From NCBI GenBank assembly GCA_903919615.1, contig CAIXIX010000327.1:1-41942 (forward strand): a stretch of 41,942 nt of DNA. The letters run 5' to 3'. The translations under genes and the position numbers were made by a program. Of this stretch, positions 1 through 41,942 are shown piece by piece; the stretch's first letter is position 1; every line of letters starts with the position of its first letter. Source of the DNA: an uncultured Chthonomonas sp. Lineage in GTDB: Bacteria; Armatimonadota; Chthonomonadetes; Chthonomonadales; Chthonomonadaceae. A model generated the notes under the pieces. That model did no database searches, had not been told where the DNA came from, and worked only from the letters and a program-made list of their open reading frames with translations.

Positions 1-1
1 G

Positions 2-607
2 GGCTGTACCGCTACCAACAACACGACGGTTACGGTAAATAACGGAAAACAGACCACGACGACAAAAATTACCTACCATATAACGAAGACGAAATCGGGT
101 CCGCTGAGCCGATCGATGCCGGTTCTTGACAACTTGACGTACGATCATCCCGTAGCGCACAGATTTGAAACGAGGGTTATCCCGGATGGCGCCCATAACG
201 TAACTATTCAAAAAGATACTGCGGAACTCCAGAAGACGCTGACTGAGATTGAGACGTCGACGCCTTTGTTTCGAAAACTAACCGGTGAAGCATCCGAGCA
301 GACCGCAAAAGATCTCGTAGCCACCGTAACCCAGGGGCTGAATGGGCTAAAGGTCTTTTCTGTCAACAAAGGCAATGATACTGACGCTTTGCGATACCTT
401 GTTACAGCAACCGAAGAGCGCTCCACGTTTACTTGCCCGCATTGCAAAGAGCAGGTAACGGTGATCAAAAAGCACACGACGATTAAATGCCCAACCTGCG
501 GAAGAGGCTATCAGGACGATTACAAATTCTGCCCATTTGATGGCACAAAGCGCCCGGCAGATTCCAGCAAGTGGAGCTTCTGCCCGCATTGCGGAAAGTC
601 CATTTAG
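2..607 (+). CDS. Zinc-ribbon protein, 5' end outside the window
   Basis: The reading frame is open back to base 2 with no stop, so the ATG at 116 is probably internal and the gene starts before the window. Upstream of that methionine the frame encodes a Thr/Asn-rich stretch (TATNNTTVTVNNGKQ) that looks like extended or beta sequence. The C-terminal third holds three Cys-pair knuckles: CPHC and CPTC, then a CPFDG half-knuckle, then a final CPHCGKSI. This is the arrangement of one or two zinc ribbons of the double-zinc-ribbon/DZR type, which usually bind protein or nucleic acid rather than catalyse. The middle (about residues 40-95 from the internal Met) is helical and unrecognised. A strong terminator follows 25 bases after the stop. 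Function unknown; the zinc ribbons are clear. Confidence 0.75.
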   Translation, partial: GCTATNNTTVTVNNGKQTTTTKITYHITKTKSGPLSRSMPVLDNLTYDHPVAHRFETRVIPDGAHNVTIQKDTAELQKTLTEIETSTPLFRKLTGEASEQTAKDLVATVTQGLNGLKVFSVNKGNDTDALRYLVTATEERSTFTCPHCKEQVTVIKKHTTIKCPTCGRGYQDDYKFCPFDGTKRPADSSKWSFCPHCGKSI

Positions 608-631
608 CAGCCACGTCACGAAACGCACAAG

Positions 632-667
632 CGGGGCTGCCGGCGATCAGCCGGTGGCCCCGTTTTT
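632..667 (+). terminator. Rho-independent terminator of the zinc-ribbon gene
   Basis: A GC-rich hairpin pairs CGGGGC (632-637) and CCGGC with GCCGG and GCCCCG (ending 662), separated by matching TG bulges and closed by a GATCA loop. A run of five T follows directly (663-667) and then CTGTTT. This is the clearest intrinsic terminator in the window. Confidence 0.9.
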
Positions 668-783
668 CTGTTTGGACAGGGCATCCGGCAAACGATGCAT
701 AATATAGATGAGGCGTTTCGGCTATCGGATTTTAGTGCCATGCCGCAGCGCAATCCTTTTTTGCACAGGATGGGTGTTCCGAA

Positions 784-1581
784 ATGGACAGAAGAGAGTT
801 TATCGCTGCTGGCGCAGCCCTTGCAGCAGCCACAGGTACGGCGGGCGTCGAAGCGCATGCGGCAGGTGCTGAAAGCGCTCGCGAGATTTACGATCTGCGC
901 ACCTACACTTTCGAGTCGAAGGATAAGCTGGACCGATACGCGGCGTTCCTCACTGAGGCATGGTTACCCGCGACCAAGCGCAATGGAATGGCGCCGGCGG
1001 GGGCCTTCGTTTCGGCCGACAAGCCCGAGTCCCTCTTTATCGTAGTAATCGCAAGCTTTCCATCCATTGCAGCTTGGAATGGTTTTGAGACCCGTCTGGC
1101 CGCAGACCAGGAATATTTGAAAGCAGGAGCATCCGTCCTCGACCTGCCGGCAACCGATCCGCCGTACACCCATGTCGAAAGCTCCGTGCTCGGCGCCTTT
1201 CACAGCTGGCCCCATATTAAGGCGCCAAAACAGGCTGCCTCCGGCGAAGCGCATGTGTTTGAGCTCCGAACCTACGAAAGCCACAGCAAGAAGGCCAACC
1301 TGAAGAAGATCGAGATGTTTGATAAGGGCGAGACTGATATCTTCGCGAGGGCGGGTTTTCAGCCCGTTTTCTTTAGCGAAGCCCTCTCAGGGCCGCAGTT
1401 ACCGAACCTCACGTATATGGTGACCTATCCATCGGTAGAAGCGCGAGATGGTTTCTGGAAGGCCTTTATGGCAGATCCTGAGAAGGCGCGTCTTTTTGCA
1501 ATTCCGGAGTATTCCGACAAGCTGATCGTCTCCAAAATTCACAGCACGTTCCTAAAGCCACTGCCGGGTTCGGCTCTTTAA
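784..1581 (+). CDS. Tat-exported NIPSNAP family protein
   Basis: The protein opens with DRREFIAAGAALAAATG, a twin-arginine motif (RREF) followed by an Ala-rich hydrophobic core, so export of a folded protein by the Tat system is predicted. The mature part starts near EIYDLRTYTFES and holds two NIPSNAP-type ferredoxin-like repeats: the first around residues 35-125, the second from about 155 with the matching phrase VFELRTYESHSKKANLKKIEMF. Secreted two-domain NIPSNAP proteins of this size (265 aa) are common in Planctomycetota, Acidobacteriota and Armatimonadota; their biochemical role is not established. The Shine-Dalgarno is weak (GGATGGG about 13 bases upstream). The gene lies between two hairpin terminators and looks monocistronic. 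Confidence 0.85.
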   Translation: MDRREFIAAGAALAAATGTAGVEAHAAGAESAREIYDLRTYTFESKDKLDRYAAFLTEAWLPATKRNGMAPAGAFVSADKPESLFIVVIASFPSIAAWNGFETRLAADQEYLKAGASVLDLPATDPPYTHVESSVLGAFHSWPHIKAPKQAASGEAHVFELRTYESHSKKANLKKIEMFDKGETDIFARAGFQPVFFSEALSGPQLPNLTYMVTYPSVEARDGFWKAFMADPEKARLFAIPEYSDKLIVSKIHSTFLKPLPGSAL

Positions 1582-1592
1582 TCTCATCTATA

Positions 1593-1632
1593 GAGGCGGC
1601 CATTCAACCATGATGCGCCGCCTCGCATTTTG
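1593..1632 (+). terminator. Probable terminator after the NIPSNAP gene
   Basis: The inverted repeat GAGGCGGC (1593-1600) / GCCGCCTC (1617-1624) has a 16-base loop and is followed by GCATTTTG. The stem is strong and the T tract is short. It separates the NIPSNAP gene from the nuclease gene 38 bases downstream. Confidence 0.6.
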
Positions 1633-1662
1633 CTTACTTTTAACCAGTCTGGAGTCGGCTTG

Positions 1663-2919
1663 GTGATTCCATTCAAATTCATTCATGCGGCAGACATTCA
1701 TCTTGATAGCCCACTTCAGGGCCTCGAGCAGTACGAAGGCGCCCCGGTCGACGAGATCCGAGGAGCAACGCGGCGGGCACTCGAAAACCTTGTTGCGCTC
1801 GCGATTGAGGCGAAAGTGGACTTCGTTCTGATTGCAGGCGACGTCTACGATGGCGATTGGCAGGACTACAACACGGGCCTCTTCTTCGCTGCGCAGATGG
1901 CGGCGCTCAAGGCTGCTTCCATTAAGGTCTTCATCATCCGTGGCAATCACGATGCAACAAGCAGAATCACGAAATCGCTAACCCTGCCTGAGAACGTGTT
2001 CGAGTTCTCACACCTTAAGCCTCAGACAAAAGAACTGAAGGATCTTGGCGTCGCAATCCACGGTCAGAGCTTCGCCACTCAAGCGGTTTCTGATGACCTC
2101 TCTGCAGAATATCCGGCACCTATCCCAGGCTATTACAATATTGGGCTCCTCCATACGAGCGCAGATGGTCGGCCGGATCATGCCTCCTATGCGCCATGTT
2201 CTGTTCAGTCTCTCAAAACAAAAGGCTACGACTACTGGGCGCTTGGCCACATCCACATGCGCGAGATCCTATCTGAGGCCGAACCCTGGATCGTCTTTCC
2301 AGGCAATATCCAGGGCAGACACATCCGGGAAACAGGTGAAAAAGGATGCACTCTGGTCAACGTTGATGAAGCGGGCCGAGCCACTCTTGAACATCGCAGC
2401 CTGGATGTTCTCCGGTGGCAGCTGATCTATCTGGATGCCACGGGAATCGATACTGCCGAAGCAGCGTTCGCGGCAGTGGAAGGCAAGTTGATAGAGTGCG
2501 CTGAGCCAGGAGTCGACCGGCTGATGGCCATTCGCGTGATCATCTCTGGTGAAACTGCCGCACATACCTACCTGTCAGGATATCGCAATCAGGCTTTGAA
2601 CGATTTAAGAGCGCGGGTAATTGCGATTGGAGCTGGCAGGTTCTGGCTGGAGAAACTCGTTGTTTCGACCAGGGAACTGCAGGTAAAGTCGGAAACATCC
2701 TCGTCGGATATCGGCAAAGAGCTGCTTGAGTATGTCGATCTGCTGGCACATGATGATGCGCAGATAGCAGAGCTGATCGACTCGATGAGCAAGCTTCGGA
2801 ACGACCTGCCGCACGAGATCCGCACAGGCAGCGGAGACGTAGAGATGTTCTCCCCGGAGCATATACTTGGCTCCCTTGAGACCATCCGACAGATCTTAAT
2901 TTCCAGGCTTCAATCATGA
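1663..2919 (+). CDS. SbcD/YhaO-like DNA repair metallophosphoesterase
   Basis: A calcineurin-like phosphoesterase with all the metal-ligand motifs in order: ADIHLDS (D-x-H), IAGDVYDG (GDxxD), IRGNHD (GNHD), LLHTS and ALGHIHMRE (GHIH). These give a two-metal nuclease centre as in SbcD, Mre11 and YhaO. A C-terminal region of about 150 residues after the catalytic domain matches the DNA-binding/capping part of this family. I chose GTG at 1663 because GGAG lies eight bases upstream and the family begins directly with FKFIHAADIH; a longer TTG start at 1630 lacks such a site. The YhaN-like ATPase starts 26 bases after the stop, so the pair is probably one operon and one complex acting on DNA ends. 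No known regulator or recA-type neighbour is visible. Confidence 0.9.
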   Translation: MIPFKFIHAADIHLDSPLQGLEQYEGAPVDEIRGATRRALENLVALAIEAKVDFVLIAGDVYDGDWQDYNTGLFFAAQMAALKAASIKVFIIRGNHDATSRITKSLTLPENVFEFSHLKPQTKELKDLGVAIHGQSFATQAVSDDLSAEYPAPIPGYYNIGLLHTSADGRPDHASYAPCSVQSLKTKGYDYWALGHIHMREILSEAEPWIVFPGNIQGRHIRETGEKGCTLVNVDEAGRATLEHRSLDVLRWQLIYLDATGIDTAEAAFAAVEGKLIECAEPGVDRLMAIRVIISGETAAHTYLSGYRNQALNDLRARVIAIGAGRFWLEKLVVSTRELQVKSETSSSDIGKELLEYVDLLAHDDAQIAELIDSMSKLRNDLPHEIRTGSGDVEMFSPEHILGSLETIRQILISRLQS

Positions 2920-2944
2920 AGTTTACACGGATGAGAGTTACCCG

Positions 2945-5900
2945 ATGCGGATAGATCGACTAAACCTTCTGGCCTATGGCGCCTTTACAGAACGCGTGTT
3001 AGATTTCGACTCAGAGGTCGATGCGCTCCAAATCGTCTATGGCCCCAACGAGGCTGGCAAAAGCACCGCGCTGCGAGCGATTACAGATCTCTTCTTTGGG
3101 ATACCGATGCGCACGAGCTACAACTTCCTTCACTCAAACTCCGACCTACGAATCTCGGCGCTGTTACGAAGCGATGATGGAGCCTCTATATCGATCACCA
3201 GACTCAAGCGAAACTCAAATGCACTGCAGGACCCCGATGGCAACCCAATTCAGGAAGCCGTTCTTCTGGCAGCCCTGTATGGGACAGGGAGAGAGACTTT
3301 TGAAGCGGCAAACGGTATCGATCATATTCGTCTTGCTGCAGGTGGCAAGGATCTGATCGAGGGCAAAGGCGACCTTGCTGAGAGCCTTTTCCAGGGGGCG
3401 ACCGGTCTCGTTGGCATTCGTGATAAGATCAAAAAGCTCGAATCCGACGCAGACGAAATCTACACTCCTACCGCCAAGAACAAACCTCTGAACACAGCGC
3501 TGAAACAGGTACCGATCCTGCGAAAGCAAGTGAAAGAGAACAGTGAGCTCACAACGAAGTGGGATGCGCTGCGCAAAGAGGTCCAGAAAAAGCAAATCGC
3601 ACTCGATGATGCGGAAAACAAAATCAAGTCTACTCGGAGACGCAAAGAAGCGTTATCGGCATACAGGCACAGCTATGAGGATGTAACACGCCGTTCGCAT
3701 GTGTTGCGCGATCTTGCCGATCTGCAGGGTGTACTCATTCTGCCAACGGATGCCAGGGAGAAGCGCATTCAAGCGCAAACGGACTTCGCAAAGTGCCAGC
3801 GCGAAATCGATGATACGCTAGCTAAACTGGGTAAACGTGAAGAGGCCATTTCCGGCCTCGCTGTTCCTGAACTACTGCTCGCTGCAAAAGCGCAGGTGCT
3901 TCAACTAGAGGCGCGGCTTGGTGCAGATGCGAAAGCTGCACTTGATAAAAGTGAGCTTGAAGTGGAAGAGAGACGGCATCTGCGTGATGCCGCCGAAGTA
4001 TTGCGGGAGCTTCGGCCAGATCTTGAGGTTGGATCTGCGGAGCAACTTCGATTGACTGCCCTGCAGCAGGACGAAATAACGCGACTTGTACGCGAGAACG
4101 AGGCGCTTATAACGCGAACAGATGCTACTGAGCGGGATCTGAAACGGTGCAGCGACTTGTTTGCGGAGCTTGAACCTCAGCTCCAATCTCAATCTGCAAC
4201 TCCAAATACGGCAGAATTACGAAGCGCACGACAGCGTGCCTTAAGAGATGCCGGAATAGAAGAGCAGGTTAAAGAGCTGTTTGAAAAGGCATCCCGGTTT
4301 CAGAACCAACTGCCTGCGCGTGCAGCATCGATGGGCCTGTACACTGGTGAATTGGAACGGCTCGAGTCGCTGCCAATTCCGCTTAACGAGACAATAGCAA
4401 GATTTGAACAGAGCCTAACGCAAATTGAAAGTGCGATTGCTCAGGAAGCGGCTCGCGCGAAAAGCCTGAATGAACAGCTTGAGGCAGCCCGAAATAAGCT
4501 TGCCTCAAAACAGCTGCTTGGCGATGTCGCGACCTCTGCCGATCTGAGCAGCGCCCGAGACTTTCGGGATGGCCGATGGCACGCCGTACGTGCGGCCTGG
4601 CTTCAGAACGACACCACTTCGATTTCGGCGGAAGGGTTAGAGACCAATGCGGATCTCGCGAACGCCTTCGAAACTGCCGAGCGCGAAACGGATGCAATTG
4701 CGGACGCGATCGGCAGGGATTCTGAGCTGGCTGGCGCCGTAAGCCAGATCCGACATGAGATTGAGGATCTCGAGCGCAAAGTAGAACAGGCTCGTGTGAA
4801 AGAGGCTGATGCGCGTCTTCAATTAACCAGCATAACCAGCGAATGGAAGAAATTGTGGGCAGATTGCTCTCTGATACCGCTGCCACCAGCCGAGATGCGA
4901 GCCTGGGCGGCAGCCCATGCTGCGATTGTCACGGAGCTGCGCGAGTATCGAGAGAATAATGCACGACGCGACGCGCTCGACGAAAAATCCGAAGAGCACC
5001 GCTTAGCGCTAATTTCGGCTCTGGCACCCTATCCAGAGGTTCTGATCCCTTCCGGCGCGACACTCGCAGAGCTACTCGAGATAACTGGCACGGTGATTAG
5101 CGACCTGGAACGCACTGAAATAACAAATAAGGAGCGTCAAACCCAGATCGAGAAACTGCTGAAAGAGCGGAGCCAGCATGAGACGGTTAGGTACACCCTT
5201 CACGTGGAGCGCGCCGATCTCGATAGTAAGTGGGATCGTGTGATTGCGCCGCTGGGGATGGCACCTTCGCCAGACTACCGAAATGTGGCGCTGGTTCTAA
5301 AGCGGCTCGATCAGATGTTCGCATATCTGAAAGAATCGAAGGACAAGCGGGATCGGATCAACGGGATCGACCGGGACGCAAGGGACCTGCGCAAGGATTT
5401 TAATGAGTTTGTCGCTGCGGTTTGTCCGGAGTTTGTGGGCATCCGCATTGAGGAGGCGCTTGGGCAGGTTCGTGCGGCCCTGGACTCCGCCGTTGGCGAC
5501 AAGAAAAAACGGGATCTGCTTGCTTCCGAAATCGACGGCCTTCGAGCTGACCTAGAAAGCTTTCAGATCGCTAAGGAGCGCGCCACAAGAACAATCCAGG
5601 AGCTTATCCAGGCGGCGCAATGCAGCGATGAACAGGAGTTAGAGGCAGCAGAAGAGAGTTCGGCTACAGCGAGCCAGCTGAAAGACGAACTAAAGCAGCT
5701 TGAGAATCGGTTGCGTGTTAGCGCAGGTTTACTTAGTGTTGGTGAGTTTTGCGAATTGGCGCTGCAGGAGGACAGATTTCAGCTAGACGATCAGATTGAA
5801 TCGACAGAACGCGAACTGGATGGCCTGGACACAAAGCGAATGCTTCTGGTGGATGAATTGGGTGCTGCCAGGCGCGCTCTTGAGCTTATAGATGGCGGTC

Positions 5901-6460
5901 AGAAGGCAGCAGACAGCGCCATCGCACTAGAGTCTGAACTGGCTAGAGTGCGATCACTCACCGAAGATTACACTCTGCTTAAGCTCTCATGCGAAGTGTT
6001 GCGGCGCGCCATGGAGATGCACCGCCAGCGAAACGAGGATCCGGTTATCCGGCGGGCTGGAGAGCTGTTCAAACAGCTTACGCTCGGCTCATTTACTGGA
6101 ATCGAAACCGATTATGACGAGAAGGATAACCCGAGGCTCGTCGGACTGAGGCCGGAGGGCACACGATCGCGGCGCATCGAGATCGCCGGGATGAGCTCTG
6201 GAACGGCAGATCAGCTCTATCTGGCACTGAGAATTGCCAGCCTCGAACGGCAGCTAGCCGATGGACGCAGGCTGCCTCTCATTGTGGATGATGTGTTGGT
6301 CCACTTCGACGATCAACGTTCGCAGGCTGCACTTGAGGTGTTTGCGGAGCTGGCGAAACGTACCCAGGTGATCTACTTCACGCACCATCAGCGAATTCTG
6401 GATCTTGCCGAATCTGCCGAGGGTTGTCCTCATAAAGTCCATCACCTGGCTATCAGTTAA
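2945..6460 (+). CDS. YhaN-like SMC/Rad50-type AAA ATPase
   Basis: A 1171-residue ABC-type DNA-repair ATPase. Residues 33-41 are GPNEAGKST (Walker A) after an N-terminal RIDRLNLLAYGAF strand typical of YhaN. A long heptad-rich coiled coil fills roughly residues 170-1000. The C-terminal ATPase half has the signature-like GMSSGTADQLYLALRIA, then Walker B LPLIVDDVLVHFDD and the H-loop YFTHHQR. This is the Rad50/SbcC split-ATPase layout; YhaN proteins are somewhat longer than most SMC-like proteins and lack a clear CxxC zinc hook, and I see none here. It follows the YhaO-like nuclease, its expected partner, and by analogy the two would tether and process DNA ends. Its stop overlaps the convergent GH36 gene by four bases. 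Confidence 0.9.
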   Translation: MRIDRLNLLAYGAFTERVLDFDSEVDALQIVYGPNEAGKSTALRAITDLFFGIPMRTSYNFLHSNSDLRISALLRSDDGASISITRLKRNSNALQDPDGNPIQEAVLLAALYGTGRETFEAANGIDHIRLAAGGKDLIEGKGDLAESLFQGATGLVGIRDKIKKLESDADEIYTPTAKNKPLNTALKQVPILRKQVKENSELTTKWDALRKEVQKKQIALDDAENKIKSTRRRKEALSAYRHSYEDVTRRSHVLRDLADLQGVLILPTDAREKRIQAQTDFAKCQREIDDTLAKLGKREEAISGLAVPELLLAAKAQVLQLEARLGADAKAALDKSELEVEERRHLRDAAEVLRELRPDLEVGSAEQLRLTALQQDEITRLVRENEALITRTDATERDLKRCSDLFAELEPQLQSQSATPNTAELRSARQRALRDAGIEEQVKELFEKASRFQNQLPARAASMGLYTGELERLESLPIPLNETIARFEQSLTQIESAIAQEAARAKSLNEQLEAARNKLASKQLLGDVATSADLSSARDFRDGRWHAVRAAWLQNDTTSISAEGLETNADLANAFETAERETDAIADAIGRDSELAGAVSQIRHEIEDLERKVEQARVKEADARLQLTSITSEWKKLWADCSLIPLPPAEMRAWAAAHAAIVTELREYRENNARRDALDEKSEEHRLALISALAPYPEVLIPSGATLAELLEITGTVISDLERTEITNKERQTQIEKLLKERSQHETVRYTLHVERADLDSKWDRVIAPLGMAPSPDYRNVALVLKRLDQMFAYLKESKDKRDRINGIDRDARDLRKDFNEFVAAVCPEFVGIRIEEALGQVRAALDSAVGDKKKRDLLASEIDGLRADLESFQIAKERATRTIQELIQAAQCSDEQELEAAEESSATASQLKDELKQLENRLRVSAGLLSVGEFCELALQEDRFQLDDQIESTERELDGLDTKRMLLVDELGAARRALELIDGGQKAADSAIALESELARVRSLTEDYTLLKLSCEVLRRAMEMHRQRNEDPVIRRAGELFKQLTLGSFTGIETDYDEKDNPRLVGLRPEGTRSRRIEIAGMSSGTADQLYLALRIASLERQLADGRRLPLIVDDVLVHFDDQRSQAALEVFAELAKRTQVIYFTHHQRILDLAESAEGCPHKVHHLAIS

Positions 6461-8490
6461 TGGACTTTCGGTCGGCCTTTCGCTTCGTGGCGCTGCACTT
6501 TCTGCTGTTCGGCACGCCTGATCGTGATTAAGCTGGACGAGGATCCAGTCGGGCAGACCGCCTGTATTCCGCCGAGCATCAGGTCATCGCCCGTAAACAC
6601 ACCCAGGTTGCCCCTGTCTGCATCCTTCACTTCGTAGCTTTCCGTAGACTTCAGGCCGCGAAGTTTGAAATTCATCGTGCGCTCTTTCGCAGCCTCTCGT
6701 CGAAACGCCTGCACCACGCCCTCGCCCGTATCGGACTTATAAAACTCCCATGCGATCCAAGTGTCTGCGGCCAGGCTGTACGGCGTCAGCGGATAGTAAT
6801 CTCCCAGCATGGCAGGCGCAATCTCGCGGCATTCTGCATAGGCACGCTTCTCCATCTCCATATTCGGGCCGGCGAAACCATTACACGGAACATAAAACGA
6901 ACGCGCTCCATACATATCGGTAAACCCAAATCCAGATCCATAGTAGGGTATCCAGGAGGAGATGCCGTAGGTGTGGCCCTGATTGCCAACGATGGCGCCG
7001 TTACCGAACTGGAAATCGCTGCGCAGCAGTGGCACGGCTCGCCGCAGGGTTTCCAGATCATTGCGCCTGCCACCGGATGCGCATGAATCGATCAGCATGC
7101 CGGGATGCCTGCGCCGAAGCTCATCCCAGTAGGCGAGATAACCCTGAACATGCAGATTTTCGCTGATGCCCTGCCGATCCGGCGCATCCTTGTCATCGTT
7201 GCTGCGCCAGTCGTTCAAGGGGTCCATATTGAAATCCTGGCGGTAGAAGTCTATGCCCTGCTCTTTCAGCAGCCCATCGACATGTTCGGTTAGCCACGAT
7301 CGGGCTTCCGGATTCCCCAGATTGAGCAGATGCCCACCAAGCAGCCATTCGGGATGGTTTTTCGCCAGATAGCTCTCTTTCCAGCCGACACGTTCCGGTT
7401 CAAACCAGACGATCAGCTTACGTCCGCTATCGTGAATGGCCTTGCTGATCGGCTTGAACCCCTGTGGGAACCGGACAGGATCCACCTCCCAGGTACCGGT
7501 GTTGGGCCAGTCTCCCGGGTGGGAGTACCAGCCTGCATCCCGCCAGCAGAGGTCGATCGGGATGTGTGCGTCATCCAACCGCTTTAACTCGCGGAACATG
7601 ACATCTTCGCCATCGTTAAAGCCAACGCACAATTGCATCTGCGCCATCGGAGAGGGTGTTTTGTTGCCATCCAGCCGCGGGACATTGTGGGCCAGCATCC
7701 ACCGCCTCCATGCATTCTGTGATGCAGCGACATCCATGCCGGAATAGAACAGCATGGCGATCAGGGGAGATCGAATCTCTTCACCCGGATGGAGAATCAG
7801 GTGAACCTTCTCCTGCCCTGCCGAAATGCGCATTGCGGTGCCAGCGCTGTTGACTTTGAAATTCGCGGCCCACTGACCTGGCCAGCCAATGGCGAGCAGC
7901 ACTCCAGCCTTACCTAACTGGACATTGTAGTAGGGCCAGCCATTGGGGCCATTGGTTGGACGGCCGCCATCGGGAGCAAAGGCATGTGCCGTGCCGGGCG
8001 CAAGGGGAAGATCATAAGGCGCGTAGCCATCTGCAGAGTAGTAATCGCCTCGATGGCAGTGCAGAACGTTGGACGAATCGGCGCTTAGCGCCATATGTGC
8101 GTCGATTGCTTGCAGAGTATCGATTATCTGCGTGTTCGAAGTGCCAGTATTCTTCAGATAGAGGGTCCACTCAACCGCCGGAAAGTCGCTGTAACTTACC
8201 GCTCTGCATCGCACCTCCAGCCCAGTTGCGGCATCATGCCATGTGCGAAGCGTCTCTGTTCGCGACTGATCCAACTTGCGTGTGGTAGTGGTTCCGGGAA
8301 GTTTTGCGAGCAGAGTTGCTGAGGGTGTGGTTCCATACTGAAAACCAAACGGGAGCATCTCGGCATTTGCAGCCAGCAAGCGTTGTTTCACCCACGTATC
8401 GCGCGTCTTTGCATCGGTCCGTTCAGCCGCAAATGCGCCAGATACTACAGATACGGCAGCAACGATCGCGACTAGCAGCAGTTGTTTCAT
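6457..8490 (-). CDS. Secreted GH36-type alpha-galactosidase
   Basis: An exported glycoside hydrolase of clan GH-D. The start at 8490 gives a textbook signal peptide (MKQLLLVAIVAAVSVVSGAFA); an ATG four codons upstream is also possible. An N-terminal beta-sandwich (to about residue 260) precedes a TIM barrel with LCWRDAGWYSHPGDW, LIVWFEPERV, FYRQDFNM (nucleophile Asp near residue 419), LIDSCASGGRRND (substrate-binding Cys/Gly motif) and LLRSDFQFG (probable acid/base Asp near 492). This order is that of GH36 alpha-galactosidases, so cleavage of alpha-linked galactosides outside the cytoplasm is expected; related activities such as alpha-N-acetylgalactosaminidase cannot be excluded. No transporter or sugar catabolic gene is adjacent. 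A palindrome lies 83 bases upstream of the start and may be its operator. Confidence 0.88.
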   Translation of the reverse strand: MKQLLLVAIVAAVSVVSGAFAAERTDAKTRDTWVKQRLLAANAEMLPFGFQYGTTPSATLLAKLPGTTTTRKLDQSRTETLRTWHDAATGLEVRCRAVSYSDFPAVEWTLYLKNTGTSNTQIIDTLQAIDAHMALSADSSNVLHCHRGDYYSADGYAPYDLPLAPGTAHAFAPDGGRPTNGPNGWPYYNVQLGKAGVLLAIGWPGQWAANFKVNSAGTAMRISAGQEKVHLILHPGEEIRSPLIAMLFYSGMDVAASQNAWRRWMLAHNVPRLDGNKTPSPMAQMQLCVGFNDGEDVMFRELKRLDDAHIPIDLCWRDAGWYSHPGDWPNTGTWEVDPVRFPQGFKPISKAIHDSGRKLIVWFEPERVGWKESYLAKNHPEWLLGGHLLNLGNPEARSWLTEHVDGLLKEQGIDFYRQDFNMDPLNDWRSNDDKDAPDRQGISENLHVQGYLAYWDELRRRHPGMLIDSCASGGRRNDLETLRRAVPLLRSDFQFGNGAIVGNQGHTYGISSWIPYYGSGFGFTDMYGARSFYVPCNGFAGPNMEMEKRAYAECREIAPAMLGDYYPLTPYSLAADTWIAWEFYKSDTGEGVVQAFRREAAKERTMNFKLRGLKSTESYEVKDADRGNLGVFTGDDLMLGGIQAVCPTGSSSSLITIRRAEQQKVQRHEAKGRPKVH

Positions 8491-8572
8491 CACATATTCC
8501 ATTTCACTACCGCACCCGACTTTATCGCCACGCGATCTGAGGATCTGGTGGATTGCGGCCTTGAATAAAACT

Positions 8573-8603
8573 CCGTTTCGATACGAATTCCGTATCGGGA
8601 CGG
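8573..8603. promoter_or_regulatory. Imperfect palindrome, possible LacI-type operator
   Basis: The arms CCGTTTCGATACG (8573-8585) and CGTATCGGGACGG (8591-8603) are inverted copies with two mismatches around an AATTC centre. It lies in the divergent region between the GH36 gene (start 8490, minus) and the ClpS-like gene (plus). The 11-mer CGTTTCGATAC recurs, inverted, inside the second palindrome at 33775-33809. Sugar-gene repressors of the LacI/GalR family bind palindromes of this kind. Assignment to that family is inference; the symmetry is seen. Confidence 0.5.
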
Positions 8604-8642
8604 AATTGCCTGCAATAATATCGTAGCGGCGTAGTTATTGCG

Positions 8643-8670
8643 TATTTCGGGATGAGAGCGGCGGTATAAT
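8643..8670 (+). promoter_or_regulatory. Candidate promoter of the ClpS-like gene
   Basis: A perfect TATAAT (8665-8670) lies 66 bases before the ClpS-like start. The best -35 at 16-base spacing is TATTTC (8643-8648), which is weak, so the site may need an activator or another sigma factor. Confidence 0.45.
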
Positions 8671-8736
8671 GTTGCAGCGAATCTTGTGCAGGCGGCGGCA
8701 AGAGCAGGCTACAAAATCTGAGGAAGGAGAAATGGA

Positions 8737-9048
8737 ATGGCGTTTGGCGCAGACGGCACGCCTCAACTCGAAGAGCTTGAACTCCCACGATGGCTTCCAA
8801 GAGACGACACGTACATTAATGGTCCTTATATCGTAATTTTATATGATGATGATTACCACGCCATGGATGAGGTGGTCGAACAGCTTCAAAAGGCTACCGG
8901 ATACGACATTGAGATGTGCGTGAAGATCATGATTGAAGCGCACACGCAATCGCGAGCGATCGCCTATTCCGGCTCCGAAGACGAATGTGAGCGCTGCGCT
9001 CGCGTGCTCCGACAGATCCGCCTCCAGGTAGAGACCGACAGGACCTGA
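8737..9048 (+). CDS. ClpS-like Clp protease adaptor
   Basis: A 103-residue protein matching the ClpS core: YIVILYDDDYHAMDEVV (residues 31-47), then helix IEMCVKIMIEAHTQSRAI with the conserved His69, and a C-terminal CERCARVLRQIRLQVE strand-helix region. ClpS delivers N-degron substrates to ClpA/ClpC. Compared with the usual NDDxTPM pocket, this protein reads DDDYHAM: both key acidic residues, the Met and the distal His remain, but the Thr-Pro pair is His-Ala. Substrate preference may therefore differ. The start is set by AGGAAGGAG ending seven bases before the ATG at 8737; an ATG at 8732 is out of frame. No clpA/clpC is nearby, as is common for stand-alone clpS in several phyla. Confidence 0.85.
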   Translation: MAFGADGTPQLEELELPRWLPRDDTYINGPYIVILYDDDYHAMDEVVEQLQKATGYDIEMCVKIMIEAHTQSRAIAYSGSEDECERCARVLRQIRLQVETDRT

Positions 9049-9067
9049 GCACAGTACCCGAATTGAC

Positions 9068-9099
9068 CGTGGGCAGTGGAACTCGCTCCGCTGCCCACG
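9068..9099. terminator. Hairpin between convergent clpS-like and aldolase genes
   Basis: CGTGGGCAG (9068-9076) pairs perfectly with CTGCCCACG (9091-9099), a nine-base stem with a 14-base loop in a 58-base convergent gap. There is no T run, so it is a weak intrinsic or bidirectional terminator, or serves as a 3' end stabiliser. Confidence 0.5.
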
Positions 9100-9106
9100 C
9101 AGAACT

Positions 9107-10111
9107 TTAAGCCTTGCGATAGGGAGCGAGCAGCGCTTTCAAATCGCGATTTACAGCCAGCACGGTCCCCTGGGTAAGAGGCTTCGCCTCATCCCGATCG
9201 CACGGCTGCATCCGCACACCGTTAAGGATCATCACCTGTTTCCACAGCATGTTTCCATCGAGCTTCTGGCCCTGATTTTTTAGCGCCAACGCCCGCCCAA
9301 CATCCTGCTGAGCCGCTTCTGCTGCAGCCATGTCTCCCGCAAGAAACGCAGTTCGTATGCGGTGAAGTATCTCAGGATAGACGCTGCTTCCCTCACCAAT
9401 CACGCCCACCGCACCCTGCTTGAGCCCCTCTAGATAGTAAGTTTCATCGCCACAGATGAGGCCGAAGCCCTTACCCCGAACGACATCCGCTACAGGCGAA
9501 AAAATTGCCGGATCGTGGGATGAGATCTTCATGCCAACAACGCGGGGAAGCGTGAGAACGCGCTGCATCAGGTCGGCCGTCATTCGATACGCGGGAGGCG
9601 TGCCAGGCGGCTGATAGAGAACCAGTGGGATCTCGGTGGCATCATGAATCGTGCGCAGATAGCGCAGGATCGCATCAGGTACCGACTCGCCGGAATCCGG
9701 CATAAACGCCTCCGGCATCGGGTGTACGGCAGCGTCTGCGCCCAGGCTGCCAGCATACTGCGTGAGCTCGATCGCCTGAGACAGATATCGTCGCGGGTTT
9801 GGTTTAATCGCAGGATTGGCGCGGCGTTCCAGCCACTCTCCACCGCAACCGATCATCATGCCCATCTTGCCGCGCGTTGCCTTCAGCACGTCCGCGCAGA
9901 GCATTTTGGTCTCGCTAACGGTAAAGCTGTACATCTTGCCCATTCCAGATCGGGCAAAGACCGAGCTTACACAGTCGCGCGAAATGAGCCATTTCACCCA
10001 CTCCTGCGCGCCATCATAATCGATTGATAGTTGAGAATCTGGAATAACGGGGGTGAGCATAGGGCTGATTACGCCCTGGAGGAAATTCGGAACCTGAACT
10101 GCATTTTTCAT
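9107..10111 (-). CDS. DHDPS/NAL-family aldolase (DapA superfamily)
   Basis: A class I aldolase-type TIM barrel of the dihydrodipicolinate synthase/N-acetylneuraminate lyase superfamily. The Schiff-base lysine is in VVGMKISSHD, the catalytic Tyr is in LVLYQPPGTPP, and FARSGMGKMYSFTVSE replaces the usual GTTGE substrate loop. The divergent substrate loop argues against true DapA and for one of the many uncharacterised paralogues that cleave or form 2-keto-3-deoxy sugar acids. The start at 10111 (MKNAVQVPNF) is preceded by GAGAG at suitable spacing; a start eight codons upstream is possible. The gene is convergent with the ClpS-like gene and shows no obvious operon partner. Substrate cannot be told from sequence alone. 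Confidence 0.85.
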   Translation of the reverse strand: MKNAVQVPNFLQGVISPMLTPVIPDSQLSIDYDGAQEWVKWLISRDCVSSVFARSGMGKMYSFTVSETKMLCADVLKATRGKMGMMIGCGGEWLERRANPAIKPNPRRYLSQAIELTQYAGSLGADAAVHPMPEAFMPDSGESVPDAILRYLRTIHDATEIPLVLYQPPGTPPAYRMTADLMQRVLTLPRVVGMKISSHDPAIFSPVADVVRGKGFGLICGDETYYLEGLKQGAVGVIGEGSSVYPEILHRIRTAFLAGDMAAAEAAQQDVGRALALKNQGQKLDGNMLWKQVMILNGVRMQPCDRDEAKPLTQGTVLAVNRDLKALLAPYRKA

Positions 10112-10189
10112 AAGGCACTCTCTCACATCACACACAACATCTATTAATTAGAGTACCTCACTGACGCCAATCGAAGTCGAAATTAGGGG

Positions 10190-10879
10190 TTATGCACGTG
10201 ATATCACCCGAAGCGCGGACTCTCGATAGATCTCAAATCCCATTGCTAAATACAGATCACGGGCAGCGTGATTATCGCTGATCACATGCAGAAACGGAAT
10301 CTCGCCTCGCTGCGTTTGCCGCAGGATGAGCTTTTTCATTAAGCGCGTTGCATAGCCCTGTCCGCGGTGATCGGGGTGCGTGCAAACGCCACTTATCTCG
10401 CGGTACGTGCCTGCGCAAAATCGCTCACCTGCCATGGAGACAAGGTGGTTACCATCAAAAACTCCGAAGTACTCTCCTAGCTCGATGGTACGTGGGCCAA
10501 ATGGCCCCGGTCGGGTGAGTTCCGCAAGCGACACAGCCTGTTCGATATGCTCAGTTCGCAGGAGTATTGCCTCCGGCGCCGGGTCCTCCTGAGGCGCATC
10601 TCCATTCCACACCAGCCGCAGCACCCTGGTCTCCATATGGATTTTCCAGCCAGCAGGGGTGGCGCCGGCCCAGCCTTCGCAAAATATCGCTTCACCGGGA
10701 TCGCACAACGTGGACAGCGCCTCAAAATCGGGATTATCGGGTTCAGAGAAGCAGGTAACGGGAGAGAAGCCAGGAGCGTAGCGCTTAACGGTATTTGTTC
10801 CGACGGCAAATGGCGCGTGAAGTCCACATAGCGTGTGCCAGACGATATTATCGAGGATGGGATCTGGAGTAATTGTCAA
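10190..10879 (-). CDS. GNAT family N-acetyltransferase
   Basis: The C-terminal half is a clear GNAT fold of the FR47 type: REISGVCTHPDHRGQGYAT carries the acetyl-CoA pyrophosphate loop (RGQGYA), followed by PFLHVISDNHAARDLYLAMGFE, the usual motif B with the Asn/Tyr near the active site. The N-terminal half (residues 1-110) is the degenerate GNAT-like lobe found in 220-240-residue members. It starts ten bases after the VOC gene's stop, so the two are likely cotranscribed. Such pairs often detoxify small molecules, but the substrate is unknown. Confidence 0.85.
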   Translation of the reverse strand: MTITPDPILDNIVWHTLCGLHAPFAVGTNTVKRYAPGFSPVTCFSEPDNPDFEALSTLCDPGEAIFCEGWAGATPAGWKIHMETRVLRLVWNGDAPQEDPAPEAILLRTEHIEQAVSLAELTRPGPFGPRTIELGEYFGVFDGNHLVSMAGERFCAGTYREISGVCTHPDHRGQGYATRLMKKLILRQTQRGEIPFLHVISDNHAARDLYLAMGFEIYRESALRVISRA

Positions 10880-10889
10880 CGGATTGCTT

Positions 10890-11375
10890 TCATGTTAGAT
10901 CGTCTATCCTGATCTTCTTCATCTTCATCATTTTGGCCATGCACCTTGCGGTCAATTCCGGATCTGTGTCAGCCTGAAACAGATCTAAGATCCGCGCAGG
11001 CACAACCTGCCACGAAATTCCGTACTTATCCTTTAACCATCCACATTGCTGAGCAGCAGGATCACCACCATCACAGAGCCGATGCCAATAGTGATCTATC
11101 TCTTCCTGATTGGCGCAGTTTACGACCAGGGAGGTGGCCTGATTGAACCTGAATGCCGGGCCACCGTTTAACGCAGTATAGCGATGACCATCAAGTTCAA
11201 ACTCGACCAGCATCACGGAGCCTGGTTCGCGTCGATGAATATCCCGCCCCGCTTCAGAGTAGTGGATCACCTGTAATATGGCAGAGTTGGGGAAGATTGC
11301 GGTGTAAAAGGACGCGGCTTCTTGGGCCTGATCATTAAACCAGAGGCATGTAGAGATGCGATTATTATCAGGCAC
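10890..11375 (-). CDS. VOC family protein (PhnB/glyoxalase-like)
   Basis: 161 residues of the PhnB/3-demethylubiquinone-9 3-methyltransferase-like branch of the vicinal oxygen chelate superfamily. It begins ISTCLWFNDQAQEAASFY, followed by the strand SVMLVEFELDGHRYTALNGGP, FNQATSLVVNC and CGWLKDKYGISWQVVP. These paired beta-alpha-beta-beta-beta modules usually bind a metal and may act in small-molecule resistance or modification. It is first gene of a two-gene unit with the GNAT. Upstream (11376-11540) lies the divergent spacer toward the SDR gene. Confidence 0.85.
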   Translation of the reverse strand: MPDNNRISTCLWFNDQAQEAASFYTAIFPNSAILQVIHYSEAGRDIHRREPGSVMLVEFELDGHRYTALNGGPAFRFNQATSLVVNCANQEEIDHYWHRLCDGGDPAAQQCGWLKDKYGISWQVVPARILDLFQADTDPELTARCMAKMMKMKKIRIDDLT

Positions 11376-11589
11376 AAACTGCCTCCGCTCTAAATTAAAC
11401 CGACCCTGCGCGTATTATCCCGGGCGCGACGCAGGAGTTCCATTTATGAGGGCAGGTTTCCTGCAATTGCGCGCAGCAATCCGGCTCGTACGCCGTGCCA
11501 GCCTGGCAGGCATCCATTCCCAAAGGATTACATGTAAATTTTGTGCCTTCTGCGTTTTCTTGCGGCTATATTCTGCATTTCGTTCCAGC

Positions 11590-11617
11590 TTGGCGCCTTT
11601 GCGTGCGTCTGTATAAT
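11590..11617 (+). promoter_or_regulatory. Promoter of the SDR gene
   Basis: TTGGCG (11590-11595), a 16-base spacer and TATAAT (11612-11617) make a good sigma-70-type promoter 58 bases before the SDR start. A second -10-like TATAGT lies at 11637-11642. Confidence 0.6.
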
Positions 11618-11675
11618 TTATGTAACCATCGCATGCTATAGTGATTTCAGCGACAATTACGATCGGGAGAGACGA

Positions 11676-12425
11676 ATGCTGCTCAAAGATAAAGTGTGTT
11701 TGATTACCGGCGGGACTCGTGGCATTGGCGCAGCAACCGCACTCATTATGGCGGCACAGGGCGCACAGATCGCTCTTGTCGGCCGGGAGGCGCATGCGGA
11801 GGCGATTGAGCTGGTGAGGCAGATAGAGTCGCTTGGCGTGAAGGCAGCGCTTCTGCTGGGTGACATGGGCTCACCGGAAGATTGCCAACGCGTGGTGCGC
11901 GAGACCGTAGAGACACTCGGTGGGATCGATGTTCTGGTGCACTCTGCCGGTGGCGCAGTCAATGGCGGCCTGCTATCCCTAACAGCCGAAAGTTGGCTGG
12001 CAGCTTTTGATGTCCATGTCCATGCGATTTTCCATCTCTGTCGAGAGGCGATACCGCTGATGAAGGAGCGCGGCGAAGGCTCTATCATGCTGATCTCTTC
12101 CGCCGCTGGTGTTCGAGGTGTTAAAACCAATGTCGCCTACCAGACCGTGAAGGGCGCCTTGCCCCAGATGACGCGCGCGCTGGCGTATGAATTTGCAGAT
12201 GATAACATCCGCGTGAACTGCGTAGCGCCTGGGATCATCCGTACCGATTTCCACAAGGCGATGACTCCGGAGGCCAAGAAGCACAACCTGGATAATCGCA
12301 TCCCGCTGCACCGCGAGGGCACGTCTGAGCAGGTTGCAACTCTGATTGTTGAGCTGCTCACCAACGACTTTATCACCGGCGAGACGGTCTCGATTGATGG
12401 CGGAATGACGATGCGGATTGCGTAG
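11676..12425 (+). CDS. Short-chain dehydrogenase/reductase (SDR)
   Basis: A 249-residue classical SDR. The N-terminal Rossmann motif is ITGGTRGIGAATA (TGxxxGxG), with the LLGDM acidic turn, VLVHSAGGAVNG (NAG-type motif), a Ser in MLISSAAG, catalytic YQTVKGA (YxxxK) and VNCVAPGIIRTDF. It ends with the typical TGETVSIDGGMTMRIA. It therefore oxidises or reduces an alcohol/ketone using NAD(P)H; FabG-like 3-oxoacyl reductase and sugar dehydrogenase roles are equally possible. I start at ATG 11676, preceded by GGGAGA; a TTG start at 11541 would put the promoter inside the coding region. It converges on the SWIM protein gene. Confidence 0.9.
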   Translation: MLLKDKVCLITGGTRGIGAATALIMAAQGAQIALVGREAHAEAIELVRQIESLGVKAALLLGDMGSPEDCQRVVRETVETLGGIDVLVHSAGGAVNGGLLSLTAESWLAAFDVHVHAIFHLCREAIPLMKERGEGSIMLISSAAGVRGVKTNVAYQTVKGALPQMTRALAYEFADDNIRVNCVAPGIIRTDFHKAMTPEAKKHNLDNRIPLHREGTSEQVATLIVELLTNDFITGETVSIDGGMTMRIA

Positions 12426-12475
12426 CCCAAATATTGAGTGTAAATTTGCTTCTCTGCATGCGCGACATAGGACAG

Positions 12476-14272
12476 TCAGAGTCCCCTTAACGACGGCATT
12501 AGGCTGCTTTTTCGGCTATGGACCCTCATTAGCTCTTCCTTGTATGCGTTCCAATCCGCAAGATTATCGGCTCGCTGATATGCGGACTTACAAAGTTTGA
12601 GCCATCGAATGGCATGATGATAGCGGTCCGCCTTTTTAGACTCGATAACACGCTCCGCCTGAATGCGGCATTGGGGGATTACCTGTGCCGGATACTGCGG
12701 CAGGCAGGCAATAACTACCTTTTCCATCAGGGTATAGTCATAATCTCGCACTCGCGAGAGCGCTTCGAGCAAGTAACCTTCGTGCATCAAGATGTCTGCT
12801 TTGCCATCATCGAAGTTGTTCGAGGTTAGGATTGAAGCGATAATTCTATCTCTAATCTCCGGCCAGCCTTCAGCAGAAATCGATTTTAATTCTTCGTAAT
12901 CCTCGAGCTCAGGATTGTAGTCGATGGCCGCAATACCAGCCTGCATCGCCAAATCCATTTGCCCTGCTGCAAAGGCCACGTCGCGCGTCCAGGTTGCCAG
13001 CGTGTATGTGTAGCCTGAAAGCGATAACCCATGCCATGCAATTTCCAGGGCAAGCTCAGTTTGATTGGATTCATGCAGCCTCTTCGCAAGGCACATTACC
13101 GCGCCCGGATCTGTTAGATTTGCTCGGGCATATTCCGCTGCGCTGGCTGTTTGCCCTGTAGTAACGAGGAGATCCAGATAGGTTGAATGCAATCGATCTG
13201 CAAAGGCAAGGTTAATGGCCTCTTCCATTCGCTGCTGCTCAACGAGCATACTAACCCGAATTTCAGAGAGATGTGGAATGGATTCGTCATCGTCATCGTC
13301 ATCATTCTCAGCAGCGTCTAAATCGGGTTCATTACCTCCGAGTTTGCATATCAAATCAGCATTCGTCCAGCCCTGTTTTGCTGCCAGGCTGGCATGAGCG
13401 AGCCCATACTCAGCTCCACAATCCGTAGTATCGTTACGCCACTCTTCGAGCTTGAGCACCCATTTATTACGTTCCGCATCTGTGCATTGCGGCGAGAGCA
13501 GCGCCCTGGCCCACGCATCGCCTATATCAGCGAACAAATCCGGGTCTTCGTAGATGTAATCTTGAATTTGGATCCAGCCTTTGATGAGCTCTTGCGTAAC
13601 AACTTCCAAAATGCCAAATGCGTAGCCGAGATTGCCTGCGATAGCGCTCTCATTCACTACACTCAGTATTGGGGAAACCACATTGTGTATTTCCATGGAG
13701 ACTTCGCTGCCATTATCATCCCACTGAAAGTTGCTATTTCCGGTAATCACTGCGTGTGACATCGTTGTTACGATACTTTTACGTACCGCTGAGGCTGAGA
13801 TGAGATGGCTCTGAGCCGATTCGATACCCGTTGCAGACCTGGCAAATTTGCGAGATAATGCGATGCGCAGTTGTTGTATGAGCTCTGGATTATCATTTAC
13901 TAACTGCATAAGTATCAATTGCAGATCGTCACGATCGCACTCTGAAATAGCTGAGCTCAAGTCGAATTCGGGCTCTGCGCCATCTTCCGTATGCAGACAT
14001 TCGAGCAGCGTCGCAACAATATGTTTGCACCATCCGTCGCCAGAATATTCACAGGAGCACCTGGCATCGGCCAGACCTTTTGAACCGAACAACAGCTCAA
14101 CATCGTATTGATCACCCCTGCTGCCCTCGACAGCGGCAGATGTTCGGAGCCCGTCAGATATCAGCTCCGACACGTCGCCGTTATCGAATAGTTCCGATCC
14201 ACGCTGATAGCTGCTGCTGCTGCAATTTGTTCTTATTTGACTTGCGGTGATCGGGAAGCGCTTATTCATCAT
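12476..14272 (-). CDS. SWIM zinc-finger domain protein
   Basis: About 598 residues. Near residue 65-90 it carries a SWIM zinc finger, ARCSCEYSGDGWCKHIVATL (CxC...CxH), which binds DNA or protein. The remainder is a long alpha-helical array with TPR-like pairs (for example QTASAAEYARANLTDPGAVM and ELALEIAWHGLSLSGYTYT) and an acidic run ENDDDDDDES near the middle. Bacterial SWIM proteins of this size are common and mostly uncharacterised; some sit beside SNF2 helicases, but none is here. A perfect -10 (TATAAT, minus strand) abuts the most upstream ATG at 14314, so transcription would begin inside that longer frame; I therefore prefer the ATG pair at 14272/14269. Confidence 0.8.
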   Translation of the reverse strand: MMNKRFPITASQIRTNCSSSSYQRGSELFDNGDVSELISDGLRTSAAVEGSRGDQYDVELLFGSKGLADARCSCEYSGDGWCKHIVATLLECLHTEDGAEPEFDLSSAISECDRDDLQLILMQLVNDNPELIQQLRIALSRKFARSATGIESAQSHLISASAVRKSIVTTMSHAVITGNSNFQWDDNGSEVSMEIHNVVSPILSVVNESAIAGNLGYAFGILEVVTQELIKGWIQIQDYIYEDPDLFADIGDAWARALLSPQCTDAERNKWVLKLEEWRNDTTDCGAEYGLAHASLAAKQGWTNADLICKLGGNEPDLDAAENDDDDDDESIPHLSEIRVSMLVEQQRMEEAINLAFADRLHSTYLDLLVTTGQTASAAEYARANLTDPGAVMCLAKRLHESNQTELALEIAWHGLSLSGYTYTLATWTRDVAFAAGQMDLAMQAGIAAIDYNPELEDYEELKSISAEGWPEIRDRIIASILTSNNFDDGKADILMHEGYLLEALSRVRDYDYTLMEKVVIACLPQYPAQVIPQCRIQAERVIESKKADRYHHAIRWLKLCKSAYQRADNLADWNAYKEELMRVHSRKSSLMPSLRGL

Positions 14273-14314
14273 TGGCGTTGTCTCAGCATTCAGGATTTGC
14301 GATATCAAGTACAT

Positions 14315-14342
14315 ATTATAGCTGAGTTTGATAGCGCCGAAA
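14315..14342 (-). promoter_or_regulatory. Candidate promoter of the SWIM gene
   Basis: On the minus strand TATAAT occupies 14320-14315 with a weak TTTCGG -35 at 14342-14337 and a 16-base spacer. The start of transcription would fall near 14308, inside the longest possible reading frame, which argues for the shorter protein. Confidence 0.4.
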
Positions 14343-14463
14343 ACAGATGCGTGGGCGTAGCAATAGCCTCAGCGGGCCAGCACTACCCGTGTCGTGATGT
14401 CGATTGGGTAGAATCGAGGGAACATCCCTGCAACCGCAAGTTTTCCCCTCCAGGAGGATAATC

Positions 14464-15543
14464 ATGGGCTCCCTGTTGCCTGCGCTCGCGCTTTTCTGTT
14501 GCTGCTGCATCGCAAGTGGTGGAAACGTCGTCGATACGACAGTGTGGCATCTCGCATCGGAGCTGACTGTCGAGAATGTCGGCTGGCATGAGAGCACCAA
14601 TCCGTATGTTCGCTTTCCGGCTCACGGGCACGACCAGGTTCCATCTGGAGTCTGGTTTTTGAGCCGCCATTCGGCCGGAGTTTCCGTACATTTCCTTTCG
14701 GATGCGCCGGAGATACGGGTCCGGTGGTCGCTGATCAACGCTGAACTCGCGATGCCGCATATGCCGGCAACCGGCGTGAGCGGGGTGGATCTTTATGTAC
14801 GTGCGGAAAATGGCAGGTGGGTGTTTGCTGGCAACGGCCGACCGCAGAAGCAGAACGACAATGTCGCCACGTTCAATTACGGCATGAAGGCGGGCGAGAC
14901 TCATGAGTATCAGCTCTATCTTCCGCTATATAATGGCGTCACCAGCGTGGAGATCGGTGTCGATCCCAGCGCGAAATTGCAGCCAGCCAAGCAGCACGCT
15001 GAGCCAATCGTCTACTATGGCACTTCAATCGCGCAGGGCGGCTGTGCTTCGCGCCCGGGAATGGCGTTTACGAACATCCTCTCCAGAGAGCTGGACCGAC
15101 CAATCATCAATCTTGGTTTCTCGGGTTCAGCGATGCTGGAGCCCGACGTTGCAACTCTGATTGCCGAGCTAGATCCCAAACTCTTCGTCATTGATGCACT
15201 GTGGAACGCCGGGTCTTTGCCGCCAGCCGAGCTGGCAAAGCGGCTGGAGGGTTTCGCACGTACATTGCGAGCAAAACATCCCAAGACCCCAATCCTGTTT
15301 GTGGGGCAGTCTCTCGTTCACCCAATCGCAGAACCATCGGGCACAAGCAAAACGCAGATCGAGGTTGTGGAGCGGTTGCAGAAAGAGGGAATGCTCGGCC
15401 TGTCTATTCTGGATGGGGCAAAGCTGTATAGCGACGACACCGAGGGCACGGTAGACGGCGTGCATCCGAACGATCTGGGTATGATGGCACATGCCAAGGC
15501 GCTGCTGCCAACGTTGAAGAGGCTGGTGGGGAAGCGACCCTAG
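14464..15543 (+). CDS. Exported SGNH/GDSL hydrolase with GxDLY domain
   Basis: A signal sequence (MGSLLPALALFCCCCIASGG) leads into an N-terminal beta-sandwich with GVSGVDLYVR, the GxDLY motif of SGNH hydrolases that act on decorated polysaccharides. The catalytic domain follows: IVYYGTSIAQGGCAS (block I, nucleophile Ser), NLGFSGSAM (block II Gly), LFVIDALWN and DGVHPNDLGM (block V Asp/His). An esterase removing acetyl or other acyl groups from an extracellular glycan is the likely role. The start at 14464 is fixed by AGGAGG (14452-14457); a TTG at 14404 has no such site. The four-Cys run at the signal end might allow lipidation, but no canonical lipobox is present. It converges on the 862-residue exported protein. 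Confidence 0.88.
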   Translation: MGSLLPALALFCCCCIASGGNVVDTTVWHLASELTVENVGWHESTNPYVRFPAHGHDQVPSGVWFLSRHSAGVSVHFLSDAPEIRVRWSLINAELAMPHMPATGVSGVDLYVRAENGRWVFAGNGRPQKQNDNVATFNYGMKAGETHEYQLYLPLYNGVTSVEIGVDPSAKLQPAKQHAEPIVYYGTSIAQGGCASRPGMAFTNILSRELDRPIINLGFSGSAMLEPDVATLIAELDPKLFVIDALWNAGSLPPAELAKRLEGFARTLRAKHPKTPILFVGQSLVHPIAEPSGTSKTQIEVVERLQKEGMLGLSILDGAKLYSDDTEGTVDGVHPNDLGMMAHAKALLPTLKRLVGKRP

Positions 15544-15557
15544 GCAAATGGTATGCG

Positions 15558-18146
15558 CTAGGGCGAATCTGGAAGGGCGTTGAGAATCCGGATCGCATCG
15601 GCTGGATCCGAGCGGGCGATATCCAGCGCCACTCCGCGCCAGTGCTTAGCGGAATCCTGTGCTATAGCGCCAAATCTGACGGCAACAGCGGCAGGTTTTC
15701 CGCCGGATCCATACTGAATGCGAATGGGCTCATCAGTGGACGCGTATGCGTCTGCACGCTCCTCGCTCTCAACGACAAAGATCTGGTTCTTCGGCATTCG
15801 GCTCGCTTTATCCCATCGCCCGTACCAGCACAGATGTCTTTGCGTGTAGATGATAGCGCGATCGTCCAGATAGAGCGGCAGCGATGGCGCTGCCTTTTTC
15901 AGACCCGCATGGATCAGCCCGAGCCTCTTTGTGTTCTCATGAAATCGGAAATCGCAGAGTGATTTCCAGATGCCGCTCTCGGCGGAGCCAGTAGGAAATA
16001 GAGGAAGCGTTGGGTCCAGGTCCAGAGTGTAGAGATAGGGAGAAATGTCGATAGGATCATACCCATCAGATCGGATGCACTGCAGCCGCGTATCTTCTGT
16101 GTATCCAAAGTAGCCATTAGTATCGATACCGTCCCCACCGGGAGTATCCGCCGCCCATCCCGGTGCGGCCGTTGCTTTTAGCGCAAGCGCCGATAGGCCC
16201 TGAATGCTGGCCAGCGACTCTAGAATTCGACTGGCCACCACCGGATCGAGCATCTTCCACCCTGTGTATTGAGGGTATTCGTACTTGAAATCCGGATCCG
16301 CAGCGAGCCTGCGTTTAGCGTAAGCATCACCGGTTTCGCTCAGGATATTCAGATCGTCCTGCCCCGCCAGGCCACCTTCTTGAAGCAGGGATGCTGCGCA
16401 TCCGGCAGAAATTCCCACTTTATGAGCCATCTTCAGGGCCGATCGCAGCCGTTCCGCAGCCTCCCTGTCATCCAGCATCACATGCAGCCAGACCTCAGAG
16501 AAGCCTTTTCTCTTTGCCATGTTGAGAAGTTCGACAATCGACTTGTCCTGTTCCGGCAGCCTGGCGACAAGTATCCGTTTGTGCAGAGAAGCGGGCATCG
16601 GCTTTGGCGCAATCAAAGAGCCAGGCGCGGCAGGCGAGATCAATTTGGGCAGGTTTGAAGCGGAACGCAGGTATTGCCGGCCAATGTTTTCTGAAAATGG
16701 CGCTTCCACGGTAGCGCCATCGGGAAAGACGAACTGCACAGTCATCTGTGTGGATACCTGGACTCGATCATCTCGCAGAGCGATATCGCTTGCCTCCCAC
16801 CATTCCAACTGTTTTTCGATCTGCCTCTGGAGCGAAAGCGGCAGTTCTGATGGGGAGACCCAGGGATCCTCCGCGGCTTTCAGGTAAGCGGAGTCAACAC
16901 GCTGCTGAACCGGCGAAGGCAGCGCGTAGGGATCGTTCGGAGCAAAGCCAATATGCGAAAGCGGATTGTTCTTCGCCGTCTTCTCGTTGAGAGCCGCAAG
17001 CGCCTTGTCTCGTTCAATATACGGTTTTTCCGCCCAATCCGCCAGCTTTGCGAAACGGGTACCTATGCCCTGAATATCATCGGTAAGGAGATACGTTGAG
17101 GAGCCGACTCGGCGAAACGTCCCGGTGACAGACCAGCATACCGCCTTAAGCAGGTCGTCTGCCCTGGCTCTTTTAACTGGCCCAATTCTCCACAACAGAG
17201 CCAGACCCGAGAGCCTCTTATCTGCAACGAGATCCAATCCCGTGGCTTTAGTCACGCGCAGCAGCAGGTCTGCGACTGTCTTGATATCCTGGTCCAGGGG
17301 AATCTGAACCCGCAAAGCCGGTTGTGTATATTCGAGGTGACCGGGCTTCAACTGGCTTGGAACCGTCATTACTACGGGCACACCAAATGCTCTTATAGTT
17401 CCCGGTTCGCTCTGCACGTCGCCCTTTGCTGGATCGCGTGTCAAAAGCGTTGAGATCACCTCGCCCTCCATTGGCTCTACACCGCCCATATACGAGGATT
17501 CCGTTGACCCGGGCCGGGAGAACCCGAAAGAGACCTTACGGTTAAGCCGTATACGTGCCGTCGCGGGATCTTCTGCAACCTGACCGCCCTGAGGCTCATA
17601 GTTCATGGATCCCAGCTCACTGCCGGCGACCAGCCTGTTCTGCTGCAGGCTGATCTTCTCAGGCAACAGCCCAAGAAAGAGTTGGCGCTGGCTGTCGTTG
17701 AGATCTTCTGGGCCGATGCCTGCGGGGCTTCCGGCGCGCTTCCACTGATCCTCGGAGAAGAGCGACAGCAGCACCTTGAACCGCTCTTCAGGTTTAAGCT
17801 TCGCGTATGGGTCGGCAGGACCCGGACGCTGCTCAATAACCTGCATGGTATTGGGAGGCACAACGGTAATGTTGCCAATTGCGAGGATCCGTCTGCCATT
17901 CGCCTCGGCCCATTGCTCAAGAGACCAGTCTACGCCAAAGTACTGAGTGCGGGAATTAACGCCTCCACTGTTGACATAAAGCAGAGTCCCGTTTCTTGCA
18001 GCGTCATAGCGGATACCATCAAAAATTGAATATGGAACAGGAGGCTGCGATTGCGCTAAAGCCTGAATGGATGGTGAGACAAGGAGTAGTGCGGCTGCAG
18101 CTATGAACAAAGCCATAGTGGGGTACGGTGGATTGGTTCGACGCAT
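15558..18146 (-). CDS. Large exported protein: STN-like domain plus possible TIM-barrel region
   Basis: About 862 residues with a signal peptide (TMALFIAAAALLLVSPSIQALA). The N-terminal region is beta-rich and unrecognised. Residues about 278-370 (IKTVADLLLRVTKATGLDLVADKRLSG...LLKAVC) resemble the STN/secretin short domain found in TonB receptors and secretins, but no barrel or secretin follows. From about residue 525 alternating strands and helices (RILVARLP, FSEVWLHVMLDD, KVGISAGCAAS, GLSALALKA, LPLYLDDRAI) suggest a TIM-barrel hydrolase-like fold. The start at 18146 has a good GAAGAGAAGAG site; the longer frame to 18200 would overlap the globin gene. It lies 23 bases after that globin. A facing gene (18799-20550) shares the STN-like module. 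Function unknown. Confidence 0.75.
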   Translation of the reverse strand: MRRTNPPYPTMALFIAAAALLLVSPSIQALAQSQPPVPYSIFDGIRYDAARNGTLLYVNSGGVNSRTQYFGVDWSLEQWAEANGRRILAIGNITVVPPNTMQVIEQRPGPADPYAKLKPEERFKVLLSLFSEDQWKRAGSPAGIGPEDLNDSQRQLFLGLLPEKISLQQNRLVAGSELGSMNYEPQGGQVAEDPATARIRLNRKVSFGFSRPGSTESSYMGGVEPMEGEVISTLLTRDPAKGDVQSEPGTIRAFGVPVVMTVPSQLKPGHLEYTQPALRVQIPLDQDIKTVADLLLRVTKATGLDLVADKRLSGLALLWRIGPVKRARADDLLKAVCWSVTGTFRRVGSSTYLLTDDIQGIGTRFAKLADWAEKPYIERDKALAALNEKTAKNNPLSHIGFAPNDPYALPSPVQQRVDSAYLKAAEDPWVSPSELPLSLQRQIEKQLEWWEASDIALRDDRVQVSTQMTVQFVFPDGATVEAPFSENIGRQYLRSASNLPKLISPAAPGSLIAPKPMPASLHKRILVARLPEQDKSIVELLNMAKRKGFSEVWLHVMLDDREAAERLRSALKMAHKVGISAGCAASLLQEGGLAGQDDLNILSETGDAYAKRRLAADPDFKYEYPQYTGWKMLDPVVASRILESLASIQGLSALALKATAAPGWAADTPGGDGIDTNGYFGYTEDTRLQCIRSDGYDPIDISPYLYTLDLDPTLPLFPTGSAESGIWKSLCDFRFHENTKRLGLIHAGLKKAAPSLPLYLDDRAIIYTQRHLCWYGRWDKASRMPKNQIFVVESEERADAYASTDEPIRIQYGSGGKPAAVAVRFGAIAQDSAKHWRGVALDIARSDPADAIRILNALPDSP

Positions 18147-18169
18147 TGGCTCTTCTCTTCCCTCTTCCC

Positions 18170-18631
18170 TCAACCTTGCGCGAGCCCACTCCACGACCAT
18201 TTTGGTATCTGTAATCCATTCGGCACATCATGCGCCGAACGATGGTACTGCGCCATTGTCGTGGTAGTGGCCCAGGTAAAGTAATCGTGGAGCGCGGTCT
18301 GCAGGCGCTCGTCGCTGGCAAAACCTGCATCTTCCAAAGCCAGGTCAAAGCAAGCGATCGCACGCTGATCCATCTCTTCATGGATACCGTTGCCGCTGTG
18401 CGTTCTTACCACGGAGGTTTCGCTTCCGTACTTTTCCGAATACAGTGCCGGGCCGCCGAGCGCCTCGGCAAAATACGCTGCTAGCCGCTCAGTGTGCTGT
18501 GGATGAAACCCGTGGCTGAAGGCATGGCTGACAATCTCATCTTCCATAACTCGCAAATGCCACGAGTGCGCCAGCTTAAGCATCCCCTCGAAACCGCCTG
18601 CCGCATCGTAAATCGACTGCTCTCTATCCAT
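18170..18631 (-). CDS. Truncated hemoglobin, group II-like
   Basis: About 153 residues with the 2-on-2 globin pattern: IYDAAGGFEGMLKLAHSWH (B helix), HPQHTERLAAYFAEALGGP (E helix and the strong ALGGPALYS motif), then VVRTHSGNGI with the probable proximal His, and a terminal LHDYFTWATTTTMAQYH helix. This matches group II truncated hemoglobins (GlbO type), which bind oxygen or NO. It is longer than the usual 125-130 residues by a C-terminal tail. The start at 18631 follows GGAGG by ten bases; an earlier ATG at 18655 has no site. The exported STN/barrel gene follows 23 bases later, so cotranscription is likely though a functional link is not obvious. Confidence 0.85.
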   Translation of the reverse strand: MDREQSIYDAAGGFEGMLKLAHSWHLRVMEDEIVSHAFSHGFHPQHTERLAAYFAEALGGPALYSEKYGSETSVVRTHSGNGIHEEMDQRAIACFDLALEDAGFASDERLQTALHDYFTWATTTTMAQYHRSAHDVPNGLQIPKWSWSGLAQG

Positions 18632-18798
18632 AATTACAGGTCCTCCATGATTCACAACTTTACGACCAGTACGACCATGAGGGCCATTACGTTTCGATCA
18701 GTCAAGATTCACTCCCATTTAGCCCGCGCCATCGGTAACGCATGCGCTTCTGGCCTCGTCAAACCAACAACGCAACGGAAATGCTCAGGAAATGACTC

Positions 18799-20550
18799 AT
18801 GAGAAACGTATTGATCTGCACATGCGGTGTGATACTGATGGCCACAGCTTCAATGGCCCAACAGACGAACACTGCAGCAACGGATCCGCTTTCAGGTAAT
18901 GCTGCATTTGCAAAGCATGTGACTGTGACATGCCCGGGCCTGGCGGTCGGCGAACTGCTCAATATACTATCAAGCAAAACCGGCGTTAAATTGCTCGCAG
19001 ACAAGTCTATTGCGGATGATAAGGTTATTATTTTCACTCCTTCGAGACCGCTCAAAGACACCCTGAAAGACCTTGCCGCGCTCTTTTGTGATGACTGGCG
19101 TCACACCCAGACAAAGGGTGGAGAAGACCGCTACGTCCTGTATCGTACAGGCAGGGCGGTTGAGTATGAGCGCATACTCTCTAAAGAAACGGCAGCGCGT
19201 CTCATTACCAAAGTGGATGAACAGGTGAAGGCGCTATCCGAAACGCCGGAGCAGTTAGCGAAGCGGCCAGAAAGCGACCTGATCCGCAAAGCGCTAGCCG
19301 ACCCGGGAAATCGAGTGGCGACTGCAGTATACGCCGGCCTCTCACAGGATCAGAAAACGACCCTGTTTGAGCAGCGTGTGATGAACTTTCCAGCTTCCCA
19401 AATCGGTCAACAGCTTGCAGAGCCGGTAGGCGCACTCTACAAACAGTGTGCTGCGCGCGCGGCGAGCTTTCGAGGACGCGAATCGTCAACTTCCGGGGAG
19501 ACCGCCCGAGAGTATGCCCATAACGGAATTCAGTTTGCCTTACATAACTGTGGCGGGAAATTGACTGCCTCGATCTATGCGTATGGCAAATCTTCCATGA
19601 TCGGCTTCCTGTTCGCGGACGTCGCAACTGCGGATACGTGGGCGCTTGGCCCGCACGGCAATCCGTACTCGCCTGGTCCTTTGCCACGTGCGGCAGTGTT
19701 GCCTTCGGCAGAGTTCGTTCAAAAGGCACAGGCTGAGGCCAACTGGATTGATCGGCTTCAAAAACTTGCCAACTCCAGCGGCGCCGCAGTGATGGCGGAT
19801 TTGTATCGCAGTGGAGCCGTGAATTTCGTCCCGACTGACGCGGCGCAGCCTGCTGCGGATCAGCGAGAGCGCCCAGAAGTGACGGCGCTTGATCGATTAT
19901 GCTGGCAGAAGGGATATACGTGGTGGCCACGATCCAATGGCGCTCTGCTTTTCCGAAAACGCGACTGGTTTGAGCAGCAGCGATATGAGGTGCCAGACCG
20001 CTGGCTCGCGGAAACCGTGAGTCGAATGAAGGCACAGGATCACATCCCGAAGGTGCGGGATCTGTTGCGCGCCCGAGAGGTCAACGCTCGGCAGATTCTT
20101 GGTTTGAATGGCATGGGCGCTGGAGACGGTTTCAGCTACTCGGAATTCGAAACATTGGGTTCGCCTGAGCTTGTCGAGTTCCTTAATCGCGAGCTCACCA
20201 GCCGTTCCGTAAGTGCTGACCAGTCGTCCGTTGTGGAGCGGCCCCTTGAGCCGGGCCGTGTGTTTGAGAAGGCGTACTTCAACGAAAACATCTCGTCACT
20301 AGCTTCCGACGATGCGTTTATGTCTTTTTTGAATTCCCAAGCGGCTCCGATCCCTGCAGGCGACGTACGCTTCTTTCAGGCTGACGTCTATTCAGAAAAC
20401 CGTGGGTCGGGCCCCGGAGGTGGATGGAAGGACGCAAGCGTCGTAGTCGATTGGAAGGTTGGCCCGCTGATGGACAAGAGGATGACAATCAGCCTACCGT
20501 TTGAGATCCCGTTCGACCGAAGAGACCAGGTGAAGATCGAGGTTGAGTAG
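18799..20550 (+). CDS. Exported protein with STN-like modules
   Basis: 583 residues with a signal peptide (RNVLICTCGVILMATASMAQ). Residues about 35-105 form an STN-like module, VTVTCPGLAVGELLNILSSK then TGVKLLADKSIADDKVII, and residues about 360-405 (VTALDRLCWQKGYTWWPRS) may be a second, degenerate one. The rest is beta-rich with no recognised enzyme motif; it ends in a strand-rich RMTISLPFEIPFDRRD. The same module in the 862-residue protein across the divergent spacer suggests an old duplication of a family expanded in this lineage. AGGA nine bases before the ATG supports the start. Possibly an envelope scaffold or regulator input; function unknown. Confidence 0.75.
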   Translation: MRNVLICTCGVILMATASMAQQTNTAATDPLSGNAAFAKHVTVTCPGLAVGELLNILSSKTGVKLLADKSIADDKVIIFTPSRPLKDTLKDLAALFCDDWRHTQTKGGEDRYVLYRTGRAVEYERILSKETAARLITKVDEQVKALSETPEQLAKRPESDLIRKALADPGNRVATAVYAGLSQDQKTTLFEQRVMNFPASQIGQQLAEPVGALYKQCAARAASFRGRESSTSGETAREYAHNGIQFALHNCGGKLTASIYAYGKSSMIGFLFADVATADTWALGPHGNPYSPGPLPRAAVLPSAEFVQKAQAEANWIDRLQKLANSSGAAVMADLYRSGAVNFVPTDAAQPAADQRERPEVTALDRLCWQKGYTWWPRSNGALLFRKRDWFEQQRYEVPDRWLAETVSRMKAQDHIPKVRDLLRAREVNARQILGLNGMGAGDGFSYSEFETLGSPELVEFLNRELTSRSVSADQSSVVERPLEPGRVFEKAYFNENISSLASDDAFMSFLNSQAAPIPAGDVRFFQADVYSENRGSGPGGGWKDASVVVDWKVGPLMDKRMTISLPFEIPFDRRDQVKIEVE

Positions 20551-20579
20551 CGGGATCTGGTCGGTAATTGGTGTTTCCG

Positions 20580-21341
20580 TCACTCTGCAGCCTGTAAACG
20601 TATTTTGATTAGCAGCTCATTTAGCTGTTCAGTAACACCTGCAGCCATTTCTGGCAATGCGCTTGCGTCCTTCGCTTCCAGCAGGCAATCGCGCAGTCGT
20701 TCCACCTCCCCGCGGTGGAATGGCACATCGGGCGCGTTTAGCGTTCCGTGCTCTGCGCCGGCCAATTTCATCGCGGTCAGGTCATCGATATAGGGCAACT
20801 TGGCCTCCTCATTCAGTCGCACCAGGTTTGGCTCGACTTCGCCCGTGCGCATCAGATGAATGCCACTTAGAAGTACCCGATAGGTGTAGAGCAGTGGTTT
20901 GACACGGGGAGGATCTTCTTTGACAAACAGCTTTAGCTGGGTGTCGGCAAAGCCGAGATAGTGGAAGGCGTGGTGACGAGTAACGCACTTCCTTGCAATG
21001 GCTTTCAGCGTTTCATGCTCCGGACTTGTGAAAACCACTAACGGTGATAGGATCTGTTCCAGAACGTAGCCGTTGCGCTTGAGCATCAGCCCGAAGAACT
21101 TGGCAACATCGTGGGTCACCAGGTCCATCTCCAAACCTTCACGCACACCCATACGCTCCACGGTTGCAGGTCCGGACTTGAGCCCGACCACCTCTTTCAG
21201 CGGCAGAATGTGAGCGCCGCGCAGATCGAAATCGGAGTCTGGCGAAGGGAAGCCGTACAGATGCGCCCCGCTAATGGTTGCGAATAGCAGCGGGTACGGA
21301 TGATCTGATGCCTGATTATGCAGAATCGTCCATGGCAGCAT
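20580..21341 (-). CDS. RlaP-type nucleotidyltransferase domain protein
   Basis: 253 residues of the pol-beta nucleotidyltransferase superfamily, YcgL/RlaP branch (PF10127). The motif FATISGAHLYGFPSPDSDFDLRG has the helix-turn GSxxYG-type loop and the Asp-x-Asp pair of the active site; a third acidic residue is in LEMDLVTHDVAKF. RlaP proteins are often linked with RNA ligases, suggesting nucleotide addition to damaged RNA, but no ligase is present here. AAGGAGG eight bases before the ATG sets the start. The first 26 bases overlap the end of the small membrane protein gene, so the two are translationally coupled. Confidence 0.82.
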   Translation of the reverse strand: MLPWTILHNQASDHPYPLLFATISGAHLYGFPSPDSDFDLRGAHILPLKEVVGLKSGPATVERMGVREGLEMDLVTHDVAKFFGLMLKRNGYVLEQILSPLVVFTSPEHETLKAIARKCVTRHHAFHYLGFADTQLKLFVKEDPPRVKPLLYTYRVLLSGIHLMRTGEVEPNLVRLNEEAKLPYIDDLTAMKLAGAEHGTLNAPDVPFHRGEVERLRDCLLEAKDASALPEMAAGVTEQLNELLIKIRLQAAE

Positions 21342-21579
21342 GCGCCACCTCCTTCAACATTATAAGACAAGACTCAATCAAACATTGTTGCCATCGCGTA
21401 CCAGAAAATATGAGAAGCAACCCAAGTGGAAGTCCGAACATGCCGCCAATCAGAACATTAATTCCAGTCGCGCTACCGTATGCTGGGTGGTAATATCCCA
21501 CCAACATACCAATGATTACCCCTATCGGTAGGATCCCGCCAAGAACCAATGATTGCTTCGTTGGGTTTCGATTGCTCAT
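21316..21579 (-). CDS. Small two-helix membrane protein
   Basis: 87 residues with two hydrophobic segments (LVLGGILPIGVIIGMLVGY and INVLIGGMFGLPLGLLLIF) joined by a short loop, and a soluble C-terminal tail. No family recognised. The stop lies inside the next gene (26-base overlap with the RlaP-type nucleotidyltransferase), which supports it being real and cotranslated. It sits between two nucleotidyltransferase genes on the same strand. Confidence 0.6.
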   Translation of the reverse strand: MSNRNPTKQSLVLGGILPIGVIIGMLVGYYHPAYGSATGINVLIGGMFGLPLGLLLIFSGTRWQQCLIESCLIMLKEVAHAAMDDSA

Positions 21580-21616
21580 GTGTTTACTATATGCAATGAA
21601 CGCAGGTCTTTGACGT

Positions 21617-22489
21617 TTATGAAGTCGTTAAGGTCTTTGGCGGATGTTCTGTGTTTGGCGGGATTTCCTCAAAACGTGATCGTACTGGTAGGGTATCGAC
21701 ATGGGGCAAGTGTGCTTCCACCAGAGCCATCACATCCTCTATCATGCTTTCAAACTCCGAAACGGCCTGGGGAAGAGGCGCAGCGAGGGCAGCAGGGAGT
21801 CGCTCAAGAAAGTCTGTTGGCAGAATCTCCATCATTCTTAAATGGTAAGGCAGCCACTTGTGTCCCGGGTAATACTTGCGGTTCAGCCCGCAGAGAATTG
21901 TAAAAAGTTTGTATGAAAGGGCAGTCAGGTTGCGCCGCACCAACGGGTAATCGTCTCGCTGGGCGAGCATGCGCAGCATCCACGCGGGGTTAAAGTTCAG
22001 ATGCTGCCGCACCATCTCTTCGGCCAGATCGGCGGGGTAGATAGTAGCTCGCTCTTGCCAGCGCCGGACTATCGCATTTCCCTGAAGTGGAACTGCGGTT
22101 CCAATTGCTGAAACGGACATCTGCCTCGATAAATTTGCATCGCATCTAACCACGACGTCGGTAATGATATCATCCATGGTCGAAGTGAGCCAGCGTCCAA
22201 GGTCGATCTTAACGCCATAGTATTTGTAATCCTCACACCATGCCTGAATATCTGTGCTGTATTCGCTTGGGTGCCAATCGGCGGCGCCCAGTTCGTCTGC
22301 TATCATGTGCCTGCGCTCTGCATCAGGCTCGCTGCGCCAGAAAACGGCGAGCTCGATGTCGGAGTATGCATCTGCCCATCCAAGCGCGACTGAACCGATC
22401 AACGCGACTGCTTCTACCTCCGGATTCAACGCGTAATGAGAGGCAACTCGCTCCGCAATATGAAAACGCCATCCGACATGATCAGCCAT
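21617..22489 (-). CDS. Nucleotidyltransferase with DUF4037-like domain
   Basis: 290 residues. The N-terminal active site is VEAVALIGSVALGWADAYSDIELAVFW: a GSxxxG loop followed by the D-x-E pair of minimal pol-beta nucleotidyltransferases, with Asp-to-Glu at the second position. The C-terminal helical part (LSYKLFTILCGLNRKYYPGHKWLPYHL) matches DUF4037-type proteins, which share antibiotic (aminoglycoside) adenylyltransferase architecture. Substrate unknown. An AAGG site precedes the ATG. The gene leads a same-strand group with the small membrane protein (37-base gap) and the RlaP-type enzyme. Confidence 0.8.
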   Translation of the reverse strand: MADHVGWRFHIAERVASHYALNPEVEAVALIGSVALGWADAYSDIELAVFWRSEPDAERRHMIADELGAADWHPSEYSTDIQAWCEDYKYYGVKIDLGRWLTSTMDDIITDVVVRCDANLSRQMSVSAIGTAVPLQGNAIVRRWQERATIYPADLAEEMVRQHLNFNPAWMLRMLAQRDDYPLVRRNLTALSYKLFTILCGLNRKYYPGHKWLPYHLRMMEILPTDFLERLPAALAAPLPQAVSEFESMIEDVMALVEAHLPHVDTLPVRSRFEEIPPNTEHPPKTLTTS

Positions 22490-22759
22490 CAGGGAGCCTT
22501 TCCGTCACCTCGCGAAAACCAAACCTCGATTTCCCCAAGGAAGTCTTTGAGGTTGGGACGATATGCATTTTACCGCTTATTCCGCTCTCGCACTAACCAT
22601 CATCGACCCTTCTCGTAGCCCGTCTGATCAAAACGGGTGTAAGAGTCGTACTTGTCGTAAGTAGTATTAGCTGTGCACACTCACCGTTCGCGAATTAAAT
22701 CACATCGGATTCGTCTTTTCCGGCTGTAAGGGACACTATCTATTTGAGGGCCCTCTTTA
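22490..22759. other. Divergent spacer
   Basis: 270 bases between the DUF4037-type gene and the sigma-factor gene. A short hairpin (CCCGT 22619-22623 / ACGGG 22633-22637) is visible and GAGGGCCCTC (22746-22755), a perfect palindrome, overlaps the ribosome-binding region of the sigma gene. I see no clear sigma-70 promoter. Confidence 0.4.
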
Positions 22760-23332
22760 TTGCAACTGAATGAGAAACAACTTGCCGATGGGTTTCGCTC
22801 TGGCGATGCTGGGAGCTTTGAAGCGCTGTACCGTGAATTCGGTCCACGCCTCTATCGCTTCTGTCTACGGCTAAGCGGAGATGTGTCCTGCGCAGAAGAC
22901 CTGACGCAGGAGGTGTTTCTGGCGGCTTTTCGAGGAGCGGACCGCTTCGAAGCGCGCTCCTCAATCGCCACCTGGCTATATCGAATCGCACTGTACAGAT
23001 GGCGCGATGCCCGGGACAAGTCCCGGATCACTACGGTATCTCTACTCGATTCGGAGGCGTCTCTCTCTGCAGATCCGGCGCAGATTGGGTTGAAGAAACT
23101 CGAGCTGGACGCTGCAATGGCAGCGCTACCGGACGGACTCAGATCGGCATTTCTACTGGTTAAGGCCGAAGGCTTTCTCTTCAGAGAGGCTGCCGAGATA
23201 CTGGGGGTGCCTGAAAGCACGCTGAAGTCGAGAGTAGCGCTGGCGACCCGTAAGCTGCAGACACATCTCTCAAAGGATGAGAGTGGCGTTCCGGTACCAC
23301 GGTCCGGGTGTGAGATTGGAGAGATCCCGTGA
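22760..23332 (+). CDS. ECF RNA polymerase sigma factor
   Basis: 190 residues. Region 2 is present as SFEALYREFGPRLYRFCLRLSG then CAEDLTQEVFLAAFRGADRF (2.1-2.2) and STIATWLYRIALYRWRD-like residues (2.3-2.4); region 4 is AALPDGLRSAFLLVKAEGF then REAAEILGVPESTLKSRV (helix-turn-helix). There is no region 1 or 3, as in ECF sigma factors. Start is a TTG at 22760 with GAGGG nine bases upstream; no in-frame ATG precedes region 2. The stop overlaps the start of the anti-sigma gene (GTGATGA), so the two are translationally coupled. Confidence 0.92.
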   Translation: MQLNEKQLADGFRSGDAGSFEALYREFGPRLYRFCLRLSGDVSCAEDLTQEVFLAAFRGADRFEARSSIATWLYRIALYRWRDARDKSRITTVSLLDSEASLSADPAQIGLKKLELDAAMAALPDGLRSAFLLVKAEGFLFREAAEILGVPESTLKSRVALATRKLQTHLSKDESGVPVPRSGCEIGEIP

Positions 23333-24687
23333 TGAAAGTCAACCGACGCTGTGAGCAGGTTCAGTCGAGCCTTTCGCTGCGATCCGCTTCCTCTGTTGAA
23401 GCTCTGGATCCAGGCGTCGAGGCTCATCTGCAATCCTGTGAAGCTTGTTCGGAATTTCGAGCCGGCATGGCTCGGCTGGAATCGGAAATCTCAATGTGGC
23501 GCAATGCGTCTCCCTATCCAGATCTAGAGCAGCGAATCGCAGCATCGCTAATTCCATTGGCAAGTTCTTCTCGTTCGCGTTCGAGCCTACTATGGCTCAG
23601 AGGGAAGCTATACATGAACCGACGATTTGCGATTGGAACGGCAGCTCTACTCGCCATCGCAGCGCTTGCAACGAGCCATCGTACGGTGCAGGCCAACACG
23701 GCGCTGCATCGGATGGGAAATGCGACAAAACATGTTACAAACCTGCATCTTATCGGCTGGAACTGCGAGCTGAAACCAGAGATTGCCGAGCAAGTAGAGG
23801 CCGGTAATGCACAAATCAGTATCATGGATACGATGCCACATCGATATGAAGGCTGGGTCCAAGATGGAAACTGGCGTGAGTCGCAGGATTTTGATTCCAC
23901 TTTATTTAGCGCTGGTAAGGTCTGGGATAATGGCAAGCTCGATCCTGCAAATTCGGAGCCTCCGTTCCTTCTGCTCTCGGCCTTCCGGGCCATAACAGGG
24001 GAAGAACCCTTCGGAAAGCAGACACCTTTCACATGTCACAACCTTGGAGAAGATCGCATCTATGGCATTAATGCGCTAAAGATCCAGGTTGAAAGCAAAA
24101 AACCGAACATGGGTGCGGTTGTCCAGGTGCAGGAGAGACGACTGTTCTGGCTCGATCCAAGTACGTACCTTCCGATAAGAATGGAGGAGTGGCGATATGA
24201 ACATGACCGCTGGGAACTCGATGCCGTTCTCTGGTTTGATTACAATACTCCGGCGCCGAAACGACTGTTTGATCCAGAACAGATCAAGCTGGAACGGCAT
24301 GGTTCTGCCGACAATACAAAACTAGCTGCGGACCAATATCGCCTCACCGCTTCGCAGCAAGACAGATATGCCCGTATTGTTTCCGAATATGTCTCCCGGC
24401 AAACGATAACCCAGTCAGACAAGTCGATGACAAAGGGGGCTCGGGATGCAGCCCTGGTTGCGCTCGGAAGCGAATTGAAATTACAGCTGCGGGGGATCAT
24501 GACCGTGGATCAGCAGCGCCTGTTCGACGACTGGTGGTATGTGGAGCCAAAAACGCTCGAGAAGCTAGCGACACCAGAACAGAGACAGGAGGATGCACAA
24601 TGGCTGAAGCAACAGCGATTGCAGATGCATGCCTGGCTGAACACGCTTGATGCGGAAACTCGGCGGCGAATAGGTCCCACGCTTTAA
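23332..24687 (+). CDS. Membrane anti-sigma factor with LolA/RseB-like outer domain
   Basis: About 451 residues. The cytoplasmic N terminus carries a zf-HC2-type anti-sigma motif (VEAHLQSCEACSEF, His-x3-Cys-x2-Cys) for holding the neighbouring ECF sigma factor. A single membrane helix (FAIGTAALLAIAALATS) near residue 100 follows. The outer part begins with a beta-sheet fold resembling LolA/RseB sensors (MGNATKHVTNLHLIGW, GWVQDGNWRE, RLFWLDPSTYLPIRMEEW, WFDYN), then a helical tail of about 110 residues. GGAGAG before ATG 23332 sets the start. The large outer domain suggests direct sensing of an envelope component. A hairpin terminator lies 30 bases past the stop. Confidence 0.82.
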   Translation: MKVNRRCEQVQSSLSLRSASSVEALDPGVEAHLQSCEACSEFRAGMARLESEISMWRNASPYPDLEQRIAASLIPLASSSRSRSSLLWLRGKLYMNRRFAIGTAALLAIAALATSHRTVQANTALHRMGNATKHVTNLHLIGWNCELKPEIAEQVEAGNAQISIMDTMPHRYEGWVQDGNWRESQDFDSTLFSAGKVWDNGKLDPANSEPPFLLLSAFRAITGEEPFGKQTPFTCHNLGEDRIYGINALKIQVESKKPNMGAVVQVQERRLFWLDPSTYLPIRMEEWRYEHDRWELDAVLWFDYNTPAPKRLFDPEQIKLERHGSADNTKLAADQYRLTASQQDRYARIVSEYVSRQTITQSDKSMTKGARDAALVALGSELKLQLRGIMTVDQQRLFDDWWYVEPKTLEKLATPEQRQEDAQWLKQQRLQMHAWLNTLDAETRRRIGPTL

Positions 24688-24716
24688 GGCCAACGTGGCG
24701 CACTTAGAAGATAAAT

Positions 24717-24744
24717 AGGCACCCGGTGCGATACCCGGGTGCCT
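24717..24744 (+). terminator. Terminator hairpin of the sigma/anti-sigma operon
   Basis: A perfect ten-base stem AGGCACCCGG (24717-24726) / CCGGGTGCCT (24735-24744) with an eight-base loop. GTCCGTTTC follows, so the T tract is poor. It also lies about 100 bases from the convergent gene's 3' end at 24846. Confidence 0.7.
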
Positions 24745-24845
24745 GTCCGTTTCAACGAGACAGCACCCCGATGATGGAGCGTTCGATTCATCGCTTTGCA
24801 CGGTATGGCAGCATACCCGACCTGAACTTGCCGGAACCCCCTAAC

Positions 24846-25970
24846 CTATTGCCGTGCTCCACTTGCAATCCGCAGTTCCTGAATTTTGCCCAGGAGGGCG
24901 CTGGTGTATCCATCGACTTCCTGCGGGGCGGCTCCAGACGTGCGGAAAGCTTCCCGTATCGCCTCTTGCGGAATGCGGTTGAGCACCTGCTCCACAAACG
25001 CCTTTGCATCGGCTTTGGATACGGTGCTGCAGGCTTCCTGCACCTCCTTAGCGTGCGGCATCGTTTTGCTCGTAGCGAAATCGAAGTGAATCTGGTCGCC
25101 TTTTACCTCTTGGTTCGGTCGGCCGTTATCCCACATCACAAACTTACCTTTCTGGTAATCGCCTAACTTCCAGCGAGTAGGCCGAATACGAAATAGCCCG
25201 GCGCCTTCGTGGTCCTTGCCGAAACCGGTGCCAACATCCTTGTCGTGGTACCACGCATCAAACTGACCGCTCGCGTTCTTTACGTAGTAGATTGCGTGGT
25301 TATCGCGCCCGGTGTCCCAGTTTCCAACCATCACGTCAAAGATTTTGAGCCAGGTAAACTGCGGGCTTTTAGCAATACTATCCGGCAGGTTACTGTCTTC
25401 GTATCCCCACGAGATTGCCGCCGTCGCGTCATCCTCCTTGGCGGTGAACGTAACATCTTCAAACGGGTAGAAGCCGTCGGCGTCCTTCTCAAGTCTGCTG
25501 GCCAAGCGGCTTCGTTTACCGGGGTTCTTAGGATCTCCGGGAGTAAACGCGTCCAGCTTTCCTGACGCTACATAGTATATTTCTCGGGCTCGAAACCCGA
25601 TGGCCCATAGTAAGCGGTTATTTGCGATTTCACTGTGGGATTTGCTATCGTTACCGTTGCCGAATTTCACTTTGTACTTGCGGCCGAGGGCATCCTTTAC
25701 CTCGATCTTCGGAAACGTGGCTTTGATCTCTTCGCGAACGAAGTGGAAAGTTCCGTTCGGAAAAGGCTTCGGAGCACCCGCCGCACTTCCGGGCGAGTAC
25801 GTCATTTCAGGGGCGGTTACCATACGCGAACCTTCCCACATCTTTGGCACAGCGGCTGCCTTCATAGCAGCGGAAGGCCCTTTAGTGCTCTTGTCGCTAG
25901 CATCATCATCTGCGTACGTGTACATTGGGATCGCGCATGCAGCGCATACGGCAAAAACAGCAAATTTCAT
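24846..25970 (-). CDS. Exported protein with HipA/PI3K-like kinase fold
   Basis: About 374 residues with a signal peptide (KFAVFAVCAACAIPMYTYA). Kinase-type landmarks appear in order: GRKYKVKFG with Lys near 102, HSEIANNRLLWAIGF with Glu near 114, VMVGNWDTGRDNHAIYYV with Asp 219 and Asn 224, and WYHDKDVGTGFG with a metal-binding Asp near 245. This Lys/Glu, GNxDxxxxN and DxG pattern is that of HipA and PI3/4-kinase-like folds and related secreted kinases. An exported ATP-using enzyme is unusual, so it may phosphorylate during secretion, use another nucleotide, or bind only. Start at ATG 25970, after AGAGG. It stands alone, with no HipB-type partner. Confidence 0.7.
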   Translation of the reverse strand: MKFAVFAVCAACAIPMYTYADDDASDKSTKGPSAAMKAAAVPKMWEGSRMVTAPEMTYSPGSAAGAPKPFPNGTFHFVREEIKATFPKIEVKDALGRKYKVKFGNGNDSKSHSEIANNRLLWAIGFRAREIYYVASGKLDAFTPGDPKNPGKRSRLASRLEKDADGFYPFEDVTFTAKEDDATAAISWGYEDSNLPDSIAKSPQFTWLKIFDVMVGNWDTGRDNHAIYYVKNASGQFDAWYHDKDVGTGFGKDHEGAGLFRIRPTRWKLGDYQKGKFVMWDNGRPNQEVKGDQIHFDFATSKTMPHAKEVQEACSTVSKADAKAFVEQVLNRIPQEAIREAFRTSGAAPQEVDGYTSALLGKIQELRIASGARQ

Positions 25971-26184
25971 CAATTGCCTCTTCTCAGCAACATTTGCGCC
26001 GCCCGCTTAATCGGGCAAAGCGTAAACTGAGCATTGCCTGCACAGCGCTGCGGATGCTTGGCGCATCAGGCGTTGCTCCGGTCATCATTGAACCAACGCT
26101 GGTGTGACGTGGCTGTGCAATGTTCAGTTCCTTGGCTAGCAGCGCCTGTCGCGGATTCTTATTAATTCATGCGGGAACCGATTG

Positions 26185-26293
26185 GATAGGAGAATCCATG
26201 CCCGTGGTAGAAACTTCGGATCACGTCAATGGCCAGCGGGGCAAAATGAAGTATCTTCTCACTTCCGCTGGTATCAAGAACAAGAGTATCGGC
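26185..26293 (+). pseudogene. Truncated copy of the S51 peptidase leader and start
   Basis: 26185-26290 matches 28891-28996 over 106 bases without gaps and with nine mismatches. The last 46 bases, covering the ATG at 26246 and the first 15 codons (KYLLTSAGIKNKSI), are identical. After 26290 the sequence diverges and the peptidase is not continued. The ribosome-binding AGGAGGG of the intact gene reads AGCGGGG here. A dead 5' fragment, left by duplication or rearrangement. Confidence 0.8.
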
Positions 26294-26328
26294 GTCGCAC
26301 TTGTCTCACGAATGCTACAATTTTGCCT

Positions 26329-26622
26329 ATGATAAATGCAGACTTGCTGAATCGAATAGACTTGGCTGACGTCGCTTGTACTCGCGCTCACTATTCACTG
26401 CTTACAGATTCCGAAGCAGCAGAACGAAATTACAGATCCCGCGATATAGGCGGCGCATGGGTGTATGTAGAAACACGCAATGGACAACGCGTGGGACATA
26501 TCTCCATGATGCCTGGATTGCCCGGTTCATTTACCACCGCGCACGTACCGCACGTTTGTCGCAAAGCTAAGTGCCATGAGCAGGAGTGGGATGCCGCAAG
26601 CGGCAATTATCATGATCTTTGA
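26329..26622 (+). other. Possible small or remnant reading frame
   Basis: An ATG frame of 97 codons (INADLLNRIDLADVACTRAH...) directly after the truncated peptidase copy. Its first 65 codons have plausible composition and a TACAAT -10-like site lies 13 bases upstream, but its last third runs antisense to the end of the DUF3592 gene. No family recognised. It may be a truncated orphan gene or chance. Confidence 0.25.
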
Positions 26623-27951
26623 AACGCGAATCTTACCCTCGGCATCTTCTCTTGCCATGGATGGCGCAGCTCTACTGACTTCCGGATTGTTCGGAAGATA
26701 GGTAACCCTAACTGCGCTGCCATCGTTCACCTGCTCGCTCGCCTGTCGAGACACAGAGCTAATGCTGGAGTAGCGCCTGCCATCTACATCAAATGTGTAG
26801 GTAAGAGAAAAGGGCATGCTATTTCGGCCCGTTGCACCAACTTCCGTAACCAGTCCGTTTGTCGTGACCCCACTGATGTCCAAACGCCGCTGCCGCTGCA
26901 GAACATCTTGTCCGTTGTGACGTAAATCAAGGGCTAGACCGACTACTCCAATACCGAACACGACTCCAATGATGCCAAGGCCAATTACGTTCTGGAGCCT
27001 GTTTTGCTTCATTTCTTCCTTTATCACCTGCGGCGCATTCACCTCGACGCGCCCATGTAGCCTGCCCTTCAGCTGCTGAATCAGCCGGTCATAATCGGGA
27101 AGATTGGACGGAAATTTGATGGTGTTCGTAGCGCTCTTGATAGTAGCCCACTCGATTGTTCCCGATCTACCCGTCTCCTCCTTCGTCGTTAAGGATTTTG
27201 CTCGGTCGAACGGAATAAACCGCGTACGAAAGAGGTTCTTATCTGTAAGGCCGGTATCAGTCAGCGTGAATACCTGGGTTGCGTGCCGCAACGCCAATTG
27301 GGCCATGAACAGAGCGCCAAATAAGAAAAACGTGGACATGCCAATGAGTGCAATTGCTGGCGCAGGTGGACCGGAGTGGGGCATCAGAGGCATCGTAAAC
27401 GCAAGGACGGTGCACAATAGGGACATAAATCCTGCGGCAATTGTGCCCGTATCCGTGCCGAACCGGAATGTGTGCGGTTCCTCCATCCGGGTTTTGACGC
27501 CTTCTGGTAAACTTGCTAATTCGGCCTCTACGGCATCATATAGGGTCCGCCTTGCGTGGTTAATGTAACCAAGTTCAGGGTGAGGCAGCGCCATCCGGAT
27601 ACCGTGAACATCAGTCAGCTTTACGCTAGCTCCTTTAGGCGATTCTACGCTGACCAGGTCTCGCCACGCAACCTGCTGCGATCTGCCATTCCAGCCGCGC
27701 TTAATAATTCCATTTTCGTCCAACCGAATTGTGGTGAATGACGTCGCCAGGCCCACCAAACCTGCACACGCCATCCCGCCGAACAGAAGGCCAAGCGGGA
27801 GAGCTATGAGCAACCGCTGGCCCGCAGCGCTTGCATCGGGTGCGCGCATCGCTGGCCCCAGGTAAAAGGCTCCGAATGCTCCGCCAAAGACCACGACCAT
27901 CAACACAAACAGGGTTCGGGTCCACCTATTGCAACAGTAGTCGGTAGGCAT
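26527..27951 (-). CDS. Membrane protein with DUF3592-like domain
   Basis: About 474 residues. Near the N terminus two membrane helices (RTLFVLMVVVFGGAFGAFY and LLIALPLGLLFGGMACAGL) are followed by a PH-like region (TTIRLDENGIIKRGW), another helix pair around residue 190-240, a soluble part, a helix (NVIGLGIIGVVFGIGVVGL), then the DUF3592 signature (VTTNGLVTEVGATGRN...LTYTFDVDGRRYSS...VRVTYLPNNPEVSR) and a last helix. I choose ATG 27951, with GGAG nine bases upstream; the frame is open to 28164 but that part is arginine-rich and low-complexity. Unknown function; DUF3592 proteins are membrane proteins of no assigned role. It lies between the two copies of the 106-bp repeat. Confidence 0.7.
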   Translation of the reverse strand: MPTDYCCNRWTRTLFVLMVVVFGGAFGAFYLGPAMRAPDASAAGQRLLIALPLGLLFGGMACAGLVGLATSFTTIRLDENGIIKRGWNGRSQQVAWRDLVSVESPKGASVKLTDVHGIRMALPHPELGYINHARRTLYDAVEAELASLPEGVKTRMEEPHTFRFGTDTGTIAAGFMSLLCTVLAFTMPLMPHSGPPAPAIALIGMSTFFLFGALFMAQLALRHATQVFTLTDTGLTDKNLFRTRFIPFDRAKSLTTKEETGRSGTIEWATIKSATNTIKFPSNLPDYDRLIQQLKGRLHGRVEVNAPQVIKEEMKQNRLQNVIGLGIIGVVFGIGVVGLALDLRHNGQDVLQRQRRLDISGVTTNGLVTEVGATGRNSMPFSLTYTFDVDGRRYSSISSVSRQASEQVNDGSAVRVTYLPNNPEVSRAAPSMAREDAEGKIRVSKIMIIAACGIPLLLMALSFATNVRYVRGGK

Positions 27952-28261
27952 CAAGTTCATCTCCATTACTATCGGGGCAGACTTCAATGCCGCTCTGTTC
28001 ACAGCGGCGACTCTATAACACGACTGAGACGTGACTCCCGTTTGGTTTGTTCGAGAAACTTTGGAGTCAGGTCGAGGGAGTCTCTGAAGTCGATAGAGTC
28101 TTTGAGGTTTTCGAGGAGTTAAAATTCTATAAAGACAATGAGGTACAACCGTATCTCGCTTCATGCAAGTGGTGCTTTATCGGATCGTTAGCCCTGTAAA
28201 AGGAACCACTACCTGAATGTCACCATTCTTAGTGGCAGGCTGGGCAGGATCGGACAGCTCC
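27952..28261. other. Spacer with a periodic GAGTCT-type tract
   Basis: 310 bases between two minus-strand genes. At 28078-28120 the plus strand shows a degenerate nine-base periodicity: GAGTCTCTG, AAGTCGATA, GAGTCTTTG, AGGTTTTCG, AGGAGTT. Similar tracts of GTCTATAGAG type occur between genes in several environmental phyla. No gene or promoter seen. Confidence 0.45.
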
Positions 28262-28765
28262 CTACCGGCCGGGATAGGGCAGAACCTCTCGTTTGCAGCC
28301 GTAGTCTGTCAGATTGTTGAAAAATGCATATACGTTCCCGCCCATGTCCACTTGAGGCTTGTACCGTTCGGCAACCTTTATGATAATTCCATCCGTTACG
28401 CCTGAGTACTTTTCGTACTTTCGGATCGGACCGGCATCCACATGGCCCCCGTCCACGTAGAGATAGATCGCATGTTTGCTGCGATCATATCGAGCGCTTG
28501 AACTGCAAGATGTGCCCCCGATGACAATGAGCCACGAAACTTTATATTGGCGAGATTTGGGATATTTCTGAACAGCTTCCTTTAGTTTCCAGAGCGCGAT
28601 CCCGCAGTAAGAATGAATCTCTCCACATTCAATTCGCACCGATTTGTCGTGCTGAAGCTCTATTTTCGGGAGATCCAGTCCAGTCTGAGCCAAACTCGAA
28701 AGAGAGTGTGATAGGGCAATGGCCAGAAGTAACGGCACCCCAATGCTGTTTGTACAGAGTCCCAC
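28262..28765 (-). CDS. Secreted protein of unknown function
   Basis: 167 residues with a signal peptide (SIGVPLLLAIALSHSLSSLA). The mature part has four cysteines (IECGEIHSYCG, GTSCSSS, YGCKREV), suggesting disulfides after export, and a strand-rich core (YKVSWLIVIGGTSC, AIYLYVDGG, DGIIIKVAERYKP). No family recognised. It lies inside the segment bounded by the 106-bp direct repeats. Confidence 0.55.
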   Translation of the reverse strand: MGLCTNSIGVPLLLAIALSHSLSSLAQTGLDLPKIELQHDKSVRIECGEIHSYCGIALWKLKEAVQKYPKSRQYKVSWLIVIGGTSCSSSARYDRSKHAIYLYVDGGHVDAGPIRKYEKYSGVTDGIIIKVAERYKPQVDMGGNVYAFFNNLTDYGCKREVLPYPGR

Positions 28766-28890
28766 GAAGCCCTCCGGAATTTTGGTCGCTCATAATGCTA
28801 TAGAATTGCCCGACAGGTTGAACAATAGTATTTTCTTCGGGCATGGACGAACTGCACGTTGCGTATTGATGGGTGTAAGATCCGCCACCA

Positions 28891-28996
28891 GATAGGAGAA
28901 TCCATTCCCGTGGTAGAAACTGCGGATCAATTCAATTGCCAGGAGGGCTTAATGAAGTATCTTCTCACTTCCGCTGGTATCAAGAACAAGAGTATC
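28891..28996 (+). repeat. Direct repeat, intact copy (leader plus start of the S51 gene)
   Basis: Partner of 26185-26290: same strand, offset 2706 bases, 97 of 106 positions identical. The repeat covers 61 bases of leader including the AGGAGGG site and the first 15 codons. Recombination between the copies would delete the DUF3592 and secreted-protein genes and restore a single peptidase start. Confidence 0.85.
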
Positions 28997-29626
28997 CACG
29001 ACGCTCTGGTCGATATGTTAGGTAAACCTATCGCAGAGTGTAACGCTCTTTGTATTCCCACCGCGATGTACGGTCACCCCATGGTCGGTCCCGGCGTGCG
29101 GGTATGGAATTTCATCAGCGGGCGAGAGCCCAACTGCCCCATGTGCGAGCTTGGTTGGAAGTCCATGGGAGTTTTGGAGCTCACCGCGCTGCCCAGTCTT
29201 GATAGAGATTTCTGGATCCCCAAAGTTCGACAAACCGATGTCCTGCTGGTTGCGGGCGGTGATGCCCTGTATTTGGCCCACTGGATGAGAGAGTCTGGCC
29301 TGGTGGAGCTTTTGCCATCGTTTACCGAGATGGTCTGGGTGGGGCTGAGTGGCGGGAGTATGGTGATGACGCCCCGCATCGGGGAGGAGTTCGTTGGTTG
29401 GAAATCGCCCACCGGTGGCGACAGTACACTCGGGATCGTAGACTTCTCGATCTTCCCGCATCTGGATCACCCGTCCCTGCCGGAGAATACAATGGCAGAC
29501 GCAGAAACTTGGGCCGCTCGAATGCAGCAGCCGTGCTACGCGATTGACGACCAGACCGCCATAAGAGTGGTTGACGGCGCTGTCGATGTCATTTCAGAAG
29601 GACATTGGAGGCTGCTTGTACCCTAA
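28952..29626 (+). CDS. Peptidase S51-like (dipeptidase E/cyanophycinase type)
   Basis: 224 residues with the class I glutamine-amidotransferase-like fold of peptidase family S51. TDVLLVAGGDALYLAHWM gives the oxyanion-side GGD motif; VWVGLSGGSMVM holds the nucleophile Ser133 in a nucleophile elbow (GLSGGS in place of the usual GxSAG); FSIFPHLDHPSLPENT supplies the likely catalytic His. The closest relatives act as alpha-aspartyl dipeptidases or as uncharacterised cytoplasmic Ser peptidases. There is no signal peptide. ATG 28952 is preceded by AGGAGGG (28941-28947); the frame extends to a TTG at 28859 without a site. A 5' copy of this gene lies at 26185. Confidence 0.85.
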   Translation: MKYLLTSAGIKNKSIHDALVDMLGKPIAECNALCIPTAMYGHPMVGPGVRVWNFISGREPNCPMCELGWKSMGVLELTALPSLDRDFWIPKVRQTDVLLVAGGDALYLAHWMRESGLVELLPSFTEMVWVGLSGGSMVMTPRIGEEFVGWKSPTGGDSTLGIVDFSIFPHLDHPSLPENTMADAETWAARMQQPCYAIDDQTAIRVVDGAVDVISEGHWRLLVP

Positions 29627-29690
29627 CGGGTTTTGCTTAGTAAGGTTGGTCCCTGGTTCCTTCGCAAATCTAAGAATGAAAGGCACGTTT

Positions 29691-32600
29691 CTATTGTGTT
29701 GGCGCCGAGACAGCAGTGATGGGACGGTGTAACCGGCTACAATTGGAGGCGGCAATGGCTCTCCGTTGCGTGTAGTCTTTGTTCGTTGGATGCACTTTAA
29801 TCAACTCATCCAGCAGTGCGACACACTGAGACCAGGCGCCTGCGTGCTCGCAGCGGTCGACGTCTTGTAGGATAAGATCTGTCCATGCGGTAGCTCTCGG
29901 CGGGACCGGTACGGCGTCCCACGAACAGACAGAGCTATCCCAGCGAGTCATAATGATCCGCTTATCGTCCGAGGAGAAACAGATTGTGGCGGCGGGATAT
30001 ACTTGCCGACCGCGCATGCTCATGAGCTGATCGCCTGTAGCAGCGTCATATACTGTTGCCGCCCCATCCATATCTCCCGTCACGATGCGCTTGCCATCGG
30101 ACGAAAAGGCTGCCGCTGGAAGCATGTTGGTTTCGCCTTTAAGCTGATACAACTGCACACCTATTTCGGCGTCCCACACATTCTGTGTCACCCACATCAT
30201 CTTGCTCTCACGATGGTCTATTCTCGTGACAAGGTATTTGCCGTCCGGTGAAAAGCAAGCGGCCGCGATAACCCCGGATTGAGCCATAAGGCGGCATAGG
30301 ATGGCTCCCGTCGCCAGGTCTGCGATTACAGCCCTCCCGGATAAGTCCGAATAGTAGAGCCGGTTTCCATCCGGTGCGATCAGAACATTTTGTGTGTAGA
30401 ACTTCTGGCCGCCAAACGTTCTCAAAAGTTTGCCTGTTGTGGCGTCCCACACCTGGCCAACTCCTCCGCAGCTCGTTACAACACGGTTGGAAGAGTACGA
30501 TACGTCTACCGACGACACAATAGTCTTAAATCCTGTAAGGTTTAGCAAGCATTTGCCGGTATCGGCGTCCCATACTTTTGCCGTACTGTCATGGCCACCC
30601 GTTGCAATGCGCTTGTTGTCCGGTGAAAAGCGCACAGAGTCTATCATTCCCACGTGTCCTTTGAACTCGCGAACAGTCCTCCCGGTAGATAAATCGCAGA
30701 CGCGGAGTCCTTTCCTGTTTGTGCCTGCCACTATATAATTCGGAAACGCAGAGGTGCCATCCGCGTTATCCGCGCCGCGCTGCAAAATATCGTGTACCTG
30801 CTCAGTCGTCGTGTCCCATACTTTCACTACTCCGTCTATGCTTCCGGAAACTATTTGGCCGCTATCAGCACAAACGGCCACAGCACAAACGGCTTCGTCG
30901 TGGCCGACAAGTTGCGTCAGGCTCTTTCCAGACGCGATATCCCAAACCTCCGCCGAATGATCCTTGCTGCCAGTTACTATCCGACGTCCATCCGGGCAAA
31001 ATGCTATTGACGTTATCGGACTGGAGTGACCAACGAGTGACGTGATTTCCGTGCCATTTTTTGCGTCGTATATGATGGCGGTCTGTGGTCCGTCTATGGC
31101 GGCGATTCGTGCGCCATCGGCCGAGTAGGCGACCTTAGCTAATATTGGCACATGCCCCTTCAGGGTCAATAGGACTCTACCCGTGACAGCATCCCAGACA
31201 AACGCACTTCGGCCCTCCGATCCAGCGATTACACGTGTTCCATCCGGAGAGAAGCTTATCGAAGTCAGCCGTTCCACTGCGCCGTTTAGCGTAACCAATT
31301 CCGCGCCTGAACCCGTATCCCAAATCTTTGCCGAGTTGGCGCCGTCAGTAGCCGCAACTCGCCTGCCGTTTGCCGTGATAGCAACATGAGCTGTGAAATA
31401 ACCGGCGCCTAGTGACGAGTCGCGAGACTTCGGTCCGAGTATTCTCTGCTCTTTGCCGGAAGTGGCGTCCCATACGGTTAGTGTATGGTCGACGTCTCCT
31501 GTCACGATTCGTCTATTGTCTGCTGATATTGCCACGGACTGGATCCAGCTTGGACGCGAGTTTAACGACGGGATGGTACTCGCATGTTCCGTAAGTGTTA
31601 ACACGCACGCGCCGCTCAATGCATCAAAAACCCGTGCAGTACCGTCATCGCTTGCCGTTATAATGTGTCTGCCGTCTGCGGATACAGCCATCGCGTGCAT
31701 TTCGTCGGCATGGGCCTTTATCGAAAGTCTATCCCTGTGGGTCATACCATATATGTAACTCCACTCAAACCCACGCTCTGGATCGTTCCGATGCTTATAC
31801 AGAATCTCTCGGGCTCGGCTGTATCTGTTCGAAGCGCAGGCCTCCCTTGCCAGGTTCATGTCGGCTATATAAAGAAGGTGTCTCGATGTCTGTTCTGCGG
31901 CCCGGGCCAATTTGAATTGTGAAACTGCGTTCGCTCTTTCCCGCGTCGCAACATTGCGGGCGATAGTAGCTGAAGTTAGCCTTTCGTGTGCAAGAGCCAG
32001 ATTACGTGCGGCCTCTTCGGCCCTTGCGGCAGCCTCGATCGTCTTCTCGTCGGCTAACTTTGCTTTGGCGTCGGCCCTGTTCTTCTCGCTATTTGCGCGT
32101 TTGGCACTCGCGTCAGCCAAAATCAGGGCGTTCGTTGCGTTGTCAGCGTTTTGTTTAGATTCGGCAGCACGCCGGTTGGCTAGAGCTTCGTTGTCCGAGG
32201 CTCTCTGTGAACTCACCGAGGCCTTGATGGCCAATCCTGCAACCACCGAAATTACAAGAGTGCTTATTGCCGTGGCAATAGCAACGCCGCGTCGAAATGC
32301 AATTCGCTGGCGCCGAAGCTCGGCTTCTGGCTTGTGTGCCCGCACCCATGCCATGTCGAAAACGCGTTCATATATGCGATTGCGAGCACAAAGTACCCCG
32401 CCGTTGGCACGCACTGCGCCACTAAGCTTAAGCACTGCACACAGAGGATTAGTCTCATCATCGATCACTCGTTTGCCGGTAAGCACCCTGGCGTACATAT
32501 CCAAGAGTGGGGTGAGATCCACCTCACTTCGCAGCAGCCGATTACGCACAAACGCCAGGTTGTCGTCCGTTTCGCTCGCCTGGTGGGTTAGAAATAGGTG

Positions 32601-33434
32601 CGTGGTTACTCGGTCCACATCCGCTTCTGACCACACGGTTGGGTCACCGGCAATCTCACGGCACAACCGCTGCGTTAAGTACGGGTGCCCGCCTGTCCAG
32701 TACATTACACGGTCAAGCAACCGCTGCGCGGCTGTGTGTGTATCAAATCTAAATGCAATACCAGTGGCAAGCGGCTTCGCTTCCGCGGGCGTAAAATCTT
32801 GGATGTCGATTCGCGTGCCGATGTTGAAGGGCGATATTCGTGTGTCCGTAATTAACTCTGAGGGCGTCGCGGTTCCCAGGAGACAAAAGACAAGCCTGGT
32901 CAAAGATGGATCCGTAGCACGGGCAACGTATAACTGGCGGATTGCAGAAAAGAACTCATCCGTTGAAAACGAAAGGCTGCGCGTAACGTCAATCTCGTCG
33001 ATGAATATAATGATTGGTGACTCGGCTGCACCGAGCGCCACATCGTGGATGGCAGCAAATAGGCGCTGAAGCGGGCTGAGTTCGTGGTTAGTTCGGCGGA
33101 AGTCTTGAAACTGGTCTTGCAGGTTAAGCGCTCGTCCAATCTCGCTGTGTAAACCTGCGTACCACTGTTCGAGAGTTAAATTACTGCCACCAAATCGAGT
33201 TAAATCCAGGAAGACAACGCGGTATCCATCCTTCTTGAACTTTTCGACTGCTCGAACGCATAGCGACGACTTTCCCATCTGCCTGCTGTTTAGTATGTAG
33301 CAGTACTCGTGGTTACTCAGCGCACGATTCAGGCTGTCATCAGCACTGCGTGTGACGTATGATGGTGCGGAGGCCGGAAGGGTGCCTCCAGTCGTATAAA
33401 ATGAATCATACGGGTCGATCTCAGCCGCACTCAT
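29691..33434 (-). CDS. STAND-like AAA ATPase with TM helix, coiled coil and WD40 propeller
   Basis: 1247 residues. The N-terminal part (1 to about 330) is the AAA-like domain PF14516: FYTTGGTLPASAPSYVTRSAD, Walker A NSRQMGKSSLC (residues 49-59), Walker B IIIFIDEIDV and FCLLGTATPSEL (sensor). A membrane helix (VAIATAISTLVISVVAGLA, near residue 380-400) follows, then an Ala/Glu/Arg-rich coiled coil of about 130 residues, then roughly twelve or more WD40 blades (repeated H-x-SPDG-RI-x-TGS-D-x-A-x-VWD). This is the layout of large signalling NTPases of cyanobacteria and Armatimonadota: the propeller senses, the NTPase switches. No effector domain (TIR, caspase, nuclease) is fused and none is adjacent. 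The start gives the family's usual N terminus. Confidence 0.88.
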   Translation of the reverse strand: MSAAEIDPYDSFYTTGGTLPASAPSYVTRSADDSLNRALSNHEYCYILNSRQMGKSSLCVRAVEKFKKDGYRVVFLDLTRFGGSNLTLEQWYAGLHSEIGRALNLQDQFQDFRRTNHELSPLQRLFAAIHDVALGAAESPIIIFIDEIDVTRSLSFSTDEFFSAIRQLYVARATDPSLTRLVFCLLGTATPSELITDTRISPFNIGTRIDIQDFTPAEAKPLATGIAFRFDTHTAAQRLLDRVMYWTGGHPYLTQRLCREIAGDPTVWSEADVDRVTTHLFLTHQASETDDNLAFVRNRLLRSEVDLTPLLDMYARVLTGKRVIDDETNPLCAVLKLSGAVRANGGVLCARNRIYERVFDMAWVRAHKPEAELRRQRIAFRRGVAIATAISTLVISVVAGLAIKASVSSQRASDNEALANRRAAESKQNADNATNALILADASAKRANSEKNRADAKAKLADEKTIEAAARAEEAARNLALAHERLTSATIARNVATRERANAVSQFKLARAAEQTSRHLLYIADMNLAREACASNRYSRAREILYKHRNDPERGFEWSYIYGMTHRDRLSIKAHADEMHAMAVSADGRHIITASDDGTARVFDALSGACVLTLTEHASTIPSLNSRPSWIQSVAISADNRRIVTGDVDHTLTVWDATSGKEQRILGPKSRDSSLGAGYFTAHVAITANGRRVAATDGANSAKIWDTGSGAELVTLNGAVERLTSISFSPDGTRVIAGSEGRSAFVWDAVTGRVLLTLKGHVPILAKVAYSADGARIAAIDGPQTAIIYDAKNGTEITSLVGHSSPITSIAFCPDGRRIVTGSKDHSAEVWDIASGKSLTQLVGHDEAVCAVAVCADSGQIVSGSIDGVVKVWDTTTEQVHDILQRGADNADGTSAFPNYIVAGTNRKGLRVCDLSTGRTVREFKGHVGMIDSVRFSPDNKRIATGGHDSTAKVWDADTGKCLLNLTGFKTIVSSVDVSYSSNRVVTSCGGVGQVWDATTGKLLRTFGGQKFYTQNVLIAPDGNRLYYSDLSGRAVIADLATGAILCRLMAQSGVIAAACFSPDGKYLVTRIDHRESKMMWVTQNVWDAEIGVQLYQLKGETNMLPAAAFSSDGKRIVTGDMDGAATVYDAATGDQLMSMRGRQVYPAATICFSSDDKRIIMTRWDSSVCSWDAVPVPPRATAWTDLILQDVDRCEHAGAWSQCVALLDELIKVHPTNKDYTQRRAIAASNCSRLHRPITAVSAPTQ

Positions 33435-33889
33435 TGCAATGTTCTCTTTTCGTTCCGTCGAATTGATTCAGTTGCACAGTATTCGGGGGCACTTACTCAG
33501 GCAGCACTTAACTAAGATTCAGGCGCATTTCGATTATATCATGTTATGCAACTATTGCATTTTCGAGACACAGAGACTTATTTTGTCCCGATTGAAGTGT
33601 TTCGGTTTCGCGGAAAACATCGGGTGAAGTTCTGGCTGTCCAGGGCTCCAATGCGCGCAGGATCAGCCGGCATCTCATCCAGGCGCCGCAAAATCGATAA
33701 ACGATCTAATTTCGGCTCATTTTTGTAACGATTCATGTAACGCTCCATCGCTATCATCTCGGTATTCGGACGTTCGGAACGTATCGAAACGATTTTCGAT
33801 ACCGTTCCGGCTCCGAAATCATCGCACCGTGATTATCGATCTACCTGCTTTTCCCATAGCTTACGGGACGCAGGCACAGGAGCAAAAAC
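33435..33889. other. 455-base divergent spacer
   Basis: The region lies between the STAND-like gene (minus) and the PEP-CTERM gene (plus). Apart from the palindrome at 33775-33809 it holds no convincing frame; the short open frames have no ribosome-binding site or recognisable sequence. It is AT-richer than its neighbours around 33530-33620. Confidence 0.5.
33775..33809. promoter_or_regulatory. Long palindrome upstream of the PEP-CTERM gene
   Basis: CGGAACGTATCGAAA pairs with TTTCGATACCGTTCCG across a CGAT centre, with one bulged base. The GAAACGATTTTC core resembles LacI-family operators, and its GTATCGAAACG half recurs (inverted) in the palindrome at 8573-8603. It lies 81 bases before the PEP-CTERM start, so it could be an operator; a structured leader is also possible. 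Confidence 0.5.
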
Positions 33890-34900
33890 TTGAGCGTCTA
33901 TTTCATCTCCCAACGGAATGTCATCGGCATTCGTACCCTTACAAATCTCATCCGACGTATCTCCATGGTCGGGCTTCTCTACCTGGGATCCGGGTCTGCC
34001 GCAAACGCACAGTTCACAACGATACCACCGCCAGGAGCTGTTGGCGGTGCGCAGCCAACTGGCATTGACGGGTTGAACGTGATTGGAGTCACCAGGACGG
34101 GCGATGGAGGCTACGCCTCGTGGCTGTACAACGGCTCAACATTCAGCACATTTGCAGATCCTCTGGCCCCAGACAATACTACGGCCCACTGCATCTCCGG
34201 TAACCTGATTGGCGGCCAGTACGTAGATGCGCAATCACATCAGCATGCGTTCCTCTACGATGGATCCAACTACACGACTATAACAGGTAACTCCAGCCTT
34301 AACGTTCTGGACGTGACGGGGATAAGCGGCAATAGGTATGTTGGAAACGCAACAGATTCCAATGGGCACGATGTCGGTTACCTGTACAACGGAACTTCTT
34401 ATCAAGAGATTTCGGATCCAAGCGGGGGCGGTTATAACCTGTTGACCGGCATAAGCGGCCACACCGTGGTTGGGGAATACAATTCTCGGTCGGGGCTGCA
34501 GGCGTTCGAGTACGATATTACGACAGGCTTATACAGTGACTTCTCTTTTGGGGGCGAGAAATTGACCTACCTGAGCGGCATATCCGGCAATACACTTGTT
34601 GGCACATATCAGGATATAAGTGGCCTGAACCACGGTTTCCTTTATGACGGTGTCAGTATCACTACCGTGGATGATCCATTTAGTTCGCTGCCGCGCAATG
34701 GAACTCTACTCACCGGCGTCTCCGGCGGTACGGCTGTTGGCTACTATGCAGACTACTCTGGAACCGATACCCCATTTGAGTATCAGTTCAGGCCAGCGAC
34801 TCCACCTGCGTCAACGCCGGAGCCAGGCTCCTGCGCGCTGTTCATAAGCGCCGGCCTCACCTGTGTCGGGTTTGCGCGGCGACGGCTGGCCCGACGGTAG
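33890..34900 (+). CDS. PEP-CTERM exported repeat protein
   Basis: 336 residues. A signal sequence (RRISMVGLLYLGSGSAANA) leads to six or more imperfect repeats of about 45 residues with the pattern ISGN-x-x-VG-x-Y-x-D-x-x-G-x-x-HGFLYDG-x-x-x-TT-x-x-DP, a beta-propeller-like arrangement. The end is STPEPGSCALFISAGLTCVG then FARRRLARR: a PEP motif, hydrophobic helix and Arg cluster, the sorting signal cut by exosortase/archaeosortase-type enzymes in bacteria that make an extracellular matrix. Start is TTG 33890 with AGGAG (33878-33882) seven bases upstream. No exosortase gene is in the window. Probably a surface or matrix protein. Confidence 0.85.
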   Translation: MSVYFISQRNVIGIRTLTNLIRRISMVGLLYLGSGSAANAQFTTIPPPGAVGGAQPTGIDGLNVIGVTRTGDGGYASWLYNGSTFSTFADPLAPDNTTAHCISGNLIGGQYVDAQSHQHAFLYDGSNYTTITGNSSLNVLDVTGISGNRYVGNATDSNGHDVGYLYNGTSYQEISDPSGGGYNLLTGISGHTVVGEYNSRSGLQAFEYDITTGLYSDFSFGGEKLTYLSGISGNTLVGTYQDISGLNHGFLYDGVSITTVDDPFSSLPRNGTLLTGVSGGTAVGYYADYSGTDTPFEYQFRPATPPASTPEPGSCALFISAGLTCVGFARRRLARR

Positions 34901-34932
34901 ACAGGTTGACCTGACTGGTTAGAAATCCGCGG

Positions 34933-34966
34933 GCGGCCGATTGGATCGCAGATATCCATTGGCCGC
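34933..34966 (+). terminator. Hairpin after the PEP-CTERM gene
   Basis: GCGGCC(G)ATTGGAT pairs with ATCCATTGGCCGC (34933-34966) with one mismatch or bulge. There is no T tract. It sits in the convergent gap with the gene ending at 35019. Confidence 0.45.
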
Positions 34967-35018
34967 TCATCGGTGGATAATGGAACGCAATCCCTGTATA
35001 TTCGGTGAATTGAAATCT

Positions 35019-35399
35019 TCAAAAACCGGCCTGAATGTAAGAGCCTGTGCAGTGGCCGTCTTTGTCAATTGAGACCCAGATGGATTGGATCTTTGCAGCA
35101 TTGAATAGCGTCTCAGCTTCATAGCTATCAAAGTTGAGCGCGTGACCCCCTTTTGGAATCACCAGGTTGTGGCCCGCGTCTTCGCCGCTGCCGGCTTCGT
35201 AGGTTCTCAGCTCCATCCTGTGCGGGATGCGGGCAAGGATCTCCTTCTCCTGCGTTCCCGGTGTCAGCGCAAGGAGGATATTCACTCGCCGTTCAAGCGT
35301 ATCGATCTGAAATTCGGCTCTAATGATCATCACGACAAGCGTCAGAATGACGGTGCCAAGAAATACGATGCCAATAACGCTATTTCGACGTCGGTTCAT
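35019..35399 (-). CDS. Small membrane-anchored protein of unknown function
   Basis: 126 residues: a basic start (NRRRNSV), one membrane helix (IGIVFLGTVILTLVVMIIRA), then a helix (EFQIDTLERRVNILLAL) and a small beta domain (SIWVSIDKDGHCTGSYIQAGF). The soluble part would face the outside. No family recognised. The frame and basic-helix layout are convincing; its neighbours give no clue. Confidence 0.6.
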   Translation of the reverse strand: MNRRRNSVIGIVFLGTVILTLVVMIIRAEFQIDTLERRVNILLALTPGTQEKEILARIPHRMELRTYEAGSGEDAGHNLVIPKGGHALNFDSYEAETLFNAAKIQSIWVSIDKDGHCTGSYIQAGF

Positions 35400-35474
35400 T
35401 TGATCACTTGATTTCCTTAATTGACCGTAACTGTACGAATGTTCCAGGTTTTACACTCACACGGACCCAATGAT

Positions 35475-35807
35475 TCAGATGAACTCGACCTGGCCAACCA
35501 CATCACTGGCATTTAGAACCTGATATATGAGCATCAACCCCAGTATTGTCTCCCCGATGGTTGAGTGTTGCGATACAAGGACGATGCGCGCGTGACCGAA
35601 TCCGGCCGCATGCAACCTGACGAAATCATCGACTCTAGTCACGATAACCCTACTCTCAGATTTTGCCCACTTAGTATGCATCTCGTCTGGCGCGCCTAGC
35701 AGTCCCGACTCCTTCGCTGTAACGACATCGACGCCTCTGGCAAATAAACCCTTTACAATTGCCTGGCCGATGTGTTCGTCGACATAATATCTGACCCTAT
35801 TCTGCAA
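35475..35807 (-). CDS. DUF5615 PIN-like protein (toxin candidate)
   Basis: 110 residues. The N terminus RYYVDEHIGQAIVKGLFARGVDVVTAKESGL followed by SRVIVTRVDDFVRL is the DUF5615/Mut7-C-like signature, a PIN-type fold in which an early Asp (YYVDEH) and the TRVDDF Asp pair are the proposed metal ligands of a nuclease. It starts one base after the stop of the DUF433 gene, the standard partner, so the two form a predicted toxin-antitoxin module. Start is TTG 35807 (no ATG available), suggesting low expression. Activity is predicted, not shown. Confidence 0.82.
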   Translation of the reverse strand: MQNRVRYYVDEHIGQAIVKGLFARGVDVVTAKESGLLGAPDEMHTKWAKSESRVIVTRVDDFVRLHAAGFGHARIVLVSQHSTIGETILGLMLIYQVLNASDVVGQVEFI

Positions 35808-35808
35808 C

Positions 35809-36030
35809 CTAGCTGATCTCTCTCAATCGCTTCTGAAGTACCGATGGAGTAGTCGCGCGCATCATTTTAATATACGCGTTGCTAGAGTCGATCGCGTCGT
35901 CAATCTCCTCACGATGGTCGAAATAGAAGCTCAACGCGGCGTAAACCTCTGCGAGAGTTAAATTATGGTCCGTAGCAATCTCGTCAACAGACAGTCTCAT
36001 ACGCTCATGCCAGATGACCACATCCTGCAT
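35809..36030 (-). CDS. DUF433 protein (antitoxin candidate)
   Basis: 73 residues with the DUF433 winged-helix features: VIWHERMRLSVDEIATDHNLTLAEVYAALSFYFDHREEIDDAI. DUF433 proteins commonly precede DUF5615 PIN-like genes and are taken to be DNA-binding antitoxins that repress their own operon. The gene lies one base upstream of the DUF5615 gene on the same strand. It lacks the usual N-terminal RIVR lead seen in many DUF433 proteins and starts close to the core. Confidence 0.8.
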   Translation of the reverse strand: MQDVVIWHERMRLSVDEIATDHNLTLAEVYAALSFYFDHREEIDDAIDSSNAYIKMMRATTPSVLQKRLREIS

Positions 36031-36084
36031 TAAGCCCTAACGGCGGGTGTGGCGAAGTGAAATCAGGCGCCAAATCACTCGTGG

Positions 36085-37284
36085 TCAGATTTTGCTGGCG
36101 ATGGCGGCCCACGTGGGATTGTCTTTGACGATAGCGTTGAGTTCGCCCTTTACCTCCTCGGTGTTTCCCAGCGCGGACGCAATTCGCAGCGCGGTGCTAT
36201 ACGGCTCGACGAAATCGCGCGTTGTCAGGTCGTAGCCATGCCCCGCTACGATCCACTTAACCGAAGCAATCGCTGCGCCAAGCGCGAACGGTGGGTTCTT
36301 AATCTCGAAGTCTCTTGCCGCGCGGTTAAGGGTTAGCGGGTCGGCCGGGCTGGTATTGACAAGGCGGAGAGCATAGTCGAAACGTTTGAGCTCTTTTGCA
36401 GTCGCAAACCATTTTCCGGGAGTGCCTGAAGCTTCCACGAGATCCGCCAGTATCTGTTCCGCCGGTATAGCTGGATACTTCTTCGCAATAGCGCGAAATG
36501 TAGCAAGATTGGTGCCTGCACGTGTCGCATTTACAGCGAATCTGCTGTACGCTTCTTGCCACCGGCCTGCATCGATCAGCATCTTCTCGCACATGCTGCT
36601 CATACCGTACTGTGAATCGTTCAGTCCACAGGAGGCCTGGGCGTAGTCGAGCGCCTGATCAATTTGCCCCATTTGGGCGAGGGCCCGAACTCCAAATTTC
36701 CTGTAGTTCCAGGATACATAGGGAGCGAGTTTCAGGGTATCCAAAATCTCCTGGAATCGAAACGCTGCCAGCATTGCGGAGAGTGCAGCGGACGTACCAT
36801 GGAAATAGCTTCCTGACAGCCTATCTGGTCCCCAGGTGTGCATGAGACATGGCAATAAGTCGTCTGCCCACCGGTTTGCAAGGTCTGGATAGAGACATAA
36901 GTCTCCCCAATGGTCCGCAAGAGTATCCAGATATCCGTAATCATCGGCCTCAAATGCTTCCCAGAGTCTCTCCAACCACGCAGCTCTGAGAGCCTCTGGC
37001 GCAGGCGCCAAAACAATGACACCAACGAGTTCTTCTATAGCGCTGTAGGTCGCACTGCCGAGCGTGCCGGAGGAGCTATCGATCTGCTCCATGGCAGCAC
37101 TGAGCTTTTCAAGAAGGATCACTGCTCCTTCGCCGGCAAGGACGGGGTCGGCCTTACCAACCGTCTTTATCTCCTTGATAGCCTCTTTCATTCGGGCACA
37201 CGCAAGCGCTGTGCCGTTCCACCCAAAAGCTCGAGCTCGTAAGCGCGCAGCAAACTCCCACTTGTGCTTTGGTTTTCTGGTCAT
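36085..37284 (-). CDS. Conserved helical-repeat protein of unknown function
   Basis: 399 residues, almost wholly helical, with pairs such as AAWLERLWEAFEADDYGYLD, SGSYFHGTSAALSAMLAA and KFGVRALAQMGQIDQALDYA that suggest TPR/SEL-like repeats. The N-terminal part (WNGTALACARMKEAIKEIKT and DPVLAGEGAVILLEKLSAAM) matches a widespread family of unknown proteins I know by pattern but not by function. No catalytic motif is seen. Seven bases separate its start from the stop of the ankyrin gene, so they may be cotranscribed. Confidence 0.7.
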   Translation of the reverse strand: MTRKPKHKWEFAARLRARAFGWNGTALACARMKEAIKEIKTVGKADPVLAGEGAVILLEKLSAAMEQIDSSSGTLGSATYSAIEELVGVIVLAPAPEALRAAWLERLWEAFEADDYGYLDTLADHWGDLCLYPDLANRWADDLLPCLMHTWGPDRLSGSYFHGTSAALSAMLAAFRFQEILDTLKLAPYVSWNYRKFGVRALAQMGQIDQALDYAQASCGLNDSQYGMSSMCEKMLIDAGRWQEAYSRFAVNATRAGTNLATFRAIAKKYPAIPAEQILADLVEASGTPGKWFATAKELKRFDYALRLVNTSPADPLTLNRAARDFEIKNPPFALGAAIASVKWIVAGHGYDLTTRDFVEPYSTALRIASALGNTEEVKGELNAIVKDNPTWAAIASKI

Positions 37285-37290
37285 CTCTTA

Positions 37291-37653
37291 TTACTGATCC
37301 TCGAACATGTCAATCGTGTGCTTGCAGCGGCTTCGGATGATCTCGGCAACGCCGATGCCTTCTGGATTGTTGGGGGTAACTTCTGGCAGCTTTGACAGGA
37401 TGGACGATGCGAGAATTTGCACGCAGCGTTTTACTCCAGCCTTGCTTAGACCGACAAAGACTGCATCAATGATTTGCCACGACACGCAATTGATGAGCGC
37501 AGTATCGCCGTTCGTGTCGCGCGCGTTTGGTTCGACGCCGTGAGAAACCAGATTGACGCCAGACTTGAGGAGGTGCCGGACAGTCTTCAGGTCATTCGCA
37601 TGCACCGCAGTCAATAGCGGATCGGCTTTTGCGGGCGCCTGTTGATGCATCAA
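37291..37653 (-). CDS. Ankyrin-repeat protein with out-of-frame signal peptide
   Basis: About 120 residues. Residues 10-60 hold one to two ankyrin repeats (PLLTAVHANDLKTVRHLLKSG then DTNGDTALINCVS). In frame upstream of the first usable start (TTG 37653 or ATG 37650) lie codons for ILLAIALL, a hydrophobic core without a start. An ATG at 37682 is one base out of frame: if ATGCTCAAATCC had one more A it would read MLKILLAIALLMHQQAPAKA, a perfect signal peptide. So the gene is either frameshifted in this strain or misread in a short A run. It lies seven bases before the helical-repeat gene. Confidence 0.6.
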   Translation of the reverse strand: MMHQQAPAKADPLLTAVHANDLKTVRHLLKSGVNLVSHGVEPNARDTNGDTALINCVSWQIIDAVFVGLSKAGVKRCVQILASSILSKLPEVTPNNPEGIGVAEIIRSRCKHTIDMFEDQ

Positions 37654-37833
37654 CAGAGCTATGGCAAGCAGGATTTGAGCATGTTGTTATCGCGGCAAGC
37701 GTTCAGTCCTATCTTGTCTGAGTTTATACCCGCTATCCGTAATAGCTGGGCGTACCTCCTGGCAGGTTTTTCACAAATGCCAGGCATCGGAAGGCGAGGC
37801 GGGATTACCACGCGCCTGTCAGGATCGGAAAGG

Positions 37834-37839
37834 TATAAT
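37834..37839 (+). promoter_or_regulatory. -10 element of the sulfotransferase gene
   Basis: A perfect TATAAT lies 34 bases before the sulfotransferase start. I find no good -35 box at normal spacing. Confidence 0.4.
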
Positions 37840-37872
37840 TGCGCGCAGGGCACTAAGCACGCGGGAGGGGCT

Positions 37873-38994
37873 ATGTCATTTCGCAGAGCGCTAATGAACA
37901 CACTGGGCCCGGGAATCCTGGGCGGAGTAGACGGCGCCATGTGGCAGCGGCATCTGAAGACGAACGGACTGAGCAGACAGGACGGCATGCAGTTTCGTTT
38001 GCGTAGCCAGGCGATAATGATGCACGCATTGCTGTCCGCCTCGTACCGAAAGCGCGAAGAGCGTGAATTCTCGGTGGCAATCGAGCGGACCGAGGTGCAG
38101 GATCCGATCTTTGTCCTGGGCCATTGGCGTAGCGGCACAACCCATCTACACAACCTGCTGTCTATCGATCCGCAGTTCTCTTTCCCCACTACGTATCAGA
38201 CCGTCTTTCCGTATACATTTCTGTTGACCGAACGGAAGCAGCGATCCAGACTGCTTTCATGGATGATGCCTTCAACGCGCCCTATGGATAACGTAAGGCA
38301 GGCGCTGCAGGCGCCGAACGAAGATGAGTTTGCGCTGAACACGATGACGTTTCTCTCACCGTATATGAGCTGGGTATTTCCCCGGAGCGCGGATCGATAC
38401 GATAAGTACCTCACATTGCGAGGGATACCTGAACCGGAGTTAGATTCGTGGCGTAGCGCTCTTAGCTTCTTCATCCGTAAATTGACGTACCTCCATCATC
38501 GGCCAATGGTTCTTAAATCGCCCACGCATACCGCCAGAATAAAGCTGCTGCTAGAGCTGTTTCCAAACTGCCGATTCGTTCATATCCACCGCGATCCTTA
38601 CACAGTATTTCAGTCGACTTTACATACAAACTCTAAGCTTATTGAGATGACTTCACTGCAGGATGCAGACAGCGCAGACCTGGGCGCCCGCGTGCTTCGA
38701 AACTTCCGATCGATGTATGACAGCTATGCCGAAGAGGCGCCGCTAATACCGGCATCCAGGCTACATGAAATCAGATACGATGATCTTGATCAGAACCCGA
38801 TTTTGGAGATTCGAAGGCTGTATGAGGCGCTTTCGCTGGAAGGTTTCGGCGATCTCAAGCCGGCGCTTGAGGCTTATATTGGTTCTGTACGCAATTACGA
38901 AAAGAATCGATTTGCACCGATGCGCGATGCTCAACGAGCATCGATCAAATCCGCCTGGGCACGGGAGTTTGACCTGTGGAAATATCCCGTGTGA
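37873..38994 (+). CDS. Sulfotransferase
   Basis: 373 residues. PIFVLGHWRSGTTHLHNLL is the 5'-phosphosulfate loop of PAPS-dependent sulfotransferases, and CRFVHIHRDPYTVFQST supplies the 3'-phosphate-binding Arg/Ser segment. LKSPTHTARIKLLLE and a Ser-rich middle match sulfotransferase family 3 (Sulfotransfer_3). The acceptor is unknown; glycan, lipid and small-molecule targets all occur in this family. Start ATG 37873 has GGGAGGGG (37863-37870) just upstream; the frame extends to 37642 but without a site. No PAPS synthesis genes are nearby. Confidence 0.87.
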   Translation: MSFRRALMNTLGPGILGGVDGAMWQRHLKTNGLSRQDGMQFRLRSQAIMMHALLSASYRKREEREFSVAIERTEVQDPIFVLGHWRSGTTHLHNLLSIDPQFSFPTTYQTVFPYTFLLTERKQRSRLLSWMMPSTRPMDNVRQALQAPNEDEFALNTMTFLSPYMSWVFPRSADRYDKYLTLRGIPEPELDSWRSALSFFIRKLTYLHHRPMVLKSPTHTARIKLLLELFPNCRFVHIHRDPYTVFQSTLHTNSKLIEMTSLQDADSADLGARVLRNFRSMYDSYAEEAPLIPASRLHEIRYDDLDQNPILEIRRLYEALSLEGFGDLKPALEAYIGSVRNYEKNRFAPMRDAQRASIKSAWAREFDLWKYPV

Positions 38995-39024
38995 GGCGGT
39001 TACAACCCTATGCTAATATTCCGA

Positions 39025-39195
39025 ATGACGACCGTACATACAGAGTTAATCGGCAATAAGGCCCTGATTTCGCGAAACGATCTGGAGCGCCTAATGGAGC
39101 TGGCCAGATGCACTGAGTCCGTTACACTTGAGGCAGCTGAGGAAGATATTTCTAAATTAAACTTGACATACTCGTTACCGTTGAATCCTCAATAG
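39025..39195 (+). CDS. Small protein of unknown function, antitoxin-like
   Basis: 56 residues (TTVHTELIGNKALISRNDLERLMELARCTESVTL...). An opening strand followed by two short helices and an acidic stretch recalls small DNA-binding antitoxins, but no family is recognised. The last ten codons lose this character, while the frame one base back is open from 39156 to 39275 and reads DILVTVESSIVLGELGEASAE, so the true protein may be longer and frameshifted. A start at 39010 is also possible. Confidence 0.4.
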   Translation: MTTVHTELIGNKALISRNDLERLMELARCTESVTLEAAEEDISKLNLTYSLPLNPQ

Positions 39196-39275
39196 TTCTC
39201 GGTGAGCTTGGCGAGGCATCGGCTGAATTGCTACTGCTTGTTGACGATAAGTTACGCTATGCACTTGATTTATAG
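39156..39275 (+). other. Open -1 frame continuing the small protein
   Basis: 39 open codons, -1 relative to the gene above, in one piece to a TAG at 39273-39275. Composition (Val/Leu/Glu-rich, no rare pattern) looks protein-like, and joining after DISKL would give an 80-residue protein. No start codon of its own. Confidence 0.3.
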
Positions 39276-39278
39276 GTT

Positions 39279-39449
39279 TTATGGCTCACGGCGCATTTCG
39301 GCCGCAACCATCACCAACTCCTCCGGATCGTTCAGCGTACATTTAAGAGCCGCGATTGCTTCCTGATCGGCCCTGCCTGCCAGCGCGATCGCGGCGTTCC
39401 GCAATAACCCCCGTCGCGTTGCATGATTGACTGAACTGCCTTTGACCTT
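39279..39449 (-). pseudogene. QueG C-terminal tail fragment (copy A)
   Basis: The minus-strand frame reads EKVKGSSVNHATRRGLLRNA then AIALAGRADQEAIAAL and a short end LVMVAAEMRREP with a stop. This matches the C-terminal end of epoxyqueuosine reductase, where RGSPxKRxKRRGLLRNAAIALG is followed by a HEAT-like repeat. The catalytic cobalamin and FeS parts are absent. It begins directly at the stop of the GNAT gene. Confidence 0.6.
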
Positions 39450-39450
39450 C

Positions 39451-39960
39451 TCAACGATGCAATCTGCGTGTGAAGTGGAGCACAAGATCGTCATCAACCC
39501 GTACGATATCGCCATAGGCCGGATAGTGATTGCGGTATACGATCCCTCTGCCGTCGGGAATATAGCCACGGCGCACGTAGAGTCGTTGCGCGGCACCGTA
39601 ATCGGACGTCATGCCGACGCCGATGCCGACTAAATTGGAACGGTCGCCCACCACTCTTTCCGCCTCATCCATTAGACTGGAGCCGATGCCCTGCCGCCGC
39701 AAATGAGGCAGAACGTTGAAGTCCTGCAACTCCGGAATGCCGGCCTCGCGAAAGGGCGGATATTCAGGCTCCCAGACGATGTTGAGATAGCCGGAGAAGA
39801 CACCGTCTGCGAAGGCGACGAGGACCACGCGCCGTCCCTGGGTCTGTTGTGCGAGGTAGCTTTCAAACTGCGCGGCGGGTTTATTCCATCCGATCGCGTC
39901 GAACGCTGCGGCGATTAGCTCGATATCTTCTGTTTGCAGCAGTCGAATTGTTATCTGCAT
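39451..39960 (-). CDS. GNAT family N-acetyltransferase
   Basis: 169 residues starting QITIRLLQTEDIELIAAAF. LQDFNVLPHLRRQGIGSSLM is the acetyl-CoA loop (RRQGIG), and VGIGVGMTSDYGAAQRLYVRRGY is motif B with its conserved Tyr. ATG 39960 has GGAG six bases upstream. The reading frame is open a further 33 codons upstream into a QueG-tail fragment, so a fused protein is possible, but the good start at 39960 makes it unlikely. It is flanked on both sides by QueG-tail copies. Substrate unknown. Confidence 0.82.
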   Translation of the reverse strand: MQITIRLLQTEDIELIAAAFDAIGWNKPAAQFESYLAQQTQGRRVVLVAFADGVFSGYLNIVWEPEYPPFREAGIPELQDFNVLPHLRRQGIGSSLMDEAERVVGDRSNLVGIGVGMTSDYGAAQRLYVRRGYIPDGRGIVYRNHYPAYGDIVRVDDDLVLHFTRRLHR

Positions 39961-39972
39961 TGTGACTCCGTC

Positions 39973-40059
39973 AAGCGCTGCGATCGCTTCGGCATCATCC
40001 CGGCCAGCCAGCGCCAACGCCGCATTCCGTAAAAGCCCCCGCCGCTTCACCCTCTTCAC
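39973..40059 (-). pseudogene. QueG C-terminal tail fragment (copy B, downstream part)
   Basis: The frame reads KRVKRRGLLRNAALALAG then RDDAEAIAAL, the same stretch of QueG as copy A. It ends just before the GNAT start. Its upstream part lies at 40414-40500, separated by the four-helix-bundle insert. Confidence 0.6.
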
Positions 40060-40413
40060 GGCACATCAAATGGGGGCTGGGGACTGGAGGCTAGGGACTG
40101 GGAAGAAGAACACCTGGAAACTCTAAATCGAGCCGACACTATGGGGTGCTGCGCTCTAGCGCTTTTCTCAATGCTGAAAGCATTCTCCCGATTGAGTCCA
40201 GGTCCTGACGCAACCTGTCCGATGTTGACGTCTCCAAGAATCCAAGGCGCGCTGCAATGCGAATATGAGTATTAAGTTCCGCTGCAGATCCCTGTGCGAT
40301 AGACAGGAAATTAAGATACTCGCGACGATGACTTCTTGCATGGCCCTCCGCGATGTTTGCCGGCATCGATACAGCAGCTCTCCTTACCTGGCTAGTCAGC
40401 CCGAAGCGTTCAT
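40048..40413 (-). mobile_element. Insert of about 366 bp carrying a four-helix-bundle fragment
   Basis: The insert separates two parts of one queG tail: upstream EGSPAKRV ends with AAAAGGGTG (40422-40414) and downstream KRVKRRGLL starts after AAGAGGGTG (40056-40048). The two 9-mers differ at one base, as a target duplication would. It carries the C-terminal part of a four-helix-bundle gene and GGGGACT-type repeats. A second copy of its last 160 bases is at 41783-41942, and identity starts exactly at this boundary. No transposase is encoded. Interpretation as a mobile unit is inference. Confidence 0.45.
40050..40209 (-). repeat. 160-bp direct repeat, left copy
   Basis: Identical to 41783-41942 except at two positions, offset 1733 bases, and running to the window edge in the right copy. 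It covers the last 24 codons of the four-helix-bundle frame, about 80 noncoding bases with GGGGACTGG repeats (40071-40102), and a GAAGAGGG boundary. Confidence 0.9.
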
Positions 40414-40417
40414 CACC
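40139..40417 (-). pseudogene. Four-helix-bundle (23S rRNA IVS-type) protein, N-terminally truncated
   Basis: The frame reads GDERFGLTSQVRRAAVSMPA then NIAEGHARSHRREYLNFLSI...GRMLSALRKALERSTP, the central and C-terminal helices of the 23S rRNA intervening-sequence / TIGR02436 family. The usual first helix (KSFEDLQVWQMAMELV in the copy at 41525) is missing, and there is no start before DERFG; ATG 40366 would make only 75 residues. The upstream end joins the queG fragment at 40414. Confidence 0.75.
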
Positions 40418-40500
40418 CTTTTGGCAGGACTGCCTTCGAATTTCCCACGGAACTCATTGTCCGTCAACATCACGAGATCCGCAAGGGTGCTGTTGGCGGT
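40414..40500 (-). pseudogene. QueG C-terminal tail fragment (copy B, upstream part)
   Basis: The frame reads STLADLVMLTDNEFRGKFEG then SPAKRV, matching the QueG segment just before KRRGLLRNAA. It continues at 40047 on the other side of the four-helix-bundle insert. A stop a few codons upstream and no recognisable earlier QueG sequence show it is a relic. Confidence 0.6.
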
Positions 40501-40713
40501 ACAAAGACCTCATCGGACACAATATGGCACAGGCCACAATCTATATCTCAACATCCAGTGAAATCAAAGTCGTGGCATACAAACGCGCAGAATGGAACAT
40601 AAATCAAATCAATTGCGTCCGTCCAGCGCTCGCAAGTGCATTTAGGTCGCGGCGAATTCGTGAGAGCGTGTCATTGCCGCCTCCTAGAATCTCCGTTCAG
40701 AAGAGGCAAAGTA
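40501..40713. other. Spacer before the exported 219-residue protein
   Basis: 213 bases, AT-rich around 40540-40615. No gene, QueG match or clear promoter seen on either strand. Confidence 0.4.
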
Positions 40714-41373
40714 ATGGTATCCGTTCGAAATCGTCGGACAATCGGCGCACTCCTTGTTTGCATCGCGTCCGGCATGGTGCTTCTGGCAGGGGCGACGCCT
40801 GCACAAGCTCAGTCAGCGATTGTTGTTGCCGCCTATCCGGTTGTCTTCTGCCGCAACAGCGGGAACGAATCCTCAAGAACAACCGGCATCAGAAGTTTCA
40901 AAGAGGTGCTTCAAAAACATCACTTTACAGTCGTATCGGATTCAGAAATGGCAAATGCATGGAAGAGTCTTAGCCTGGTTATGCCGGTAAGCGATAGGCC
41001 AGCAAGCCTGAAATCTCTCGTGCAGTTTGGACGGGCAGTCAAGGCTCAGTACGTCATCACTTCCGTTATCGACTTCCGCTCCAGAAATACCAGGGCAATT
41101 CCTGTCCACAACGTAACAACAGCCTATGTATGCGTATCAATTTACGACATTGAAGACGGCAAACCGGTGTACGACCGGCAAAACGTTACCGGCACGAGTG
41201 ACGAAAAGCTATTGCCAGGTAGAATCGGTGCGGAACAGTTGGCAACGCCATTGGCCAGCATTGTTAGTGGTAGCAAACACTCGGTGTATGAAGAGAGAGC
41301 CGTTCAAATCGCAGTCGTAAAGGCGCTTAGAGGCTGGTTTCATCCAAATGACGGAGATACTAAGCAACGGTAA
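40714..41373 (+). CDS. Exported protein of unknown function
   Basis: 219 residues with a signal peptide (IGALLVCIASGMVLLAGATPAQA). The mature part alternates strands and helices (SAIVVAAYPVVFCRNSG, GIRSFKEVLQKHHFTVVSD, LKSLVQFGRAVKAQYVITSV, AYVCVSIYDIEDGKPVYDRQ), a fold like the Rossmann-type periplasmic domains of LpoB/TolB-N/CsgG-like proteins: a strand, 'find the numbered protein' helix, then 'is the function present' strands. No specific family claimed. ATG 40714 has AGAGG upstream; the frame is open to 40636. The gene sits between two four-helix-bundle relics and on the opposite strand to them. Confidence 0.65.
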   Translation: MVSVRNRRTIGALLVCIASGMVLLAGATPAQAQSAIVVAAYPVVFCRNSGNESSRTTGIRSFKEVLQKHHFTVVSDSEMANAWKSLSLVMPVSDRPASLKSLVQFGRAVKAQYVITSVIDFRSRNTRAIPVHNVTTAYVCVSIYDIEDGKPVYDRQNVTGTSDEKLLPGRIGAEQLATPLASIVSGSKHSVYEERAVQIAVVKALRGWFHPNDGDTKQR

Positions 41374-41524
41374 GGCCATCAAGCTGCAACAACAGCCGTT
41401 TGCTTGATTTTCGCGCACTCCCCCTTTAGGTGATATATTTTATTTCATCGCGCTGCTGGGAGTGCCAACCTCAATCCGTAACCGCTGAAGCAATTGGCGT
41501 GTGTCTGCCTCCAGGAATATGGCA
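41374..41524. other. Spacer
   Basis: 151 bases between the exported protein's stop and the truncated four-helix-bundle frame. No gene or hairpin terminator seen. Confidence 0.4.
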
Positions 41525-41686
41525 TTACGCGATATTTGCGGGAATCGACACGGCCGCGCGGCGCAACTGGCTCGTTAAGCCGAAGCGTTCATCTCTCGGA
41601 AAACCCTCGGGTGCTCGATAGCAGTCAACAACGAGTTCCATTGCCATTTGCCATACCTGCAGATCCTCAAAGCTCTTTATGCTCAT
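41525..41686 (-). pseudogene. Four-helix-bundle protein, C-terminally truncated
   Basis: ATG 41686 follows AAAGGAG and the frame reads SIKSFEDLQVWQMAMELVVD then GFPRDERFGLTSQLRRAAVS and IPANIA before a TAA. That is helix 1 and half of helix 2 of the 23S rRNA IVS-type family; the family normally runs on for about 65 more residues (EGxxR...). It is a different paralogue from the copy at 40139, sharing about three quarters of the bases over DERFG to NIA. The good ribosome-binding site suggests recent loss of the 3' part. Confidence 0.75.
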
Positions 41687-41711
41687 TGGGGACTCCTTTG
41701 GGGCCGGCAAA

Positions 41712-41734
41712 TGGGGACTGGGGATTGGGGACTA
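41712..41734 (-). repeat. GGGGACT-type short repeat
   Basis: GGGGACTGGGGATTGGGGACT, three units of a seven-base TGGGGAC(T) motif. The same motif lies at 40071-40102 and 41804-41835. Such tracts often accompany four-helix-bundle IVS-type genes. Confidence 0.7.
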
Positions 41735-41741
41735 GTGAATG

Positions 41742-41792
41742 CAGTGCCGCGGCCGCGTTTCGCTTAAGGCCCGCATACTTCGCCCTCTTCAC
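41742..41792 (-). pseudogene. QueG C-terminal tail fragment (copy C)
   Basis: The frame reads KRAKYAGLKRNAAAAL, equivalent to KRVKRRGLLRNAALAL of copy B and about 62% identical to it over the 13 codons compared. It abuts the boundary of the right-hand 160-bp repeat at the same codon as in copy B. Very short, so assignment rests on the shared layout. Confidence 0.45.
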
Positions 41793-41942
41793 GGCACATC
41801 AAATGGGGGCTGGGGACTGGAGGCTAGGGACTGGGAAGAAGAACACCTGGAAACTCTAAATCGTGCCGACACTATGGGGTGCTGCGCTCCAGCGCTTTTC
41901 TCAATGCTGAAAGCATTCTCCCGATTGAGTCCAGGTCCTGAC
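41783..41942 (-). repeat. 160-bp direct repeat, right copy (cut by the window edge)
   Basis: Partner of 40050-40209 with two mismatches (at the position matching CGAGCCG/CGTGCCG and at CTCTAGC/CTCCAGC). It continues past the right edge. Confidence 0.9.
41872..41942 (-). CDS. Four-helix-bundle (IVS-type) protein, partial at the window edge
   Basis: The frame carries the last residues (QDLDSIGRMLSALRKALERS) and stop of a four-helix-bundle protein whose start lies beyond the window. It is identical in protein to the end of the copy at 40139. Whether this copy is intact cannot be told. Confidence 0.6.
   Translation of the reverse strand, partial: QDLDSIGRMLSALRKALERSTP

Follow-up and report, generated by a model that had tools for sequence, protein, structure and literature searches.

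The closest described systems for the gene studied here are kinases of an atypical fold class, and each resembles its product, P0001, in part. CtkA, a kinase of Helicobacter pylori (PDB 3akk/3akl/3akj), is the best fold match and covers residues 66-374 of the P0001 model; the two share 12% identity, CtkA gives no significant match in a PDB sequence search, and P0001, unlike CtkA, carries a predicted signal peptide and an added N-terminal segment. The animal secretory-pathway kinases Fam20C and Fam20A align over 251-252 residues from residue 34 of the model, and their secretory location is also the one predicted for P0001. P0001, however, is bacterial, and Pfam Fam20C does not match it, nor is that model among the families listed for the 87 members of our first family alignment, A1. 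HipA and HipT are alike in fold and in the order of their active-site motifs, and we take the spacing of HipA D309/N314/D332 to resemble that of D219/N224/D245 in P0001. Against this, P0001 is predicted to be exported, has no HipB-like partner among 10 ORFs scanned, and matches neither HipA_C nor HipA_2 at E <= 1; neither model is among the families listed for the A1 members. CotH offers the likeness of an outer-layer kinase with the D/N/D residues, and of a DUF4956 neighbour in relatives of P0001. A passage in PMC12189002 states that CotH keeps the equivalents of PKA D166/N171/D184 and resembles Fam20C. The Pfam CotH model does not match P0001, is not among the families listed for the A1 members, and finds nothing in the whole genome that carries P0001.

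Closer in sequence is an acidobacterial family with the pattern NNWDLKxxNN ... SDLGATFG. P0001 has in common with it a full-length profile match, the K/E/D/N/D residue set and an export signal, and differs from it in an identity of at most 35%, a long branch, a host from another phylum and the absence of the usual (frequent, not universal) PLD and ABC neighbours.

The P0001 gene and its predicted active site

P0001 is the 374-residue product of an ORF at 24846..25970 on the minus strand (ATG at 25970, stop at 24846-24848) of the window, by which we mean the whole stretch of 41,942 nucleotides analysed here, from an uncultured Chthonomonas sp. The original prediction placed in this frame a signal-peptide-bearing protein with Lys, Glu, Asp/Asn and Asp kinase motifs; the ORF is real when read from the sequence, and all of the motifs are present in the order proposed. 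A Shine-Dalgarno-like AAGAGG, read from the bases, stands 6 bases 5’ of the ATG (25977..25982, minus strand), and a hairpin scan places a terminator-like hairpin of 10 pairs, 8 of them G-C, 3’ of the gene (24717..24744, minus strand); terminator-like sites around P0001 are no more frequent than in shuffled sequence.

Conservation of the putative active site was read from a second alignment, A2, of 124 sequences (85 ORFs, 38 further ones and P0001, with near-copies and some others omitted); all codons given here lie on the minus strand. The putative ATP lysine K102 (YKVKFG, 25665..25667), the putative catalytic aspartate D219 (NWDTGRDN, 25314..25316) and the putative DFG-like metal aspartate D245 (DKDVG, 25236..25238) are invariant in 124 of 124. 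The putative salt-bridge or metal glutamate E114 (HSEIANN, 25629..25631) is Glu in 120 and Asp in 4, and N224 (25299..25301), the putative metal asparagine of NWDTGRDN, is Asn in 122 and Gln in 2. G247 is also kept in all 124, and the invariant columns are K102, G125, D219, D245 and G247 only. P0001 has DVG at D245 where most family members have DLG, and its loop reads G-N-W-D-T-G where the usual family loop is N-N-W-D-L-K. The Asp/Asn pair, which the original prediction had singled out as decisive, is thus kept in the homologues.

A pattern scan (NNWDLK(D/E)xN) supplied 85 of the 124 rows and so fixes D219 and N224 in them; we therefore counted the 39 other rows separately: K102, E114, D219 and D245 are each kept in 39, and N224 in 37, with 2 Gln. 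In the 26 rows without a match to the pattern, the Lys, Glu and both Asp are kept in 26 and the Asn in 24. By itself the loop motif is poor evidence, NWDxxxxN occurring 10 times in the genome of P0001 at the DNA level against 5 for a reversed control; it is the conservation in the 39 rows fetched without the pattern that lifts the P0001 motif above chance.

Predicted fold

An AlphaFold2 model of P0001 built on A2 reached a pLDDT of 85.3 and a pTM of 0.86; a single-sequence model (pLDDT 33.6) was useless. Foldseek against the PDB returned CtkA as the top match (3akk_B, E 2.8e-4, probability 1.00), and all five matches below 0.001 are CtkA, followed by 7vkb (a bacterial kinase complex), Rio2, Fam20 and PI3-kinases. 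By VIA-align, CtkA again leads with a Z of 14.0 (rmsd 4.0, 232 residues aligned), ahead of Fam20C/A (13.1), Fam20A (13.0), PI4KII alpha (12.4), HipT (11.4), HipA (10.8), actin-fragmin kinase (10.2) and PI3K (only 7.6). With kinases at the top of both PDB lists, the structure prediction and fold search proposed beforehand point to a kinase fold, and on this model P0001 takes its place among the atypical kinases, alongside CtkA, Fam20, PI4K and HipA. The original prediction of a HipA/PI3K-type kinase motif set is supported by this fold, the nearest matches being CtkA and Fam20 and not PI3K. Among the PDB fold matches listed there is no CotH, SelO or POMK structure, which is no evidence of absence. 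Phage proteins of 273-1479 aa head the list of viral folds, and two of them are named kinase or transferase.

Profile comparisons by hhalign gave a probability of 0.7 at best against a HipA_2 set and 2.3 against a CotH set, neither of them significant; in a forced alignment to a HipA_2 protein, the Lys, the Glu and both Asp fell on or beside their counterparts. Since sequence profiles reach neither group, we file P0001 in the kinase fold class and not with HipA or CotH.

A family centred on the Acidobacteriota

P0001 has no match in Pfam or NCBIfam at E <= 1, chance-level weak matches only in PHROGs and PADLOC, and nothing by tblastn against plasmids and phages at E <= 1. Its peptide patterns found nothing in genome contigs and viral contigs, and its loop pattern had 0 matches in viral contigs. 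Used as a single query against 291 genomes of its own phylum, it gave, besides itself, only chance-level matches. Several candidates were rejected: an HMG-box match of P0001 (E 0.076) and a methionine-synthase match of the A1 profile (E 0.11), both from PDB sequence searches, are chance; two viral-contig matches to the family-loop pattern are unrelated; and a stretch of 54% identity over 26 aa in its own phylum (L011) runs out of frame across a LacI-type gene.

The P0001 loop resembles that of certain hypothetical proteins of Acidobacteriota, which carry NNWDLKDxNN and SDLGATFG, and the NNWDLK(D/E)xN scan of genome contigs returned 112 stretches, mostly from Acidobacteriota. We extracted 115 ORFs and kept 88 by length and score; A1 holds 86 of them, two cut by contig ends being omitted, and P0001. 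A family profile built without P0001 scores it at 139.9 bits over residues 5-369 (E 5.3e-43, 116 sequences searched); this profile contained one non-family ORF (L108, Christensenella), which is absent from A1 and A2. As a single query, P0001 reaches 48 of 396 Acidobacteriota genomes, an even draw from a larger group, at E <= 1e-3 (best E 1.3e-31, at most 35% identity). The A2 profile reaches at least 35 of 199 at E <= 1e-6, 20 of them at E <= 1e-30, a lower bound because at most ten candidates were scored per genome. Each of 10 genomes reached via family loci has 1 to 4 family matches. Kinase models of Pfam and NCBIfam recognise none of the 87 A1 members at E <= 1, and our literature search returned no paper recognisable as being on this family. 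Judged from its sequence, P0001 is an outlying member of a large family that has no name, consists mostly of predicted exported proteins and is found mainly in Acidobacteriota. We rate the family as new, though its fold class is known, and it has no Pfam or NCBIfam model.

More distant relatives match the A2 profile at E 2e-41 to 1e-13, several of them with loop variants such as NHDDTRSQN with LIDFG, which is DFG-like. Longer kinase-fold relatives of this kind occur in Acidobacteriota at L235-L243 (for example L236 783-2540, L240 1621-3267 and L237 408-3110), where the frames span 384 to 901 aa and contain D-x-x-x-x-N and IDFG/LDFG motifs. A Pfam scan of L236, L239 and L240 gave no kinase match over the cut-off, HipA_2 in L236 falling below it at E 0.015. 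We regard L235-L243 as a wider unannotated superfamily.

Predicted export of P0001 and its relatives

The predicted Sec signal peptide of P0001 occupies residues 1-21 (25908..25970, minus strand), as judged from the sequence, its hydrophobic core and its flank charges. The N-terminus, MKFAVFAVCAACAIPMYTYA-DDD, has an N-flank of +1, a hydrophobic core of 2.71 (12-residue mean), an acidic C-flank of -2 and an A-ending cleavage-like site between TYA and DD, and so reads as a Sec signal peptide, in line with the signal peptide that had been proposed. It had also been suggested that the signal peptide should be sought in homologues: a strong hydrophobic core lies within the first 45 residues of 112 of the 124 members, as against 1 of 35 neighbouring PLD protein N-termini. 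Of 118 members, 108 have a positive N-flank, and 108 have an AxA-like site. A core of 1.6 is reached by 116 of 123 real N-termini and by 51 of 123 shuffled ones; the start codons of the 85 earlier rows are the first Met of the frame, and those of the 38 later rows were picked by hydrophobicity, which favours the export-core result. In 70 of 118 members, however, the core is followed by net positive charge, a less than ideal arrangement for a Sec substrate. At L185, L198 and L199, on a branch near P0001, a transmembrane-like helix is followed by a net charge of +3 to +5; these N-termini resemble uncleaved anchors and would place the kinase domain in the cytoplasm.

Gene neighbourhoods of the relatives

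We examined 113 neighbour loci in Acidobacteriota, 99 of them with a called family ORF, which form the basis of the counts within 500 nt; eight loci judged non-family (L046, L060, L085, L108, L130, L133, L135 and L143) were omitted. All counts should be read as minimum values, since many of the loci are short and longer antisense ORFs mask some of the family genes; the related genomes among them are not independent. A PLDc_2 protein is encoded in 58 of 113 loci, within 500 nt of the family gene in 48 of 99, and an ABC exporter (ABC_membrane+ABC_tran) in 40 of 113, within 500 nt in 32 of 99. Across 13 genomes there are 12 close PLD homologues, nearly one each; for 9 of them a family gene is no more than about 250 nt away. 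A calcineurin-like metallophosphoesterase occurs in 24 of 113 loci and a tyrosine/dual-specificity phosphatase in 14 of 113; with 2 of 99 and 3 of 99, respectively, within 500 nt, these phosphatases are near the family gene but mostly not adjacent to it. Export cores are present in 20 of 23 metallophosphoesterases, 13 of 14 tyrosine/dual-specificity phosphatases and 0 of 25 PLD proteins. A 200-aa protein without assigned identity recurs in 20 loci.

A DUF4956 membrane protein is encoded in 13 loci, and no more than 500 nt separate it from the family gene in 13 of 99. According to a passage in PMC7112168, DUF4956 accompanies CotH-like kinases and a polyphosphate polymerase beside Pel genes in Gram-positive bacteria. 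In three contexts of close relatives of P0001 (L207, L209 and L210, in G575, G535 and G590), the next gene encodes an FHA protein (L207 7465-10152, L209 3085-5667, L210 9613-12141, all on the minus strand) with two FHA domains, MshEN, a membrane helix and a DUF3616/phytase-like domain, and in two of the three a zinc ribbon; the domains were read in all three and Pfam-tested for L209. FHA domains read phosphothreonine. The FHA protein was not seen in context loci L208, L211 and L213.

Two further loci may be mentioned in their own right. A contig labelled Verrucomicrobia (L084/G296) has a family gene adjoining an ABC exporter; mis-binning of G296 is possible, as its family protein (L161) falls among Acidobacteriaceae in the tree. 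Terriglobus roseus (G291) has the PLD and family-gene pair twice, at about 2754206-2756291 and 3214721-3216806, with equal scores and about 460 kb apart, which is probably a recent duplication.

Genomic setting and origin of P0001

P0001 is convergent with an ECF sigma factor gene and its overlapping downstream gene (22760-24687, plus strand), the latter, as we read its position and N-terminus, anti-sigma-like; it follows a gene for a DUF3592/PH-domain protein (26527-28164, minus strand). The ORFs beside P0001 include no phosphatase, PLD, ABC or FHA neighbour. The suggestion that it lacks a cytoplasmic antitoxin agrees with the absence of a HipB-like gene among the 10 nearby window ORFs scanned. 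Elsewhere the window encodes an RlaP-type RNA-repair nucleotidyltransferase (20580-21341, minus strand) adjoined by a Polbeta/DUF4037 nucleotidyltransferase (21617-22489, minus strand), a fusion of an AAA_35 ATPase with a long stretch of WD40 repeats that may be a sensor (29691-33434, minus strand), and two weak DUF6880 matches on the one contig (12476-14314 and 36085-37284, both minus strand).

A second, distant family member of 678 aa is encoded on contig C356 of the same genome (G000; L176:1585-3618, plus strand), next to PLD (3569-4657, minus strand) and ABC exporter (4706-7363, plus strand) genes. Its N-lobe reads SSGPFASR at the position of E114, where the Glu seems to be missing, and in the tree it pairs with a 698-aa frame of L238.

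The A1 profile matches only G000 among 291 genomes of the phylum. Two observations speak against assembly contamination: the first 20 kb of the window match G001, a genome of the same genus, in 6 places at 69-76% DNA identity, and the tetranucleotide profile of the window correlates best with two G001 contigs (0.585 and 0.677), as against 0.168-0.387 for nine Acidobacteriota loci. Since the contig belongs to the genus and the family is confined to G000 among these genomes, horizontal acquisition, undated, is the likely source of the gene. In the tree, P0001 groups with L177-L180, L183, L185, L186, L192, L198 and L199 (SH-aLRT 93) on a branch of 2.45 changes per column, a length that makes its placement by this quick method unsure; together with the atypical G-N-W-D-T-G loop, the long branch suggests that P0001 may have drifted.

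Proposed function and alternatives

We favour a reading of P0001 as an exported, metal-dependent kinase that phosphorylates a component of the envelope, more likely a protein than a glycan or lipid, and would give this reading a probability of roughly 0.4. What we infer about export, activity and acceptor differs in strength. That P0001 is an exported protein of kinase fold is highly probable, and the original idea of an envelope-targeted kinase-fold enzyme draws support here from the predicted export signal and the modelled fold; that it is an active phosphotransferase is likely; that the acceptor is a protein is a tentative proposal. Sec would export P0001, which would fold outside the cytoplasm as a two-lobed atypical kinase of the CtkA/Fam20/HipA class. 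The task of holding and positioning ATP would fall to K102 and E114, D219 would serve as the catalytic base that activates the acceptor, and N224 and D245 would bind metals. The phosphate would most likely be passed to a Ser/Thr of an envelope protein, by analogy with Fam20C in the secretory pathway and CotH in the spore coat. The phosphatase, FHA and DUF4956/CotH associations seen in relatives are what inclines us towards an envelope protein as acceptor, ahead of a glycan or lipid. Counting against this reading, the periplasm is usually held to lack ATP, and no source of it is evident here. So do the absence of phosphatase, PLD, ABC and FHA neighbours at P0001 itself, its possible drift, the non-significant profile comparisons with CotH and HipA_2, and the positive charge behind the core in many members.

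Alternatively, an exported P0001 may phosphorylate a glycan or lipid head group, as do Fam20B, POMK and PI4K, and so decorate an envelope polysaccharide or lipid, with the PLD-like protein, ABC exporter and secreted phosphatases of its relatives forming the rest of the pathway. The structural scores of PI4KII alpha (Z 12.4) and Fam20 (Z 13.1) are consistent with this, as are the PLDc_2 and ABC exporter genes of 58 and 40 of the 113 loci and the close spacing of 9 of 12 PLD homologues. The PLD protein, however, looks cytosolic, given its lack of export cores (0 of 25), and so need not share a substrate with the family kinase; the FHA and tyrosine/dual-specificity phosphatase neighbours point to a phosphoprotein; and P0001 itself stands without PLD, ABC or phosphatase neighbours. 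We think a glycan or lipid acceptor rather unlikely.

It is also conceivable, if improbable, that the exported kinase fold performs other chemistry, such as AMP transfer or glutamylation, or is a nucleotide-sensing pseudokinase. Kinase folds with an intact Asp/Asn/Asp set can do other chemistry, as in SelO and SidJ, and the want of a known ATP supply outside the cytoplasm here would fit such a role. For a pseudokinase, the nearly absolute retention of K/E/D/N/D across 124 divergent members would be unexpected. There is a slim chance that the N-terminus is an uncleaved anchor with the kinase domain facing the cytoplasm: the helix and following positive charge of L185, L198 and L199, in neighbouring branches, fit an N-out/C-in topology, but P0001 has the reversed charge pattern (+1/-2) and its cleavage-like site, and positive N-flanks and AxA-like sites prevail in the family as a whole. 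That P0001 is a growth-arrest toxin of the HipA type whose antitoxin escaped recognition, which the fold would allow (HipT Z 11.4, HipA Z 10.8), is scarcely credible given the signal peptide, the lack of HipA_C/HipA_2 matches and the lack of a HipB-like gene among the flanking ORFs scanned.

Implications

Returning to an exported kinase that acts on the envelope, one may speculate about a wider scheme, which we regard as doubtful on present odds. The Acidobacteriota, and a few other bacteria by horizontal spread, would possess an extracytoplasmic phosphorylation system in which an exported kinase of the new family is opposed by exported dual-specificity and calcineurin-like phosphatases and coupled to an ABC exporter, a PLD-like enzyme, DUF4956 and, in some, a two-FHA membrane protein; P0001 would be a stand-alone exported member in another phylum. 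To our knowledge, there is little documentation of phosphorylation beyond the bacterial cytoplasm. The recurrence of the family, its strict active site and its recurring neighbours, exported phosphatases among them, make the question of how such phosphorylation is powered testable in cultured soil bacteria such as Terriglobus. With the P0001 family, the Fam20/CotH/HipA fold group would gain a further bacterial branch, and the bacteria that carry it may be phosphorylating a target that lies beyond the cell interior.
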